Source: Marinobacter gelidimuriae
GTDB lineage: Bacteria; Pseudomonadota; Gammaproteobacteria; Pseudomonadales; Oleiphilaceae
Reading direction: 5' to 3'
Assembly (NCBI RefSeq): GCF_000372805.1
Contig: NZ_KB889941.1
Span: 1-64,000 of the forward strand
Length of the DNA stretch: 64,000 bases
Positions 1 through 64,000 of the stretch are shown piece by piece. Within the stretch, counting starts at the first letter, position 1. Every line of letters begins with the position of its first letter. The translations under genes and the position numbers were made by a program. The notes beneath the pieces are model-generated. The model searched no databases and was not told the DNA's origin. It worked only from the letters and a program-made list of their open reading frames with translations.

Positions 1-235
1 AGGTGTGCATGTGCAGTCAGCCGTTGCGTGTGGCATTACCAGCAAAGGGCCATGGCGTAGCGCTAAAACTCCAGGGATCAATCAAGCATTGTCTTTAAAA
101 TATTTGAAATCTGAGGGGCTTTATTCGTTGCGTGATGGTTGGATCAAGCTTCACTATCCTAAGTGAAACGCCCTGTGCGGACCCGCATGCAGGGTGTTGT
201 GGGGGCTGAGGGTTAGATACCCTCGGCTACCCGAT
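1..235 (+). mobile_element. 3' end of a group IIC (attC-type) intron
   Basis: Seen: an intron-encoded protein C-terminus (stop at 164-166) is followed at once by a 34-nt hairpin at about 168-201 with the layout of domain V. It has a CGC triad at 169-171, which is typical of class IIC rather than the AGC of other classes, two stems and a two-base bulge. A second hairpin at about 203-235 ends in CTACCCGAT, the usual 3' end of this class. The next bases, TAGAA, read on the minus strand as the interrupted first core of an attC. Known: IIC-attC introns insert into the bottom strand of attC sites, which is the plus strand here because the cassettes run on minus. The 5' part of the intron lies outside the window. 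Confidence 0.8.
2..166 (+). CDS. Group II intron reverse transcriptase/maturase, C-terminal fragment
   Basis: The last 54 codons of an open frame that enters from the left edge. It contains SKGPWRSAKTPGINQAL and ends SLRDGWIKLHYPK, the conserved tail of reverse transcriptase/maturases encoded by group IIC introns. Only the end of the protein is here, so the catalytic YADD motif cannot be checked. The stop falls three bases before the domain V hairpin, the normal arrangement in which the protein is encoded in domain IV. The role is splicing of the host intron and its retrotransposition into attC sites. Confidence 0.75.
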   Translation, partial: GVHVQSAVACGITSKGPWRSAKTPGINQALSLKYLKSEGLYSLRDGWIKLHYPK

Positions 236-267
236 TAGAAACTTTAGAGCGACTTGCACAATGCCTG
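236..267 (-). other. attC recombination site split by the intron (first core only)
   Basis: Read on the minus strand, bases after the membrane-protein gene end in TTTCTAA immediately before the intron 3' end. This fits the start of an attC R'' core (RYYYAAC) whose remaining bases would lie on the other side of the intron, outside the window. IIC-attC introns are known to enter at exactly this point of the core. The assignment depends on the intron being correctly delimited. Confidence 0.5.
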
Positions 268-1029
268 TCACTCTCTTTTGATCTGCTCACATGCGGAATA
301 CAGCCTCTTTGCATAAGCAAAAGCTCTAGTCCTTACCCACTTTTCTGTCACTAAGAAAACCCAAGCCCATAGCATCGATAAGTGAATGATGATGAGACCA
401 ACATACTCAAATGGGACTTCAGAAACCAGACTGCCAATCGTAATACTCTCAATACCTAAAAAGCTAAAATAGATAGCAAGTAAACTTCCCAAAATGGATG
501 CTAGAGTTATGAATATACCCATTATTTTAAATGACCTAATATTTCTACTAAACCCGTAGGAAATATTCTCTTTAAATAATAAATTATACTTGGCAGTGTC
601 CCGCGTGTGCTCCCTGAGGTAGTTTGACGCTGACGCATAAAGAGCGTCTGCCTCTGCAGGATTCAGCCTTTCATATTCATAGGTTGTTGGACTAAAGTTT
701 TGAACAACCAATCGCAGCTTTTCCATATAGCGGGATTTTGTAAAGCTATCCAAGGTGTTGTCAAAGTGTCTCAGTATGATAGTTGTAGGCGCTCCACCCC
801 ATTTTTTAAATAGATTTTCTTGTAGTTCGTTTCCCTTTGAGGACATTTGATTCGCCGCAAAGTTGATAATACCGAAGGCAACAAGAAATGTTAGGCCAGA
901 CCCCTCCCAAGTTCTTACAGGCTCAAAAAGAACCAGCAAAGATATAAATATTGGAAAAACCAAAAATAAGGCTGGTTTGACTCTGGCGTTGAAACTATAT
1001 TCATCGAAGTACTTTGACAGCTCGCTCAT
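268..1029 (-). CDS. Four-helix membrane protein, second gene of an integron cassette
   Basis: 253 aa, family not recognised. Hydrophobic helices at about residues 20-35, 46-60, 168-191 and 208-228 flank a polar central region (about 61-165) that should sit in the cytoplasm, giving a 2TM-soluble-2TM layout. It starts 17 bases after the stop of the metallo-beta-lactamase-fold gene at 1047-1943, with no attC between them, so the two form one two-gene cassette and probably one transcript. An enzyme paired with a small membrane protein is a layout often seen in anti-phage or toxin modules; that role is inference only. AT-rich compared with the chromosome to the right. Confidence 0.65.
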   Translation of the reverse strand: MSELSKYFDEYSFNARVKPALFLVFPIFISLLVLFEPVRTWEGSGLTFLVAFGIINFAANQMSSKGNELQENLFKKWGGAPTTIILRHFDNTLDSFTKSRYMEKLRLVVQNFSPTTYEYERLNPAEADALYASASNYLREHTRDTAKYNLLFKENISYGFSRNIRSFKIMGIFITLASILGSLLAIYFSFLGIESITIGSLVSEVPFEYVGLIIIHLSMLWAWVFLVTEKWVRTRAFAYAKRLYSACEQIKRE

Positions 1030-1046
1030 ATTTTTTAAACACCTTG

Positions 1047-1943
1047 CTAAAGCGTATATTCTGTCTCAACAGTAAGACTGCCAAAGTAGTTGGGGTAGCT
1101 TGCACATCCTTCGGCATTAAGAAAATCCTTTGAGTAGTCACTTTTCGAAGAATAAAAGTGGATTTTATCTCCGACACACTCCATCGTTATATTACCTGCT
1201 CTATTCTGGGTAAGTATTTCATATCCAGTGTAATAATTAAGATGACGAGATGGAGCTTCGCCAATGACAATAACTTGAGGATCAAGCTTTTCGAGCCAAG
1301 AATTTGGTATTTTCCCCGAATTCCTGCCATGGTGTGCCGCAAAAACAACAGTTGTTTTTTCCAATTCAATATCATCCACGATATCTTCCATGAACTGAGT
1401 CTCAAGATCCCCAAGCCAAAGGAAACTCGCTCCTCCAGAAAAGCTGTACCGAACCACAGCAGAAGTATTATTGTAACTTTCACCGGCATCGCATGCCCTT
1501 AGAGCTTCCTTAAAGTGCTCATTATCCGTATCTGGCCATAAGATATTGATGCCAGCACTTCCTCTTTCATCGTCCCCCATATTCATCCACCTTCGTGAAC
1601 ATCCTTTATATATGTAAAATGCCTTGTCGCTATCTCTTAATTCGCAGTATCTTTTGAACGATTCGGTATCCTTATCTTTAATAGCTTGATTCTTTACGGC
1701 ATAGAAGTTGTAGATTGGCAATGAGTCGTCAAGCCAGTGAATTCCACCAAAATGGTCTTCATCTGGGTGAGTGCATATAAACCGTCTTATACCTTTATCC
1801 TTACTCTCGTCTTTAAGTTCCTGGATAATTTCATCCCGGTTTTCATCAGAAAGGTCACAATCAATAATGGTAAAGTTATCACTCCCATGGCGAACGTAGA
1901 ACATATCACCCGCGCCAACTGCGTAGCTTTTTATAATTGGCAT
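1047..1943 (-). CDS. Metallo-beta-lactamase-fold hydrolase, ComEC/Rec2 type, cassette gene
   Basis: 298 aa, soluble, no signal peptide. The metal-binding motif is THPDEDH at residues 58-64, followed by GG; further ligands are Asp179 in LWLGDLE and His204-His205 in AAHHGRNSG. This set resembles the stand-alone ComEC/Rec2 hydrolase branch rather than true beta-lactamases. The likely activity is hydrolysis of a phosphodiester or nucleotide substrate, which the sequence does not identify. It is the first gene of a two-gene cassette with the membrane protein at 268-1029. No resistance function should be assumed. Confidence 0.75.
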   Translation of the reverse strand: MPIIKSYAVGAGDMFYVRHGSDNFTIIDCDLSDENRDEIIQELKDESKDKGIRRFICTHPDEDHFGGIHWLDDSLPIYNFYAVKNQAIKDKDTESFKRYCELRDSDKAFYIYKGCSRRWMNMGDDERGSAGINILWPDTDNEHFKEALRACDAGESYNNTSAVVRYSFSGGASFLWLGDLETQFMEDIVDDIELEKTTVVFAAHHGRNSGKIPNSWLEKLDPQVIVIGEAPSRHLNYYTGYEILTQNRAGNITMECVGDKIHFYSSKSDYSKDFLNAEGCASYPNYFGSLTVETEYTL

Positions 1944-2009
1944 AAAATTCTCCGTAAATTCTGGTAGTTTATCGAATTAAAAAAGTAGAATGCTCCGTTA
2001 TTGTGCTGT

Positions 2010-2107
2010 TCTAACGCCCAAATAACAGGCTAAAAATTGTTGGCCAAAATAAGCGAGGCACGAGCAGTGGCCAGCTGTTTTTAGTCCTAGTTGATTTGCT
2101 TGTTATG
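2010..2107 (-). other. attC site, 98 bp
   Basis: Minus strand: begins CATAACAAG (plus 2100-2107) and ends GGGCGTTAG (plus 2011-2018), the two core sites of an integron attC. Between them is a long imperfect palindrome: the arm at plus 2029-2047 pairs with that at 2068-2086 around GGCC. The TAA stop of the TIR gene (2103-2105) lies inside the first core, as usual in compact cassettes. It separates the TIR cassette from the metallo-hydrolase cassette. Confidence 0.85.
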
Positions 2108-2891
2108 TAACCTTTTTACCCTGAACCATAGGTATCATGTTGAACTCTCCTTGTTTTTTCTCATGCATTACACCTACTAGTTTCACTTGAGATCCATCTT
2201 TCGGTTCTAATTCCATGACAAATGGGAAGCCAGGTGCTGTGCTTCTTTCAATGCGAACGGATTGCGCATTATATTCTTGACCATCATTGAGTTTTATATT
2301 CGGTTGGAAGCCACCATATGTCATAGAGCTACTCAAACACTTAAAGTTAATTTCATTTTCCGAGTTATGAGTGAGAATTAAAAAGCTTGAAATTGCTTCT
2401 AGATAAAACTCTGCATGACATTCAACGAATGTTTTTCCATTCTCTTGAAAAGTGTAAGCACGTAAGTTTGAAAACTCTTGAGGGCCTTTTTGAAAAGTGT
2501 TTTTACCCGATGTAACGTCTACTAATTGTCTAAGAGCTATTTCAAGTCCTTGACCATATAAATCGATATATAAGGATTGCATTAAAATTGGTGGCATCAT
2601 GCAATCATCAATTTTAACAGGAATTATTTTAGTTTTGCCTTGAGTAGCCTTAAAAACTGCATTTTGCCATTCAAGTTCAACCATTTTACTTTGTAAGCTA
2701 TTTTTAGAAACAAAGAACAGAAAAAGTTCACAGTCCCCTAACCCTTGATTCATCTTATCTACTATTCCATCGCCCGGCTGTATAGACCAAGAATCATAAA
2801 ACACTTTGTCTTGTCCAAACAATTCCATAAGTCTGATGGCAATCTGTTCAACAACTGGTTTATCGTTATAATTATGAGATAGAAATATCAC
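2103..2891 (-). CDS. TIR-domain protein, integron cassette
   Basis: 262 aa. Residues 1 to about 125 are a bacterial TIR domain: MIFLSH at the start, SIQPGD near 36-41, LFLFFVSKNS near 57-65 and SKMVELEW at 68-75, which supplies the candidate catalytic glutamate (Glu72 or Glu74). The C-terminal half (about 130-262) looks like a beta-rich domain of unknown family. Many bacterial TIR proteins cleave NAD+ when triggered by infection. A stand-alone gene with its own sensor-like C-terminus in a cassette would fit such a role, but this is inference. The stop codon lies in the attC core. Confidence 0.8.
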   Translation of the reverse strand: MIFLSHNYNDKPVVEQIAIRLMELFGQDKVFYDSWSIQPGDGIVDKMNQGLGDCELFLFFVSKNSLQSKMVELEWQNAVFKATQGKTKIIPVKIDDCMMPPILMQSLYIDLYGQGLEIALRQLVDVTSGKNTFQKGPQEFSNLRAYTFQENGKTFVECHAEFYLEAISSFLILTHNSENEINFKCLSSSMTYGGFQPNIKLNDGQEYNAQSVRIERSTAPGFPFVMELEPKDGSQVKLVGVMHEKKQGEFNMIPMVQGKKVT

Positions 2892-2907
2892 GGAACATCC
2901 TTTTAGG

Positions 2908-3567
2908 TTACATAACGGTCAAGTGCAGCGCCTTGCTATGTGTATATTCTATTGCTTGCTCAAGCAAAAACCATGTTGTATCATCTTGTGGGAAGTTATT
3001 ATCTTTATGGTAAACAAAACCGTAATCAATAAGTTTTAAGTCGGGAAATTGATCCATGATTTCACCGGCAAAATCTCTTTTAAAAAGTTTCCCTTCGTGT
3101 CCACGGTATCTCACCTCGACAGGAGATGGATTGTAATATTCGGCGATGCAAATGTATTTTCTACTGGTTTTATGCAGTAGTTCATAGGCGTTTTTTAATT
3201 CGTTTGGATTGATATGTATCAGCACTCCTTTGATTAAAACAAAATCTATTTCTCCTTCATGCTGGAAATCAAGAATTGAGGAATGGTAGACCTTGATGTT
3301 TTCAATTTCATTTAGTTGATTTACTGCCTTTTCATTTATTTCTATTGCTGAAAGCTTTGCATTGGGCAATAGGCGTTTTATTGCTTCAAGGTTGAGACCA
3401 ATGTTTGCACCAAACTCAATAACACTTGAGATAGAATTTGTTGAATTTAATATTCTTGAAAACAATGCAGTATTTGAAGCGATGCTCGCTTCACCCTGGT
3501 TTCTTTCGATGTACTCGTCACCAAACTCACCTGACCAAAAATTTTCTTGCTCTGTTTTGTAGCTCAT
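2908..3567 (-). CDS. SAM-dependent methyltransferase, integron cassette
   Basis: 219 aa. Rossmann-type methyltransferase with motif I VIEFGANIGLN at residues 49-59, an acidic residue after strand 2 (AIEIN) and DFVLIKGVLIH later. The opening residues (ENFWSGEFGDEYIERN) match the family annotated as pseudaminic-acid-biosynthesis-associated methylases, known near flagellin and surface glycan genes. No such genes are adjacent here; it sits in a cassette, so the substrate is open. The reading frame runs through the whole collapsed attC at 2911-2940 and stops just beyond it, so the last nine or so residues are attC-encoded. Confidence 0.75.
   Translation of the reverse strand: MSYKTEQENFWSGEFGDEYIERNQGEASIASNTALFSRILNSTNSISSVIEFGANIGLNLEAIKRLLPNAKLSAIEINEKAVNQLNEIENIKVYHSSILDFQHEGEIDFVLIKGVLIHINPNELKNAYELLHKTSRKYICIAEYYNPSPVEVRYRGHEGKLFKRDFAGEIMDQFPDLKLIDYGFVYHKDNNFPQDDTTWFLLEQAIEYTHSKALHLTVM
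2911..2940 (-). other. Collapsed attC site, about 30 bp
   Basis: Minus strand: CATAGCAAGGCGCTGCAC at one end and CCGTTATG at the other, so both outer cores and one inner core are present, but the long palindrome between them is missing. The shortest well-studied attC sites are about 55-60 bp, so this is either a deletion derivative or a fused pair. If it cannot recombine, the methylase and TIR cassettes are locked together. Confidence 0.5.
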
Positions 3568-3601
3568 ATTTACTCCATATGATTGGATTGTTGAATTTTA
3601 C

Positions 3602-3674
3602 ACATAACGCCGCGCTCTGCGGAAATTTAGGAGCGCCAGCGAGTAAAATTTCCGTAGCAGCGCCTTGTTATGCG
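3602..3674 (-). other. attC site, about 72 bp
   Basis: Minus strand: GCATAACAAGGCGCTGC at the start and GCGGCGTTATG at the end, a textbook attC. The centre is a near-perfect palindrome with arms GGAAATTTTAC and AAATTTCC around a short GC-rich loop. The TAA stop of the nuclease gene (3668-3670) lies inside the first core. It separates the nuclease and methyltransferase cassettes. Confidence 0.9.
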
Positions 3675-4393
3675 CTTTCAAGTTCAATGCTCATTCTATA
3701 TATTTTAAGCTCTATTTTGTCAGTAATTGAGCAAGCCTGCCTTAAGCTGTCCTCGATGGAGCCAGCGACAATAACACCTGATATTTTTCTTTCAGGGAAT
3801 TGAGTTTCTAGTAAGCCTAGATACATAGATATTTGACCAAAGACCTTAAAGTCTGCGGCTCCGGATTTAAGCTCAACGGCTAGGAGTTCACCAGTATCAT
3901 TTTTTTCTAGCAATACATCTATTCTTCGCCCGCCTATCGAGTACTCAACGCCAAGATTGGACTCTCCAAAGATTTTGTAACCCGGAAATAGTTCTGATAT
4001 TTGAGCACATAGAGTTGTTTGTAAATCTCTTTCGTATGCAAAATTTGTTTGAGCTATTTCAGATTCTTTTTCGTTAGAAGAATCATCAATAATTTCAGAG
4101 TCTACTGTTGATATTTCGTGTTTATGAACAAAAAATTCTGCATACCTTGAAATGGCGGCTCGATACCGCCCATGCTGTTCATAGCCGAAAGATGAAAACC
4201 TGCCAGATTGACTATAGTCATGGGCAATCTTGCTTATCTGGGTTTGGTCAGTAATAGCGAATATATCTAGCTTTTCTCCGGTGTTTTGACTGTAATGATC
4301 TGATATTTGAGGAATACCGCGTGAATAGCTATTTGCCGCTCCAATTTCAGAGTATCCCCTTTTTATAAGCCAATTTTTAAATTGTTGTTCCAT
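3668..4393 (-). CDS. PD-(D/E)XK nuclease-like protein, integron cassette
   Basis: 241 aa. The C-terminal half carries a PD-(D/E)XK nuclease core: Asp159 in GGRRIDVLL, Glu174 and Lys176 in AVELKSG, and a helix with Gln187 (FGQISMYLG) as in type-II-like and NucS-related enzymes. The first 90 residues look helical and resemble a SAM-like or core-binding DNA-binding domain. The likely activity is DNA cleavage with an unknown target. It is the cassette nearest the chromosomal side of the array. A defence role is plausible from fold and location but not shown. Confidence 0.7.
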   Translation of the reverse strand: MEQQFKNWLIKRGYSEIGAANSYSRGIPQISDHYSQNTGEKLDIFAITDQTQISKIAHDYSQSGRFSSFGYEQHGRYRAAISRYAEFFVHKHEISTVDSEIIDDSSNEKESEIAQTNFAYERDLQTTLCAQISELFPGYKIFGESNLGVEYSIGGRRIDVLLEKNDTGELLAVELKSGAADFKVFGQISMYLGLLETQFPERKISGVIVAGSIEDSLRQACSITDKIELKIYRMSIELESA

Positions 4394-4411
4394 AGCTCGA
4401 ACTCTTTTTAC

Positions 4412-4440
4412 GCATAACAGCGTATTGGGCCGCGCCCTTC
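4412..4440 (-). other. Array-end half attC or attI-like site
   Basis: Minus strand reads GGGCGCGGCCCAATACGCTGTTATGCG just ahead of the nuclease cassette. The last bases are a good attC/attI crossover core (GTTATGC), but no matching first core can be found in the next 150 bases. It may be a truncated attC or a degenerate attI. No integrase gene lies beside it. Confidence 0.45.
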
Positions 4441-4620
4441 ATTATTGAATCATCTGACATCTTCGTTTTCACCCATCACGATTACGCAGTTTCCAAGCAA
4501 CTTACTCATAAAATTAGCCCAAAAACAGCCAATTACCAGCCTAACATCGTCAAACTTTGTAATATCACAACGCAATAACGAAGCTGCCACTCGATTACCA
4601 AAAATACTCGGCTGCCATCT

Positions 4621-4655
4621 AAAAAAGGCCCGAAGCAAAACCCCGAGCCTTTTTA
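4621..4655 (-). terminator. Rho-independent terminator after nrdJb
   Basis: On the minus strand, a GC-rich hairpin (AAAAAGGCTCG paired with CGGGCCTTTTTT around a loop) ends in a T run 22 bases past the nrdJb stop. It marks the chromosomal edge next to the cassette array. The rest of 4441-4676 holds no convincing gene. Confidence 0.75.
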
Positions 4656-4676
4656 TCACGTCATCAATCTACCAAA

Positions 4677-5363
4677 TCACCCACACTTACTGTCGCCACA
4701 ATTCAAACAAGTCGCACAGCCATCCATCACAATCACCGCTTTGGTGCTGCACTTGCCACACGTGGTGGCGTTGGGTGGGAAGTCACCGGACGTGTCGTCG
4801 TTGGTGGCTTTGCTCTGGTTGGCTTCAAAATCAGCGCGCTTTTCAGCGAGGATGCGTTTGGTGGTTTCGCTCATTTCTTCGCTTTCCAGCAGGCCAACGG
4901 CCTTGAGGTGCTTTTCAATCACGGCGCCGATTTCGGCGACCAGTGAGGGCATGAACACGCCGCCTTTTTTGAAGTAGCCGCCGTTGGGGTCGTATACCGA
5001 ACGCAGTTCTTCCACCAGGAAGGTCAGGTCGCCGCCTTTGCGGAATACCGCAGAGATGACGCGGGTGAGGGCGATGACCCACTGGAAGTGTTCCATCGAC
5101 TTGGAGTTGATGAACACTTCGTAGGGCTGGCGGCTTTCGTGGTCGGTGTCTACGTTCAGCAGAATGTCATTAATCGTAATGTACATTGCGTGCTCCGCCA
5201 CCGGCGGTTTGATTTTGTAGGTGGTGCCCAACAAAAATTCTGGCCGCTCGATGTATTCGTTCATCTTAACGAGCGTGCTTTCCACAGCCGGCGCAGGCTG
5301 GTTGTTTTCGTCGGCTTTGGTTACCCGATAACCGACGATTTTATTGCTGATTTTTACTGGCAT
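4677..5363 (-). CDS. nrdJb: B12-dependent ribonucleotide reductase, C-terminal subunit NrdJb
   Basis: 228 aa. It supplies the C-terminal part of class II (adenosylcobalamin-dependent) ribonucleotide reductase, which is split into two polypeptides as in Pseudomonas. The last 30 residues hold CGKC, CATC and further cysteines, a zinc-ribbon/redox tail used to re-reduce the active site. It starts 27 bases after the nrdJa stop, so the two are co-transcribed and should form one enzyme making deoxynucleotides without oxygen dependence. A terminator follows at 4621-4655. Confidence 0.85.
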   Translation of the reverse strand: MPVKISNKIVGYRVTKADENNQPAPAVESTLVKMNEYIERPEFLLGTTYKIKPPVAEHAMYITINDILLNVDTDHESRQPYEVFINSKSMEHFQWVIALTRVISAVFRKGGDLTFLVEELRSVYDPNGGYFKKGGVFMPSLVAEIGAVIEKHLKAVGLLESEEMSETTKRILAEKRADFEANQSKATNDDTSGDFPPNATTCGKCSTKAVIVMDGCATCLNCGDSKCG

Positions 5364-5390
5364 GTCTGTATTCCTGTGTCGGTTTTCGGA

Positions 5391-8300
5391 TCAATATTTT
5401 CCGTAAGTGCCTTCTTTCAGAGCATCAAACAGGTTGGCGGCGGAATGAATTTCGCCGTCGTAATCGACCTGTTCGTTACCCTTCAGTTTTACTTTGGTGC
5501 CATCGTCCAGGGTGAATTCGTAGACGGTGTTTTCTAAATCGGATTCTTTAACCAGTACGCCCTGGAAAGCTTCTGCGTTGAAGCGGAAGGTGGTGCAACC
5601 TTTCAGGCCTTTGTCGAAGGCGTACATGTAAATGTCTTTGAAGTCTTTGTAGGCGAAGTCTGTAGGCACGTTAGCGGTTTTGGAGATAGACGAATCTACC
5701 CACAACTGGGCCGCGGCCTGAATGTCTACGTGCTGGGCCGGGGTTACGTCATCCGAGGTGGTGAAGTAATCCGGCAGTTTTTTATCAGCGTCGTCCGAGA
5801 ACGGCATGGCGCCCGGGTTGCTCAGGTGGCGGTAGGCCAGCAACTCGAAGGAGAACACGTCGACTTTCTCTTTGGTTTTACGGCCTTCGCGAATGATGTT
5901 GCGGGCGTAATGGTGCGAGAAGCTTGGCTCTATGCCGTTACTGGCGTTGTTGGCCAGTGACAAGCTGATAGTACCGGTGGGCGCGATGGAGGTGTGGTGG
6001 GTAAAGCGGCCGCCTTTCTCTGCCAGCTGTGCCACCAGCTCCGGTTCTACTTCAGCGATGCGCTGCATGTAGCGGCTGTACTTGGCGTGCAGCACGCGGC
6101 CTTTGAGCTTGTCGCCCAGGTTGTAGCCGTCGGCTTTCAGCTGCGGGCATTTGCCCAGCATTTTCGGGGTGATTTCGAACTCGTCGTCCATGATCGGCGC
6201 CGCGCCTTTTTCTTCGCCCAGGGCCAGGGACTGGCGCCAGCCTTCTACGGCCATTTCGCGTACGACGTCTTCGGTGAACACCACAGATTTTTCAGAACCG
6301 TAAGGCATACGCAGCATGGCGAGGGTAGAACCCAGGCCCAGAATGCCCATGCCGTGGCGGCGCTTGTCGGTAATTTCGTGGCGTTGCTGTGCCAGCGGCA
6401 GGCCGTTGATTTCCACAACGTTGTCTAGCATGCGGGTGAAGATGCCGACGACTTTTTTGTACTTTTCATAGTTGAAGCTGGCTTTGTCGGTGAACGGGTA
6501 GTCCACGAACATGGTCAGGTTTACCGAGCCCAGCAGGCAGCTGCCGTAAGGGGGCAGGGGTTGTTCGCCGCAGTTGTGGGCGTGAAAACCGTTGGCATCG
6601 AAGGTATTGATACCGGGAACCTGCACGTCGTAAACGGCTTCGACAGACGCTGTTTCTATAGCAGTAACACGGGCTACGAAGCGCTCACGATTCATTTCCC
6701 GCTTGTAGCTGGATAGTGACGTTTCAAGCTGACTCTGTTTGTCGGTGTCGGCAAAACCCACTTCATCAGCAAAGCGGCGAAGGTTCTCTCCGCTTATGAT
6801 CAGTTCGTGCTGGGGCTGGGTGGGGTAAGCCTGTTGTCCGCCTTTGCCGTTCGGCAGGGTAGCGGTTGAGGCGGCGCGCCGGTCTTCGTAAATGCTGGCA
6901 ACGATGCCAAGGCGTAACAGCATGCGCTGGGTTGCCTTCAATCTTTGCAGGTCAGACTGTGCCAAGCGAACACTCACGCCTTTTTGCTGGGTGCCCTGTA
7001 CAGAACCGTCGGCGTCGAAAAAGCCCCGCAGGAAGCCGCGATAAGCCGCTGAAGATGCTTTTTCAAGACTTGCGGTAATAATATTATTACCCGGGCTCAT
7101 GCCCACGTCGTGTGCAAGCTGTTTCAGGGCAGCGGTGCTCATGCGGTATTCGTTACGGCCGCTGACTTGCTGCCAGCCGTTAAAATCGGCACGGTGGGGC
7201 AGGCTGCGCAGGGCTGTTTCAGCCGCCTGCATGATGGCGCTGTGGCCGGTGGCTGCCGGGCCGCCGTTAACGGCGATGGCGGGTTGCCATACCGACAGAA
7301 CGGCTTTGTCTTGCTTCAGAGTGCCGTCACCGACCAGCAAGCCCAGTAAATAGCCCTGGTCTTCATTCAGGGTGCCTTCCCAGTCGGCCAGCTTACGCTG
7401 ATCTTGAAGGAGTACGCGGTCGCCCTGTTGTAGTTCACCAGCGGCACACCATTCGGTTTCTGTGCGATAGCGGGTGAAAGCACTCACGCGGCGCACACGG
7501 TGATCAGCTGTCAGCTTGAGTTCGTAGCCTTCTGCAGTTTTCAGCACCATCGTTTCTTTGTCGGCGGTTTTGAAGAAGCCTTCGGCGCCGGATTCGTGGG
7601 CCTGACCGTCCACCATGGCGGTGAAGGGCTTGCCAATCAACTCGCTGACCTGGCGGGGGCCTTGGCTGGTCTGAACCCAGGTGTCACTGGTCACGCACGG
7701 GTTGGTGGCACGAATGTCCTCGCAGAACCAGTTGTTGTTCATCTGGTTTACTTTGTCGATCAGGATGAAACCTGGCTCGGCGTAGTCGTAGGTGGAGGTC
7801 ATGATGGTGTCCCAGATGAACTGGGCTTTCAGGGTGCGGTAAATGCGGCAGGCTATTTTGCCTTCGGCGTTCATCACGTAGTCTTTTACTACCGGGAAGT
7901 CACGGTATACAAACTGGGCCGGGTTGGTCAGGTCCAGGCCTTCTTCTTCTACTTCTTTATCGGTCACCGGGAAGGACAGGCTCCAGTCGGCGTTGTCACG
8001 TACGGCGTTGATGAAGTCTTCGGTGATCAGCAGCGACAGGTTGAACTGGCGCAGGCGGCCATCTTCACGCTTGGCCTGGATGAAGTCGATGATGTCTGGG
8101 TGGTGAATGTCAAACGTAGCCATTTGAGCGCCGCGGCGGCCACCGGCTGATGACACGGTGAAGCACATACGGTCGAAGATATCCATAAACGACAGCGGGC
8201 CGGATGTGGTGGCACCGGCGCCGGCGACGTAGGCACCGCGGGGGCGCAGGGTAGAGAATTCATAACCGATACCACAGCCGGCTTTAAGCGTTAGGCCTGC

Positions 8301-8654
8301 TTCGTGGTTTTTCCCCAGAATGTCGTTCATGGAGTCGTTAATGTTGCCACTAACGGTGCAGTTAATAGTAGAGGTGGCAGGCTTGTGAGCCTGTGCGCCC
8401 GCGTTGGAAATAATGCGGCCGGCAGGAATGGCGCCGTGTTTCAGGGCCCAGGCGAAGTCTTTGTAGTGTTTGGCGCGCAGGTCTTTGTTTTCGACTTCTG
8501 ACAGGGCCTGGGCTACGCGCTCGTAGGTGGCCAGAATGTCTTTGTCGACGGCGTCGCCGGTTTTGGTTTTCAGCTGGTACTTGCTGTTCCAGATGTCGAG
8601 TGATGCGTCTTGCATCGGAATGGTTGTGACTAATGCCTGTGCTTTAGCGTTCAT
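5391..8654 (-). CDS. nrdJa: B12-dependent ribonucleotide reductase, large subunit NrdJa, with intein
   Basis: 1087 aa from the ATG at 8654, chosen because GAGGGCGGC precedes it; an upstream in-frame ATG at 8717 has no good ribosome site. Removing the 375-aa intein (6573-7697) leaves 712 aa, the size of Pseudomonas-type NrdJa. The extein shows the class II features NCTVSGN, AGCGIGYEFS, SSAGGRRGAQM and, across the splice point, NPCGEQPLPPYGSC. NPCxE holds the thiyl-radical cysteine and the catalytic Asn and Glu. The product reduces ribonucleotides with adenosylcobalamin together with NrdJb. No cobalamin riboswitch was seen upstream. Activity requires splicing. Confidence 0.88.
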   Translation of the reverse strand: MNAKAQALVTTIPMQDASLDIWNSKYQLKTKTGDAVDKDILATYERVAQALSEVENKDLRAKHYKDFAWALKHGAIPAGRIISNAGAQAHKPATSTINCTVSGNINDSMNDILGKNHEAGLTLKAGCGIGYEFSTLRPRGAYVAGAGATTSGPLSFMDIFDRMCFTVSSAGGRRGAQMATFDIHHPDIIDFIQAKREDGRLRQFNLSLLITEDFINAVRDNADWSLSFPVTDKEVEEEGLDLTNPAQFVYRDFPVVKDYVMNAEGKIACRIYRTLKAQFIWDTIMTSTYDYAEPGFILIDKVNQMNNNWFCEDIRATNPCVTSDTWVQTSQGPRQVSELIGKPFTAMVDGQAHESGAEGFFKTADKETMVLKTAEGYELKLTADHRVRRVSAFTRYRTETEWCAAGELQQGDRVLLQDQRKLADWEGTLNEDQGYLLGLLVGDGTLKQDKAVLSVWQPAIAVNGGPAATGHSAIMQAAETALRSLPHRADFNGWQQVSGRNEYRMSTAALKQLAHDVGMSPGNNIITASLEKASSAAYRGFLRGFFDADGSVQGTQQKGVSVRLAQSDLQRLKATQRMLLRLGIVASIYEDRRAASTATLPNGKGGQQAYPTQPQHELIISGENLRRFADEVGFADTDKQSQLETSLSSYKREMNRERFVARVTAIETASVEAVYDVQVPGINTFDANGFHAHNCGEQPLPPYGSCLLGSVNLTMFVDYPFTDKASFNYEKYKKVVGIFTRMLDNVVEINGLPLAQQRHEITDKRRHGMGILGLGSTLAMLRMPYGSEKSVVFTEDVVREMAVEGWRQSLALGEEKGAAPIMDDEFEITPKMLGKCPQLKADGYNLGDKLKGRVLHAKYSRYMQRIAEVEPELVAQLAEKGGRFTHHTSIAPTGTISLSLANNASNGIEPSFSHHYARNIIREGRKTKEKVDVFSFELLAYRHLSNPGAMPFSDDADKKLPDYFTTSDDVTPAQHVDIQAAAQLWVDSSISKTANVPTDFAYKDFKDIYMYAFDKGLKGCTTFRFNAEAFQGVLVKESDLENTVYEFTLDDGTKVKLKGNEQVDYDGEIHSAANLFDALKEGTYGKY
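6573..7697 (-). other. Intein with LAGLIDADG homing endonuclease inside NrdJa
   Basis: 375 residues between ATNP and CGEQPLPP. Splicing blocks are intact: Cys1 (CVTSDTWVQT), block B TADHRVRR with the conserved Thr and His, block F VYDVQVPGINTFDANGF, and the end HAHN followed by Cys+1. Two dodecapeptide endonuclease motifs are present, LLGLLVGDG and FLRGFFDADG, each with its acidic residue, so the element looks able both to splice and to home. The Cys+1 nucleophile is itself the presumed radical cysteine of the reductase. No base composition break with the host gene was obvious by eye. Confidence 0.92.
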
Positions 8655-9014
8655 TGCCGCCCTCGAACTGTGTGTGTCGGGAAAAAAAGCGTCGCCGTGT
8701 GCGGTGCGCCATGTCATTACTTTATCAGTGCTTTTGCCAGACGCTCGTGCTGAGCGCCGGGCTGGAAACGTGTGTCTGACTACGACTGTATTTCTACAAC
8801 AGATTGGTGTGTAGTCCTACATATAGGCCAGATCGACCCTTAGTATAACAGGATGTAGTGTTTTTAAAAGAAAAGCCCGGCTATGGCCCGGGCTAATATG
8901 AGGGTTAAAATCAATGGAAAAGCGCTTGCAAAATCGCAACAAACTGAAAACCAAAGGGCTTCAATGTGTTGGAGGCGGCTGTGTCTTTTCAGATTAGCGC
9001 CGTGTAACGGGGGA
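8655..9014. other. Intergenic region upstream of nrdJa
   Basis: 360 bases between the nrdJa start and the ABC ATPase stop. It holds the terminator at 8866-8894 and a possible minus-strand -10 element (TATACT, about 8840) for nrdJa without a clear -35. No NrdR box and no cobalamin riboswitch were recognised. Confidence 0.4.
8866..8894 (-). terminator. Terminator of the TrpXYZ-like operon
   Basis: Minus strand: AGCCCGGGCCATAGCCGGGCT hairpin-type dyad (7-bp stem AGCCCGG/CCGGGCT) followed by TTTTCTTTT. It lies about 120 bases after the ATPase stop at 9015. Confidence 0.75.
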
Positions 9015-9809
9015 TTAGCTCAGCAGCAGGCTGTCGTCGTCTACGGTTAGGCCGCGCTGTTGTTCAAACAGGTTGAGTAGGTCTTTTACTTCCAGCCCTT
9101 CGCGGTCTTTGCCTGCAATGTCGAACACTACTTCGCCCTGGTGCAGCATCACGGTGCGGGTGCCTACTTCCAGCGCCTGCTTCATGCTGTGGGTGACCAT
9201 CAGTGCGGTGAGTTTCTGTTCAGCGATAATATTCTGGGTCAGCTCCAGCACGAAAGACGCGGTTTTTGGGTCCAGCGCAGCGGTGTGCTCGTCTAGCAGT
9301 AGAATGCTGGACGGTGTCAGGCTTGCCATCAACAGGCTAACGGCTTGGCGCTGGCCGCCAGAGAGAAGGCCCATTTTATCGGTCAGGCGGTTTTCCAGGC
9401 CCAAACCCAGCGTGGCCAGGCTGGAGCGAAAGCGTTCCAGATACTGTTTTTTCACCGCAGTGCCCAGGCCGCGGCGTTTGCCGCGTTTGATGGCCAGGGC
9501 CAGGTTTTCTTCAATCGACAAGCCTTCACAGGTTCCTGCTAAAGGGTCCTGAAATACCCGCGCTACGCGCCCGGTGCGCTTGTGGGTGGGCAGCTTGGTG
9601 ACGTTGATGTTATCGACAAGAATTTTGCCACTGTCGACCAGCACTTCGCCGGCCAGGGCGTTCAAAAAAGTGGATTTTCCGGCGCCGTTACTGCCGATAA
9701 CGGTGACAAATTCGCCCTGGTTGACGGTCAGGCTCATGCCACGCAGAGCCGGGTTTTCCAATGGGGTGCCTTCGCCGAAGGTCAGCCGGAGGTCTGTTGC
9801 GGTAATCAT
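9015..9809 (-). CDS. ABC transporter ATP-binding protein (TrpZ-like)
   Basis: 264 aa. Complete nucleotide-binding domain: Walker A GSNGAGKST near residue 39, signature LSGGQRQAV and Walker B LLLDEHTAALD. The usual DEP is DEH here, as in many ATPases of this branched-chain/TrpXYZ-like group. It should power the permease at 9819-10721, whose stop lies 9 bases before this start, with the binding protein at 10791-11765. The three genes form one importer operon. Confidence 0.85.
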   Translation of the reverse strand: MITATDLRLTFGEGTPLENPALRGMSLTVNQGEFVTVIGSNGAGKSTFLNALAGEVLVDSGKILVDNINVTKLPTHKRTGRVARVFQDPLAGTCEGLSIEENLALAIKRGKRRGLGTAVKKQYLERFRSSLATLGLGLENRLTDKMGLLSGGQRQAVSLLMASLTPSSILLLDEHTAALDPKTASFVLELTQNIIAEQKLTALMVTHSMKQALEVGTRTVMLHQGEVVFDIAGKDREGLEVKDLLNLFEQQRGLTVDDDSLLLS

Positions 9810-9818
9810 GGTGCCTCC

Positions 9819-10721
9819 TCAGGCCTTTCTGCGTTTGAATTTGTTCATCAGTGACACGCGGGCACCGGGCAGAACAATGGCCAGGGTGACCAGAACGGCG
9901 GTGATCAGGTTCAGGTCTTGCGCTTTCAGGCCGAGTGCATCGGCGTTCAGTGCGAAGGCGATGGCCAGGCGGTAAATGATGGCGCCGACCACGCAGGCCA
10001 GCAACGCACGAAATACGCTGGTGGGTGTAATAACCGCTTCACCGCCAATCAGCGATGCCAGGCCGATCACAATAACGCCCACGCCCATGGTGACGTCGGC
10101 TGCGCCCTGGCTTTGGGCGAACAGTGCGCCGGCCAGGCCCACCAGGCCGTTGGATACGGCCACACCCAGAACAATCATGCCACCAGTCGCGATGCCCTGG
10201 GCCCTAGCCATGCGAGCGTTAGCACCGGTGGCGCGCATGGCCAGCCCGGTTTCAGATTTCATGAAACGCCAAAGCAGAAACAGCGACACACCGATAACGA
10301 GGGTGAACAGCAACACCGGTACCTGATAATATTCAAGCCCCAGTTTGTACCAGGGCGTTAGCACGGTGTCTTCCATCAACAGTGCCACGTTGGGGCGGCC
10401 CATAATGCGCAGATTGATGGAATAGAGCGCAATCATGGTCAGAATAGACGCCAACAGGTTCAGAATTTTCAGCTTTACGTTGAGCAGGGCGGTTACGGCA
10501 CCGGCGGCCATGCCGGCCAGTATCGCGGCACCGGTTGCCAGCCAAGGGTTCCAGCCGGCAATAATCAGCATGGCGGCTACGGCAGCGCCAAGGGGGAAGC
10601 TGCCGTCTACGGTTAAGTCGGGGAAGTCCAGAACACGGAATGATAGGTAGATTCCGAAGGCAACCAGGCCGTATATCAGGCCGGTTTCTAATGCGCCATA
10701 AAAGGCAATGTTACTGAGCAT
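9819..10721 (-). CDS. ABC transporter permease (TrpY-like)
   Basis: 300 aa, strongly hydrophobic with about eight to nine membrane helices, in the branched-chain amino acid permease fold (LivH/RbsC-like). It is the single permease of the operon, so it would act as a homodimer in the inner membrane with the ATPase at 9015-9809. The partner binding protein belongs to the ABC_sub_bind family, a set linked to tryptophan uptake (TrpXYZ) in Gram-positives; the substrate here is not determined. Confidence 0.82.
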   Translation of the reverse strand: MLSNIAFYGALETGLIYGLVAFGIYLSFRVLDFPDLTVDGSFPLGAAVAAMLIIAGWNPWLATGAAILAGMAAGAVTALLNVKLKILNLLASILTMIALYSINLRIMGRPNVALLMEDTVLTPWYKLGLEYYQVPVLLFTLVIGVSLFLLWRFMKSETGLAMRATGANARMARAQGIATGGMIVLGVAVSNGLVGLAGALFAQSQGAADVTMGVGVIVIGLASLIGGEAVITPTSVFRALLACVVGAIIYRLAIAFALNADALGLKAQDLNLITAVLVTLAIVLPGARVSLMNKFKRRKA

Positions 10722-10790
10722 GAATAAGGTTCGCTGTAAAAGAAAACGGACAGGTCGGGTTGGTTACCGCCTGCCCGTGTAAGTCAGGCT

Positions 10791-11765
10791 TTACTTGGCG
10801 TTGGAAACCACTTTTTTGGCTTCCGCAATAATGTCATCGGCAATGGTCATGCCCATGCGTGCGGCGGCTTCGGGATTAACAAACAGGTCTAGGGTGTCCA
10901 TGGTTTCTACCGGCATATCGGCGGTGTTAGCACCTTCCAGAATGCGTACCACCATGGCACCGGTCTGGCGACCGTGATTGTAATAATTGAAGCCCAGCGC
11001 AGCAACTGCTCCGCGGGAAACCGTGGCGGTGTCGGCGGCAAATACCGGAATTTTTGAGCGTTCACCCACAGAAATCACGGCTTCTGCTGCGCTGATGACG
11101 GTGTTATCGGTGGTCAGGTAGATGGCATCTGCTTTGCCCACCAGCGAACGGGATGCGCCCAGCACTTCGGAGGTTTTGGTGGCAGCGGCTTTTACCAGCA
11201 CCATGTCGCGGGCTTTCATGCTTTCTTCAAGCATGTCTACCAAGGCCACGGCGTTGGCTTCACCCGGGTTGTAAACCGTGCCGATACGCTTGGCGTTTGG
11301 TACCAGGCGCTGCAGCAAATCCAGATGCTTCTCGATGGGCAGCATGTCCGATACGCCGGTGATGTTGGCGCCGGGTGCATCCAGTGATATCACCAGCTTG
11401 GCGCCAACCGGATCGGTGACCGCGGAAAATACAACCGGAATGTTGCGGGCTGCGGCCGCAACGGTTTGCGCAGACGGCGTGGCGATGGCGACGATAACAG
11501 CCGGGCTTTCACCTATAAACTTACGCGCAATCTGGGCGGCAATGCCGGTGTTGCCCTGAGCGCTTTCGTGGATGATGCGAATGTTGTCGCCGTCTACATA
11601 GCCACGCTCTGCCAGTTCATCTTTTATGCCTTCATAGACCGAGTCCAGAGCGGGATGTTCTACAATCTGGGTAATAGCAACAACAGGGAGCTCTGCGGCC
11701 TGAACAAAACTGGCAGCGGCAAGCACGGATGCACCAATTAGGGTGCGCAACATTCTCTTGGCCAT
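10791..11765 (-). CDS. ABC transporter substrate-binding protein (TrpX-like)
   Basis: 324 aa from the ATG at 11765, which has GGAGA eight bases upstream; a longer frame to 11798 lacks one. An N-terminal signal peptide (MAKRMLRTLIGASVLAAASFVQA) exports it to the periplasm. The mature part has the two-lobe fold of the ABC_sub_bind family, with IVAIATPSAQ and PVVFSAVTDPVGA as typical segments. It delivers a small ligand, possibly an aromatic amino acid, to the permease encoded next. Confidence 0.82.
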   Translation of the reverse strand: MAKRMLRTLIGASVLAAASFVQAAELPVVAITQIVEHPALDSVYEGIKDELAERGYVDGDNIRIIHESAQGNTGIAAQIARKFIGESPAVIVAIATPSAQTVAAAARNIPVVFSAVTDPVGAKLVISLDAPGANITGVSDMLPIEKHLDLLQRLVPNAKRIGTVYNPGEANAVALVDMLEESMKARDMVLVKAAATKTSEVLGASRSLVGKADAIYLTTDNTVISAAEAVISVGERSKIPVFAADTATVSRGAVAALGFNYYNHGRQTGAMVVRILEGANTADMPVETMDTLDLFVNPEAAARMGMTIADDIIAEAKKVVSNAK

Positions 11766-12074
11766 ACAACCATCTCCGAGTCGGTTAACTGATTTCATGT
11801 TGGTTTTTTTTGCTTTGCCTGTGCAAGGAGCGGAAGTTTACCACAGGATTTGCGCTTGCGGGGTAAGGAGCCCGGCGCGATTTTGCATCGGTCTGGCGGG
11901 CGTTACAAGGCCGGCAGGCGATTGCGGATATTGATAGCATTTTATGTTTGGCTCACATATTTCAAGACATCATACGTTGGTGTAATGTGTCATCGTGATA
12001 TACAGACCAATAAGCGCTGACTGCCAAGGTTTAAAAGGCTGTTTTCCAATCGGACTGAATGAGCAGGGTATCAA
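11766..12074. other. Divergent intergenic region
   Basis: 309 bases between the TrpX-like gene (minus) and the acyl-CoA synthetase gene (plus), so promoters for both must lie here. No operator dyad or convincing -35/-10 pair was recognised. The only obvious features are a T run at 11806-11813 and an AT-rich stretch around 11935-11965. Confidence 0.4.
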
Positions 12075-13742
12075 ATGAAAACAACGAATAAGCTACCTCT
12101 CGACTTGATTTACCATTGGGAATCCACCATCGGGGACTCCTTATACCTGACCCAGCCGATAGGAAACGGCCAGGTTGACGAGTTTACCTGGCGCCGTGCA
12201 GCCGACGAAGCCCGGCGCATGGCTGCGTATCTGAAATCGCTGGATCTGCCCGCTGGCAGCAGTATTGGGCTGATTTCGAAAAATTGTGCCCACTGGGTGA
12301 TGGCAGACTGGGCAATCTGGATGTCGGGCTATGTGTCTGTGCCCATTTACCCGACGCTGAACGCGACCACGGTTGGCTACATCCTTGAACACTCCGAGTG
12401 CAAGGCCCTGTTCGTTGGCAAGCTGGACGACTGGGACATGATGAAACCCGGTGTGCCAGAAACCATGCACTGCATTTCGTTTCCTTCCAGCCCGCCCACG
12501 GACTTTGTGACCTGGAACGACATTATTCGCGACACGGCGCCGCTGGAAGGCGAGGTGAAGCGCGAAGCCGGTGAATTGGCCACGTTGGTGTATACGTCTG
12601 GTAGCACCGGCCAGCCCAAAGGCGTTATGTTGAGTTTTGCTAACATGGCATTTGCTGCTGAAGGTGCTACTCAAACTCTGGGGCTTTCATCAAACGAGCG
12701 TATGCTGTCTTATTTGCCGCTGGCACACGTGTTTGAACGCGCTTTTGTGGAGTTCGGCTCGCTGTATAACGGCTTTCAACTGTTCTTTGCTGAATTCATG
12801 GATACTTTCGTGGCCGATGTGCAACGCGCGCAGCTCACGCTCTTCCTGTCTGTGCCCCGGCTGTGGGTGAAATTCCAGCACGGCGTACTGAAGAAAATGC
12901 CGCAGAAAAAGCTCAATCTGTTGTTGAAAATTCCACTGGTCAGCGGTGTCATCAAGAAAAAGATTCTCAATGGTCTGGGGCTTGGCAAGGTGAAACTGGC
13001 GGGCAGCGGGTCTGCACCGCTTTCTAATGACGTGCTGAGCTGGTATCGCAACCTTGGGCTGGAATTGCTGGAAGGTTATGGCATGTCCGAGAACCTGGCC
13101 TATTCCCACATGAACAAACCGGGGCGCTCGCGAATCGGTTATGTTGGCGAGGCCTTGCCCGGGGTGGAAGTGCGCATCGGTGACAACGGTGAAGTTCTGG
13201 TAAAAAGCCCGGCCACTATGATGGGGTACTTTAAGGATGAAGAACGCACCCGCGAAACCATGAGCGAAGACGGCTTTTTGAAAACCGGCGACAAAGGCGA
13301 GCTGGACGAGATGGGGCGCCTGAAGCTAACTGGCCGTACCAAGGAGATGTTCAAAACCAGCAAAGGCAAGTACATTGCCCCGGCAGCTTTGGAAAACCGG
13401 TTGATGGCAAATCAAAGCATTGAGATGGTGTGTGTTTCCGGCGCCAATCAGACCAATCCGTTTGCACTGGTACTGCTCAATGAAAATTTGCGGCCGCAGA
13501 TGGCAGACCCGGCGGTGCGCAAAACCGTTGAAGCAGAGCTGAATACCCTGCGCGAGCAGGTAAACCGTGCGGTGGACCCACACGAGAAACTGGCGTTCAT
13601 TGCGGTGGTTACCGATGAGTGGTCGATCGAAAACAGTTTTCTAACGCCTACTCTTAAGCTTAAACGTAACGTGGTTGAAGCGGCTTACGAAAGCCAGGTT
13701 GAAGGCTGGTATGCCGAGCGTAAACCGGTGGTTTGGCACTAA
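12075..13742 (+). CDS. Long-chain acyl-CoA synthetase (AMP-binding)
   Basis: 555 aa. ANL-superfamily adenylating enzyme: P-loop motif YTSGSTGQPKGV at residues 173-184, LPLAHVFER, the EGYGMSEN motif, and KTGDKGELDEMGRLKLTGRTKEMFKTSKGKYIAP near the hinge, read in parts. It activates a fatty acid to acyl-AMP and then to acyl-CoA, probably at the cytoplasmic membrane. It is closer to the long-chain (FAA1/FadD15-like) branch than to classical FadD. Transcribed alone, with a terminator at 13760-13786. Confidence 0.85.
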   Translation: MKTTNKLPLDLIYHWESTIGDSLYLTQPIGNGQVDEFTWRRAADEARRMAAYLKSLDLPAGSSIGLISKNCAHWVMADWAIWMSGYVSVPIYPTLNATTVGYILEHSECKALFVGKLDDWDMMKPGVPETMHCISFPSSPPTDFVTWNDIIRDTAPLEGEVKREAGELATLVYTSGSTGQPKGVMLSFANMAFAAEGATQTLGLSSNERMLSYLPLAHVFERAFVEFGSLYNGFQLFFAEFMDTFVADVQRAQLTLFLSVPRLWVKFQHGVLKKMPQKKLNLLLKIPLVSGVIKKKILNGLGLGKVKLAGSGSAPLSNDVLSWYRNLGLELLEGYGMSENLAYSHMNKPGRSRIGYVGEALPGVEVRIGDNGEVLVKSPATMMGYFKDEERTRETMSEDGFLKTGDKGELDEMGRLKLTGRTKEMFKTSKGKYIAPAALENRLMANQSIEMVCVSGANQTNPFALVLLNENLRPQMADPAVRKTVEAELNTLREQVNRAVDPHEKLAFIAVVTDEWSIENSFLTPTLKLKRNVVEAAYESQVEGWYAERKPVVWH

Positions 13743-13759
13743 TCACCGGTGATTTTGTG

Positions 13760-13786
13760 AAAAGCCCGGCCATTGCCGGGCTTTTC
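13760..13786 (+). terminator. Terminator after the acyl-CoA synthetase gene
   Basis: Perfect 11-bp stem AAAAGCCCGGC / GCCGGGCTTTT with a CATT loop, starting 17 bases after the stop. Confidence 0.85.
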
Positions 13787-13881
13787 TGTAAAAACCAAAG
13801 TTTATTTGTGGGTATGCCGTTATAGGGGCGTTCCTTTTTTTCAGGAACATGTTTTCAGCAGCATGTTTTCAGGAGTATGGC

Positions 13882-14364
13882 ATGTCGCGCCTCGCGCAGT
13901 TTCAAAAGCGTATCAATCAGCAGATTCCATTAACCAAGGCTATGGGCCTGACATTGCTGGAATGGGACGGCACGGCATTGTTGTTGAGCGCTCCGCTTGC
14001 ACCCAACAGTAATCACCAGGGCACGGGCTTTGGTGGCAGCCTCTACGGCGTTGGCGTATCGGCCGCCTGGAGCGTTGCTGAGCTGGCGCTGGCTGACCTT
14101 CAGTTGAAAGGCACAGTTGTGGTGCAAACGGGCACGATTGAATACAAGTCGCCGGTGGATGGGGATTTCTTTAGCGTGTGCCGTTTACCAGACGGCGAGA
14201 TGCCAGACCACTTTCGGAAAAGTCTGGCTCGCCACGGCCGTGCGCGGTTGGAGCTAGCGGCCGAGATTTTTTGCGGCGTACCCACGCTGCAACCGCAGCA
14301 AGAGCCGGCGGCTGTTTTTAGGGGGCGCTTTGTGGTCTCTGACGTGCGCTCGCGATCTCGTTAA
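13882..14364 (+). CDS. Thioesterase-fold protein, YiiD C-terminal domain family
   Basis: 160 aa from the ATG at 13882, preceded by AGGAG at 13871-13875; an upstream ATG at 13849 is less likely. Hot-dog fold features are the early helix (KRINQQIPLTKAMGL), the APLAPNSNHQGTGFGGSLYG segment (Asn and His in the active-site loop, followed by a Gly-rich helix start) and a C-terminal sheet. It matches the putative thioesterase domain found at the end of YiiD. The substrate is unknown, probably an acyl-CoA or acyl-ACP. Confidence 0.7.
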   Translation: MSRLAQFQKRINQQIPLTKAMGLTLLEWDGTALLLSAPLAPNSNHQGTGFGGSLYGVGVSAAWSVAELALADLQLKGTVVVQTGTIEYKSPVDGDFFSVCRLPDGEMPDHFRKSLARHGRARLELAAEIFCGVPTLQPQQEPAAVFRGRFVVSDVRSRSR

Positions 14365-14396
14365 CGCGCTGAAAGCCTTTTAGCGTAGAAAGGGCG

Positions 14397-16085
14397 TCAG
14401 TTCATGGCTCGCGAGTTGGAAATGGAGCGGCTCATCAGAATAATGGGGATAATGCCGGCCACCACGATAATCAGCGCCGGCAATGCGCTGTGGAACAGCT
14501 TTTCGTCAGATGCAAACTGGTACACGTAAGTGGCCAAGGTTTCAAAGTTGAACGGCCGCAGAATCAGCGTGGCCGGCAACTCCTTCATGCAGTCTACAAA
14601 CACCACCAGCGCTGCGGTTACCAGGGTGCCCCGCAACATGGGCAGGTGAACTTTCACCAGAGTTTTGCCCGGCGTATGCCCCAAAGAGCGTGAAGCCATG
14701 TCCATACTTGGGGTGATTTTCTGCAGGGCGCTTTCCACGCTGCCGGCGGACACCGCCAAAAAACGCACGGTGTAGGCGAATATCAGTGCAAACGCTGACC
14801 CGCTAAGCAGCAGCCCGCTGCTGAAACCAAAGTAATCCCGCATCAGGCTGTCTAGCCAGTTATCAAATCCTGCCAATGGCACAATCACACCTACCGCAAG
14901 CACGGCGCCGGGCATGGCGTAGCCCAGGCTCGACAGCCGCATAAGCACCTGCATGCCACGGGTGTTATGCAGCCGGCGGCTGTAGGCCAGGGTTACGCCA
15001 ATAACCAGCGTGGTGAGCGCTGCAGCGCTAGACAGGAAAAGACTGTTCAGGGTGTTTTGAATAAAATCCGGGTTCCAGCTTTCGCTGAAATATTCGATGG
15101 CGTAAGTGGCCAGAGTGGCGCCTGGAATAGCAAAGCCCAAAAAAACCGGAATACCACACACCGCCACACAGACCATCTGGCGTGGAAACGACATGGTGAA
15201 ACGGCGGATAGGCTCGCGGTTGTCGCGGGCGGCGAACTGCTGTTGGCGGCGGCGGGAATAGCGCTCGAGGGTAACCAGCACCAGTACAAATATCAGCATG
15301 ACGCTGGCTATCTGTGCGGCGCCGCCAAGATTGCCCAGGTTCATCCAGGTATCAAACAGGCCGGTCGTGAGGGTTTGCACGGCGAAGAAGTCGACGGTGC
15401 CAAAATCGTTGAGGGTTTCCATCATCACCAGTGACAAGCCAACGGCAATCGCCGGGCGGGCGATGGGCAGCACCACGCGGAAAAATGTACTGATAGCAGA
15501 GTGGCCAAGGCTGCGGCTAACCGCGAACAACGACGGTGACTGTTCCAAAAACGCCGCGCGGGCCAGCAGGTACACATAAGGGTAGAGCACCAAACCGATC
15601 ATCAGGATGGCGCCTTCCAGGCTGCGGATTTCGGGAAACCAGTAATCCGCTGCACTGGTCCAGCCAAACACAGCGCGCAGGGCGCTTTGCACAGGCCCGG
15701 CATAGTCCAACAGGCTGGTGTACACATACGCAATAACGTAAGCCGGCACCGCGAAGGGCAGCAGCATGGCCCACTCAAAATACTTGCGGCCGGGAAACTC
15801 GCACATGGTGACGGCCCAGGCGCTGGACAGGCCAATGCCCAAGGCAAGTATGCCTACGCCCAGCATCAGTTTAAGGGTGGTTACCAGGTAGCGCGGCAGG
15901 GTGGTGCTCATCAGGTGCGGCCAGATGTTCTCGTCTGGAAAAAATGCCAGGTAAATGACGGCAAGCACAGGTAGAGCGACAATGGCGGTAATCAGTGCTG
16001 CGGCAATCAGCCAGCGTTTAGATGTGCGCTTGATGTGCAGCGGTTGGGCCGGCGCAATGTTGGCGCCGGTGGCAGCTTCAGACAT
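14397..16085 (-). CDS. fbpB: Fe(III) ABC transporter permease (FbpB-like)
   Basis: 562 aa, a fused permease with two six-helix halves, each with an EAA-like loop (SLGHSAISTFFRVVLPIARP near residue 200 and the SRSLGHTPGKT region near 475, positions approximate). The inner-membrane channel works with the periplasmic iron-binding protein at 16259-17278, which is upstream in the same operon. No ATPase gene (fbpC) lies nearby, so the ATP-binding subunit must come from elsewhere. The Fur-like site at 17340-17358 probably controls both genes. Confidence 0.82.
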   Translation of the reverse strand: MSEAATGANIAPAQPLHIKRTSKRWLIAAALITAIVALPVLAVIYLAFFPDENIWPHLMSTTLPRYLVTTLKLMLGVGILALGIGLSSAWAVTMCEFPGRKYFEWAMLLPFAVPAYVIAYVYTSLLDYAGPVQSALRAVFGWTSAADYWFPEIRSLEGAILMIGLVLYPYVYLLARAAFLEQSPSLFAVSRSLGHSAISTFFRVVLPIARPAIAVGLSLVMMETLNDFGTVDFFAVQTLTTGLFDTWMNLGNLGGAAQIASVMLIFVLVLVTLERYSRRRQQQFAARDNREPIRRFTMSFPRQMVCVAVCGIPVFLGFAIPGATLATYAIEYFSESWNPDFIQNTLNSLFLSSAAALTTLVIGVTLAYSRRLHNTRGMQVLMRLSSLGYAMPGAVLAVGVIVPLAGFDNWLDSLMRDYFGFSSGLLLSGSAFALIFAYTVRFLAVSAGSVESALQKITPSMDMASRSLGHTPGKTLVKVHLPMLRGTLVTAALVVFVDCMKELPATLILRPFNFETLATYVYQFASDEKLFHSALPALIIVVAGIIPIILMSRSISNSRAMN

Positions 16086-16209
16086 GTGAATCCTTCTGAT
16101 TCAGCCCGACACAAAGGCTGAAAAGCAATGAACCATTGATGAAGACTGGTTCAAAATGATGATGAAAAGGATTCCGATTCTAGACAGCTGGGGGCTGGCC
16201 TGCAAGCAA

Positions 16210-16238
16210 GCCGGCGGCAGGAAGTCGCTGCCGCCGGC
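16210..16238 (-). promoter_or_regulatory. Strong intergenic hairpin between the iron-binding-protein and permease genes
   Basis: Perfect 11-bp GC stem GCCGGCGGCAG / CTGCCGCCGGC with a 7-base loop, about 20 bases past the fbpA stop. There is no T run on the transcribed strand. Such hairpins often protect the binding-protein mRNA and lower permease expression; that role is inferred. Confidence 0.5.
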
Positions 16239-16258
16239 TGTTTTTCGATCAAACGGGC

Positions 16259-17278
16259 TTATTCGCCGTCAAAATCTACGCGGTCGACCAGTTTTACAGC
16301 GGCGTTGCGATTGTCAGCAATTTCCTGCAATGAAATGGAGTCTGGGTGGATTTCGCCCCACTCGGCAACCATACCCACAGGCTTAACATTCGGGTTAGCC
16401 GGGTACTCTGCGTTCGCTTCGGCGTAAATGCGCTGGGCTTCTGCAGAAGACAGGAACTCCATCAATTTAATGGCGTTGTCTTTGTTCGGTGCGCTTTTGG
16501 TCAGTGCAATGCTGCTGATATTGATATGGGTGCCGCGGCCGTCGGCGTTGGGAAATACCAGACGCACTGTTTCGGCGGCTTCGCGTTCGTTTTCATCTTG
16601 CAGCATGTTGCCGTAGTAGTAGCTGTTACCAATGGCAACGTCACACACGCCGGCTGCAATGGCCTTAATCTGATCGCGATCGCCGCCCTGGGGTTTGCGT
16701 GCCAGATTGTCTTTTACGCCTGCCAGCCACTTTTCGGTGTCTGCTTCACCGTGGTGAGCAATCATCGATGAGATCAGTGCGATGTTGTAAGGGTGTTTGC
16801 CGCTGCGGGTACAAATGCGATTGTTCCATTTTTCGTCTGCCAGGTCTTCGTAGGTGGTGATTGCGCCTTCTTCAACGCGGTCTTTGGAGGTGTAGATCAA
16901 ACGGCCACGGGTTGTCAGTGCGAACCACTCGCCATCTGGGTGGCGCAGGTTTTCCGGGATGTTCTTGTTCAGAATCTTGTTGTCAGTGATGCCTTGCAGC
17001 AGATTACGTTCTACCAGTTCGTCGATGCGGGAAATGTCGACGGTCATCACCACGTCGGCGGGGCTATTACGACCTTCGCGGTCCAGGCGCTCGGCCAGGC
17101 CTTGCTTGGCGAATACCACGTTGGATTCAATGCCGGTCTCTTTTTCGAACGCGTTCAGCAGAGGTTCCAGCAGGTAAGCCTGGCGGTAGGAGTAGATGTT
17201 CACTTCGCCGTCAGCAAACGCGGCCACGGGCATGGCGGTCAGGGCAATGGCAGCTGTGGCAGCAAGTTTCAATCGCAT
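16259..17278 (-). CDS. fbpA: Periplasmic Fe(III)-binding protein (FbpA/FutA-like)
   Basis: 339 aa. Signal peptide MRLKLAATAAIALTAMPVAAFA with an AxA cleavage site. The mature protein has the iron-binding transferrin-like fold: VNIYSYRQ at the start, FEKETGIESNVVF, and NSYYYGNML with the paired tyrosines that ligate iron. It captures ferric ion in the periplasm for the permease encoded downstream. A Fur-type operator lies 62-80 bases upstream of the start. Confidence 0.88.
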   Translation of the reverse strand: MRLKLAATAAIALTAMPVAAFADGEVNIYSYRQAYLLEPLLNAFEKETGIESNVVFAKQGLAERLDREGRNSPADVVMTVDISRIDELVERNLLQGITDNKILNKNIPENLRHPDGEWFALTTRGRLIYTSKDRVEEGAITTYEDLADEKWNNRICTRSGKHPYNIALISSMIAHHGEADTEKWLAGVKDNLARKPQGGDRDQIKAIAAGVCDVAIGNSYYYGNMLQDENEREAAETVRLVFPNADGRGTHINISSIALTKSAPNKDNAIKLMEFLSSAEAQRIYAEANAEYPANPNVKPVGMVAEWGEIHPDSISLQEIADNRNAAVKLVDRVDFDGE

Positions 17279-17339
17279 AATGGCAATCTCGGTTGAGGGA
17301 GTGTGGTTTTGTCAGGCTTGTCGAATCAATATTAACAAC

Positions 17340-17358
17340 GCAAACCATTATCATTTGT
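17340..17358 (-). promoter_or_regulatory. Fur box upstream of fbpA
   Basis: GCAAACCATTATCATTTGT matches the 19-bp Fur consensus (GATAATGATTATCATTATC) at about 12 positions, with the ATTATCATT core perfect. It lies 62-80 bases upstream of fbpA. Expected effect: repression when iron is plentiful. Confidence 0.65.
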
Positions 17359-17452
17359 ATTACCTGGATAGTCAATACTGCCTGTCTATACTTTGAGAAA
17401 TTTGGTGGTATTCTTCATAGAATCAATATCCCTCAGCCTTGGTGCAAATTCT

Positions 17453-17731
17453 ATGACCCCAGATGACCGCCGCGAACACTTGCGTACATCCATGAGTGCG
17501 ACTGTGAAAGTTGAGCATGAAACCCTGGGCAACTTTGAGTTTGGTACCCGCGACATATCTGACGGCGGCGTGTTTATTGCGATTGAAGACCAACAATTTG
17601 CCCCTCAACTTGGGGACAAAGTGACCGTTCAAGTGCAGGGCTTGCCGATGGCAGCTCCGATTTTGCACATGGTGGTGCGGCGTAAAACCCCTGAGGGTTA
17701 CGGTTTACAGTTTGCCGACAGCAACCTATAG
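17453..17731 (+). CDS. PilZ-domain protein
   Basis: 92 aa from the ATG at 17453 (an in-frame upstream ATG at 17393 adds a hydrophobic 20-residue stretch without support). It opens with DDRREHLR and continues with DISDGGVFIA, the RxxxR and (D/N)xSxxG motifs by which PilZ domains bind cyclic di-GMP. It is a single small domain with no partner. The window's two GGDEF/EAL genes are broken, so its ligand would have to come from enzymes elsewhere. Confidence 0.7.
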   Translation: MTPDDRREHLRTSMSATVKVEHETLGNFEFGTRDISDGGVFIAIEDQQFAPQLGDKVTVQVQGLPMAAPILHMVVRRKTPEGYGLQFADSNL

Positions 17732-17782
17732 CGGTTAATATTCCCGCCCGATTAAGCCTGCCGTGCTCTTTAAGAAGCGATA

Positions 17783-17818
17783 CGGCACGCAGTCTATAAC
17801 TCGGCACGCAGTCTATAA
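17783..17818. repeat. Two tandem copies of a 17-bp repeat
   Basis: CGGCACGCAGTCTATAA occurs at 17783-17799 and again at 17802-17818, a 19-bp period, in the gap upstream of the ABC exporter genes. The copies are identical. It may be a duplicated operator or a simple tandem duplication. Confidence 0.7.
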
Positions 17819-17885
17819 AAAGTGACACAGTATCCAGTCACGCAGTTCCCGCATTCAGCCCCATGTTTTTCTGTCAGGAATGTCT

Positions 17886-18836
17886 ATGGCTTACGCTCTG
17901 GAAATCCAGGGCCTGACCAAAACCTATGGCGATGGTTTTCAGGCCCTTAAAGGTATTGACCTCAAAGTGGCCAAAGGCGACTTTTTTGCGTTGCTGGGCC
18001 CCAACGGCGCCGGCAAATCCACCACCCTGGGAGTGGTGTCGTCGCTGGTGAATAAATCCGCTGGGCAGGTGCGAGTGTTTGGCCATGATCTGGACACCGA
18101 ACTGTCGGCGGCCAAGCTTAACTTGGGCGTGGTGCCCCAGGAGTTTAACTTTAATCAGTTTGAAAAAGTGCTGGATATTGTGACCACTCAGGCCGGCTAT
18201 TACGGTATTCCGCTAAAGCAGGCACTGATCTCTGCCGAGAAATACCTGAAACAGCTTGGGCTATGGGACAAGCGCAATACTCCGTCGCGCACGCTGTCTG
18301 GTGGCATGAAGCGGCGCCTGATGATTGCCCGCGCGCTGGTGCACGAACCGCGTCTGTTGATTCTGGACGAACCCACCGCGGGCGTGGATATTGAGCTGCG
18401 CCGTTCTATGTGGACGTTTCTGCAAGAAATGAACCGCAATGGCACCACCATTATTCTGACAACCCATTACCTGGAAGAAGCCGAAGCCCTGTGCCGCAAC
18501 ATCGCCATTATAGATCACGGCCAGATTCTGCGAAACACCAGCAAACGCGAGTTACTGCAGCAACTGAGCGTGGAAACCTTTGTACTGGATCTTGCCGGTG
18601 GTCATCAACAGCTGCCCCAGCTCGACGGTTATGTTCGCCGCTTTGATAAAGACGGTGCGTTGGAAGTGGATGTGCAAAAAGGGTCCGGTTTGAATCAGGT
18701 TTTTGTGCAGCTGCAACAGCAGGGCATCGAGGTAGACAGCATGCGCACCAAAGCGAACCGCCTGGAAGAGCTGTTTGTACGCATGGTTGAAGCCAACGCC
18801 GACAACAGTGACAACGACCCGAAGGCGCAGTTATGA
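17886..18836 (+). CDS. yadG: ABC exporter ATP-binding protein (YadG-like)
   Basis: 316 aa from the ATG at 17886 (AGGAA five bases upstream; ATG at 17880 is alternative). Nucleotide-binding domain with Walker A GPNGAGKST, signature LSGGMKRRL, Walker B LLILDEPTAGVD and the H-loop TTHYLEEAE, plus a C-terminal extension usual in two-component ABC-2 exporters. It overlaps the permease gene by 4 bases (ATGA), indicating translational coupling. The substrate is unknown. Confidence 0.85.
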   Translation: MAYALEIQGLTKTYGDGFQALKGIDLKVAKGDFFALLGPNGAGKSTTLGVVSSLVNKSAGQVRVFGHDLDTELSAAKLNLGVVPQEFNFNQFEKVLDIVTTQAGYYGIPLKQALISAEKYLKQLGLWDKRNTPSRTLSGGMKRRLMIARALVHEPRLLILDEPTAGVDIELRRSMWTFLQEMNRNGTTIILTTHYLEEAEALCRNIAIIDHGQILRNTSKRELLQQLSVETFVLDLAGGHQQLPQLDGYVRRFDKDGALEVDVQKGSGLNQVFVQLQQQGIEVDSMRTKANRLEELFVRMVEANADNSDNDPKAQL

Positions 18837-19606
18837 CACCGCACGCACTGTGGACTGCATTTTATACAATTCTGAGTCGTGAAATTCGCCGCTTTACCCG
18901 CATATGGGCGCAAACCCTGTTGCCGCCTGCGGTCACTATGACGCTGTACTTCGTCATTTTTGGCAATCTGATCGGTTCTCGCATCGGCCAGATGGGTGGC
19001 TTCGATTATATGCAGTTTATTGTGCCGGGCCTGATCATGATGGCGGTGATCACCAGTTCCTACGCCAATGTGGTGTCGTCATTTTTCTCAATGAAATTCC
19101 AGCACAACATTGAAGAGTTGCTGGTATCGCCGGTGCCGAACTGGGTGATTCTGACCGGTTATGTGTGTGGGGGTATGGCCCGTGGCCTGGGCATAGGCGT
19201 GATTGTGACTCTGGTATCGCTGGCGTTCACACATCTGGAATTCCATAACATATTGATGGTGGTGATCACGGTGATTTTGACCTCGGCGTTGTTTGCCCTG
19301 GGCGGCTTTATCAACGCCATGCTGGCTACCAAGTTCGACGACATCTCCATTGTGCCGACGTTCATACTGACACCGCTGACCTATCTGGGCGGCGTGTTCT
19401 ACAGCATTGATCTGCTGCCGGACTTCTGGCGTGGTGTGTCTATGATCAACCCGATTCTGTACATGGTAAATGGCTTTCGCTACGGCATTCTGGGTGTGTC
19501 AGACGTGAATCCGTTTGTGTCTCTGGGCATGATTCTGCTGTTTATTGTGGTGTTGGCGGCGGTTGCATTGAACTTGTTGCGCCGTGGCAAAGGCATTCGT
19601 AACTGA
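18833..19606 (+). CDS. yadH: ABC-2 type permease (YadH-like)
   Basis: 257 aa with six membrane helices and the ABC-2 family segments PGLIMMAVITSSYANV, FGNLIGSRIG and PLTYLGGVFYSI. It forms the membrane part of the exporter with the ATPase just upstream. QueF follows 13 bases later, probably on the same transcript though functionally unrelated. Confidence 0.83.
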   Translation: MTPHALWTAFYTILSREIRRFTRIWAQTLLPPAVTMTLYFVIFGNLIGSRIGQMGGFDYMQFIVPGLIMMAVITSSYANVVSSFFSMKFQHNIEELLVSPVPNWVILTGYVCGGMARGLGIGVIVTLVSLAFTHLEFHNILMVVITVILTSALFALGGFINAMLATKFDDISIVPTFILTPLTYLGGVFYSIDLLPDFWRGVSMINPILYMVNGFRYGILGVSDVNPFVSLGMILLFIVVLAAVALNLLRRGKGIRN

Positions 19607-19619
19607 TTCAGGAAAATTT

Positions 19620-20438
19620 ATGACACTTGATAACGCGCCGCTGGGGAAAGCCAGCGAATACCCGGACACCTACGATCCCGGCCAGCTGTTTCCGATCCCG
19701 CGGCTGCACAACCGCCAGCGTATAGGCCTGGAAGATGGTCGCTGGCCCTGGTTTGGCGGGGACTTATGGCAGGCTTGGGAAGTGTCCTGGCTGCGCCCTG
19801 GCGGCGTGCCGGTGGTGGCCTGGGCGGAAATCGAGTTTCCGGCAGAATCGCCCCAGCTGGTGGAGTCGAAATCGCTGAAGCTGTATCTGAATTCACTGAA
19901 CCAGACCGTGTACGCCAGTGCTGAGCGGGTTTGCGAAGTGATCGTTGCAGACTTGTCTTCAGCCTGTGGCGCCGCGGTTCGGGTGACCCTGCACAGCGTA
20001 GATGAAGGCGCTCTGGCCCAGGGGCGGCCGCAGGAATATCAGCTGATTGATGACGAACCTTTGGCGGACGTGGTTTACGGCTACGCGCCAGAGTCCCTTG
20101 TAACCGGTACAGAGATCGTCAGCGAAAAGCTGTGTTCACACCTGTTGAAAAGCAATTGCCCGGTAACCGGGCAGCCAGACTGGGGTTCGGTATTAATTGA
20201 CTATACCGGGCCGGAACTGGATCGGGTTGGCCTGCTGCGCTACATAGTGAGTTTTCGCCAGAAGCAGGACTTTCATGAGCACTGCGTAGAAACTCTGTTC
20301 ACGGATCTGATGCGCCATTGCAAGCCGCAAGCGCTCACTGTGGTCGCCCGCTATACCCGCCGCGGCGGTCTGGATATTAATCCGTGGCGCAGCACCCGTG
20401 CTGATGCCAATTCCGGCCCGCGCCTTATACGGCAGTAG
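19620..20438 (+). CDS. queF: NADPH-dependent 7-cyano-7-deazaguanine reductase QueF
   Basis: 272 aa from the ATG at 19620 (AGGAAAA upstream). This is the two-lobed, long form of QueF, which reduces preQ0 to preQ1 in queuosine synthesis. Landmarks are the QueF motif ESKSLKLYLNS at residues 82-92 and the nucleophile Cys180 in SNCPVTGQPDWGS. The later queuosine genes queA and tgt are also in this window at 28268-30503. Confidence 0.9.
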   Translation: MTLDNAPLGKASEYPDTYDPGQLFPIPRLHNRQRIGLEDGRWPWFGGDLWQAWEVSWLRPGGVPVVAWAEIEFPAESPQLVESKSLKLYLNSLNQTVYASAERVCEVIVADLSSACGAAVRVTLHSVDEGALAQGRPQEYQLIDDEPLADVVYGYAPESLVTGTEIVSEKLCSHLLKSNCPVTGQPDWGSVLIDYTGPELDRVGLLRYIVSFRQKQDFHEHCVETLFTDLMRHCKPQALTVVARYTRRGGLDINPWRSTRADANSGPRLIRQ

Positions 20439-20464
20439 CCTTTTATGAGTCGCGCTTGTGCTGT

Positions 20465-21452
20465 CTAGTCCCGCTGATGGCGCAAGCGGCTAGAGGCTTC
20501 GTCTAACGCCCGCAGTATGGCGGTTCGGTCGTTTTGGTTCACTTTTTCCGAATCCAGATACAGGGTAAAACCACTGTGTTCGTGTTCCAGAAAGCTGCGG
20601 TTGCGGCCCAGGTCGCAGCGGTAATCGATTACCTGATACACCGCAATGGGCCTGCTGAAGCCCTTAACCGTTACCTCGCCTTTATCGCGGCACATAATGC
20701 TGTCTTTAATCAGTGAAAAGGCTTCATGTGTTTGCGCATGTCGATGGCCATAGACACGCAGGCCAATGTATCCGCCCGTTGACCACGGCTGGTGGGGTCG
20801 CCAAAAAAGATCATGATGGAGTCGCCCATAAACTTGTCAATGGTGCCACCGTGCTTGAGGGCAATTTGCGACAGTGCGATGGACTGTTCGCGCTGGGTCT
20901 GAATCAACGACGTTGCTTGGCGTAGGGCTTTGGCCTGCTGGTGGGAAAACAGTGCGGTTGCGCAAACGTAAACACCGGCTACGATCACTGCTAGCAAATC
21001 TGTATAAAGGGGCAGGGTGATGGTGTGGTCGGGGTTGAACAAAAAGAATGTGGCCAGCGCCGACGCAGACAGTATCAGGCTGCCCAGGCCCACTGCTTTA
21101 AACCACCCACCACAAAGCAGGTGAACGTCACCATTAAGGCAATGGTCGCGGCGGAAATGCTGACCAGCCCCAAGCTTCCGATAAACGCCCCGGAAATGGC
21201 GCAATCTATCAGCAACAAATTCTGACGAACAGTGGTTGAGTTCCGCTTGCGGCCATCCAGGGCAAACAGCTGGGCCAGGTGTGGCCAAACGATGGCGAAT
21301 CCCGCCATGCCAAAGAGCCACTCTGAGTAAAGCCCTTCAGCAACACCGGCGACCATAATCACGGCCATAGCGGCGTAACCCAGTATGCGGCCAAGATAAT
21401 CGGGCATGATGGGCGCGGCGGCCGCCGGTTTTTTTGCGGATAATCCGTTCAT
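20465..21452 (-). pseudogene. MASE2-domain adenylate/guanylate cyclase, disrupted
   Basis: Three pieces of one gene in different frames. 21075-21452 encodes most of a MASE2 membrane sensor. A frameshift near 21100 moves into the frame of 20710-21321, which continues the membrane part (VGLGSLILSASALATFF) and jumps from QREQSIA to SQIALKHGGTIDKFMGDSIMIFFGDP. The segment with the first metal-binding aspartate (FSDIVGFT in relatives) is missing. After MRKHMK a second deletion leads out of frame into SLIKDSIMCRDKGEVTVKGFSRP at 20465-20715. Without the catalytic half it cannot make cAMP. Confidence 0.8.
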
Positions 21453-21570
21453 TTCAGAATTGAATCCTTGCGGTTAGCATGTTTTGAGCATGACCCAGGC
21501 AATCGCCAGCAGGTACGGTTACCGTATTTGCTCAATTAAAACGCTTTATTTTAACACCTGACAGGATTAT

Positions 21571-22125
21571 ATGACGGCTATCAGCGATTTTATTCTTGCC
21601 CGAAGCTCTGAGCCCCGGCTGCAGGCACCGGCGCCGGGGCCAGACGTTCTGGCGCAGGCTTTTGCCTGTGCGGCACGAGCACCAGATCATGGCCTGTTAC
21701 GGCCCTGGCGTTACCTGGTAGTGGAAGGCGAAGGTCTTGAGCGCTTGGGCGACTTGTTTGCAGACACCTACGATCCGGAAGCAGATGAGAAAACCCTGGC
21801 GAAACTTCGCAAAGCGCCGCTTCGGTCGCCCATGGTGATTATCGCGATTGCGTCACCGGTCGAACATCCGAAAATTCCGGCCAGCGAGCAAGTTTTGTCC
21901 GCTGCAGCGGGCACCACTTTGCTGGAGCTGGCGCTTCAGGATGCGGGCTTCGGTGTTATGTGGCGAACCGGGTCGCCGGCTTATAATCCGGCGGTTACAC
22001 GGGCGTTGGGTTTGAGCGAGCAGGAATCGGTGATTGGCTTTATTTACACGGGCAGCGTTGTTTGTGCCAAGCCTGCGGTGCCGCGTCTTGAGCCGGCGGC
22101 GTTTGTGTCGCGCTGGCCGCAGTAG
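21571..22125 (+). CDS. Nitroreductase family protein (YdjA-like)
   Basis: 184 aa, a minimal flavin reductase of the YdjA/TdsD type. Recognisable segments are RAPDHGLLRPWRYLVVEG near residue 35, the middle APLRSPMVIIAIASP, and GFGVMWRTGSPAYNP near 128. It is likely an FMN-containing NAD(P)H-dependent reductase of unknown physiological substrate. Monocistronic by appearance. Confidence 0.8.
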   Translation: MTAISDFILARSSEPRLQAPAPGPDVLAQAFACAARAPDHGLLRPWRYLVVEGEGLERLGDLFADTYDPEADEKTLAKLRKAPLRSPMVIIAIASPVEHPKIPASEQVLSAAAGTTLLELALQDAGFGVMWRTGSPAYNPAVTRALGLSEQESVIGFIYTGSVVCAKPAVPRLEPAAFVSRWPQ

Positions 22126-22146
22126 CCAGCGCCTATCTACGCTTGG

Positions 22147-22209
22147 AGAGCACCCTTAATAGGGCACCCTTATAGAGCACTCCCCAGAGCACTCTTTAGG
22201 GCACCCATT
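22147..22209. repeat. Degenerate tandem repeat, five copies of a 12-14 bp unit
   Basis: Successive units read AGAGCACCCTTAAT, AGGGCACCCTTAT, AGAGCACTCCCC, AGAGCACTCTTT and AGGGCACCCATT. They fill the short gap between the nitroreductase gene and the next gene and reach its stop codon. No function is recognised. Confidence 0.6.
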
Positions 22210-22501
22210 AGAGTTCGTTCAGTAGCTCCAGCGTGTAGGCCAGGCGCTGGGGCGCTGAATCCATTTCCAGAATTTCCTGCATGAGCTCAGGCTCAAAGTG
22301 CACCACGCCAAACAGCGCCAGACTGAATTGGCCGTCGGTTTTTGCCTGCCATTCTTCTGATTCCGCCAGTTGTTTCACTGATTTTCGAATCGCCGGGTCG
22401 CCGTGGCCCAGAGCGACCAGTCGATGCAGAATTTTATCAACGTAGTCGCGAAATACCCCATCCAATTGACTCAAGTGGAGCGGGAGCGACTTCCCTAACA
22501 T
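22208..22501 (-). CDS. Hypothetical protein, possible remnant of a LON-substrate-binding-domain protein
   Basis: 97 aa, soluble and helical. The last 35 residues (FEPELMQEILEMDSAPQRL and on) resemble the helical end of LON peptidase N-terminal-domain proteins, but the beta-barrel part is absent, so it may be the tail of a truncated gene. Its 5' end abuts an IS200/IS605-like left end (22515-22656), which would explain the loss. The family call is weak. Confidence 0.35.
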   Translation of the reverse strand: MLGKSLPLHLSQLDGVFRDYVDKILHRLVALGHGDPAIRKSVKQLAESEEWQAKTDGQFSLALFGVVHFEPELMQEILEMDSAPQRLAYTLELLNEL

Positions 22502-22514
22502 TTGGGTGGGGATG

Positions 22515-22656
22515 GATAGCGTGACCTCGACAGAGGTCTTGTCTTAGCAAAAGCGCTGTGGTTATATACAGTATGACTGAGTTCACCAAAACCCTCAAAG
22601 TCCGAGTTCGGGACAAACACGCTAATGTGCTGCGCCGTCAGGCCGCGGCTGTCTGA
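22515..22656 (+). mobile_element. Left-end remnant of an IS200/IS605-family element with tnpB start
   Basis: A perfect 6-bp hairpin GACCTC-GACA-GAGGTC (22523-22538) is followed by an open frame from ATG 22573 whose 27 residues (TLKVRVRDKHANVLRRQA and neighbours) match the N-terminus of TnpB/OrfB proteins of IS605-type elements. The frame then stops where flgE sequence begins. The rest of tnpB and the right end are gone. Confidence 0.55.
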
Positions 22657-22657
22657 G

Positions 22658-23293
22658 CCGGTGGGCGGTACTGACATTACCCCGTATGCCGCAGTGTTTG
22701 ATCAAAGTGGCAAACTGGCGTCGATTAACGGTAACACTAACGGTGAGATTTCTATTACTGACTGGACTCCAAAAGACGGGAGTGGAATCGCCAATGGCGC
22801 CGATGGGCCACCTGCAGATCCTTTACTTCCGATTCAGGATCCACCGGACAGCTCTGCGTTTATATTGAATTTGGGTAGTACTACTCAGTACGGCGCGGCC
22901 TTCGGAGTAAATGATCAGCGACAGAATGGTTACACCACCGGCCGGCTGTCGGGGCTGGATGTGTCGCAGCAAGGTATCATTTTTGCTCGCGACACGAACG
23001 GCCAGTCCAATTCCTTAGGGCAGGTGGCTTTGGCCAGTTTTAACAATACCGACGGGCTGTCACCGTCTGGTGATACAAGCTGGGTAGAAACCTTCGACTC
23101 TGGCCAGGCGGTTATCGGTAGGCCCGATACCGGAACCCTGGGGGCGATTCAGTCCAGCTCGGTTGAAGAATCCAACGTAGACCTGTCTGCGGAACTGGTG
23201 AACCTGATTATTGTCCAGCGTAACTATCAGGCCAATGCCAAAACCATTGAAACCTCGGATGCGGTCACCCAGACCATCATCCACCTGAGGTAA
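22658..23293 (+). pseudogene. flgE: Flagellar hook protein FlgE, C-terminal part
   Basis: About 210 residues of the C-terminal half of FlgE: GGTDITPYAAVFDQSGKL, an RxTNGQSNSLGQVALASF segment, ETFDSGQAVIGRP, and the terminal helix SNVDLSAELVNLIIVQRNYQ with the usual ending TQTIIHLR. The N-terminal half, including the rod-type start, is missing and replaced by the tnpB fragment. No hook could be built from this. Confidence 0.8.
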
Positions 23294-23321
23294 GCAATCC
23301 AGCGCCCGCCAGGGTGCTTTT

Positions 23322-23355
23322 AGCAGAACCGGGCCAGATAAGGCCCGGTTCTGCT
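23322..23355 (+). terminator. Strong hairpin after flgE
   Basis: 14-bp perfect stem AGCAGAACCGGGCC / GGCCCGGTTCTGCT with loop AGATAA, 29 bases past the flgE stop. Only a weak T-rich tract follows, so it may be an attenuator inside the old operon. Confidence 0.6.
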
Positions 23356-23450
23356 CACTCCTGAGCTTTTCTTATTTCGTTGCCACTCAAACTGGCACGA
23401 CTCCTGCTTGAGGACTGGTAACAGTCAAATATCCGGCAGGAGCCTTCCCC

Positions 23451-23948
23451 ATGGACAAAGCCCTTTACATCGGAATGTCCGGTGCCAAGCAGAACATGCT
23501 GGCCCAGCGCGCCCACGCCAACAACCTGGCGAACGTGAACACCACCGGTTTCAAGCGCGACCGCGCGGTGTTTCAGGATCTGCTGTATCAGGTGAAACGC
23601 CAACCCGGTGGTTTGAACACGCAAAACACCGAACTACCCTCCGGGTTGCAGTTGGGTACCGGTGTGCGGGTTGTGGGCACCGCCAAACAGTTTACTCAGG
23701 GCAACTTGCAGATAACCGAGCAGCCGCTGGATATGGCGGTTAACGGTCGCGATGGCACTGTAACCGCTGTCACCGATGACCAGGCCGGGCTGGGCTCGCT
23801 GGAGCAGGGCTCTATTGAGTCTTCCAACGTGGAAGTGGTGGAAGAGCTGGTGAATATGATTACCACCCAGCGCGCCTATGAAATGAACTCGAAAGTAGTA
23901 TCGACTGTTGACCAGATGCTGCAGTTCATCACCAACAATATTGGTTAA
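23451..23948 (+). pseudogene. flgF/flgG hybrid with two further internal deletions
   Basis: 165 aa open frame, too short for either gene (about 250-260 aa). Residues 1 to about 29 (MDKALYIGMSGAKQNMLAQ) are FlgF-like, while from TTGFKRDRAVFQDLLYQ on it is FlgG. The switch lies at NNLANV, a segment shared by both proteins. Within FlgG, sequence is missing after NGR at residue 100 (about 23751) and again after DDQ at residue 111 (about 23784). The FlgG C-terminus (ELVNMITTQRAYEMNSK) is intact. Both internal losses keep the frame. Confidence 0.75.
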
Positions 23949-23978
23949 CGCCGGTTGTTGCCGGCCAGAGGTTTCGCT

Positions 23979-24575
23979 ATGACAGCTAACGCCGTTTTTT
24001 TACAGTTCCGCCGCAGCGCCAGCGTTGCGTTGGTTCTGGTGCTGGCGGTGCTTCAGGGTTGCGCTGCCATGAGCCGGCCCCGCGCCATGCCGGATGACCC
24101 GGAATACGCTCCGGTGCGGGCCCAGGCGATGATGCAGCGCGATCTCGAAACCGGTTCTATTTACCAGGTTAGCCGCAATTACAATTTTTACGGCGACACA
24201 GTAGCGCTCAATGTGGGCGATGTGCTTACGGTTACCTTGGACGAGTCTACCCGCGCCAGTAAAAACGCGGAAACCAGTATCTCGAAAGACAGTGACATCA
24301 GCCTGGCCGGCAGCATCACCGTAACGGTCACCGAAGTATTGCCTAACGGTGTGTTGCGCATTCGTGGCGAGAAGTGGCTGTCGCTGACCAATGGCGAAGA
24401 ATACATTCGCCTGACAGGATTGGTGCGGCCTCAGGATATCAAGCCGGACAATACTCTGGCGTCTAACCGCATTGCCGATGCCCGCATTGCTTACGGTGGC
24501 ACCGGTGATTTTGACCAAGCCAACCAGATGGGCTGGATGGGGCGTTTTTTCAACAGCGAATGGTGGCCTCTGTGA
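23979..24575 (+). CDS. flgH: Flagellar L-ring protein FlgH, internally deleted
   Basis: 198 aa against about 225-235 in relatives, from the ATG at 23979 with GAGG upstream. Lipoprotein signal ends in LQGC. The C-terminal part is well kept ([38 protein letters not shown]). After residue 109 (about 24306) it jumps from DSDISL straight to AGSITV, losing roughly 35-40 residues of the central ring-forming region in frame. Translation is possible but assembly into a ring is doubtful. Confidence 0.75.
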
Positions 24576-25516
24576 ACCTTTCCAAAGTGATTCTGTGTAA
24601 AACGAATGTGCGCAAATGTTTGGCAATAGCATTAATGGCGTTAATGGTGGCTTCGCCGGTGATGGCTGACAGGCTTAAGGATTTGGCCCGCATCAAAGGC
24701 GTGCGTGACAACCAACTGGTGGGTTATGGTCTGGTGGTTGGCTTGGCCGGCAGCGGCGACAAAGCGCCATTTACCAACCAGACCTTCCGTAACATGATGA
24801 ACCAGTTTGGCGTCACTCTGCCGGAAGGCGTTGATCCAAAACTGGCGAACGTTGCTGCGGTGACGGTGAACGCTACCATTCCACCGTTTGCCAAGCCCGG
24901 TCAGCAAATCGACATTACCGTGTCGTCTATCGGCAACGCCAAAAGCCTGCGCGGCGGCACCCTGCTGATGACCACGCTGAAAGGCGCTGATGGCAACGTG
25001 TATGCGCTTGCGCAAGGTAGCCTGATTGTCGGTGGCTTTGGCGCCGAAGGGCTGGACGGCTCGCGCATTACCGTTAACATTCCCAGCGCCGGCCGAATCC
25101 CCAACGGCGCCACCGTCGAGCGCGAAGTGGCTTCGCCGTTTAACCGTGGCGATACCGTTACGTTCAATCTGTTGCGCTCAGACTTCACCACCGCCCGTCG
25201 GGTTGTTGAAGCCATCAACGGCAACCTGGGCCCGGATATGGCTTACGCCCACGGCAACCTGACGGTGATTATTCAGGAAAACCCCAATGCGGTGCAGCCT
25301 AATCCGTTAGCGGCTGGCAACACCGAAGTGGTGCAAGACTCTCAGATTGCGGTGACCGAAGACCCGGCTCGCATGTTCAAGTTTGGCCCTGCGGTCACCT
25401 TGAACGAGATAGTTCAGGCGGTAAACCAGGTGGGTGCGGCTCCGGGTGACGTAATGGCGGTACTGGAAGCGTTAAAACAGGCCGGTGCACTGCGCGCCGA
25501 GCTGATTGTAATCTAG
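24572..25516 (+). CDS. flgI: Flagellar P-ring protein FlgI, internally deleted
   Basis: About 314 aa from a GTG at 24572 that overlaps the flgH stop; ATG 24560 is alternative. Relatives have about 365 aa. A signal peptide ([17 protein letters not shown]) is followed by the classic [26 protein letters not shown] region, read in parts. At about 25250 GPDMAYA is joined directly to HGNLTV, losing some 50 residues in frame. The C-terminus [23 protein letters not shown] type ending is intact. Confidence 0.78.
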
Positions 25517-25534
25517 AGTAGCAGGGGCAGAACG

Positions 25535-25881
25535 ATGCAGGACTACCGGATTCAACAGGCCAATGTCTACACCGACTTCGAAGGCTTGAACGCGCTGAAA
25601 ACCCAGGCCCGTACCGACAAGGAGTCGGCACTGAGGGAAGTGGCGCGGCAATTTGAAAGCCTGTTTCTGGCGGAAATGCTCAAGTCTATGCGCAAAGCCG
25701 GTGATGTGATGGCGGAAGGCAACTACCTGAACACCAACGAGAGCCAGGCTTATCGGGATATGTTCGACAATCAGATAAGTCTGTCGATGGCTGGCAACCA
25801 GGGTACCGGCCTGGCGGACGCTTTGGTGCGCCAGCTCAGCCCGCGCGCTTTGAATCTCCGGAACAGTTCGTGCAGGCCCTG
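25535..25881 (+). pseudogene. flgJ: Peptidoglycan hydrolase FlgJ, truncated and fused to flgK
   Basis: The rod-binding N-terminal domain is present to residue 103 (REVARQFESLFLAEMLKSMR, MFDNQISLSMA). Near 25841 a deletion shifts the frame and resumes with RFESPEQFVQALLPMAQR, the very start of the muramidase domain. At 25882 this runs directly into flgK sequence. The whole catalytic domain is lost. Confidence 0.8.
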
Positions 25882-27543
25882 CTGCCCATGGCGCAACGCA
25901 TCACCAACGCCAACACACCGGGCTATAGCCGCCAGGAGGTGCAGTTTGGCGTTCAGACACCGCAGCGCACCGGCGCCGGCAGTATTGGCACCGGCGTCAA
26001 TGTGGAAAACATTCGCCGCCTGGCAAACGAATACCTGACGCAGCAAATCCGTGAGGATTCCAGCCTTGAGGGTGAGCAAAGAACCCTGAACAACGAGCTA
26101 AGCCGGTTGGATAACCTGCTGGGTGGCGAGTCTACGGGCCTCAGTAAGGTCTTGAACAACTGTTTTGCCAGTCTGCAGAACGCCGCTGAAGACCCTACTT
26201 CATTGCCCCAGCGCCAGCTTGTAATAAGTGAAGGCCAGCAAGTGGTAAACCGCTTTTCTGCGCTCAATGAAAAGTTCATTCAGCAGCGCGAATCGGTCAA
26301 AACCCAGATGCAGCAGGGCGCTAAAGACGCCAACGCGCTGATTGCCAGTATTGCCGATCTGAACTCGGCGATATCCCAATCCCCCGGCCTTGCCCAGGGC
26401 AGAATGCCCAACGATCTGCTGGACCAGCGTGATGAAAAACTGCGCCAGCTGTCTGAACTGGTCAGCATAAAAATCAGCCCAACCGAAGGCGCGCAGGTGA
26501 ATGTCACCCTGAACAACGGCCAGGGCCTGGTTATAGGCAACATTGCTGCAGAACTGGGCACTCGGCCCAGTGCCTCTGACCCCTCAATGCTGGAGTTTAC
26601 GCTGGGCACCAGTGGTCGGGTTGTGAACATCGACAGCCAGATTGAGGGTGGAAAACTGGGCGGCCTTAGATACTTCCAGCAGCAGGCCTTAGCGCCGGCG
26701 TTTGACGAGCTCGGCCGTATTGCCATTGCGCTGGCCGATACCATGAACAGCCAGCATCAGATTGGTATGGACTTGGAAGGTGAGTTGGGTGGGCTGTTTT
26801 TTAAGAACTTCAATAGTGATGCTTTTCAGAATAGTCGGGTAATTCCTAGGGTCTGTTGACAATTTCTCTTACCTTTCAAAGACTTACAGTAAATTGTCAA
26901 CAGACCCTAGCCCTGTGCGAGCCGAAGGGCGCGAGATCAACACGGGCTCTGGTGCTATCAGTCAGGGCACCATGTTGGGGGTGATTGACCCGATCATCGA
27001 TTTGCCAATGAGAGTTGAATTTGTCGACGGCAGTAGTAGTGGGCTGGCATATACAGTTTTTAATCAAGTAACACCCCCGTGATCATTGCAGAACCATACA
27101 TCGAGGGTCAGGGACTGTTTAGCGAAGACCCATTAAATGCCCTCTACGAAGGCTTCCAGTTTAACTTCACCGGACAGCCCAAGGTGGGTGACATTTTTGA
27201 TATCGAATTTAACGCAAACGGCGTATCCGACAACCGCAACGCCGAGTCTCTGGCATCGTTTGGCACAAAAAACACACTGAACAACGGCAGCCAGAGTTTT
27301 GCCGAAGGCTATGCCGGGCTGGTGGAAACTGTGGGTGTGCAAACCCGCCAGAGCCAGCTGGATCTGGCGGCAGGAAAAACCTTGCTGGAGCAGTCGTTCA
27401 ATCAGCGTGAGTCGGTTTCCGGGGTGAATCTGGACCAGGAAGCCGGCAAATTGATTCAGTACCAGGCCGCTTACAACGCGTCGGCCAAGGTGATTACCGT
27501 TGCACAGGACCTGTTCAACACATTGCTGCAAACCTTCCGCTAA
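25882..27543 (+). pseudogene. flgK: Hook-filament junction protein FlgK, disrupted by deletion, MITE and frameshift
   Basis: Starts within the protein at ITNANTPGYSRQEVQFG, fused to the flgJ remnant, so the first 30 or so residues are gone. The frame runs to about 26845, where a 65-bp inverted-repeat element (26846-26910) brings a stop. Sequence resumes after it (EGREINTGSGAISQGT), then shifts frame at a C run near 27076. The C-terminal part at 27079-27543 is clear FlgK: GYAGLVETVGVQTRQSQLD and IQYQAAYNASAKVITVAQ. Confidence 0.82.
26846..26910. mobile_element. 65-bp MITE inside flgK
   Basis: Perfect 20-bp terminal inverted repeats, CTAGGGTCTGTTGACAATTT at 26846-26865 and its complement at 26891-26910, around a 25-bp AT-rich centre. 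The outer CTAG on each side may be the target duplication. It encodes nothing and interrupts flgK, as expected for a non-autonomous miniature element mobilised by a transposase elsewhere. Confidence 0.75.
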
Positions 27544-27573
27544 AGCGGGCAAGGTTCAAAAAGGTAATGCGAG

Positions 27574-28054
27574 ATGATTAGAATATCTTCACAACAAATC
27601 TTTTCCGGCGGCATCAACCGGCTGCAGGATCTGAGCGCACAGCTGAACAAAACCGACGAGCAGATTGCCACCGGTAAGCGCGTCAATCGGCCGTCGGACG
27701 ACCCGGTAGCAGCAGCGCGGATTCTGAAGCTGGACCAGGAAGTGAGTCGCATCGAAACCTACGAGCGTAACGCGCAACTGGCCAACAACCGGCTGGGCCA
27801 GGAAGAGAGCTCCATCTCAAGCTCCCTGGACATTCTGCAGCGCGTGCGTGAGTTGACGGTGCAGGCCGGTAACGGCTTGCTGTCTGCAAACGATCGCCTG
27901 TCTATCAGTTCGGAAATGAAAGAACGCCTGCAGCAGCTGGCGCAAATGGCCAATACCCAGGACGCTTCTGGCGAATATATTTTTAGTGGTTTCCAAGGCG
28001 GCACAGCAATCGTTTGCACGGGTATCCCAGCTGTCGTTGTTTGACCGTTTGTAA
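27574..28054 (+). pseudogene. flgL: Hook-filament junction protein FlgL, internally deleted
   Basis: The N-terminal 143 residues are typical FlgL (MIRISSQQIFSGGINRLQDL, GKRVNRPSDDPVAAARI, ASGEYIFSGFQGG). At about 28001 it is joined out of frame to the FlgL C-terminus: frame 28001-28054 reads AQQSFARVSQLSLFDRL and stop. The middle half of the protein is missing. It ends the flagellar region; tRNA-Leu follows and no flagellin gene is seen. Confidence 0.82.
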
Positions 28055-28135
28055 ATTATTGCCAGGGCAGGGCAATTGTTCTGCTTTTGTTATTGATTTC
28101 AGGCTCAGCGTCAGTATAATTGCTCCTCTTCTGAT

Positions 28136-28222
28136 GGCGGCGTGGTGGAATTGGTAGACACGACGGATTCAAAATCCGTTGCTAGTGATAGTGTGGCGGT
28201 TCGAGTCCGCCCGCCGCTACCA
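28136..28222 (+). tRNA. tRNA-Leu (CAA)
   Basis: 87 nt with encoded CCA. The acceptor GGCGGCG pairs with CGCCGCT (first pair G-U). The anticodon loop TTCAAAA gives CAA. There is a long variable arm as in leucine tRNAs, and the T arm is GGCGG-TTCGAGT-CCGCC. The frame drawn through it towards queA is not coding. Confidence 0.95.
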
Positions 28223-28267
28223 TATATTTATAAGCCGCACCCTGCGGTTTCGTGCATAGTCATTTTC

Positions 28268-30503
<2,236 letters not shown>

Positions 30504-30546
30504 ACCTGTTATTCACACTTTATTATTCAATTAACGGAGAAAATGC

Positions 30547-30909
30547 ATGAAATCGATCAAATTACTCGTTGCCGCACTGCTGGCACTGGCTCCCACGCTG
30601 GCAATGGCGCAGGACGCGGCCGGCGGTAGCATGGGCATTATCGGGCAGGTTATCTTTTTTGCCGGCTTTATATTGATTTTTTACTTCCTTATCTGGCGTC
30701 CGCAGTCCAAGCGCGCCAAAGAGCACAAGTCATTGATGTCCGGCCTGAACAAAGGCGACGAAGTGGTTACCTCTGGCGGTATGGTTGGCAAGATCACCAA
30801 AGTGTCTGACGACTTTATTGTTCTGGAAGTGGCCGACAACGTTTCAGTTCGCATTCAAAAAGTGGCGGTTTCCGGTGCTTTGCCAAAAGGCTCGTTGAAA
30901 GATATCTGA
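30547..30909 (+). CDS. yajC: Preprotein translocase accessory subunit YajC
   Basis: 120 aa. A hydrophobic start (signal-like), one membrane helix (IIGQVIFFAGFILIFYFLIW) followed by RPQSKRAKEHKSLMSGLNKGDEVVTSGGMVGKI-type sequence, diagnostic for YajC. It associates with SecD and SecF in the inner membrane; both follow directly. Confidence 0.93.
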   Translation: MKSIKLLVAALLALAPTLAMAQDAAGGSMGIIGQVIFFAGFILIFYFLIWRPQSKRAKEHKSLMSGLNKGDEVVTSGGMVGKITKVSDDFIVLEVADNVSVRIQKVAVSGALPKGSLKDI

Positions 30910-30928
30910 GCCGCGCCAACGGACGTTC

Positions 30929-30950
30929 AGCCGGGCTTTTCAGCCCGGCT
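30929..30950 (+). terminator. Hairpin between yajC and secD
   Basis: 9-bp stem AGCCGGGCT / AGCCCGGCT with a TTTC loop. No T run follows, so it is more likely an attenuator or mRNA-stabilising hairpin than a full terminator. Confidence 0.4.
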
Positions 30951-31005
30951 GGTTCTATCTGGCTGAAACACCACGGTCGGCGCCAGCCCGGCTTATAGGA
31001 ACCCC

Positions 31006-32892
31006 ATGCTTAACAAGTATCCGCTTTGGAAAAACCTCACTATCCTGGTTGCCCTGGCAATCGGCTTTATATACGCACTCCCCAATTTGTTCCCGGATGA
31101 TTTTGCGGTTCAGGTTACCGGTGCCCGCAGCAGTACCGAAGTCGACGCACGCGTTTTAGAGCGTGCGGTGCAGGCTCTGGAAGCCCAGGGTATCGAGGTA
31201 AAAAGCAGCAGTTTGCAGGATCGTGACGCGCTTATTCGGGTAACCAGCGGCGAAGATCAGCTTCAGGCCCGCCCTGCAGTGCAAGCGGTACTGGGTAACG
31301 ACTATCTGGTTGCGCTGAACATGGCTGCTTCTACTCCCGGCTGGCTACGCAGCTTGGGTGCAGGCCCAATGAAGCTGGGCCTGGATTTGCGCGGCGGTGT
31401 TCACTTCCTGCTGGAAGTGGATATGGAAACCGCTGTGAACCAGCGCCTGGAAGCGTTGGCCGGACAAATCAAACGTGAACTGCGCGGGGAGCGCATTCGC
31501 TACCGCGGTGGTGAGCTAGAGGGAAATCTGGAAGGCGAACGGGAAATTATTCTCAGCTTTCGTGATGACGAATCCCGCGCCGATGCCTTCACCCTGATTC
31601 GCCGTCAGTACCTGCAGTTTTTAATGGATGAGCGCACCCGTGGCGACGAGCGCCTTATTGCGCTAACCCTGTCGGAAGCCGAAGTGCGCTCCATTCAGGA
31701 ATACGCCCTTGAGCAGAACCTGACCACCATCCGTAACCGGGTGAACGAATTGGGTGTGGCCGAGCCGCTGGTGCAGCGCCAGGGCTCCAGTCGCATCATT
31801 GTTGAATTGCCGGGTGTTCAGGATACCGCGCAAGCCAAACGCGTATTGGGCGCCACCGCGAATCTGGAATTTCGAATGGAAGCTCGGCCAGACACGCCAG
31901 CCGGCGGTGTCGAAACCTTTGGTTTTCGCGATACGCCCCAACGTACCGCTCGCTTAGAGCGTGCGCTCATTGCCACAGGTAATAACGTGGCCAATGCCCA
32001 GCAGCAGTTTGATGAGAACGGCCAGCCACAAGTCAGCATTACAATGGATTCTGTGGGCGGCGATTTGATGAACCGTGCCACTCGCAACGCCGTTGGCCGG
32101 CGTATGGCGGTGCTGTTTATTGAGTTTCGCACCGAAACCGAAGACCGTATGGTTGACGGCGAAGTGGTCACCGAAGAAAAACGGGTAGTGGACAAAGGCA
32201 TCATCAGCCTGGCAACGGTGCAGTCTGCACTGGGTGCGAGCTTCCGTATAACCGGTCTGGACTCGATTCCGGAAGCGTCGGAGCTATCACTGCTGCTGCG
32301 CGCCGGTGCACTGGCCGCGCCCATGTACTTTGTGCAGGAACGAACCATTGGCCCCAGCCTGGGTCAGAAAAATATCGACGCCGGTATGATGTCGGTATTG
32401 CTGGGCTTTGTGCTGGTGCTGATCTATATGGCGCTCTACTACCGCGGTTTTGGGCTTATTGCCAACGTATCGCTTACCCTGAATCTGATGCTGCTGATTG
32501 CCTGCATGTCGATTCTGTCGGCCACGCTAACATTGCCGGGTATCGCCGGTATCGTTCTAACGGTGGGTATGGCAGTAGACGCCAACGTATTGATATTCGA
32601 GCGTATACGAGAAGAGTTAAAAGCCGGCACCGCGCCGCAGTTGGCCATAAATGCCGGTTACTCGCGGGCGTTTGTCTCCATTTTTGACGCTAACATCACA
32701 ACCCTGCTGGTGGCGCTCATTCTGTTTGCCATGGGTTCCGGCCCGGTGAAAGGTTTTGCGATTACCTTAAGCCTGGGCATTATAACATCGATGTTCTCTG
32801 GCCTGTTGGTCAGCCGCAGTATCGTCAATGTGGTTTATGGTGGCCGCAGGGTCGAGAAACTTTCGATCGGAGGGAAGCAGGCTAATGCATGA
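31006..32892 (+). CDS. secD: Protein translocase subunit SecD
   Basis: 628 aa. An N-terminal membrane helix (LTILVALAIGFIYALPNLF), a large periplasmic P1 domain, LGLDLRGGVHFLLEVD, and a C-terminal block of five helices with VGMAVDANVLIFERIREEL. It uses the proton gradient to pull exported proteins across the membrane, with SecF. Length is normal; the stop overlaps the secF start by 8 bases. Confidence 0.95.
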   Translation: MLNKYPLWKNLTILVALAIGFIYALPNLFPDDFAVQVTGARSSTEVDARVLERAVQALEAQGIEVKSSSLQDRDALIRVTSGEDQLQARPAVQAVLGNDYLVALNMAASTPGWLRSLGAGPMKLGLDLRGGVHFLLEVDMETAVNQRLEALAGQIKRELRGERIRYRGGELEGNLEGEREIILSFRDDESRADAFTLIRRQYLQFLMDERTRGDERLIALTLSEAEVRSIQEYALEQNLTTIRNRVNELGVAEPLVQRQGSSRIIVELPGVQDTAQAKRVLGATANLEFRMEARPDTPAGGVETFGFRDTPQRTARLERALIATGNNVANAQQQFDENGQPQVSITMDSVGGDLMNRATRNAVGRRMAVLFIEFRTETEDRMVDGEVVTEEKRVVDKGIISLATVQSALGASFRITGLDSIPEASELSLLLRAGALAAPMYFVQERTIGPSLGQKNIDAGMMSVLLGFVLVLIYMALYYRGFGLIANVSLTLNLMLLIACMSILSATLTLPGIAGIVLTVGMAVDANVLIFERIREELKAGTAPQLAINAGYSRAFVSIFDANITTLLVALILFAMGSGPVKGFAITLSLGIITSMFSGLLVSRSIVNVVYGGRRVEKLSIGGKQANA

Positions 32893-33838
32893 CGCTCAGG
32901 AAAAACCGTTTGATTTTATGGGTTTTCGGAAGATTGCTACGATACTCTCGATTACTCTACTGGTGCTCGCTATCGGCCTGTTGGCGGTGCGCGGGCTGAA
33001 CTTCGGCATGGATTTCACCGGCGGCACGTCGGTGGAATTTGAATACGAACAAGCGCCAGCTCTTGCTGAGATACGCACAGCGTTGAGTGACGCCGGCTAT
33101 GACCAGTTTGTGGTGCAGAATTTCGGTTCTGATACAACGGTTTTGGTGCGGTTGTCAGAGTCGGCTAACGATATGCTGGCCCAGGAGATCACTAGCACCT
33201 TAACCGCCGGCGGAGCTGGGCTGAAGCTGATCAGTTCGGAGTTTATCGGCTCCCAGGTAGGCGAAGAACTGAAAGAGGATGGCGGTTTGGGCATGCTGAT
33301 TGCCTTGTTGGTGGTGCTGATTTACGTTGGCATGCGCTTTCAGTTCAAATTCGGTATTGCTGCCGTGCTGCCCCTGGCTCACGACGTCCTCATTGTGCTG
33401 GGTATTTTTTCGCTGTTTCAGTGGACCTTTGACCTTACGGTTCTGGCCGCCCTGTTGGCCATCATCGGCTACTCGCTGAATGACACTATTGTGGTGGCCG
33501 ACCGTATCCGGGAAAACTTCCGCACCATGCGGGTAGGGGACTCATGGGAGGTGATCAACACTTCCATTCACCAGACCATCAGCCGTACCATCAATACCTC
33601 TGGTACCACGCTGGTGGTGCTGATTGCGCTTTACGTGTTCGGCGGTGAGGCGATTAATAAATTCGCCCTGGCGCTGATTATCGGCGTGGTGGTGGGTACT
33701 TATTCCTCCATTTACGTATCGGCGAACCTGCTGATTGCGCTCGGTGTGTCTCGTGAAGATCTGATCTTGCCGGTGAAGGAAGGTGTGGTCGGTCAGGACG
33801 AAAACGAACAGCCGCCGGAGTGGTTGGATCGTATGTAG
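32885..33838 (+). CDS. secF: Protein translocase subunit SecF
   Basis: 317 aa from the ATG at 32885 inside the end of secD. Six helices; FGMDFTGGTSVEFEYE after the first, and GYSLNDTIVVADRIREN as the conserved D4-type motif. Partner of SecD and YajC. A bidirectional terminator follows. Confidence 0.94.
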   Translation: MHDAQEKPFDFMGFRKIATILSITLLVLAIGLLAVRGLNFGMDFTGGTSVEFEYEQAPALAEIRTALSDAGYDQFVVQNFGSDTTVLVRLSESANDMLAQEITSTLTAGGAGLKLISSEFIGSQVGEELKEDGGLGMLIALLVVLIYVGMRFQFKFGIAAVLPLAHDVLIVLGIFSLFQWTFDLTVLAALLAIIGYSLNDTIVVADRIRENFRTMRVGDSWEVINTSIHQTISRTINTSGTTLVVLIALYVFGGEAINKFALALIIGVVVGTYSSIYVSANLLIALGVSREDLILPVKEGVVGQDENEQPPEWLDRM

Positions 33839-33897
33839 TTCTTTTGAGAGGCCTTTTTGGGAAGCCCGCCGGTTTATCGGCAGTGGTTTCGCAACCA

Positions 33898-33935
33898 TAA
33901 AAAAACCGCCAGTCTCTCGGGATTGGCGGTTTTTT
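33898..33935. terminator. Bidirectional terminator between secF and suhB
   Basis: AAAAAACCGCCA paired with TGGCGGTTTTTT around a short arm; A and T runs on both sides serve the plus-strand secF operon and the minus-strand suhB gene. Confidence 0.85.
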
Positions 33936-33966
33936 GTGCATGCCTTGCTAGCAGGGCAAGTTCGCT

Positions 33967-34782
33967 TTAGCGGGGCAAGCGGCCACGGAACGGATGCAGT
34001 TCCTTCAGCAATTCACGAAACAGCTTGGGGTTAGCCACAATCAGCTGCTTTGCATTACTGGCCGATGGGTTGCCAAAGAAGTCCCCGGTCAGGGCGCCCG
34101 ATTCCATCGCCAGGGCCACGCCCAGGTCCAGTTCGGCGCCTTCCGGACGAAAAGCGATCACTGCGTCCAGATGGCCGGCCGATACCCGTGCGATATCCAG
34201 CACCACGCATCCGGATGTACGGAAAATGCGTGAGTTGGTCGCCAGAACGGTGGCTATTTCGCCCCACAGTTGTGGGTTGTCGTCTTTACGGGCTTGGTCA
34301 AGAACGTTGGTAGCCAGCGCCGAGCTGGTTAGTTGGCGCACTTCTGATACCCGCACCCGGCGGCTGTTCAGTGCGGCGCCGTGGCCACGGCTGGCCGAGT
34401 ATTCTTCGCTGGTGATTGGGTTAACAATCAACAGGCTCTCAATCCGGTTGTTCTTTTTCTGGGCCAGTGCCAGAACAAATTCCGGAATACCTCGCAGAAA
34501 ATTGTCGCGACCCAGAACCGGAAAGATGTGCCAGCTTTTGTCATAGGTGCCAGCATCCGCTTCGTTCAGGGGAGCAATGTGGTGGTCTTTGTAGGCTTTT
34601 TCGAGCTGCTCTACGAAATTATCGTAAATGGCCTGTTCGACGCGATCCAGCTGACGCTCGCGCTCGCTGTTGTCTTTGTCGCTGGGTTCCTGGCGCTCGA
34701 AATGTGCTTTCAGGTAGTCCGACCCCTGGCGCGCAACGCGCAGGGCCATTTTAATCGCTGGTTGCATCTGAGTGATCAACAT
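33967..34782 (-). CDS. suhB: Inositol-1-monophosphatase family protein SuhB
   Basis: 271 aa. Metal-dependent phosphatase fold: the glutamate after helix 2, DKSWHIFPVLGRDNFLRG-type loop, and the C-terminal VVLDIARVSAGHLDAVIAF, where a WDxAAG-like motif would be. The metal motif DPxDGT looks altered to PVLGRDNF, as in some SuhB proteins whose role is in rRNA transcription antitermination rather than catalysis. Enzyme activity is therefore uncertain. Confidence 0.75.
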   Translation of the reverse strand: MLITQMQPAIKMALRVARQGSDYLKAHFERQEPSDKDNSERERQLDRVEQAIYDNFVEQLEKAYKDHHIAPLNEADAGTYDKSWHIFPVLGRDNFLRGIPEFVLALAQKKNNRIESLLIVNPITSEEYSASRGHGAALNSRRVRVSEVRQLTSSALATNVLDQARKDDNPQLWGEIATVLATNSRIFRTSGCVVLDIARVSAGHLDAVIAFRPEGAELDLGVALAMESGALTGDFFGNPSASNAKQLIVANPKLFRELLKELHPFRGRLPR

Positions 34783-34945
34783 CCGAGTGTATGAAGGCCG
34801 CGTATTATATCAGTCGGTGTGCGCTTTGTCTGTTTTTAGACTCCGCACAAGCACGGATAATGGTCATTTGACACTCGGGTTGCCCGCCGGCTTTCGTGAT
34901 TTATCTGTTATTATTGCCGCCTAATTTTGCTGACAGGCCGTTACC

Positions 34946-35818
34946 ATGCACAAACCGTCCCGCCCGCTGGGCTCACCCGACACCTACAACGACCGAATTC
35001 GTATTGTTCTGGTGGAAACCTCCCACTCTGGCAACATTGGTGCGGTAGCGCGAGCCATGAAAAATATGGGGTTGGGAAATCTGTGGATGGTGAACCCGCG
35101 ATCGTTCCCGGATGAAACCTCGTACGCTCGAGCCGCCGGAGCATCGGATGTTCTGGACACTGCAACCGTGGTGGATAGTCTTGATGAAGCGCTGGCAGAT
35201 TGCGTGTTGGTTATGGGCACCAGCGCTCGCGGGCGCAAGGTGCCCTGGCCAGTGATGCCGCCGGATCAGGCCGTAACTGCGGCAGCCAGTCATTGCGGCC
35301 AAGGCACAGTGGCGCTGGTGTTCGGCCGAGAGAATCACGGGTTGAGCAACGATGAACTGCAACGTTGCCACTATCATATTCATATTCCGTCCAATCCGGA
35401 TTACAGCTCATTGAATCTGGCGATGGCGGTTCAGGTAATGTGTTATGAATTGCGCATGAGTTATCTGAAGGGCCTTGAAGCGGATGCCCGGCGGCCCTAT
35501 TTAGAGCCGATTGCGCAGCCTGGTGACGCCGGGTGGGACGTTGCTCCTGCCAGCGTTGGCGATGTCGAAGGCTTTTTTGGCCATTTGCAGCAGGTGCTGG
35601 AAGAAATCGATTTTCATCGCCGGGACAAACCGCGCCAACTGATGGCGCGTCTGCGCAGGTTGTTCCAGCGGGCGAAAATGGACCAGATGGAAGTTAATAT
35701 CCTAAGAGGTGTTTTGTCGGCCGTTCAAAAAACGGCAGGCGCCTCGGGAATCGAGCAATCAACCTCCGGTACCGGGCCACAAGCGCCGGAGCAGGACCAG
35801 GGCAAACGTCATGTTTAG
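34946..35818 (+). CDS. trmJ: tRNA (cytidine/uridine-2'-O)-methyltransferase TrmJ
   Basis: 290 aa. SPOUT-class methylase for position 32 of the tRNA anticodon loop: [25 protein letters not shown] in the first motif, [18 protein letters not shown] in the second, and [17 protein letters not shown] for the knotted SAM site. The C-terminal helical extension is family-typical. Its stop overlaps the cysE start, so the two are coupled. Confidence 0.92.
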
Positions 35819-36764
35819 ACATTTAAGAGAAGATATCAGCAGTGTGTTCCGCCGCGATCCCGCTGCGCGTAATACCTTTGAAGTTCTGACCAACTATCCT
35901 GGCCTGCACGCACTTTTACTGCATCGGGTGGCACACTGGTTATGGGGGGTGGGCCTGAAGTGGCTGGCTCGTACCCTTTCTACGCTTACGCGCTGGTTTA
36001 CGGGTATTGAGATTCATCCCGGTGCCACCATTGGTCGACGCTTCTTCATTGACCACGGTATGGGTGTGGTTATTGGTGAAACTACGGTCATCGGTGACGA
36101 TGTTACGTTATATCAAGGCGTTACCCTGGGCGGCACCAGCTGGAACAAGGGTAAGCGCCATCCCACCATTGGTGACGGAGTAGTTGTAGGCGCCGGAGCC
36201 AAAATATTAGGGCCCTTTGAAGTAGGCGCGGGCGCCAAAGTGGGTTCCAACTCGGTGGTCACAAAAGCGGTGCCAGCTGGCGCAACCGTTGTTGGCATAC
36301 CGGGCCGCGTGATTGAAAAAGATAAAGACGAGCAAAGCTCGCGGCGCCGGGAAATGGAAGAGCGCATGGGCTTTGACGCCTATGGCGTGACCGAAGAAAT
36401 GCCAGACCCCCTGGCGCGGGCAATGCGTTCGCTGCTCGACCACATGCACGCGGTAGACGACCGCATGGAAATAATGTGCAAAGCCTTGCGCAAGGTAAGC
36501 GCCGACTATCCGAACGGCGATTTGCCGGTGTTGTCAGAGGACGATTTTGATTGCCTACGCGATACAGACAGCGAGGCTTCGCGCAAAAAGAACCGCGAAG
36601 ACGCAAAAGTGGTTGCAGCGGCGGCGGTCGAGCCGAGCGCCAAAGCGGGTAGTATAGACAGTGCGAAGGAGAGCGCTGAAGAGAGTGTCGAAGAGAGTGT
36701 CGAAGAGAGTGTTAAAGCAGGCGCCAAGAAGAATGCAAGCGAGCCCACCAAGGATAGCCGCTGA
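35811..36764 (+). CDS. cysE: Serine O-acetyltransferase CysE
   Basis: 317 aa from the ATG at 35811. Left-handed beta-helix acetyltransferase: the [19 protein letters not shown] segment with the catalytic His, [23 protein letters not shown], and hexapeptide repeats up to PARVI-type ending near residue 170. It makes O-acetylserine for cysteine synthesis. Beyond about residue 250 there is an unusual charged tail with four repeats of a 12-bp unit (EESV), outside the catalytic fold. The neighbours iscR and iscS use the cysteine made. Confidence 0.9.
36666..36713 (+). repeat. 12-bp coding repeat in the cysE tail
   Basis: Three near-identical units GAAGAGAGTGTC/T (36678-36713) preceded by one diverged unit. 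They encode [16 protein letters not shown]. The copy number is likely to vary by slippage without breaking the frame. Confidence 0.75.
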
Positions 36765-36797
36765 ATACTTGACTGAATTAGTTGGTCAATTCATACT
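36765..36797 (+). promoter_or_regulatory. iscR promoter with overlapping IscR-type operator
   Basis: A -35 TTGACT (36769-36774) and -10 CATACT (36792-36797) with 17 bases between. The -35 lies in a dyad at 36765-36790 resembling the type 1 IscR site (ATAxYYGACTRWWWYAGTC). Expected: autorepression by [2Fe-2S]-IscR. Confidence 0.55.
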
Positions 36798-36841
36798 CGT
36801 GTTTGCGAATAGAGGTCAATTTCCATCGCGGGGCGGAGTTT

Positions 36842-37339
36842 ATGAAGTTGACAACAAAAGGCCGGTACGCGGTAACCGCTATGCTGGACCTTGCACTGCA
36901 CGGTGACCATGGGCCGGTTACGCTTGCTGATATATCAGCCCGCCAGGAAATCTCCCTGTCGTACCTGGAACAGCTATTTTCGCGGCTGCGACGCAGGCAC
37001 TTGGTGGCCAGCATTCGCGGCCCGGGCGGGGGCTATCGCCTGAGTCGCGGCGCTGATGCCATTTTTATATCAGAGGTGGTAGACGCTGTCAGCGAGTCAC
37101 TTGACACCACTCGCTGCGGTAACAAAGGCGATTGTCAGAGCGGCGAGAAGTGCCTGACCCATCACCTTTGGACTGACCTCACCGAGCAGATTCATCAGTT
37201 CCTGGATAACATCAGCCTGGGCGATCTGATGAAAAAACGTGAAATCCGCCAAGTGGCGGACCGCCAGAATCTGCGCCAGAGCGATGCAGGTTGTGAAACG
37301 ATCAACACTCGGCTGCTCAGTGAACAGGCGCCGGTTTAA
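36842..37339 (+). CDS. iscR: Fe-S cluster transcriptional regulator IscR
   Basis: 165 aa from the ATG at 36842. Rrf2-family winged helix ([35 protein letters not shown]) with cluster ligands Cys92, Cys98 and Cys104 in [13 protein letters not shown] and His107. It senses Fe-S demand and controls isc genes. The usual iscS follows 17 bases later, but the rest of the operon is missing. Confidence 0.93.
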
Positions 37340-37356
37340 GTCTGGTTTTTAATACC

Positions 37357-38544
37357 ATGAAGAAACCTGTATACCTCGATTATGCGGCCACTACGCCCGC
37401 AGATTTTGCCGTTGCCGAAGAAATGATGCGCTACCTGACATTGGATGGCGCCTTTGGTAACCCTGCCTCGCGTACCCATGGTTATGGCTGGCAGGCCGAA
37501 GCGGCGGTAGAAACTGCACGCCGCCAGGTGGCCACATTGATCAACGCCGACCCCCGCGAAATCGTATGGACATCCGGCGCGACCGAGTCTGACAATCTGG
37601 CGATCAAAGGCGCGGTGGCCGGGCACGATGCGCCTCACATTATTACCTCCATGATCGAACATAAAGCCGTTCTGGATACCTGTGGCTGGCTGCAGGAGCA
37701 GGGCGTGAAGGTTACCTGGCTGAAGCCTGATGCCTGTGGGCGTATTCACGTCGGACAAGTGGTTGAGGCGCTGACGCCAGAGACCGTGCTTGTGAGCCTG
37801 ATGCTGGTAAACAACGAATTGGGCAGCATTAGTGACATTGCAGCCATTGGCGCCCAACTGCGCGGCCGCGGTGTGCTTTTTCATGTTGATGCGGCCCAGG
37901 CCCCCGGAAAAATACCGGTGGATGTAAAGGCCTTGAACGCCGACTTGCTGTCACTGTCGGCGCATAAGGTTTATGGCCCCAAAGGGATAGGCGCGCTTTA
38001 CGTGCGACGCTCTCCGGATGTGCGTATTCAAGCGCAGATTCACGGTGGCGGTCATGAGCGCGGCATGCGCTCTGGCACCCTGCCGGCGCATCAAATTGTG
38101 GGTATGGGTAAAGCGTTTGAGTTGGCGGCAGACAGCCTTTCTGCCGATAGTGCCAGGCTGGAACAGCTGCGTGGGCGTTTTCTTGGGGCGCTGGCAGAGC
38201 TTGAAGGGGTTTCTCTAAACGGGAGTCTCAATACCGGTCTCAACGGCAGTGAAACCAATGATGACGCCAAACTGCGAGTGCCTGGCATTATCAATTTGTC
38301 GTTCGCGGGCGTTGATGCAGAAACCCTGATGCTGGGCCTGCGTGAATTGGCAGTGTCTTCCGGTTCCGCCTGCACATCGGCGACACTGGAGCCATCTTAT
38401 GTCTTGCGGGGTATCGGGCTAGACGATAAGCAGGCTCACCGTGCGCTGCGGTTTTCATTTGGCCGTTATACCAGCGGCGAAGAAGTCGACTTTGCGGCGG
38501 CACACATTATTGATGTTGTTGGCCGGCTGCGGTCTGCGCGGTAG
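37357..38544 (+). CDS. iscS: Cysteine desulfurase IscS, without the C-terminal tail
   Basis: 395 aa. PLP enzyme that takes sulfur from cysteine: Lys204 in [10 protein letters not shown] binds PLP, Cys339 in [13 protein letters not shown] carries the persulfide. The protein ends at VGRLRSAR, while classical IscS continues some 20 residues that contact the scaffold IscU. iscU, iscA, hscBA and fdx are not downstream; ndk comes next. It can still serve tRNA thiolation and other sulfur uses. Confidence 0.88.
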
Positions 38545-38611
38545 GCACCGGCCCCGTGACTGCGTATAATTGCAGGCTCGTTTTTTATCCAACCTCTAAT
38601 GGAGAATCACC

Positions 38612-39040
38612 ATGGCAAACGAACGCACGTTGTCGATCATCAAGCCTGATGCCGTTGCAAAAAATGTAATCGGCAAAATCATCAGCCGTTTTGAAGATGC
38701 AGAGCTGCATGTTGTTGCAGCAAAGATGTCGCACCTTAGCCAGGAACAGGCCGAAGGCTTTTACGCCGAGCACAAAGAGCGTCCGTTCTTTAACGACCTG
38801 GTTGCGTTTATGACGTCTGGCCCGGTGGTTGTTCAGGCTTTGGAAGGCGAAGGCGCCATTTTGAAAAACCGTGATCTGATGGGTGCTACTAATCCGAAAG
38901 AAGCGGAAGCTGGCACCATCCGCGCTGACTTTGCATCGTCTATTGATGCCAATGCGGTTCACGGCTCCGACTCGGCTGCTTCCGCAGAGCGCGAAATTGC
39001 TTATTTTTTCAATGATAATGAAATTTGCCCGCGCGGCTGA
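38612..39040 (+). CDS. ndk: Nucleoside diphosphate kinase
   Basis: 142 aa, normal length. [12 protein letters not shown] at the start and the active-site His in NAVHGSDS. It keeps NTP and dNTP pools balanced. GGAGAA precedes the ATG. In relatives it also follows the isc operon. Confidence 0.95.
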
Positions 39041-39100
39041 TTTTGTTCACCGGGGGCGGCGTTGCTGCCCCCGGATTGGTTATTTGATTAAGGTTATACA

Positions 39101-40213
39101 ATGACAGCACTCGCTGAAAAAACAAATCTTCTGGGAATGCCCAAAGCCAAGCTTGAGGCCTATTTTGAATCCCTGGGGGAAAAACGTTTTCGCGCTACTC
39201 AGGTGCTGCAATGGATTCACCAGCGTGGTGTGGGTGACTTCGATGAAATGACCAATATGAGCAAGCCTCTGCGGGACAAGCTTAAGCTGATCGCCGAAGT
39301 ACGTGGCCCGGAAGTGGTCTATGACGAAGTGGCCAAAGACGGCACCCGTAAATGGGTAATGCGCATGGACAACGGCAACAACATAGAAACCGTGCTGATA
39401 CCTGACGGTGAACGTGGCACTCTGTGCGTGTCATCACAGATTGGTTGCAGTCTGGATTGCAGTTTTTGTTCAACGGGTAAGAGAGGCTTCAACCGTAACC
39501 TGACCTCTGCCGAGATTATTGGGCAGGTGTGGGCTGCGCGCAAAACGTTCATGCCCTATGCGCCGGGCCCAGATCGTCCGATTACCAACGTGGTGATGAT
39601 GGGCATGGGCGAGCCCTTGTTGAACTTCGACAACGTCGTAGACGCCATGAATCTGATGATGGAAGATCTGGCCTACGGCATTTCCAAGCGCCGGGTAACC
39701 CTGAGCACGTCGGGCGTGGTTCCAGCGATCGACAAGCTGGGTGAGGTTACCGATGTTTCATTGGCTATTTCTTTGCACGCCGCAAATGATGAGTTGCGTA
39801 ACCAGTTAGTACCTATTAATAAAAAGTACCCAATAGCAGAGTTGCTGGCCGCTACCCGCCGCTATTTGAGTCGTTTGCCAGACAAGCGCAAGGCAACCAT
39901 TGAATACACTTTGATGGCTGGTGTGAACGATCATGTCGATCAAGCGCGAGAACTGGCCGAGGTTCTGCGCGGCTTGCCGTGTAAGATCAACTTGATACCA
40001 TTTAATCCGTTCCCGGAAAGTGGCTATGAACGTCCGAGCATGAATGCCACCCGGCGATTCCAGACGGTGTTGAACGAGGAAGGGTATATTGCGACCGTAC
40101 GCATGCCCCGTGGCGATGACATAGACGCTGCTTGTGGGCAACTGGTGGGCAAGGTAGAAGACCGAACCCGTCGCAGTGCCCGTTACATTGCAGTGCAGCA
40201 GGTTTCAGCGTAA
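39101..40213 (+). CDS. rlmN: Dual-specificity rRNA/tRNA methyltransferase RlmN
   Basis: 370 aa radical SAM enzyme that methylates C2 of A2503 in 23S rRNA and A37 in some tRNAs. The cluster ligands are Cys116, Cys120 and Cys123 in [26 protein letters not shown] follows, and the C-terminal catalytic cysteine is in DIDAACGQL. Length and order (before pilW) are as in other Gammaproteobacteria. Confidence 0.95.
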
Positions 40214-40274
40214 ATACCCGGCTGTGGATGCGGCAGGCCTTCTCCAATAGCAGCTTCAGGATGAGTTCACGGCT

Positions 40275-41078
40275 ATGGTAAATCAGTTTGTCAGTGCCCG
40301 TTTTATGATGTCGCTGATGCTGGTGGCAGCGATGTTGTCGGGCTGTGTGACGACCACCGACAGCCGCTTTGCCCGCGAAGCCGATCGCCAAAAAGCGTTG
40401 GCAGATTACGTTCAGTTGGCATCAGCGTATATTGGCCAGGGAAATTTTGAGCGAGCCCGCCATCACTTGGACCGGGCTCTGGAAATTGATTCGAATAACT
40501 CGCCGGCGTTAGCCGCAAAGGGCCTTATTTTCGCCAACGAGGGTGAACCCGAACTGGCTGGAAGCAATTTCAGACGCGCGATCTCCGCCGATTCAAAAAA
40601 TACCCGCGCCAATGTTTATTATGGCGCGTTTTTGTATGGCCAGGGCCGAATGGAACAGGCGCGCGACCAGTTTGCCAAGGCCTCTGGCGATACCGGTTAT
40701 CCGGATCGAGGTTCCGTTTTTTTCAACCTGGGAATGACCCAGGAGCAGCTGGGTGATTTTCCAACTGCGGTTAGCAGCTATCGCCGTGCCACCGAGTTGG
40801 CACGCAGTGATCCCAAAACATTGCTGGCGTTATCCCGAGTGCTGCTAGAAACCGGTGACGTGAAAACCGCCGACTTCTATTACAGTCGGCTGCTAACTAT
40901 AATGCAGCGCAATGACCGCTTGCAGCACTCATCTGAAAGCCTGTTGGTGGGAGTTCGCATTGCCCGCCTGCTGGACAAACGTGACCAAGAGGCCAGTTTG
41001 GCGTTAATGTTGCGGAATAATTTCCCCGAATCAGCAGAACTCCGGCAATACAAGGTACTGATGTCTAATGGCCAATGA
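40275..41078 (+). CDS. pilW: Type IV pilus assembly lipoprotein PilW/PilF
   Basis: 267 aa. Lipoprotein signal with lipobox LSGC near residue 24, then about six TPR repeats (NFERARHHLDRALEIDSNNSPALAAKG and following). It acts as the pilotin that places the PilQ secretin in the outer membrane. Its end overlaps the rodZ start. Position between rlmN and rodZ is the conserved one. Confidence 0.88.
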   Translation: MVNQFVSARFMMSLMLVAAMLSGCVTTTDSRFAREADRQKALADYVQLASAYIGQGNFERARHHLDRALEIDSNNSPALAAKGLIFANEGEPELAGSNFRRAISADSKNTRANVYYGAFLYGQGRMEQARDQFAKASGDTGYPDRGSVFFNLGMTQEQLGDFPTAVSSYRRATELARSDPKTLLALSRVLLETGDVKTADFYYSRLLTIMQRNDRLQHSSESLLVGVRIARLLDKRDQEASLALMLRNNFPESAELRQYKVLMSNGQ

Positions 41079-42027
41079 AGAGAATCAAGCTGCCCCTGGC
41101 AATCGGCCGGTGGGCCCACAGTTAAAACAGGCCCGCGAGGCGAAAGGGCTTAGCGTAGCCGAAGTGGCTGATGCCCAGCATCTTCGCCCGGCCATTATCC
41201 AGGCCATCGAAAATGGCAAATACGAGCTGATTGATACAGAGCTCTTCCTGAAAGGCTACATACGCGCTTATGCGCGCCAAGTAGGCCTGGATGGTAACGC
41301 CCTGATTGCCGATCTTAACGTGGAGCTGGAGCCCATGCGCCAGGCGCAGGCGCAGGCGAAAGCAGCGAATCCGCTGATTGATATAGAACGCCGGCGGCGC
41401 AAAAAACGCCGTGTAGCCAAAGCCGCATTGTGGCTGGTCGCACTGGCAGTATTGGGCTTTTTGGTGTTTTCGTTTATTTACAATCCTTCGCAGCTGGCTA
41501 GTTTGACGGGCGCCGGCGATGACTCAACAACACAATCTACGCCAGATAACTTGTTGCCAGACGAAACGAGTGATGGCGATGTGTCGGCTTCGTCCGCGAA
41601 CGCAGAGGGTGCGCTAGAACCGCTTATAGCGGCAGGCACAGGAACTTTTTCTGACGGCGAGGCTCCAGCTGACGGCTCGGGGTCTTCGCCAGCGCAGACA
41701 GTAGGAAATTCGGCCGTCATCGTCGACAATGATCGTTCGACGATAGATACGGAACAGGCACCCCAAGTTGCCGACAACCGGGGCCGGTTGGAAATTGAAT
41801 TTATTGATGATTGCTGGGTTCAGATTCGAGATGCTTACGGTAGAAGCCTGGCCAGCGGTCTGAAACGCCAGAGCGACCGCATTGATTTGCGCGCTGAAAC
41901 CGATATTCGTCTGGTGATTGGTGCCGCTAATGCGATAGGGGCCATGCGCTTTGAAGGTGCGCCCGTCGATCTTGGTAGTAAAGGCATTGTTGGTAATCGC
42001 GCCGAGTTTGTTTTGGCTTTGAATTAA
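41068..42027 (+). CDS. rodZ: Cytoskeleton protein RodZ
   Basis: 319 aa. N-terminal Cro-like helix-turn-helix (LKQAREAKGLSVAEVADAQ) that binds MreB, a basic stretch RRRRKKRRVAK, one membrane helix near residues 113-131, a low-complexity Ser/Asp/Gly-rich periplasmic linker, and a C-terminal DUF4115 beta domain (IEFIDDCWVQIRDAYGR). It helps keep rod shape. Confidence 0.9.
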   Translation: MANEENQAAPGNRPVGPQLKQAREAKGLSVAEVADAQHLRPAIIQAIENGKYELIDTELFLKGYIRAYARQVGLDGNALIADLNVELEPMRQAQAQAKAANPLIDIERRRRKKRRVAKAALWLVALAVLGFLVFSFIYNPSQLASLTGAGDDSTTQSTPDNLLPDETSDGDVSASSANAEGALEPLIAAGTGTFSDGEAPADGSGSSPAQTVGNSAVIVDNDRSTIDTEQAPQVADNRGRLEIEFIDDCWVQIRDAYGRSLASGLKRQSDRIDLRAETDIRLVIGAANAIGAMRFEGAPVDLGSKGIVGNRAEFVLALN

Positions 42028-42079
42028 TAGCTCAACGTAAACGCCGATACTTCTGGTTTTCACAGATGGGTTCTCCCAA

Positions 42080-43198
42080 ATGAAGCATGAATCTCCGATT
42101 AAAAGACGTAAATCCCGCCAGATCATGGTGGGCAATGTGCCCGTGGGTGGCGACGCGCCGATTGCCGTCCAGAGTATGACCAACACCGAAACCTGCGACG
42201 TGGAAGCAACGCTGGGGCAGATACAGGCCCTTCAAGACGCCGGTGCCGATATTGTCCGCGTGTCTGTGCCGTCAATGGAAGCCGCAGAAGCGTTTGGCCG
42301 TATTCGCGCCCGCGCGGGTGTTCCGCTGGTTGCCGATATTCATTTCGATTACAAGATCGCGTTACGGGTGGCCGAACTGGGCGTTGACTGCTTGCGCATA
42401 AACCCGGGTAACATTGGTCGGGAAGACCGCGTCAGCGCGGTCATCAGTGCCTGCCGCGACCGCAATATTCCAATTCGGATCGGCGTTAACGCAGGCTCGC
42501 TAAGTAAAGACCTGCAGCGTAAATACGGCGAGCCTACCGCAGACGCGCTGGTGGAATCTGCCATGCGCAACGTCGATATTCTTGACCGCCACGACTTCCA
42601 GAATTTTAAGGTCAGCCTTAAAGCGTCCGAAGTGTTTATGACGGTAGAAGCCTATCGCAAGATTGCCACGCAGATTGACCAGCCTTTGCACCTGGGCATC
42701 ACCGAAGCCGGCGGTTTCCGTTCCGGTACTGTGAAGTCGTCTATCGGGCTTGGTCTATTGCTGATGGATGGCATTGGCGACACTATCCGCGTATCGCTAG
42801 CAGCAGACCCGGTGCAGGAAGTCAAGGTTGGCTACGACATACTCAAAAGTTTGCGCTTGCGCTCCCGCGGCATTAACTTTATTGCCTGCCCCAGTTGTTC
42901 GCGGCAGAATTTCGATGTTATCCAGACCATGAACGATCTGGAAGTGCGTTTGGAAGACGTGCAGCAGGCTCTGGATGTGGCCATTATTGGTTGTATCGTG
43001 AACGGCCCGGGCGAAGCCAAAGAGGCCGATATTGGTTTAACCGGTGGCAGCCCGAAAAACCTGTTTTATATGAATGGTAAGCCTCAGCAGAAATTGGACA
43101 ACGCAAATTTGACTGACGATCTTGAACGTCTGATTCGCAAAGAAATTGCTCGCCGTCAGGAAACCGAAAAAGCCATTATTGTCCGTTCCGCTGACTAA
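42080..43198 (+). CDS. ispG: 4-hydroxy-3-methylbut-2-enyl diphosphate synthase IspG (GcpE)
   Basis: 372 aa. Penultimate step of the MEP isoprenoid pathway. Opens with [20 protein letters not shown], contains QSMTNTET; cluster cysteines are in [10 protein letters not shown] and [14 protein letters not shown]. Normal length and conserved position before hisS. Confidence 0.95.
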
Positions 43199-43318
43199 CA
43201 TGCAACGAATACGGTTATAGCTATCGATAACACCTATCGATGACAACAGCCACAACAGGTAGGCAATGCATTGGCGCAGCGCCACTGCACAAACCACAGA
43301 GACGTTTAAGGGTTTAAC

Positions 43319-44596
43319 TTGGCTAAGATTCAGGCAATTCGCGGGATGAACGATATCCTGCCCGAACAGACTCCGGTCTGGCAATATGTCGAAGCAACGG
43401 TGCGCAAGGTGTTGGGGCAATACGGGTACCAGGAAATCCGTATGCCGATTGTGGAACAGACCGACCTGTTCAAGCGCTCTATCGGTGAAGTTACCGACAT
43501 TGTTGAAAAAGAAATGTACACCTTTGAAGACCGCAACGGCGACAGCCTGACTCTGCGCCCGGAAGGCACTGCCGGTTGCGTGCGCGCGGCCGAAGAGCAC
43601 GGCCTGCTGTTCAATCAAACCCGGCGGATGTGGTACACCGGCCAGATGTTTCGCTACGAGCGCCCACAAAAAGGGCGTTACCGCCAGTTTCACCAGGTGG
43701 GTGTCGAGTGTTTTGGCATGGCTGGGCCAGACATAGACGCAGAGCTTCTTATTCTGACGGCGCGTTTGTGGAAAACGTTTGGTCTGGCTGACCATGCGCG
43801 TCTCGAAATCAACTCGATTGGCACCGCTGAAGCCCGCCGAAACTATCGCGAGGCGCTGGTTGCTTACCTGCAGCAATTCAAAGCCGAGCTCGATGAAGAC
43901 AGTCAGCGCCGGCTTGAAAGCAACCCTTTGCGGATTCTGGACAGCAAAAGCGCGGCTACCCGTAAGATTCTGGAGCAGGCGCCAAAACTAGACGCCTGGC
44001 TTGACGACGAATCTCGTGATCATTTTGAACGCTTGAAGCAATTGTTGGACGCCGCCGGAATCGCGTACACGGTGAATCCGGCGCTGGTCCGCGGCCTGGA
44101 CTACTACGGTAAGACGGTATTTGAGTGGATTACAGACAGCCTGGGCGCCCAAGGCACGATTTGCGCCGGAGGCCGCTATGATGGACTGGTAGAGCAACTG
44201 GGCGGAAAACCCACGGTCGCCGTTGGTTTTGCCATGGGCGTGGAGCGTCTCATCCTGCTGTTGGAAACCCTTAATTTGATACCCGAGTCGGTCAACAACC
44301 AGGCCGATGTGTACGTTACCGCCATGGGCGATCAGGCGGTTGCGCCAGCGCTGCTTCTTGCTGAAGAACTGCGTGACCACCTGCCGGGCTACATCATTAT
44401 TAGCCATTGCGGTGCGGGCAGCTTTAAAAGCCAAATGAAAAAAGCCGATCGAAGCGGCGCCCATTATGCACTCATTCTGGGTGATAGCGAGCTTCAGAAT
44501 CAAAGTGTTGGCCTTAAACCTTTACGTACAGACGAGCCCCAGCAAGAGCTCCCGCGGCAGCAGGTTGCCGAGGCTCTAGCGCAGGCGCTGTCGTAG
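43319..44596 (+). CDS. hisS: Histidyl-tRNA synthetase
   Basis: 425 aa. Class II synthetase: motif 1 near [13 protein letters not shown], motif 2 [17 protein letters not shown], the His-specific motif [15 protein letters not shown], and motif 3 around [11 protein letters not shown]. The open frame begins with TTG at 43319 ([12 protein letters not shown]), 10 bases after AAGGG; no ATG lies in a better place, so a TTG start is likely. Confidence 0.93.
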
Positions 44597-44640
44597 TAAT
44601 CCTTTTAAAGCGCCGTTTCTAATTTACAACAGGAGTTATC

Positions 44641-45294
44641 ATGGCCGAGTTGCGTACAGATGAAGAGCAGGTTGAAGCGATCAAGCAGTGGTGGAAGAAC
44701 AACGGTAGTTCGCTGCTGATTGGTATTGGTGCGGCCCTGGCGATTGTGTTCGGCTGGCAGGCGTGGCAAAACCAGCAGGCCCAGCAGCGTACCGAGGCCG
44801 CCAGCCAGTTTGTCACTCTGATGAACGCCTTTGGCACCGAAGATGGAACCAGCGCCGACACCGTCGCTTTCGTGGCTAAAACCCTGCGCGATGATCATGC
44901 CGGCAGCGCTTACGCGATTTACGCCAATTTGATGCTGGCGCGGGTTCAGCTCATGCAGAACAGCGACGCCGAAGGCGCTGTTGAATCCTTGCAATGGGCA
45001 CTGAATAAAGCGGCGGAGACTCAGCCTCTGGCTCTGGTTGTGCGCAGCCGCCTGGCGCAAGCCCAAATGGCTCTGGAAAATTATGATGCGGCGTTGACCA
45101 CCATTGACGGTGCCACAGACAGCGACGCTTTTGGTGCTATGTTTGCCGAATTGCGCGGTGATATTTTGCTCGCGAAAGGCGATCAGGAAGGGGCACGTAA
45201 TGCCTACCTGGCAGCCCGCGAACAGGGCGAAGAAAATCGCAGTGGCGTTCTGCAACTCAAACTGGCGGATCTGGGTGTCGGGGGTGATGCGTGA
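44641..45294 (+). CDS. yfgM: YfgM family tetratricopeptide protein
   Basis: 217 aa. Short cytoplasmic start (RTDEEQVEAIKQWWKNNGSS), one membrane helix near residues 23-42 (LLIGIGAALAIVFGWQAW), then a TPR-like periplasmic part. YfgM accompanies SecYEG and periplasmic chaperones. It overlaps bamB by 4 bases, the conserved arrangement. Confidence 0.88.
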   Translation: MAELRTDEEQVEAIKQWWKNNGSSLLIGIGAALAIVFGWQAWQNQQAQQRTEAASQFVTLMNAFGTEDGTSADTVAFVAKTLRDDHAGSAYAIYANLMLARVQLMQNSDAEGAVESLQWALNKAAETQPLALVVRSRLAQAQMALENYDAALTTIDGATDSDAFGAMFAELRGDILLAKGDQEGARNAYLAAREQGEENRSGVLQLKLADLGVGGDA

Positions 45295-46463
45295 CGTTAA
45301 GCGCAGGTTTCCGGCAGCTGCGCGCCAGTGCTGTGGTGCTTATGGCCGCCGCCCTTGTAATTGGTTGCAGCGCCAACGATACGTTTGAGCAGCCCGCACA
45401 ATTGCCTGATGTGAATCAGCAGGTGTCACTTGAGCGGGTTTGGAACGTTACGGTGGGTGACGGCCATGACGGCGAGTTTTTGTACCTGGCACCGCTGAAC
45501 GCCGGCGACGTTGTGTACGCCGCATCGGCTGACGGAGAGTTGCTTGCCCTAAACGCAGAAACCGGCAAACAGATTTGGGAGAATTCGGTGAAAGACCGGA
45601 TTTTTGCCGGTGTTGGTGGCGATGCCAATCAACTGTATCTGGTGAGCCGCGATGCCGATTTGCTGGCGCTTTCGCGGGAAGACGGCAGCGAGCTTTGGCG
45701 CGCGTCACTGCCGACCGAAGTTCTGTCGGCGCCGCAGTCCAATGGCAGTCTGGTGGTTGTGCAAACCACCGACGGCCGCGTGCTGGCATTCAATGCCGCT
45801 GACGGTGAAAAACGTTGGCAATATGACAGTGTTGTGCCGGCCTTGTCGGTTCGCGCCGCAGCAGCGCCGCTGGTAGGTGCTGACGTTATAATAAGCGGCT
45901 TTGCCAACGGCAAACTGCTGGCTCTGTCTGCAGAATCTGGCCAGCCGCTGTGGCAGTACGAAGTAGGTGCGCCCCAGGGCCGTACCGAGCTTGAGCGCTT
46001 GGTCGACATTACCAGCCAGCCTTTGGTGCTGGAAAACGCGATTCTGGCGGTGGGCTATCAGGGTAAGCTGGCGCTGATTGATTTGCGCACCGGCAATGAC
46101 ATCTGGAGCAAGACAGCCTCCAGCCTGTATTCGCCAATGGTCAGTAACGGCAACATTTTTCTGGCGTCTGCTAACGGCGACCTGGTTGCTATGCGGGGGT
46201 CCGATCGCCGTGACCTGTGGACCCAGGATAAACTGGCCTGGCGCCAGCTGACCCAGCCGGTGCCCTTCGACGATTACCTGGTGGTAGGTGACTTTGACGG
46301 TTACCTGCACGTGGTGTCCCAGGAAAGTGGTGAGCTGGTAGGGCAGATGAAATTTGATGGTGACGGTATCCGCGTACCGGCCCAGCGCCTGAGTAATGGT
46401 AATCTGCTGATCTTCGGCAACGGCGGTAAACTCGCCGCTTATAGGTTGCAATCGAAAAACTGA
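45291..46463 (+). CDS. bamB: Outer membrane assembly lipoprotein BamB
   Basis: 390 aa. Lipoprotein signal with lipobox ending in IGCS, then an eight-bladed PQQ-type propeller with repeats such as LLALNAETGKQIWENSV and LALSREDGSELWRASL. Part of the BAM complex inserting outer membrane barrels. Sits between yfgM and der as in relatives. Confidence 0.93.
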   Translation: MTLSAGFRQLRASAVVLMAAALVIGCSANDTFEQPAQLPDVNQQVSLERVWNVTVGDGHDGEFLYLAPLNAGDVVYAASADGELLALNAETGKQIWENSVKDRIFAGVGGDANQLYLVSRDADLLALSREDGSELWRASLPTEVLSAPQSNGSLVVVQTTDGRVLAFNAADGEKRWQYDSVVPALSVRAAAAPLVGADVIISGFANGKLLALSAESGQPLWQYEVGAPQGRTELERLVDITSQPLVLENAILAVGYQGKLALIDLRTGNDIWSKTASSLYSPMVSNGNIFLASANGDLVAMRGSDRRDLWTQDKLAWRQLTQPVPFDDYLVVGDFDGYLHVVSQESGELVGQMKFDGDGIRVPAQRLSNGNLLIFGNGGKLAAYRLQSKN

Positions 46464-46472
46464 CGCGACACG

Positions 46473-46506
46473 CGGCCCGGTTTTCAAACCGGGCCGACTT
46501 CTTTTG
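46473..46506 (+). terminator. Terminator-like hairpin between bamB and der
   Basis: 11-bp stem CGGCCCGGTTT / AAACCGGGCCG with a TC loop, followed by ACTTCTTTT; starts 10 bases after the bamB stop. Confidence 0.65.
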
Positions 46507-46545
46507 TGAGTAGCGAATGACATTTTTTTTGAGTAGTGAAACACT

Positions 46546-47970
46546 ATGAATTTAGTCATTGCCCTGGTGGGCCGCCCCAACGTGGGCAAGTCCACACTGT
46601 TTAACCAGATGACCCGTTCGCGGGATGCACTGGTCGCCGATTTTCCGGGACTGACCCGCGACCGTAAATACGGTGAAGGCAATTACGAAAATCAGCGTTT
46701 TATTGTCATCGATACCGGCGGTTTGATGGGCGACGAGCTCGGGCTTGACACCGCGATGGCCAAGCAGTCTTTGCAGGCGGTTGAAGAAGCCGACATCGTT
46801 CTGTTTATTGTGGACGGCCGCGCTGGTGTAATGCCTGGTGATCGGGTACTTGCTGATCAGCTGCGCCGATCGGGCAAGCACGCGCACCTGGTGATTAACA
46901 AAACCGATGGCCAGGATCCAAACCTGGTAGCATCCGATTTTTATGCACTGGGTTTTCAATCCCAATTTCGCATTGCCGCATCCCACAATCGCGGCGTTCG
47001 ATCTATGTTGGAAATTTTGCTGCCGACGCCGGAGGAAGATGCAGATATAGACGGAGCGCATAATCACCCCGGCATTCGCATCGGTATTGTTGGCCGCCCC
47101 AACGTGGGCAAATCGACCCTTGTAAACCGCATGCTCGGTGAAGAGCGCGTCGTAGTTTACGATCTGCCGGGTACCACCCGCGACAGCATTTATATTCCCT
47201 ATGAGCGCATGGGCCAGGAATACACCCTGATTGATACCGCCGGTGTGCGGCGACGCAAAAATGTGCGAGAGGTGGTAGAGAAGTTCTCGATCATCAAAAC
47301 CTTGCAGGCCATAGACGACGCCCACGTGGTGATTTTGGTGATTGACGCCCGCGAGGGGTTGGTCGACCAAGACATGCATCTTATGGGCTTCGTGCTAAGT
47401 GCTGGCCGTTCGTTGGTGATTGCTATCAATAAATGGGATGGCATGAACGGCGAAGACCGTGACAAAGTAAAGGAACAGATTCGTCGGCGTTTGGACTTTC
47501 TGGACTATGCCGACAAGCATTACATTTCTGCGTTGCACGGGTCCGGCGTGGGTGTGATGTACGAGTCGGTCAACGCCTGCTACGAGTCGGCTATGGCAAA
47601 ATGGCCAACCAATCGTCTGACCACGATTTTGGAAGACGCGATTGCCCAACATCAGCCGCCCATGGTTCATGGTCGTCGTATCAAGCTGCGCTACGCCCAC
47701 CAGGGTGGCTCTAATCCGCCGACGATTGTGGTACACGGCAATCAGACAGACTCTTTGCCCGGTGCTTACAAACGTTACCTGGAGAATAGCTTCCGCAAGG
47801 TGTTAGCGGTAACCGGCACGCCGATCCGATTCGAGTTCCGTTCCAGTGAAAACCCGTTTGCTCATAAAGTGAACCGGATGACGCCGCGGCAAAAAGTCAA
47901 AAAAGACAACGATGAAAAGAAGGGCGGCGGCAAGCCCAAAAAAGCGCGGCAGAAGAGCCTGAAGCGCTGA
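46546..47970 (+). CDS. der: Ribosome-associated GTPase Der (EngA)
   Basis: 474 aa with two tandem GTPase domains, each with a P-loop [10 protein letters not shown] (near residues 8 and 182) and DxPG ([16 protein letters not shown]), then NKxD, and a C-terminal KH-like domain. Basic lysine-rich tail. Needed for 50S subunit assembly. Confidence 0.95.
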
Positions 47971-47993
47971 TAGGTAGAAAAGCCTTAAGCGCT

Positions 47994-48037
47994 AAAAAAA
48001 CCGGCCCGTTATGAACAATAACGGGCCGGTTTTTTTA
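47994..48037. terminator. Bidirectional terminator between der and pta
   Basis: 11-bp GC stem CCGGCCCGTTA / TAACGGGCCGG flanked by an A run and a T run, serving the converging der and pta genes. Confidence 0.88.
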
Positions 48038-48075
48038 TGGGCGTTGGCTATGTAAGACCGTAAGGCCGGGCAAGA

Positions 48076-50226
48076 TCAGGCTTTGCTGGCGTCTTCCACT
48101 TGCTTGGCCTGAACAGCGGTTATGGCGATGGTGAATACGATGTCCTCCACCAGTGCTCCCCGTGATAGGTCGTTCACCGGTTTACGCAGGCCCTGCAGCA
48201 TAGGCCCAATGCTGACCACGTTAGCGCTTCGCTGCACCGCTTTGTATGTGGTGTTGCCGGTATTCAGGTCGGGAAATACAAACACAGTTGCGCGGCCGGC
48301 TACCTGGCTATTGGGTGCTTTGCTAAGGCCCACGCTTTCAATGGCGGCGGCGTCGTATTGCAGGGGGCCGTCAATCAGCAGGTCCGGGCGCCTTTCGCGC
48401 GCTAGCCGGGTAGCTTCGCGTACCTTATCCACATCCCGACCGCTGCCAGACTCTCCAGTGCTGTAGCTGATCATCGCCACGCGTGGCTCGATGCCGAATG
48501 CTTCGGCTGATTGGGCGCTCTGGATGGCAATGTCTGCCAGCTGCTCCGGGTTGGGGTCCGGATTTATGGCGCAGTCTCCGTAAACCACAACCTGCTGCGG
48601 TAACAGCATGAAAAATACCGACGACACCACTTTGGCGTTGTCGTGGGTCTTGATCAGCTGCAGGGCAGGGCGCACGGTGTTGGCGGTGGTGTGGATGGCA
48701 CCGGACACCAGGCCGTCGGCTTTTTCCAGCGCGACCATCATGGTGCCCAAAACCACATTGTCTTCGAGCATGCTTTCCGCCACTTCGGCTGAAATGCCTT
48801 TGTGTTTCCGCAATTCCACCATGGGCGCCACGTAGCGCTTGCGCACCGCAGACGGCTCGATAATTTCCAGATCGGGTGGTAATTCCAGACCCAGGGAAGC
48901 CGCTACGGAACGTATCTCGGTGGCGCTGCCGATCAGCGCGCAGCGCGCAAGCTGGCGCTGATGGCAGATGATGGCTGCCTGTACTGTGCGCGGCTCGTGG
49001 CCTTCTGGTAAAACAATGCGCTTGTTGGCAGCACGGGCGCGCTCAGAAAGCTGGTGGCGAAACGCCGGTGGCGACATACGGGTCTGGCGCGGCACCTTAA
49101 GGTGTTCCTGCAGCCAGTCGGTATCAATACGCGGCGCGATCAGGTTCATGGCGGTGTCGATCCGCTCCGGATCGTCGATAGGGATAGACCTCGACAGGCC
49201 GGCCAGCAGGTGGGCAGTTTCGTAGGTGTTGGTGGTGGTGCTAAGAACCGGCATGCCGGTTTCCATGGCCCGGCGACACAATTCGATCACCCTCTGGTCT
49301 GGTATTAGACCGCCGGTGAGCAGAATACCGGCCATGGGCACGCCATTCAGGGCCGCTACTGCGGCGGCCACAACGATATCCTCCCGGTCTCCGGGAGTCA
49401 CCAAAAGGGTGCCGGACTTGAGGATTTCGGTCATATTGCGGATGGTGCGGGCGCAAACAGAAACACGGTGCACCCGGCGGGCCTGCATCTGGCCCTCGTG
49501 TAGTACGTTTACCTTCAGTTCGCGCGCTATATCTGAAACCCGCGGTGCCAGCAGGCTTGGTTCCCAAGGTATTTCGGCTAACAACCGATACTGCCCGCTA
49601 CTAAACACTTTGCATTTGTTGCGGTAATCTTCAGACGGTGTCGCGGTGAGGGTCGTCATGCCGGGCATGTTGCGTTCTTTTGGCGCACCGATTTTGTTAA
49701 GAATGACGCCCAAAACGTCAGCTTCATTCTGCCCCGAAAACAGTCGTGCAGAAAAACCAAGTTGTTCGTCCAGCTCGACGGGGTCACAGCCTCTAGGTGA
49801 CGTTAGCAAAATGATTTCAGAACCCAGGTTCCGCGCGACTTCGGCGTTCAGACGGGTAATGTAGGTGCCATCCTGGCCGGGTTCCAGACCCTCTATAATC
49901 ACCACGTCGACCGTGCACGCCACTTTCTGGTACTCACCCACCACACGCTCAAGCAACAAGTCAGATTTGTTGTGATTGAGCGCGTGCTGTGCTTCTTTCA
50001 GGGTAATTGGTGTCGGTGGCTGAAGATGGCTGTGCGTGCGCACAAACTCAACGGAAGAGTCTTTGCCATTATTGTGGGTCGCATCGGCTTGGTGCACCAC
50101 CTGGCAAAACGGCTTATAAAAACCAACGCTGACACCCACCCGCTCAAGTGCTCGCAACAGGCCCAGGCACACAGACGTCAGGCCGGAATCTGTGGAGGTT
50201 GGTGCAATAAAAAGACTTTTTGCCAT
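48076..50226 (-). CDS. pta: Phosphate acetyltransferase
   Basis: 716 aa, the long three-domain form: an N-terminal P-loop-like domain (MAKSLFIAPTSTDSGLTSVCLGL), a DRTGG domain around residues 220-330, and the C-terminal acetyltransferase (IVLPEGHEPRTVQAA, STGESGSGRDVDKV). It interconverts acetyl-CoA and acetyl phosphate. It follows ackA in one operon with a 36-base gap. Confidence 0.93.
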   Translation of the reverse strand: MAKSLFIAPTSTDSGLTSVCLGLLRALERVGVSVGFYKPFCQVVHQADATHNNGKDSSVEFVRTHSHLQPPTPITLKEAQHALNHNKSDLLLERVVGEYQKVACTVDVVIIEGLEPGQDGTYITRLNAEVARNLGSEIILLTSPRGCDPVELDEQLGFSARLFSGQNEADVLGVILNKIGAPKERNMPGMTTLTATPSEDYRNKCKVFSSGQYRLLAEIPWEPSLLAPRVSDIARELKVNVLHEGQMQARRVHRVSVCARTIRNMTEILKSGTLLVTPGDREDIVVAAAVAALNGVPMAGILLTGGLIPDQRVIELCRRAMETGMPVLSTTTNTYETAHLLAGLSRSIPIDDPERIDTAMNLIAPRIDTDWLQEHLKVPRQTRMSPPAFRHQLSERARAANKRIVLPEGHEPRTVQAAIICHQRQLARCALIGSATEIRSVAASLGLELPPDLEIIEPSAVRKRYVAPMVELRKHKGISAEVAESMLEDNVVLGTMMVALEKADGLVSGAIHTTANTVRPALQLIKTHDNAKVVSSVFFMLLPQQVVVYGDCAINPDPNPEQLADIAIQSAQSAEAFGIEPRVAMISYSTGESGSGRDVDKVREATRLARERRPDLLIDGPLQYDAAAIESVGLSKAPNSQVAGRATVFVFPDLNTGNTTYKAVQRSANVVSIGPMLQGLRKPVNDLSRGALVEDIVFTIAITAVQAKQVEDASKA

Positions 50227-50262
50227 AGTTAAAAATTCCGCCGCTAGCGTTGTACAAATCGG

Positions 50263-51450
50263 TTAGTTGAGTTTTGCCAGGCGTGCTGCTTCGCCCGCGA
50301 TGACCCGTTCTTCGTCGGTAGCAATCACCAGTATTGGGAAGCGCGATTCTTTACAGTCAATTCGGCCATCACGATTCAGGCCGTTATCATCGTTATTGTG
50401 CTCATCAATGGCGAACCCAAGCAGCGCCAGGTGTTTGACGGTCTGCTGGCGTACGCGGGCGCTGTTTTGGCCAATGCCACCGGTGAACACCAGGGCGTCA
50501 AGCCGGTTCAGCGATGCCATCATGGCCGCGACATATTTGGCCAGGCGGAAGCAGAACACATCGATGGCCAGTTGCGCTGGCTGGTCGCCCTGATCCGCCA
50601 GGTCGCTCAGGGTGCGCATGTCGTTGGTTTGCCCCGACAGCCCCAGAAGACCACTGCTGTGGTTGAGTTCGTTGTGCAGTTGCTCGGCGTTCACGCCTTT
50701 GCTCTGCAAGTAATCAAACAGTCCGGGATCGACATCCCCACTTCGGGTACCCATTACCAGCCCTTCAAGAGGTGTCAGACCCATGCTGGTATCAACGCTT
50801 TTGCCATCGCGTATGGCGGTAATGCTGCAGCCGTTGCCCAGATGCGCAGAAATAATGGAGGTCTCAGCCGTGGATTGTTCCAGGCGGAGAGCTGCCTGTT
50901 GCAGCATGTAAGCGTGGCTGGTGCCGTGGAAACCGTAGCGGCGTATACCCCAGTCACGGTAGTAGTGCTGTGGCAGTGCGTAATGGAATGCCTGTTCCGG
51001 CAGGGTCTGGTGGAAGGCTGTGTCAAACACCGCCACCTGAGGCACCAACGGAAACAGCTCGCGGGTTGCCATAATGCCTTCAAGGTTAACCGGGTTGTGC
51101 AGTGGAGCCAGCGAATTACAGGCCTCTATGGCGGCCAGTACTTCGTCGTCGATCAGTACCGCTTCGCGAAATGTTTCACCACCATGAACAACCCTGTGGC
51201 CAATAGCCGCCGGTTGTTTCGGCATCAGGCCCTTTTTCTGCGCTATATCCACCAGCACGGCCAGGGCTTCCCGGTGCGTGGTGTTGGGAGGCAGCATGGT
51301 GACGTCGCGTTGCTTTCCAATGCGAAAGCGGGCATTGGGAGTGTTCAGTCGTCCTGCCAGCATCGAGGCAATCTTTTGTCGATCTTTGTCAAAAAGCGCA
51401 ATTTTTAGCGATGAACTACCGCAGTTCACCACTAACAATGTGTTTTGCAT
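50263..51450 (-). CDS. ackA: Acetate kinase
   Basis: 395 aa from the ATG at 51450 (MQNTLLVVNCGSSSLKIALF), chosen because the family begins here; a longer frame to 51507 is unlikely. Landmarks: NCGSSSLK, GHRVVHGG, YGFHGTSHAYM and FTGGIGQNSARVR. It makes ATP and acetate from acetyl phosphate and is co-transcribed with pta. Confidence 0.93.
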   Translation of the reverse strand: MQNTLLVVNCGSSSLKIALFDKDRQKIASMLAGRLNTPNARFRIGKQRDVTMLPPNTTHREALAVLVDIAQKKGLMPKQPAAIGHRVVHGGETFREAVLIDDEVLAAIEACNSLAPLHNPVNLEGIMATRELFPLVPQVAVFDTAFHQTLPEQAFHYALPQHYYRDWGIRRYGFHGTSHAYMLQQAALRLEQSTAETSIISAHLGNGCSITAIRDGKSVDTSMGLTPLEGLVMGTRSGDVDPGLFDYLQSKGVNAEQLHNELNHSSGLLGLSGQTNDMRTLSDLADQGDQPAQLAIDVFCFRLAKYVAAMMASLNRLDALVFTGGIGQNSARVRQQTVKHLALLGFAIDEHNNDDNGLNRDGRIDCKESRFPILVIATDEERVIAGEAARLAKLN

Positions 51451-51479
51451 AATTCTGGATTTCCGGTTTGTCAGATTCT

Positions 51480-52893
51480 TTAATGGCCTGTGTACGAATC
51501 CAGCCACTGACTGAATTCAATAGCGGGTAGTGGTCGGCTGTAAAGGTAGCCTTGGGCGCAATCGCAACCTGCCTTTTGAAGAAATTGGACCTGTTCTTCC
51601 TCTTCAACGCCTTCTGCGATCAGTCTGAGCCCCATGCTGTGCGCCATATTGATGATTACGCTGACAAGCGCTGCGTCATCCGGGTCTTTGAGAACGTCTT
51701 GTACAAACGATTTATCAATCTTGAGTGTATCAAACGGGTAGCTTTTCAAGTAACTGAGGGCGGAATAGCCGGTGCCAAAATCGTCTACCGACAGGCGCAC
51801 GCCGTGCTCGTCAAGCTCCCGTAAAATCTGGGCGGTCTCAATCGAGTTGTCCAGAATGAGGCGCTCGGTAATTTCCAGGTCCAGAAACTCGGCAGCCAGG
51901 CCGGTGGTAGACAATGCGTCCATCACCGAAATTCCAACATCGCGACCCAGTTGGTTTTTCCAGGTCATGGCAGCTTGGCAGGCCTGTAGAATTACCCATT
52001 CACCAATAGCCGTTATAAGCCCGGTCTCCTCGGCCAGCGGAATGAAGCGGTCGGGCATGACCTGGCCAATTTCCGGATTGTTCCAGCGCAGTAAAGCCTC
52101 TGCCGCCAGCAGGTTGCCGTTAGCGGTGTTTACAATGGGTTGGTAAACTAACTCGAATTCTTCTTGCTGCAGAGCGCGCCGCTGTTGTCAGAATCTGCTG
52201 GGAACGCCGCAATACCGATGCTGGTGGTGACGTACACCTCGTGACTGTTTAATTGGTAGGGCATTGAAAAAGTTTCGAGTATGCGTTCGGCTACTTGAGA
52301 CGACGCCTCGGCGCTTTGCAGCCCCGGCAGAATCACCAGAAATTCATCGCCGCCCAGGCGAGCGACTGTGCTGGTGCCGCGCAGGCAGCTGGAAATGCGC
52401 CTGGCGGCTTCGACTGGGTGGCGAGAATAATGCCCACCCGTCTGTTCATGTCCTGATTCACCCGCGCAAGGTCAGCGGTAATGGTAAGTCGCCCCAGCTT
52501 GAACTCGCCGCCCTCACCATGAACTAGCTCAAAGCTGTGAACGATGGTGGCAACGTCGCGGGGAATTTCACCAATCACCAATTCAGAGCTGGGCTCAATC
52601 GCAAGCCGTAAGTGCACAATATCCGGGAGGCTGAGAATTCCTTCCAGCTGGATTTGCAAAAGCTTCTGATCCAGTGCCCACAGGCTTCGCGCCAGCTCGG
52701 AGCTGTCGCTGGATTCGACGGCCTGCATGCGTGCTGTAATTTGCGTAAGCTCTTTGCGGTAGTCTGAGTAAAGTTGAATGGCAGAAGAGATGAATGTAAA
52801 TACCAGGCTGAATATCAAGACCCAGGCCAGTAAACGCAAAGACAGCAGCGAGCGCTGACGAAGCAGGTTCAGGCGCCTAAAAAATGTTGTCAT
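51480..52893 (-). pseudogene. GGDEF/EAL signalling protein, disrupted
   Basis: One gene in three frames. 52333-52893 gives an N-terminal membrane helix and periplasmic sensor, running to MNRRVGIILATQ, the start of the second helix. A deletion near 52430 then leads out of frame into ARRISSCLRGTSTVARLGGDEF (second half of GGDEF). Another lesion near 52165 enters the EAL domain (EEFELVYQP, AAEALLRWN). Inside EAL, GISV is joined to MDALSTTGL, losing about 25 residues in frame, before DDFGTGYSALSYLK. The gene lies just upstream of ackA. Confidence 0.8.
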
Positions 52894-53055
52894 ATCAAGG
52901 ATCAGTTGCCCGCAAGTGGTCAGAATCTAGCGAAAGGTCATAATGGACTATAGCAGCCAAAGTTTCGCGTTGTCTTGTATTGGTCGGGGTTAAAAGGAAG
53001 AAAAATGAAAGTTGGAATATATGCAACGGCTTATTTTTTTAAGCCGCTATAGGGC

Positions 53056-53069
53056 TTGATGTAGATCAA
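53056..53069 (+). promoter_or_regulatory. Anr/FNR box upstream of ccoM
   Basis: TTGATGTAGATCAA is a perfect TTGAT-N4-ATCAA palindrome, 67-80 bases before the ccoM-like start. Expected: activation at low oxygen by Anr, as for cbb3 oxidase genes. Confidence 0.75.
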
Positions 53070-53135
53070 CACGGGGGTATGCGGCAAGTCGTAACCTGAA
53101 TTCAGATCGAAACACGAGAATTTAGGAGATTTGCC

Positions 53136-53291
53136 ATGTATCTGGACACTGTTGTTATCGCTGGAATCGTAACTGTGCTGCTGATGGTGGCATTCTTTGT
53201 AGGGTTTGGGGTCTTTATTATGCGCGATCAAAAAGCCCATGGTCCTGACGTTATCAAAGTCGAGGGGAAGAAGGCCGACAAGCCAGTTTGA
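53136..53291 (+). CDS. ccoM: CcoM-like small membrane subunit of cbb3 cytochrome oxidase
   Basis: 51 aa small gene with AGGAG seven bases before the ATG. One membrane helix (VVIAGIVTVLLMVAFFVGFG) framed by MYLDT and FIMRDQKAHG, which matches the short CcoM peptide of Pseudomonas-type cbb3 oxidases, a single helix that stabilises the complex. A charged tail follows. The Anr box at 53056-53069 and the terminator at 53337-53377 show a monocistronic, oxygen-regulated unit. The oxidase genes themselves are not in the window. Confidence 0.7.
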   Translation: MYLDTVVIAGIVTVLLMVAFFVGFGVFIMRDQKAHGPDVIKVEGKKADKPV

Positions 53292-53336
53292 TTAAGGTCA
53301 CGAGACCTGACAAGAGAAAATTAAGACGAGTTGTAT

Positions 53337-53377
53337 AAAAAATCTCCGGAAACTTAGGCAGTTTGCGGAGATTTTTT
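53337..53377 (+). terminator. Terminator after ccoM
   Basis: AAAAAATCTCCG / CGGAGATTTTTT stem with a 17-base loop, 45 bases past the stop. Confidence 0.8.
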
Positions 53378-53412
53378 ATATTCCAGAACAAGGCAAAATA
53401 GGAAGAGCGAAT

Positions 53413-53488
53413 TGGCGTCCCCTAGGGGGTTCGAACCCCTGTTGCCGCCGTGAAAGGGCGAAGTCCTGGGCCACTAGACGAAGGGGAC
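53413..53488 (-). tRNA. tRNA-Glu (TTC)
   Basis: 76 nt with encoded CCA. Acceptor GTCCCCT pairs with AGGGGAC, the D arm follows, the anticodon loop CTTTCAC gives TTC, and the T arm is GGGGTTCGAACCCC. Confidence 0.95.
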
Positions 53489-53575
53489 GCAACATATGCA
53501 ACTACTTGCCTCATTGAGGTGGCGCATATAGTATGAGGCGACCTTGCCCGTGTCAACACTTTCTGCCGCTATTAT

Positions 53576-54481
53576 TCAGTTTGCGATCGCATCCTTTAGT
53601 GCAGGCTCCAGATCCGTAAAACGGAATTCGAAACCCTCAGCCTGAAGTCTGGCGGGAATTGCGCGCTGGCCGGTCAGCAGCAGTCCGGACATTTCGCCGA
53701 GCGCCAGCTTTAAGGCCACGGCGGGTGCCGGCAGAATCGTGGGGCGATGGAGCACACTACCCAAGGTTTTTGTAAATGTTGCATTGGTCACCGGAGATGG
53801 GCTGACAACGTTGTATGCGCTCGATGCGGTCTCGGTATTCAGCATCCACAGCAAAGCCCCTACAACATCCTGCCGGTGTACCCAAGGCATATACTGCTCA
53901 CCACTGCCAAGCTTGCCACCCACACCGAGTTTGAACGGCAGAATCATGCGTTGTAAAAAGCCGCCGTTGGGGCCCACCACGATTCCGGTTCGCGACAGGC
54001 AAACGCGCACATCCATGTCAGTGAGTTCCATGGCGGCCTGTTCCCAGTCACTGCAAAGGCGATGGGTGAATTCGCTGTGTGGAAGTGTTGCTTCGGTTAC
54101 CTCAAGGCCACCCTGGGCGCCGTAAAAACCAACAGCGGACCCAGACACCATAACCTGCGGCGGCTGCAGCCAGGTTTTTACCACCTCTACCAGTTGTTGC
54201 GTAAGTTCGATACGGCTGTCGCGAATTGCTTGTTTGCGCGTCTCGCTCCAGCGCTTATCAGCAATGCCTTCGCCTGCCAGGTTGATAATGGCGTCAAAGC
54301 CTTTATGGCCCTGCAGTTTGGCCAAATCCGGCAGCACTTCAACTCGACCGCATACAGCGCGCACATCAGCTGCGCTCTGGCGGCTTAAAACCGTAATCTG
54401 GTCTCCGTTTGCCAGTAATTCGCGGCATAGAATCCGCCCGATAAAACCGGTGCCACCGGTCAGCAATATGTGTCTGCTCAT
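53576..54481 (-). CDS. TIGR01777-family epimerase (YfcH-like)
   Basis: 301 aa. Extended short-chain dehydrogenase fold with NAD(P) motif GGTGFIGR at residues 9-16, NLAGEGIADKRWSE, and the C-terminal DUF1731 region (KLALGEMSGLLLTGQRAIP). The family is nucleoside-diphosphate-sugar epimerase-like, substrate unknown. Stands alone. Confidence 0.85.
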   Translation of the reverse strand: MSRHILLTGGTGFIGRILCRELLANGDQITVLSRQSAADVRAVCGRVEVLPDLAKLQGHKGFDAIINLAGEGIADKRWSETRKQAIRDSRIELTQQLVEVVKTWLQPPQVMVSGSAVGFYGAQGGLEVTEATLPHSEFTHRLCSDWEQAAMELTDMDVRVCLSRTGIVVGPNGGFLQRMILPFKLGVGGKLGSGEQYMPWVHRQDVVGALLWMLNTETASSAYNVVSPSPVTNATFTKTLGSVLHRPTILPAPAVALKLALGEMSGLLLTGQRAIPARLQAEGFEFRFTDLEPALKDAIAN

Positions 54482-54602
54482 GGTGTTTTCATTCCTTGCG
54501 TCGAAGACCCCCTAGTGTTGAAGGGTGTCTGTTGCCCTGTTTCCCACGTACACTGGCGTAAAGACAGGTAATATGGCCGCAACCTTAACAGGGTAATAGT
54601 GA

Positions 54603-55205
54603 ATGTTCGATTGGAAAGACATTCTGGATTTCTGGTTTGGTGAGTTAGACAAAAATGGGCTGCCTGACTCGGCTCATCGCAACCGCTGGTTTCTGAGTAA
54701 CCGAAAGTTCGATCAGGAAGTCCGTAGGCGTTTTTTGTCGCTGGTCTTATTTGCCTCGGAGCAGGGTCTTGACCACTGGCAGAAAAAGGCTGGCGGCGTA
54801 CTCGCTGAAATTCTGCTGCTTGACCAGTTTTCGCGCAATATTTTTCGCGGTGGTGCTTTGGCATTTGAGCAGGACATTCTGGCTCGAAAGTTGTGTAAGC
54901 AGGGTATGAATAAAGGTTTTGACGTGTCGTTACCGGCCATTCAGCGGGGATTTTTTTATATGCCCTTGCAGCACTCCGAACGCCAAGAAGATCAGTCACT
55001 TGCGATAGAGTGTTATGAACAGCTGTCAGCATCTACCAGCGGCTTGTTAAAGGAGTTTATAGGCAGCTTTTTGCAATCAGCCCTTGAACACCAGGCAATA
55101 ATCACGCGCTTCCGTCGTTTTCCGCATCGCAATAAAGCATTGGGGCGAACCAACACAAAAGAAGAGAGCGACTATTTGTTCAATGGAAAACGTTTCGGCC
55201 AGTAA
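54603..55205 (+). CDS. DUF924 family protein
   Basis: 200 aa, helical, TPR-like. ILDFWFGEL at the start, RNRWFLSNRKFDQEVR and ILLLDQFSRNIFRG are the conserved family segments. No function is established. Not linked to its neighbours by operon structure. Confidence 0.85.
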   Translation: MFDWKDILDFWFGELDKNGLPDSAHRNRWFLSNRKFDQEVRRRFLSLVLFASEQGLDHWQKKAGGVLAEILLLDQFSRNIFRGGALAFEQDILARKLCKQGMNKGFDVSLPAIQRGFFYMPLQHSERQEDQSLAIECYEQLSASTSGLLKEFIGSFLQSALEHQAIITRFRRFPHRNKALGRTNTKEESDYLFNGKRFGQ

Positions 55206-55264
55206 GTTTATAACGTTGGTATTACCGGTTCTGTAAGTAACGGACTTTCCTCAATAGGGACGCT

Positions 55265-55994
55265 ATGCATCAAGCAATCACCACTGCGCAATTTGTTAGC
55301 CAACGATGATGAGTCACCCGCTTGGCGGCAGACGAATTTGTTGTTATGCGGCCGGCCCTGAAAACCGAGGCCGAAGTGAAGATGCTTGTCAGTCGAATGT
55401 TGACTCGCCTTGCGGAAGCCTATGACATAGAAGGCCAGCGCTTGAGTATCAGCGCCAGTATTGGCATTGCGTCAGACGACGGTTCAGTCGAACAACCAAA
55501 AGAACTCTTGGACAATGCCGCCCTGGCAGTGCGCGAAGCCAAACGCCAGGGCGGCAATACCTTTTGCTGGAACCATGGTGCAGCCTCTACCGCCGGAATT
55601 GCTGGAGCTGGAAGTGACGGAGGGCGTGCTGCTTTCTGGCATCGATAAGGCCATCTCCATGCTCAAGAGTCTTCGTGACCTGGGAGTTCAGGTGGCTATT
55701 GATGATTTTGGTACCGGTTTTTCCAGCTTGAGCTATTTGCGCCAGCTACCCATTACCAAGGTAAAGCTGGACCGCAGTTTCATCATCGATGTCACAACCG
55801 ATCGGGGCAGTGCCGCGATTGTACAAGGGGTGATTACCATGGCGCACCATCTTGGCCTGTTGGTAGTGGCCGAGGGCATAGAAACGGTTGAGCAGCAAAA
55901 CTACCTGACGGCCAGTGATTGCGATTTGCTGCAGGGGTTTTTGTATTCCAGACCCGTGCCGTTGGGCCAGTTTGCTCTGGGGCTGGAATACTGA
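55265..55994 (+). pseudogene. Second GGDEF/EAL protein, mostly deleted
   Basis: A 14-codon start (ATG 55265, MHQAITTAQFVSQR) stops early. In the frame of 55322-55648 a GGDEF end is readable (RLAADEFVVMRP, with AADEF in place of GGDEF, then ISASIGIASDDGS and REAKRQGGNTFCW). At about 55575 it is joined out of frame to the second half of an EAL domain (LPPELLELEVTEGVLL, DDFGTGFSSLSYLRQLPI, VVAEGIETVEQ). The EAL motif and first half are missing, so no phosphodiesterase can form. Confidence 0.78.
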
Positions 55995-56009
55995 TTCGCT
56001 AAAATTACC

Positions 56010-56294
56010 TTACTGGTCGGGGGTGGCTGCCGTCTGGTTTAGCAGCTCGGGTTTTTTCAGCGCCCGCGCCAGCAGCTCCCGTTCTTGCGCCAGTACCAGC
56101 GCACATTGCTCAGCCATCTGCTCGCCGATGCCTTCTACCCTGCGCTCCAGAAATACCCGCAATTCGTCAGAAAACTCCAGCATTTTATCGCGTTCATCTG
56201 CTTCTTTTTTAGAAGTGAACAGCAGATTGTTGGGATCAGCCATTGCTTTCTCCTTGCCATCACGGTCGCTGAAGTAAAGCGTTTGTACGCCCAT
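56010..56294 (-). CDS. yebG: YebG family SOS-response protein
   Basis: 94 aa. Matches YebG in its core: FTSKKEADERDKMLEFSDEL near residues 26-45 and a helical C-terminus. YebG is a small LexA-controlled DNA-damage protein of unknown activity. A LexA box lies about 100 bases upstream at 56397-56412. Confidence 0.8.
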   Translation of the reverse strand: MGVQTLYFSDRDGKEKAMADPNNLLFTSKKEADERDKMLEFSDELRVFLERRVEGIGEQMAEQCALVLAQERELLARALKKPELLNQTAATPDQ

Positions 56295-56396
56295 ATACGT
56301 CTCCTTGCCGGGTGTTTAAACCGGTATCGACTGTTTTAAAATGAAAAAAACCTGACCAAGGCGAATGCAGCGATCAGTAAGTGTAGCAGCTTAGCA

Positions 56397-56412
56397 CTGT
56401 TTATATATACAG
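56397..56412. promoter_or_regulatory. LexA (SOS) box
   Basis: CTGTTTATATATACAG fits CTGT-N8-ACAG with an AT-rich centre. It lies between the divergent yebG gene (minus) and the SbcCD-like pair (plus, start 56491), so it may control both. Confidence 0.78.
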
Positions 56413-56490
56413 TTCTAGTGGCACAGGCTGCGCCAGACGGTATATTGGTGTTAATGTTTCGCCTTTAATGTCACCAATCAGGCCATCACT

Positions 56491-57612
56491 ATGCCAAGGT
56501 TCCTTCATACCGCCGACTGGCAAATAGGGCGCTATTTCAATCGCTTTGATACCGATAACAGCAGTGCACTGGCTGATGCGCGCTATGGCGCTATCGAGCG
56601 CCTGGCGCAACTGGCGGTGGAGTACAACTGCGATGCCGTGTTGGTGGCCGGCGACGTTTTTGATGCGCAAACCGTATCTGACCGCTGCATCCGCCGCACA
56701 TTTAACGCGACCTCGGGTTTTAAAGGGCCTTGGGTAATGCTGCCGGGAAACCACGATGCAGCACTGGCCGAAAGCGTGTGGACCCGCGCCCAGCGTATCA
56801 ACGCCGTGCCGAGCAACGTGCACCTTGCGCTACAAAGTGGCGTTATAGAGTTACCGCAGCAAAAAATTGCGGTATTGGCGGCGCCCTTGACTCAGCGCCA
56901 CACCTACGAAGATTTGACCGCGCCCTTTGATTCAATCAGCACCCCGCCGCAATGGCTGCGGGTGGGCCTGGCCCACGGCAGTGTGCAAGGCGTGTTGGCG
57001 GAAGACATTGACGCCACCAATCCGATTGCCGCCGATCGCAGCGCAAGCGCCGCGCTGGATTACCTGGCGTTGGGTGATTGGCACGGCCTGAAGGAGATTA
57101 ATGAGAGAACCTGGTACAGCGGTACGCCGGAGCCTGAGCGCTTCCGTAATAATCAGCCGGGGTTTGCACTGTTGGTGACCGTGTCCGAACCTGGCGCTCT
57201 GCCGCAGGTGGAAGCACTGGAAACGGCACGCTATCACTGGCATCAATGGCAAGAAAAGTTGGTGGTAGAGACCGATATTGATGAGTTGCTGAAGCGTCTT
57301 GACGAGCTACCTGAAAGTTCCGTTTTGGATCTTAAGCTGGAAGGCAGTATCACCCTGGCGGGTGAGCAGCGTCTGGCGGACGCTTTGTCCCGCGCTGAGG
57401 CGCGTTATCGCAGCGTTACCTACGATCGCTCCCGTTTGTTGCTGGCGCCCACGGAGGAAGATCTGGCGGGATTGCAGGCCAGCGGCTACGTCGGTGATGT
57501 GCTTGAGCAGCTGCAAACCCGGCAGAGTGGTGCAGAAGCGCAGACTGCCCGCGATGCCCTGGCCATACTCGCCAGCCTGTTACTTGAAGCCCGCAAGGAG
57601 GAGCACCCATGA
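56491..57612 (+). CDS. SbcD/YhaO-like DNA repair exonuclease subunit
   Basis: 373 aa. Calcineurin-type phosphoesterase: FLHTADWQIGRYF, AVLVAGDVFDAQ, LPGNHDAAL, GLAHGSVQG and LGDWHG supply the two-metal site. Partner of the SMC-like ATPase whose start overlaps its stop by 4 bases. Together they form an Mre11-Rad50-like nuclease of the YhaO/YhaN type. The LexA box lies about 80 bases upstream. Confidence 0.85.
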   Translation: MPRFLHTADWQIGRYFNRFDTDNSSALADARYGAIERLAQLAVEYNCDAVLVAGDVFDAQTVSDRCIRRTFNATSGFKGPWVMLPGNHDAALAESVWTRAQRINAVPSNVHLALQSGVIELPQQKIAVLAAPLTQRHTYEDLTAPFDSISTPPQWLRVGLAHGSVQGVLAEDIDATNPIAADRSASAALDYLALGDWHGLKEINERTWYSGTPEPERFRNNQPGFALLVTVSEPGALPQVEALETARYHWHQWQEKLVVETDIDELLKRLDELPESSVLDLKLEGSITLAGEQRLADALSRAEARYRSVTYDRSRLLLAPTEEDLAGLQASGYVGDVLEQLQTRQSGAEAQTARDALAILASLLLEARKEEHP

Positions 57613-60254
57613 AACTTGAAAGTGTGCGGGTGGAGCAGTTTAAACGGTTCAAAAAACCGTTTTTATTGAATGGCTTAAGTGGTGGTATTAATGTTATTTC
57701 CGGACCAAATGAGGCGGGTAAAAGCACGCTGGTGCGGGCCATTCGGGCGGCATTTTTTGAGCGCCATCGCTCCAAGTCCGCCGAAGATTTGCGACCTTGG
57801 GGTGATTCATCCGCAGCACCCGCCATCGAATTGGTGTTCCACCATAACGGTCAGAAGTGGCAGTTGAACAAGAGCTTTCTGCAGCGCAAACGCTGTGACC
57901 TGTCGATACAGGGCACCACTTACAGTGGCGAGGAGGCAGAAGAAAAGTTGGCTCAGCTCTTGGGTTATCAGTTCCCCAAAAAAGGCGCGAGTAAAGAAGA
58001 GCACTGGGGTATTCCGGGGCTACTCTGGGTAGAACAGGGCAGTGGGCAGAATATTGAACAGGCCGTTGTGTATGCGGGCGATCATTTGCAATCGGCGTTG
58101 AGCAGCCTGGTATCGGAAGTTGTCAGTGAGGGCGGTGATGGGTTGATTCACACCGTACGCCAGCAGCTTGGCGAACTGTTGACCGCAGGCGGCGTACCAA
58201 GGGGTGAATACAAGCAATTGCTGGCTGACGAGCTGCCTGGGCAGCAAGAGCTCGATGCGTTAGAAAGCCGCATAGATCAGTATCAAAATCAGGTAGACCG
58301 GCTCGCCAAGGTTGCGCACGAATTCCACAAGATTGACCGTGAGCAACCCTGGGTAAAGGTGCGTCAGGCTCTTGCCGAAGCCCAGGAGCGTTATCGACAT
58401 ATTGAGTCGTTACAGGGCCAGCAGCAAACGTTGAACCAGGCCTTGACCTCGGTAGAGCAGCGGGCGGCACTGTTACAGCGCAACAAACAGCAGGTACAGG
58501 CAGATGGCAAACAGTTGCAGCAGCGCGAGCAGGAACACAACACGGCGCAGCAGGCACTGAATGACGTACAAGCGTCCGCAGCCGGTTTGCATGCGGCTTT
58601 AGAGCAGTGCCAGCGCCAATATCGCGATGCGCTGGAGGTAGAGCGTCAGGCCGGGCTGCTGGAAACTCGGCAGCGACTGGAACACAGCAGCGCCAGAGCA
58701 AAAACGCAGTTGCAGCAGCTGTCTGAGCGCAAATCACGGGCGGCAGAGTTACAAGAGGCCCTGGGCGAGAGCCGTACGCTGACGGCACGGCATCAAATCA
58801 GCAAAGCCGCCGTCGATCGGCTGCGTACAACCCAGCGTCAGCTGGATGACGCACGTCTGCGTTCTCAGGCAATTGCCACGCGAATTGAATGGCAACTGGA
58901 GGCGGGCCAACAGATCGAGTTGGGCCAGGATACGTTGCCGCATCAGGGCGAGCAATTGTTGCTGAGCAGCACGCGCCTGCGCATTGCGGGTGTTGGCGAG
59001 TTTACAATTACCCCTGGAGGCGATGATTTGGCCCGCTGTCAGCGCCAGCTGGAACAATTGCAGTTGGCCTTGGGTGAGCAGTTACAGGCTCTGGGCGTTG
59101 CAGACCTGGCGGCGGCAGAACATACGCTGGTCGCTCAGGAGCGTGCGCAAGCGGATGTTCATCGATTGCTGGAACTGTTGCAGTCGTTGGTGCCCGGCGG
59201 TCTGGCAAGTCTGGACAGCGACTATCAGGCCTTGAGCGCGGAGCTTGAGCGTAACTGCGCAGAAAAAGAGGCTTTGGTACCCGCTACGACATTGGCTAAA
59301 GGCTTACCGGCTCTGGCTCAGGCGCAAGATCTGCGCAGTGACGCTGAAAATCGGTTATCAGCAGCAGAGAAACGCTCCAGCGAACACGAAAAGGCGCTTT
59401 TGGCCGCATCCCATCGTTACCAGAACGCCGATCACGAGTGGCACACGTTGCGCGCCAGTCTGAACAGCGAGCAACGCCAGCAGGAAGTGACACAGTTAAA
59501 CAGCGATTTGACCGCAGTTGAGCAGGAGCAGGCGCGGCAACAGGAGCGTTTGAAGCAGATGCTGGCGCAAATTGCCGCGGCGCGGCCGGAGTTAGTGCAG
59601 CAGGATATTCAGCGCCTCGGAGCCAGCGCGGATCAGCTTGAGCAGGCCCAGCGAGGGCGCGAGCTTGAGTTGAAGGAGCTGCGGGTACGATTGGAAATCT
59701 GGGGTGCCGAAGGCCTGGAGCAGCAGCGTGGCCGTTGCCTGGCCGAACTGGAGCAAAACCGGCGCCGTTGCCAGCAACTGCAGCGCCGGGCAGAGGCGCT
59801 GCAGTTGCTGCTCCAGTTATTAACGGAAAAGCGCCAGGCGTTGACTCAGCGTTTGCAAGCGCCGTTACAAAAACACCTGAATCATTACGTTACGGTGTTG
59901 TTTCCCGACGCTCAGCTGGAGGTAGACAGTCAATTGCTCCCGGGCCGTTTCACCCGCGACGGGGAAACCGGTCAGATGGCCGAGCTCAGTTTTGGCGCCC
60001 GAGAGCAGATGGGCCTTATCAGTCGTTTGGCTTACGCCGATTTATTGAAAGAAGCCGGCAAGCCGACGTTGATCATTCTGGATGATTCGCTGGTACACAG
60101 CGATAGCGTTCGCCTCGACAGCATGAAGCGAATTCTGTTTGACGCGGCGCAGCGCCATCAAATCCTGTTGTTTACCTGCCATCCGGATAACTGGCAGGAC
60201 ATGGGCTCAGAGACTATTAATCTGGAAGCGTTGAAGGCCAGGGCGCCGCTTTAA
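57609..60254 (+). CDS. SbcC/YhaN-like SMC-type ATPase
   Basis: 881 aa. Walker A GPNEAGKST near residue 34 in a Rad50-like N-lobe (VEQFKRFKKPFLL), a long Gln/Glu/Leu-rich coiled coil from about 200 to 740, and a C-lobe with signature LSFGAREQMGLI and Walker B LIILDDSLVHSD. It should tether and open DNA ends for the nuclease encoded just upstream. It looks intact, unlike several nearby genes. Confidence 0.85.
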   Translation: MKLESVRVEQFKRFKKPFLLNGLSGGINVISGPNEAGKSTLVRAIRAAFFERHRSKSAEDLRPWGDSSAAPAIELVFHHNGQKWQLNKSFLQRKRCDLSIQGTTYSGEEAEEKLAQLLGYQFPKKGASKEEHWGIPGLLWVEQGSGQNIEQAVVYAGDHLQSALSSLVSEVVSEGGDGLIHTVRQQLGELLTAGGVPRGEYKQLLADELPGQQELDALESRIDQYQNQVDRLAKVAHEFHKIDREQPWVKVRQALAEAQERYRHIESLQGQQQTLNQALTSVEQRAALLQRNKQQVQADGKQLQQREQEHNTAQQALNDVQASAAGLHAALEQCQRQYRDALEVERQAGLLETRQRLEHSSARAKTQLQQLSERKSRAAELQEALGESRTLTARHQISKAAVDRLRTTQRQLDDARLRSQAIATRIEWQLEAGQQIELGQDTLPHQGEQLLLSSTRLRIAGVGEFTITPGGDDLARCQRQLEQLQLALGEQLQALGVADLAAAEHTLVAQERAQADVHRLLELLQSLVPGGLASLDSDYQALSAELERNCAEKEALVPATTLAKGLPALAQAQDLRSDAENRLSAAEKRSSEHEKALLAASHRYQNADHEWHTLRASLNSEQRQQEVTQLNSDLTAVEQEQARQQERLKQMLAQIAAARPELVQQDIQRLGASADQLEQAQRGRELELKELRVRLEIWGAEGLEQQRGRCLAELEQNRRRCQQLQRRAEALQLLLQLLTEKRQALTQRLQAPLQKHLNHYVTVLFPDAQLEVDSQLLPGRFTRDGETGQMAELSFGAREQMGLISRLAYADLLKEAGKPTLIILDDSLVHSDSVRLDSMKRILFDAAQRHQILLFTCHPDNWQDMGSETINLEALKARAPL

Positions 60255-60374
60255 TAGATCAAGCGCGGGTATCCTGAGGATTATGTTGAAAAATTTCGCG
60301 TAAGTTTGTTGACCCTAGAGGAAACATCCGTATAATGCGCATCCGTTGTCAGGCAACAACTTACGATAACATTA

Positions 60375-60450
60375 GCGGGAATAGCTCAGTTGGTAGAGCG
60401 CAACCTTGCCAAGGTTGAGGTCGCGAGTTCGAATCTCGTTTCCCGCTCCA
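60375..60450 (+). tRNA. tRNA-Gly (GCC)
   Basis: 76 nt with CCA. Acceptor GCGGGAA pairs with TTCCCGC, D arm AGCTCAGTTGGTAGAGC, anticodon loop TTGCCAA gives GCC, T arm GCGAGTTCGAATCTCGT. Confidence 0.96.
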
Positions 60451-60456
60451 AATTTG

Positions 60457-60489
60457 AAAACCCGGTCTTGTAAAAGGCCGGGTTTTTTA
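60457..60489 (+). terminator. Terminator after tRNA-Gly
   Basis: AAAACCCGG / CCGGGTTTT stem with a T run. Confidence 0.8.
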
Positions 60490-60601
60490 TGTTCGTTTCA
60501 ATCACAAGGGCAAACACAAGGGCAAACACAAGGGCAATGGCGTTAGCGCTCGGTTATACTCTTCCGTCTTCATTTTTCATGCTGTCCGCCGGGAGACTTT
60601 C

Positions 60602-61119
60602 ATGCGCGTGCACTCGCTGTTTCTGTATCCGGTCAAATCCCTTGCGGGTATTGCCGTGGACTCGTTTGAGCTGGACGAATTTGGCCCGGCCGGCGACCGG
60701 CGCTGGATGCTGGTTGACGACGAGTGTCAGTTTGTAACCCAGCGCACCCTGCCACAGCTGGCATTGGTTCAGCCTTCGCTGGGTGCCGATGGCGAGGTTT
60801 CTATTACCCTGCCAAGGCAACCCCTATTGCGCTGCAAACCAGTGGTGAGAACCTGTTTGTGCGAGTGTGGCGCGATTGGGTTCAGGGCCAGGTGGGTTGT
60901 GACGCGGCCAATGGGGCCATCAGTCGTTTTTGTGGCCTGTCTTTGCGCTTCGTATTCATGCCTGATAGCAGTTTTCGCCAGGTGCAGACCAATCTGGCAA
61001 CAGAACGTCGGCGTGTGAGTTTTGCCGACGGTTATCCGTTGCTGGTGACCAATACGGCGTCACTAGTGGAGCTGAATGAATGCCATTCACGACTCGCCTT
61101 GCCGGCTGAGCGTGGGTGA
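60602..61119 (+). pseudogene. MOSC-domain protein (YcbX-like), frameshifted and truncated
   Basis: Starts as a normal MOSC N-terminal barrel (LFLYPVKSLAGIAVDSFELD, GDRRWMLVDD). Near 60820, at LPRQP, the frame is lost; the continuing frame 60815-61119 reads ENLFVRVWRDWVQGQ and SFADGYPLLVTNTASL. It ends at VELNECHSRLALPAERG, where about 120 residues, including the MOSC active-site cysteine region, are missing. Such proteins act on molybdenum-cofactor substrates. Confidence 0.75.
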
Positions 61120-61155
61120 CTGCGTTATCGTGAATCAATCGGAGTAATAAACTAC

Positions 61156-63084
61156 GTGCCTTTGTTAACGCTGGACGGGGTTTCCCTGTCGTTTGGAATG
61201 CAGCCGCTGCTGGATAATGCCTCATTGGTGATGGAGGCCGGTGAGCGGGTGTGCCTATTGGGCCGTAACGGCGAGGGTAAGTCTACCCTGCTGAAAATCG
61301 TCAACGATGAAGTAACGCCAGACGGCGGCATCGTCCGCCTGGAAGACGGCGCGGTGCTGGCGGTGTTGCCACAGAATTTGCCCTCTGGCGATACCCGCAC
61401 CGCCTACGATGTGGTTGCTGGCGCTTTTCCTGAAACCGGCGCACTGCTCATTGAGTTCCACCACCTGACCCAACAGACAGACGGAAAAAGCCTGAATCAA
61501 ATGATGAAGGTGCAGGAGCGCCTGGAGGCTTTGGACGGCTGGCGCCTGGATCAAAAAGTCACCAGCATGCTGGCGCAGTACGGCGTAGATCCCGATCGCA
61601 CGCTGGGTACTCTGTCGGGTGGCTGGCAACGCCGGGTTCTGCTGGCGCGGGCGCTGGTGGCCGAGCCGGATATTCTGCTGCTTGATGAGCCTACCAACCA
61701 CCTGGACGTGCCCGCTATTGCCTGGCTGGAAGACGCTCTGGCCCAGTTCCGTGGTGCCATCCTGTTTGTGAGCCACGACCGTGCGTTTATTCGCCGAATG
61801 GCCACCCGGGTGGTGGAGCTGGATCGCGGTCAACTGGTCAGCTTTGCCGCCAGTTACGATCACTATCTGGACCTGAAAGAAAAGGCCCTGGAAGAAGAAG
61901 AGCGTCACGCAGCCCTGTTTGATAAGCGCCTGAAGCAGGAAGAAACCTGGATTCGCCAGGGCATAAAAGCTCGCCGTACCCGGAATATGGGCCGGGTGAG
62001 GGCACTTAAAGCGATGCGTGAAGAACATCGCCAACGCCGGGTGCGCGGTGGCACGGCCACTTTTGCGGTGGAAGACGCTGCTCGCTCCGGCAAGCTGGTG
62101 GCCGAAGCTCTGGGCGCCGGTTTTGCTTATCCGGGTTACCCCGCGGTTATTCGCGACATGAACCTGACCATTCTGCGCGGTGACAAAATCGGCCTGGTGG
62201 GTGAAAACGGCACCGGCAAAACCACGTTGGTGCGCCTGCTGCTGGGCGACCTGGAAGCCACTGAAGGCAGCATTCGCCGCGGCACAAACCTGGAAGTGGC
62301 CTATTTTGACCAGCTGCGGGGCGAACTCGATTTAACTCGAAATGCGATTGATAATCTGTCGGAAGGTCGCGAATTTATTGATATTAATGGTCAGAGCAAA
62401 CATGTTATGGGGTATCTACAGGACTTCCTGTTTACCCCGGAGCGGGCACGGTCGCCTGTCAGTGTGTTCTCCGGTGGCGAGCGCGCCCGCTTGCTGCTGG
62501 CCAAGCTGTTCAGCAAGCCCGCCAACGTGCTGGTGCTGGACGAACCCACCAACGACCTGGATGTTGAAACTCTAGAGCTGTTGGAAGAGCAGCTGTCGGA
62601 ATTCCGCGGCACGGTGATTGTGATTAGCCACGATAGGGAATTCCTGGACAACGTGGTCACCGAAACTCTGTTTCTGGACGGTACTGGCCAGGTGCACGAG
62701 TTTGTTGGGGGCTATACCGACTGGCGCCGCCAAGGCGGCCAATTTCCAGCCGAAAAAAGCGGCAGCCGGCCCGACAGGCAGCGCGACAAGCCGCAAAAGC
62801 CGGAAAGTAAGAGCAAGAGTAAGCCAGCTGCGCAGTCCGGGACCAAGCCCACGGCGGCAAAAATCAGTTATAAGTTGAAACTGGAGTTGGAGCAGCTGCC
62901 GAAAACCATTGAGCGCCTGGAGCAGGAGCAACAACAGCTGCAGGACGCCATCGGTTCAGCGGACTTCTACGCTAATTCTGCGAAGAAAGTTGATGAAACC
63001 CTGGCCCGGCTGACGGCGGTGGGAGCAGAGCTGGAGACCGCAATGGAGCGTTGGATGGAACTGGAGGAAATGACCGGGAAATGA
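61156..63084 (+). CDS. uup: ABC-F family ATPase (Uup-like)
   Basis: 642 aa from GTG 61156, preceded by GGAG. Two ABC domains (Walker A GRNGEGKST and GENGTGKTT; signatures LSGGWQRR and FSGGERAR; Walker B LLLDEPTNHLD and LVLDEPTNDLD) joined by a charged linker, and a C-terminal coiled coil after a Lys-rich hinge (from about residue 570). Soluble, no membrane part. Uup proteins act on ribosomes or branched DNA. Confidence 0.9.
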   Translation: MPLLTLDGVSLSFGMQPLLDNASLVMEAGERVCLLGRNGEGKSTLLKIVNDEVTPDGGIVRLEDGAVLAVLPQNLPSGDTRTAYDVVAGAFPETGALLIEFHHLTQQTDGKSLNQMMKVQERLEALDGWRLDQKVTSMLAQYGVDPDRTLGTLSGGWQRRVLLARALVAEPDILLLDEPTNHLDVPAIAWLEDALAQFRGAILFVSHDRAFIRRMATRVVELDRGQLVSFAASYDHYLDLKEKALEEEERHAALFDKRLKQEETWIRQGIKARRTRNMGRVRALKAMREEHRQRRVRGGTATFAVEDAARSGKLVAEALGAGFAYPGYPAVIRDMNLTILRGDKIGLVGENGTGKTTLVRLLLGDLEATEGSIRRGTNLEVAYFDQLRGELDLTRNAIDNLSEGREFIDINGQSKHVMGYLQDFLFTPERARSPVSVFSGGERARLLLAKLFSKPANVLVLDEPTNDLDVETLELLEEQLSEFRGTVIVISHDREFLDNVVTETLFLDGTGQVHEFVGGYTDWRRQGGQFPAEKSGSRPDRQRDKPQKPESKSKSKPAAQSGTKPTAAKISYKLKLELEQLPKTIERLEQEQQQLQDAIGSADFYANSAKKVDETLARLTAVGAELETAMERWMELEEMTGK

Positions 63085-63155
63085 GTCCGGTCATTTTCTA
63101 GCTCGATTGCTTGCCGGAGTTTCGCCGGCAAGCAATCAGCTAATCACGGTCAGTG

Positions 63156-63587
63156 TTAAAAAATACGTATGGCCAGCACATCGCACTCGGTGCCGTGCAG
63201 TACTCCGTTTGCGGTAGAGCCGAGCAACAACTGAAAGCCTTTGCGGCCATGGCTGCCCACAACCACCAGATCAATGGCGTGTTCTTTGACCAAGCGGTGT
63301 ACTTCAGACTCGGGGCGGCCAACGGTCACCACCTGATTTTCCTTGGGAATGCCGTATTCTTCACCGTACTTGGTCAGCTGTTCGCGGGCAGCCTTGTCGA
63401 GCTGGTCCTGTAATTCGGTCAAATCCATCGGAATATCGCCACCATAGGCGTAACCTACAGGCTCTACCACGTGTGTCAGGATCAGTTCAGCGCCTTGGCT
63501 AATAGCCATCTCTTTTGCTTTGTGCAGGACTTGTGGCGCTTCTTCCGTTAAATCAATGGCAACCAGCAACTTCTTGTAAACAGACAT
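63156..63587 (-). CDS. Universal stress protein (UspA family)
   Basis: 143 aa. Nucleotide-binding alpha/beta fold: KKLLVAIDLTEEAPQVL at the start and GSHGRKGFQLLLGSTANGVLHG near the end, containing the Gly-rich ATP-binding motif of the ATP-binding Usp subgroup. Alone on the minus strand. Confidence 0.88.
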   Translation of the reverse strand: MSVYKKLLVAIDLTEEAPQVLHKAKEMAISQGAELILTHVVEPVGYAYGGDIPMDLTELQDQLDKAAREQLTKYGEEYGIPKENQVVTVGRPESEVHRLVKEHAIDLVVVGSHGRKGFQLLLGSTANGVLHGTECDVLAIRIF

Positions 63588-63947
63588 GGCTTTATTACTC
63601 CGTGTGTTGCGAATGTCAGAACTCTTAATTACAGGATAGTATGGTTAAGCCCGGCGGAAAAGGGGTTAGGCTGAGTTAGGCGTTGTTAGCAGCGCTATCG
63701 AGTAAGCCAGCGCAGTAACAATTGCCGTTGCCTGCGATGGGGCGTGTTAAGAAAGAAATTGACAAACGGACGGTTTTTTCTCATCGTGTGGCCTCGATAT
63801 TCAAACGGCTGTATGAATTTGAATTGAAGATCGGGCAGCGGCCGCAGTGGTTAAAGGTTCGCTGCATCTGCAGTCGGGATCTTGCAAGTGAATGTGCAAG
63901 CACACCGGCGCGCAAAACAGTTTCAATCACAGACTGGAGATCAGTTG
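63588..63947. other. Intergenic region upstream of fadB
   Basis: 360 bases between uspA (minus) and fadB (plus). A small dyad AAACGGACGGTTT at about 63764-63776, beside a TTGACA (63759-63764), resembles the inverted AAAC/GTTT pair bound by the fatty-acid regulator PsrA, though the spacing is not ideal. The frame 63722-63964 on plus has no recognised family and is likely chance. Confidence 0.35.
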
Positions 63948-64000
63948 ATGATTTACGAAGGTAAAGCCATCACGGTTAAAGAGATCGAAGGCGGAATCGC
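63948..64000 (+). CDS. fadB: Fatty acid oxidation complex alpha subunit FadB, 5' end only
   Basis: The first 18 codons before the window ends: MIYEGKAITVKEIEGGIA, the near-invariant start of FadB in Pseudomonas and Marinobacter. GGAGA lies seven bases upstream of the ATG. The full protein (about 715 aa) has hydratase and 3-hydroxyacyl-CoA dehydrogenase activities; none of its domains are visible here. Confidence 0.8.
   Translation, partial: MIYEGKAITVKEIEGGI

Follow-up and report, generated by a model that had tools for sequence, protein, structure and literature searches.

The locus analyzed here raises the question of what becomes of a cysteine desulfurase when the scaffold protein IscU is missing. 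The window, that is, the whole stretch of DNA that was analyzed (64,000 nucleotides of Marinobacter gelidimuriae), carries cysE-iscR-iscS-ndk-rlmN in this order, all on the + strand (Table 1). The initial annotation had described an isc operon reduced to iscR and iscS, with ndk directly behind iscS, and the gene calls of the window confirm that there is no iscU between the two; a gene for the ferredoxin Fdx is also absent next to iscS at this locus. The upstream neighbour of iscR, cysE, is the same at most loci of the genus. The encoded IscR has Cys92, Cys98, Cys104 and His107 in place and scores 221.5 against PRK10857, below the cut-off of 275.

Table 1. Features around iscR and iscS, numbered from the first letter of the window.
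Feature	Position	Strand	Description
cysE	35709..36764	+	Serine O-acetyltransferase; TIGR01172 over cut-off; start codon uncertain
Putative IscR-like site AATACYTGACTRWWTTAST	36764..36782	+	Upstream of iscR; predicted from sequence
iscR	36842..37339	+	165 aa; Rrf2-type Fe-S regulator; TIGR02010 over cut-off
iscS	37357..38544	+	395 aa; cysteine desulfurase without C-terminal IscU-docking tail
iscS-ndk gap	38545..38611	+	67 bp
ndk	38612..39040	+	Downstream neighbour; PRK00668 over cut-off
rlmN (name presumed)	39101..40213	+	Downstream neighbour; used as flanking marker

The product of iscS had been described as about 20 residues short at its end, and alignment with E. coli IscS and relatives agrees: the alignment with the E. 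coli protein stops at residue 382 of 404, and in a 136-row IscS alignment the last residue of the window protein falls on E. coli position 384, with the 20 residues 385-404 absent. No remnant of the tail was found in a three-frame reading after the stop codon. IscS profiles are the best matches of the protein and its active-site residues are present, with scores below both NCBIfam IscS equivalog cut-offs (543.6 against 548, and 530 against 643.2) and a match that ends about 20 positions short of the profile end. In E. coli, IscS without residues 376-404 fails to bind IscU (PMC2854127), and by its sequence the window IscS is without the segment 385-404 needed there for IscU docking. The 12 relatives of the order with ISC-type loci have an IscS of 400-404 aa, ending in SPLW(D/E)M...G(V/I)DL...W..H. 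Among 37 genomes of the genus, 35 have a tail-less IscS of 381-395 aa (382 aa in 26 genomes, 395 aa in G000, the genome of the window, and in G004 and G026), and in the other two the frame is broken, with a readable, tail-less end in G035 and an unreadable end in G036. Because the same gene order and a tail-less IscS recur across these genus genomes, the truncation is unlikely to be a sequencing slip. A 13-residue insertion in the region of residues 287-306 of the window IscS is shared with two close relatives, G004 and G026, and with no others of the 37 genomes (395 vs 381-390 aa).

Genome-wide profile searches of G000 (3.63 Mb, 136 contigs, completeness 100) gave no match for IscU (NifU_N), HscB (HSCB_C) or frataxin, and the best HscA score, 628.9 bits, was below the cut-off of 708.55. 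Cluster assembly had been predicted to depend on a SUF system or on relocated isc genes; the first part of this prediction held and the second did not, with no IscU, HscB or HscA over cut-off in the genome. SUFBD has four matches in two operons. The main suf operon, on C71, another contig than that of the window, is complete (sufB-C-D-S-A-T-E), with SufB, SufC, SufD, SufS (TIGR01979) and SufT over cut-off, SufE over the cut-off of PF02657 and below the NCBIfam equivalog cut-offs, and SufA over the subfamily cut-off TIGR00049 only (L055). An E. coli-like SUF set (sufB, sufC, sufD, sufS and sufE together) is present in G000. Two TusA-family proteins were found in G000 and at least one in each of the 58 genomes, by PF01206, a family that covers more than TusA proper.

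The set of 58 genomes comprises the 37 genomes of Marinobacter and 21 from other families of the order. The order iscR-iscS-ndk was found in 37/37 genus genomes. SUFBD was present in 36 of them (the exception, G027, is 87% complete), and HscB, HscA over cut-off and frataxin were each found in none. NifU_N matched only in G015, where the match was rejected as IscU: it is a NifU-sized frame of 346 aa beside a NifS-like desulfurase. This NifU-type gene lies in a region (L057, G015:C34, 4881-12260) with large proteins nearby, two of which we take to be nitrogenase cofactor proteins. Among the 21 other genomes, IscU was found in 12, SUFBD in 11, and both in two (G040, and G047, there as a fragment at a contig end). 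Frataxin occurs in 5 of the 58 genomes, and 11 have HscB and HscA over cut-off, in every case together with IscU; G054 has IscU without HscB and HscA over cut-off. Named loci of Halomonas, Salinicola, Onishia and Oceanospirillum read iscR-iscS-(iscA-like)-ndk, and those of Idiomarina iscR-iscS-ndk. The contrast first drawn with relatives that keep a full operon is correct for those of ISC type; neither the idea that the reduction is peculiar to this genome nor that the arrangement is rare survived, the same order being found across the genus and in several relatives. The iscRS-only state is old, belongs to the whole sampled genus and several relatives, and is no event in this genome. The locus is confirmed and ordinary for the genus, and its value is comparative. 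That ISC and SUF exclude each other in Gammaproteobacteria (PMC10631705) and that there are SUF-only Pseudomonadales (PMC11559095) has already been published.

Loss of the partner and loss of the docking tail had been proposed to go together, and the comparison bore this out. At named loci, some of which belong to organisms that are also in the 58-genome set, the tail is present in 55/55 with iscU downstream and in 0/25 without (agreement 80/80). Within the 58-genome set the tail is present in 12/12 genomes with ISC-type IscU; of the 46 without (including G015), 44 are tail-less and none has a complete tail, the other two being G053, with the decayed tail LSPQWRVFKEKQAAGH, and G036 with its unreadable end. 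In a sample of 369 genomes of the class, ISC-type IscU was found in 164 and the tail in 160 (both 157, IscU only 7, tail only 3, neither 202), with a cut-off for ISC-type IscU (E < 1e-35) that was set after seeing the gap from 9.4e-37 to 1.6e-31. Among the 226 of these with an IscS match at E <= 1e-90, the numbers are both 156, IscU only 3, tail only 3 and neither 64; all of these counts are rows, not events. Mixed cases include a NifU-sized frame of 372 aa in G359, a contig that ends just past the tail in G396, a weak tail match (4e-4) in G266 and an isc operon without iscU in G235. In two genomes counted as lacking ISC-type IscU, G327 and G157, an iscS with a decayed tail is followed by an IscU-like gene that has diverged.

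Comparison of 67 IscS rows with IscU and 69 without, in E. coli numbering and with the partner map of PMC2854127, revealed that the loss extends beyond the tail. As 44 of the 69 IscU-less rows come from the 58-genome set and are mostly Marinobacter, the row counts overstate independence, because most of these rows represent one genus. Residues 393-399 are gone in 69/69 IscU-less rows and 385-392 in most of them. F89, R112 and R223, each invariant with IscU, are replaced without it mostly by G or A, mostly by K, and by D in 51/69, respectively, and E309, G310 and M315 also shift. Within a subset of 21 IscU-less rows, G039 alone retains F89 and G057 alone retains R112; R223 persists in Idiomarina, G044 and G057. 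Position 307 is F or Y in 7/7 rows with IscU and G in 18/19 without; the edge of helix 8 that contacts IscU begins two residues further on. On the other side, the active-site positions H104, K206, A327 and C328 are kept in 69/69 IscU-less rows, W45 is kept in all rows, position 52 is always E or D, and the IscU-less rows keep D65 (66/69), R220 (69/69), R225 (58/69), R237 (68/69) and M239 (67/69). R116 and E227 vary both with and without IscU. W45, D65 and R220 belong to the TusA side of the protein. In E. coli, W45, E49 and D52 have been tied to TusA, and R223 to CyaY, IscX and ThiI (PMC2854127); contrary to a simple retention of the TusA side, E49 is Ala in the window IscS and in 51/69 IscU-less rows. 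The supply of ThiI by IscU-less IscS may have changed, because ThiI binding in E. coli is also influenced by F89, R116, R223 and R340 (PMC2854127).

We read the locus as the remnant of a lost ISC operon, at a probability of about 0.72, on the observed basis of gene content, gene order, tail loss, residue patterns and a motif shared with suf. SUF, equipped with SufS as a separate desulfurase and with a SufE of its own, would have taken over cluster assembly. IscR would have been retained as an Fe-S sensor, and IscS as a sulfur donor to TusA and perhaps ThiI, serving tRNA thiolation, the molybdenum cofactor and other TusA routes. With IscU, HscBA and frataxin gone, the C-terminal helix, the helix-8 edge and part of the arginine patch would have been free to decay, released constraint being the suggested cause.

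Control of suf by IscR is suggested by a 19-base motif, noticed first in G000, G001 and G013 ahead of both iscR and sufB. It recurred upstream of sufB in 18/18 genus members fetched later (17 exact, one with one mismatch) and upstream of iscR with 0-2 mismatches in 35/37 genus genomes. The iscR site is the sole match in the window at <=2 mismatches, where none is expected. In 1000 pieces of 300 bases drawn at random from the window, no match came with fewer than 4 mismatches, apart from four pieces with an exact match, which must be the iscR site itself because the window has no other such match. The motif resembles E. coli IscR type-1 sites, but an E. coli type-1 consensus had no match within 3 mismatches in the window. 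It is absent before the three second suf copies described below and before most suf operons of other families tested; before suf in G053 and G404 it occurs with two mismatches. IscR probably controls its own operon and suf through this shared predicted operator.

Analysis of the stretch between iscS and ndk in relatives revealed what else can occupy it. The 12 ISC loci read iscR-iscS-iscU-iscA, with ndk further on in the 8 where it was seen; where the window has its short gap, these relatives have iscU-iscA and further isc genes, and G053 and G045 have sufBCDSATE. The loci of the latter two are iscR-iscS-sufBCDSATE-ndk-rlmN and iscS-iscR-sufBCDSATE-ndk-rlmN, respectively, with the SUF cassette directly before ndk, where iscU to fdx normally sits. 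The order is iscR-iscS-sufBCDSATE in G041 and G042, and G056 and G404 match it up to sufT; ndk-rlmN follows about 4.4 kb past sufE in G042 and sufE-ndk-rlmN about 9 kb past sufT in G056, and no ndk was seen at the G041 locus. G039 and G044 each have an iscR-suf operon apart from an iscS-ndk locus. One family holds both states: G196 has cysE-iscR-iscS(tail)-iscU-iscA, and G404, which has no NifU_N match, has iscR-iscS(no tail)-suf. Tentatively, and with more doubt than confidence, the iscS-ndk stretch might be an exchange slot in which ISC and SUF modules were swapped more than once, IscS losing its IscU tail, helix-8 edge, R223, R112 and F89 after each swap and keeping W45, D65, R220 and the active site. 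If so, nature would have mutagenized a sulfur hub with several partners repeatedly in these genomes, and intermediate stages would be represented by the decayed tail of G053 and by the IscU-like protein of G327, in which two of three cluster cysteines are lost.

Two loci of the class sample deserve mention for this stretch. In G327 (L185, 1726-3278), an IscU-like protein (NifU_N, E=4e-25) without two of the three usual cluster cysteines lies between ndk and an iscS whose tail is decayed. In G235 (L188, 2295-7293), a tailed IscS is followed immediately by an IscA-like gene and then by apparent hscB, hscA, fdx and iscX, with no iscU; this genome has no NifU_N or SUFBD match, and the absence of iscU may be a real loss or an assembly fault.

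Besides decay in place, the tail-less iscS might have arrived sideways, travelling with suf and recombining between iscR and ndk, which we regard as rather unlikely. This idea derives from a conflict among trees. In the IscS tree without the tail columns, IscU-less rows form either one group or two (2 changes among 56 rows; a single group is not rejected, p-AU 0.367), and with 28 rows IscS groups strictly by IscU state, with one change and support of 99/96. The IscR tree (26 rows) needs 7 changes and the ndk+rlmN tree (28 rows with known state) 6; both interleave the IscU states, with few single branches firm, and neither is compatible with a single clade of the IscU rows (p-AU 0.0019 and 2.9e-5). 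A count of one to two losses, taken from the IscS tree alone, is contradicted by these flanking genes. The whole topologies reject each other by 250 and 261 log units (26 rows), a difference spread over 262/406 columns, position 307 ranking first. In favour of sideways arrival, a nine-row test with the IscS data accepts the suf tree (p-AU 0.21) but not the flank tree, which is rejected (0.031); against it, neither the IscS nor the flank topology is accepted by the suf data, which reject the two. Four single groupings of the flank genes, examined with the IscS data under a richer model, were kept in two cases (p-AU 0.21 and 0.38), borderline in one (0.060) and rejected in one (0.011). The partly decayed tail of G053 points to decay in place, and long branches with parallel change could yield the same pattern. 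The direct topology tests are mixed on the number of losses, and parallel decay, a sideways transfer of iscS together with suf, and long branches are each possible causes of the disagreement between the IscS and flanking-gene trees.

Less probable still, the tail-less IscS might continue to make Fe-S clusters as a second desulfurase that feeds the SUF scaffold. The position of iscS directly before sufB in G053, G041, G042, G056 and G404 would suit such a role, and mycobacterial IscS without other isc genes was reported to aid Fe-S proteins (PMC10848736, PMC8300815). However, suf has its own sufS in those operons and in G000, with a SufE homolog in most, iscS and suf lie apart in the genus genomes, and W45 and R220, kept in 69/69 IscU-less rows, point to TusA. 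That iscS is a decaying gene without a selected role, on its way out, is very improbable: its branches in a tree, judged by eye, are longer where IscU is absent than where it is present, but its frame is open in 35/37 genus genomes and its active site is intact in every IscU-less row. An assembly gap or sequencing error hiding iscU and the tail can be dismissed, for although G000 is a draft of 136 contigs, the locus lies within one contig, its order is the same in 37/37 genus genomes, and the single-contig genomes G004, G011, G026 and G028 all show iscR-iscS-ndk and none has a NifU_N match.

The remnant reading has parallels in known systems. The alphaproteobacterial isc-suf operon (Caulobacter, Rhodobacter; PMC11475020, PMC6956336) likewise keeps iscR and iscS with SUF, in the iscRS-suf order of G053, G041 and G042, and in Caulobacter IscR was reported to control it (PMC11475020). 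In Marinobacter, by contrast, iscRS and suf lie apart, and IscS is of gammaproteobacterial type, 58-63% identical to the order's ISC-type IscS, while 34.9% was reported between the Caulobacter and E. coli proteins (PMC11475020). Mycobacterium tuberculosis has iscS without iscU, iscA, hscA and hscB, with SUF as its main system, as here; the accessible part of that paper describes no iscR beside it and does not discuss the tail (PMC10848736). Within the wider group, ISC was replaced by an E. coli-like SUF (SufABCDSET) in Halopseudomonas and Pseudomonas phragmitis; the accessible part of that account does not treat leftover iscRS or the IscS tail and has Marinobacter only among the outgroup (PMC11559095). 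The E. coli operon iscRSUA-hscBA-fdx-iscX shares with the window the iscR-iscS order, the IscR ligands and the IscS active site, but the window is without IscU, HscBA and the IscS tail. For the coupling of tail and IscU, the slot exchange and the surface pattern, no report was found in literature on ISC and SUF in Marinobacter, Halomonas and Idiomarina, on IscS partners, on ISC/SUF replacement and on the missing C-terminus, which does not prove that none exists. The loci provide a comparative, mutant-free test of which IscS surface serves which partner, and easily grown SUF-only gammaproteobacteria in which the role of IscS in tRNA thiolation is separable from ISC cluster assembly.

In addition to the main suf operon, G000 carries a second suf set on contig C3 (L056, 2227-9581), with sufB-C-D-A and a fusion-like protein whose first third matches NfuA and the rest SufT, both below cut-off; no match for sufS or sufE was found in this stretch. 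The set was probably acquired from within the genus, because its SufB nests among the SufB sequences of other members. It is also present in G004 (L058) and G026 (L093), and in L056 it adjoins genes for a mevalonate-diphosphate decarboxylase and a GHMP kinase.
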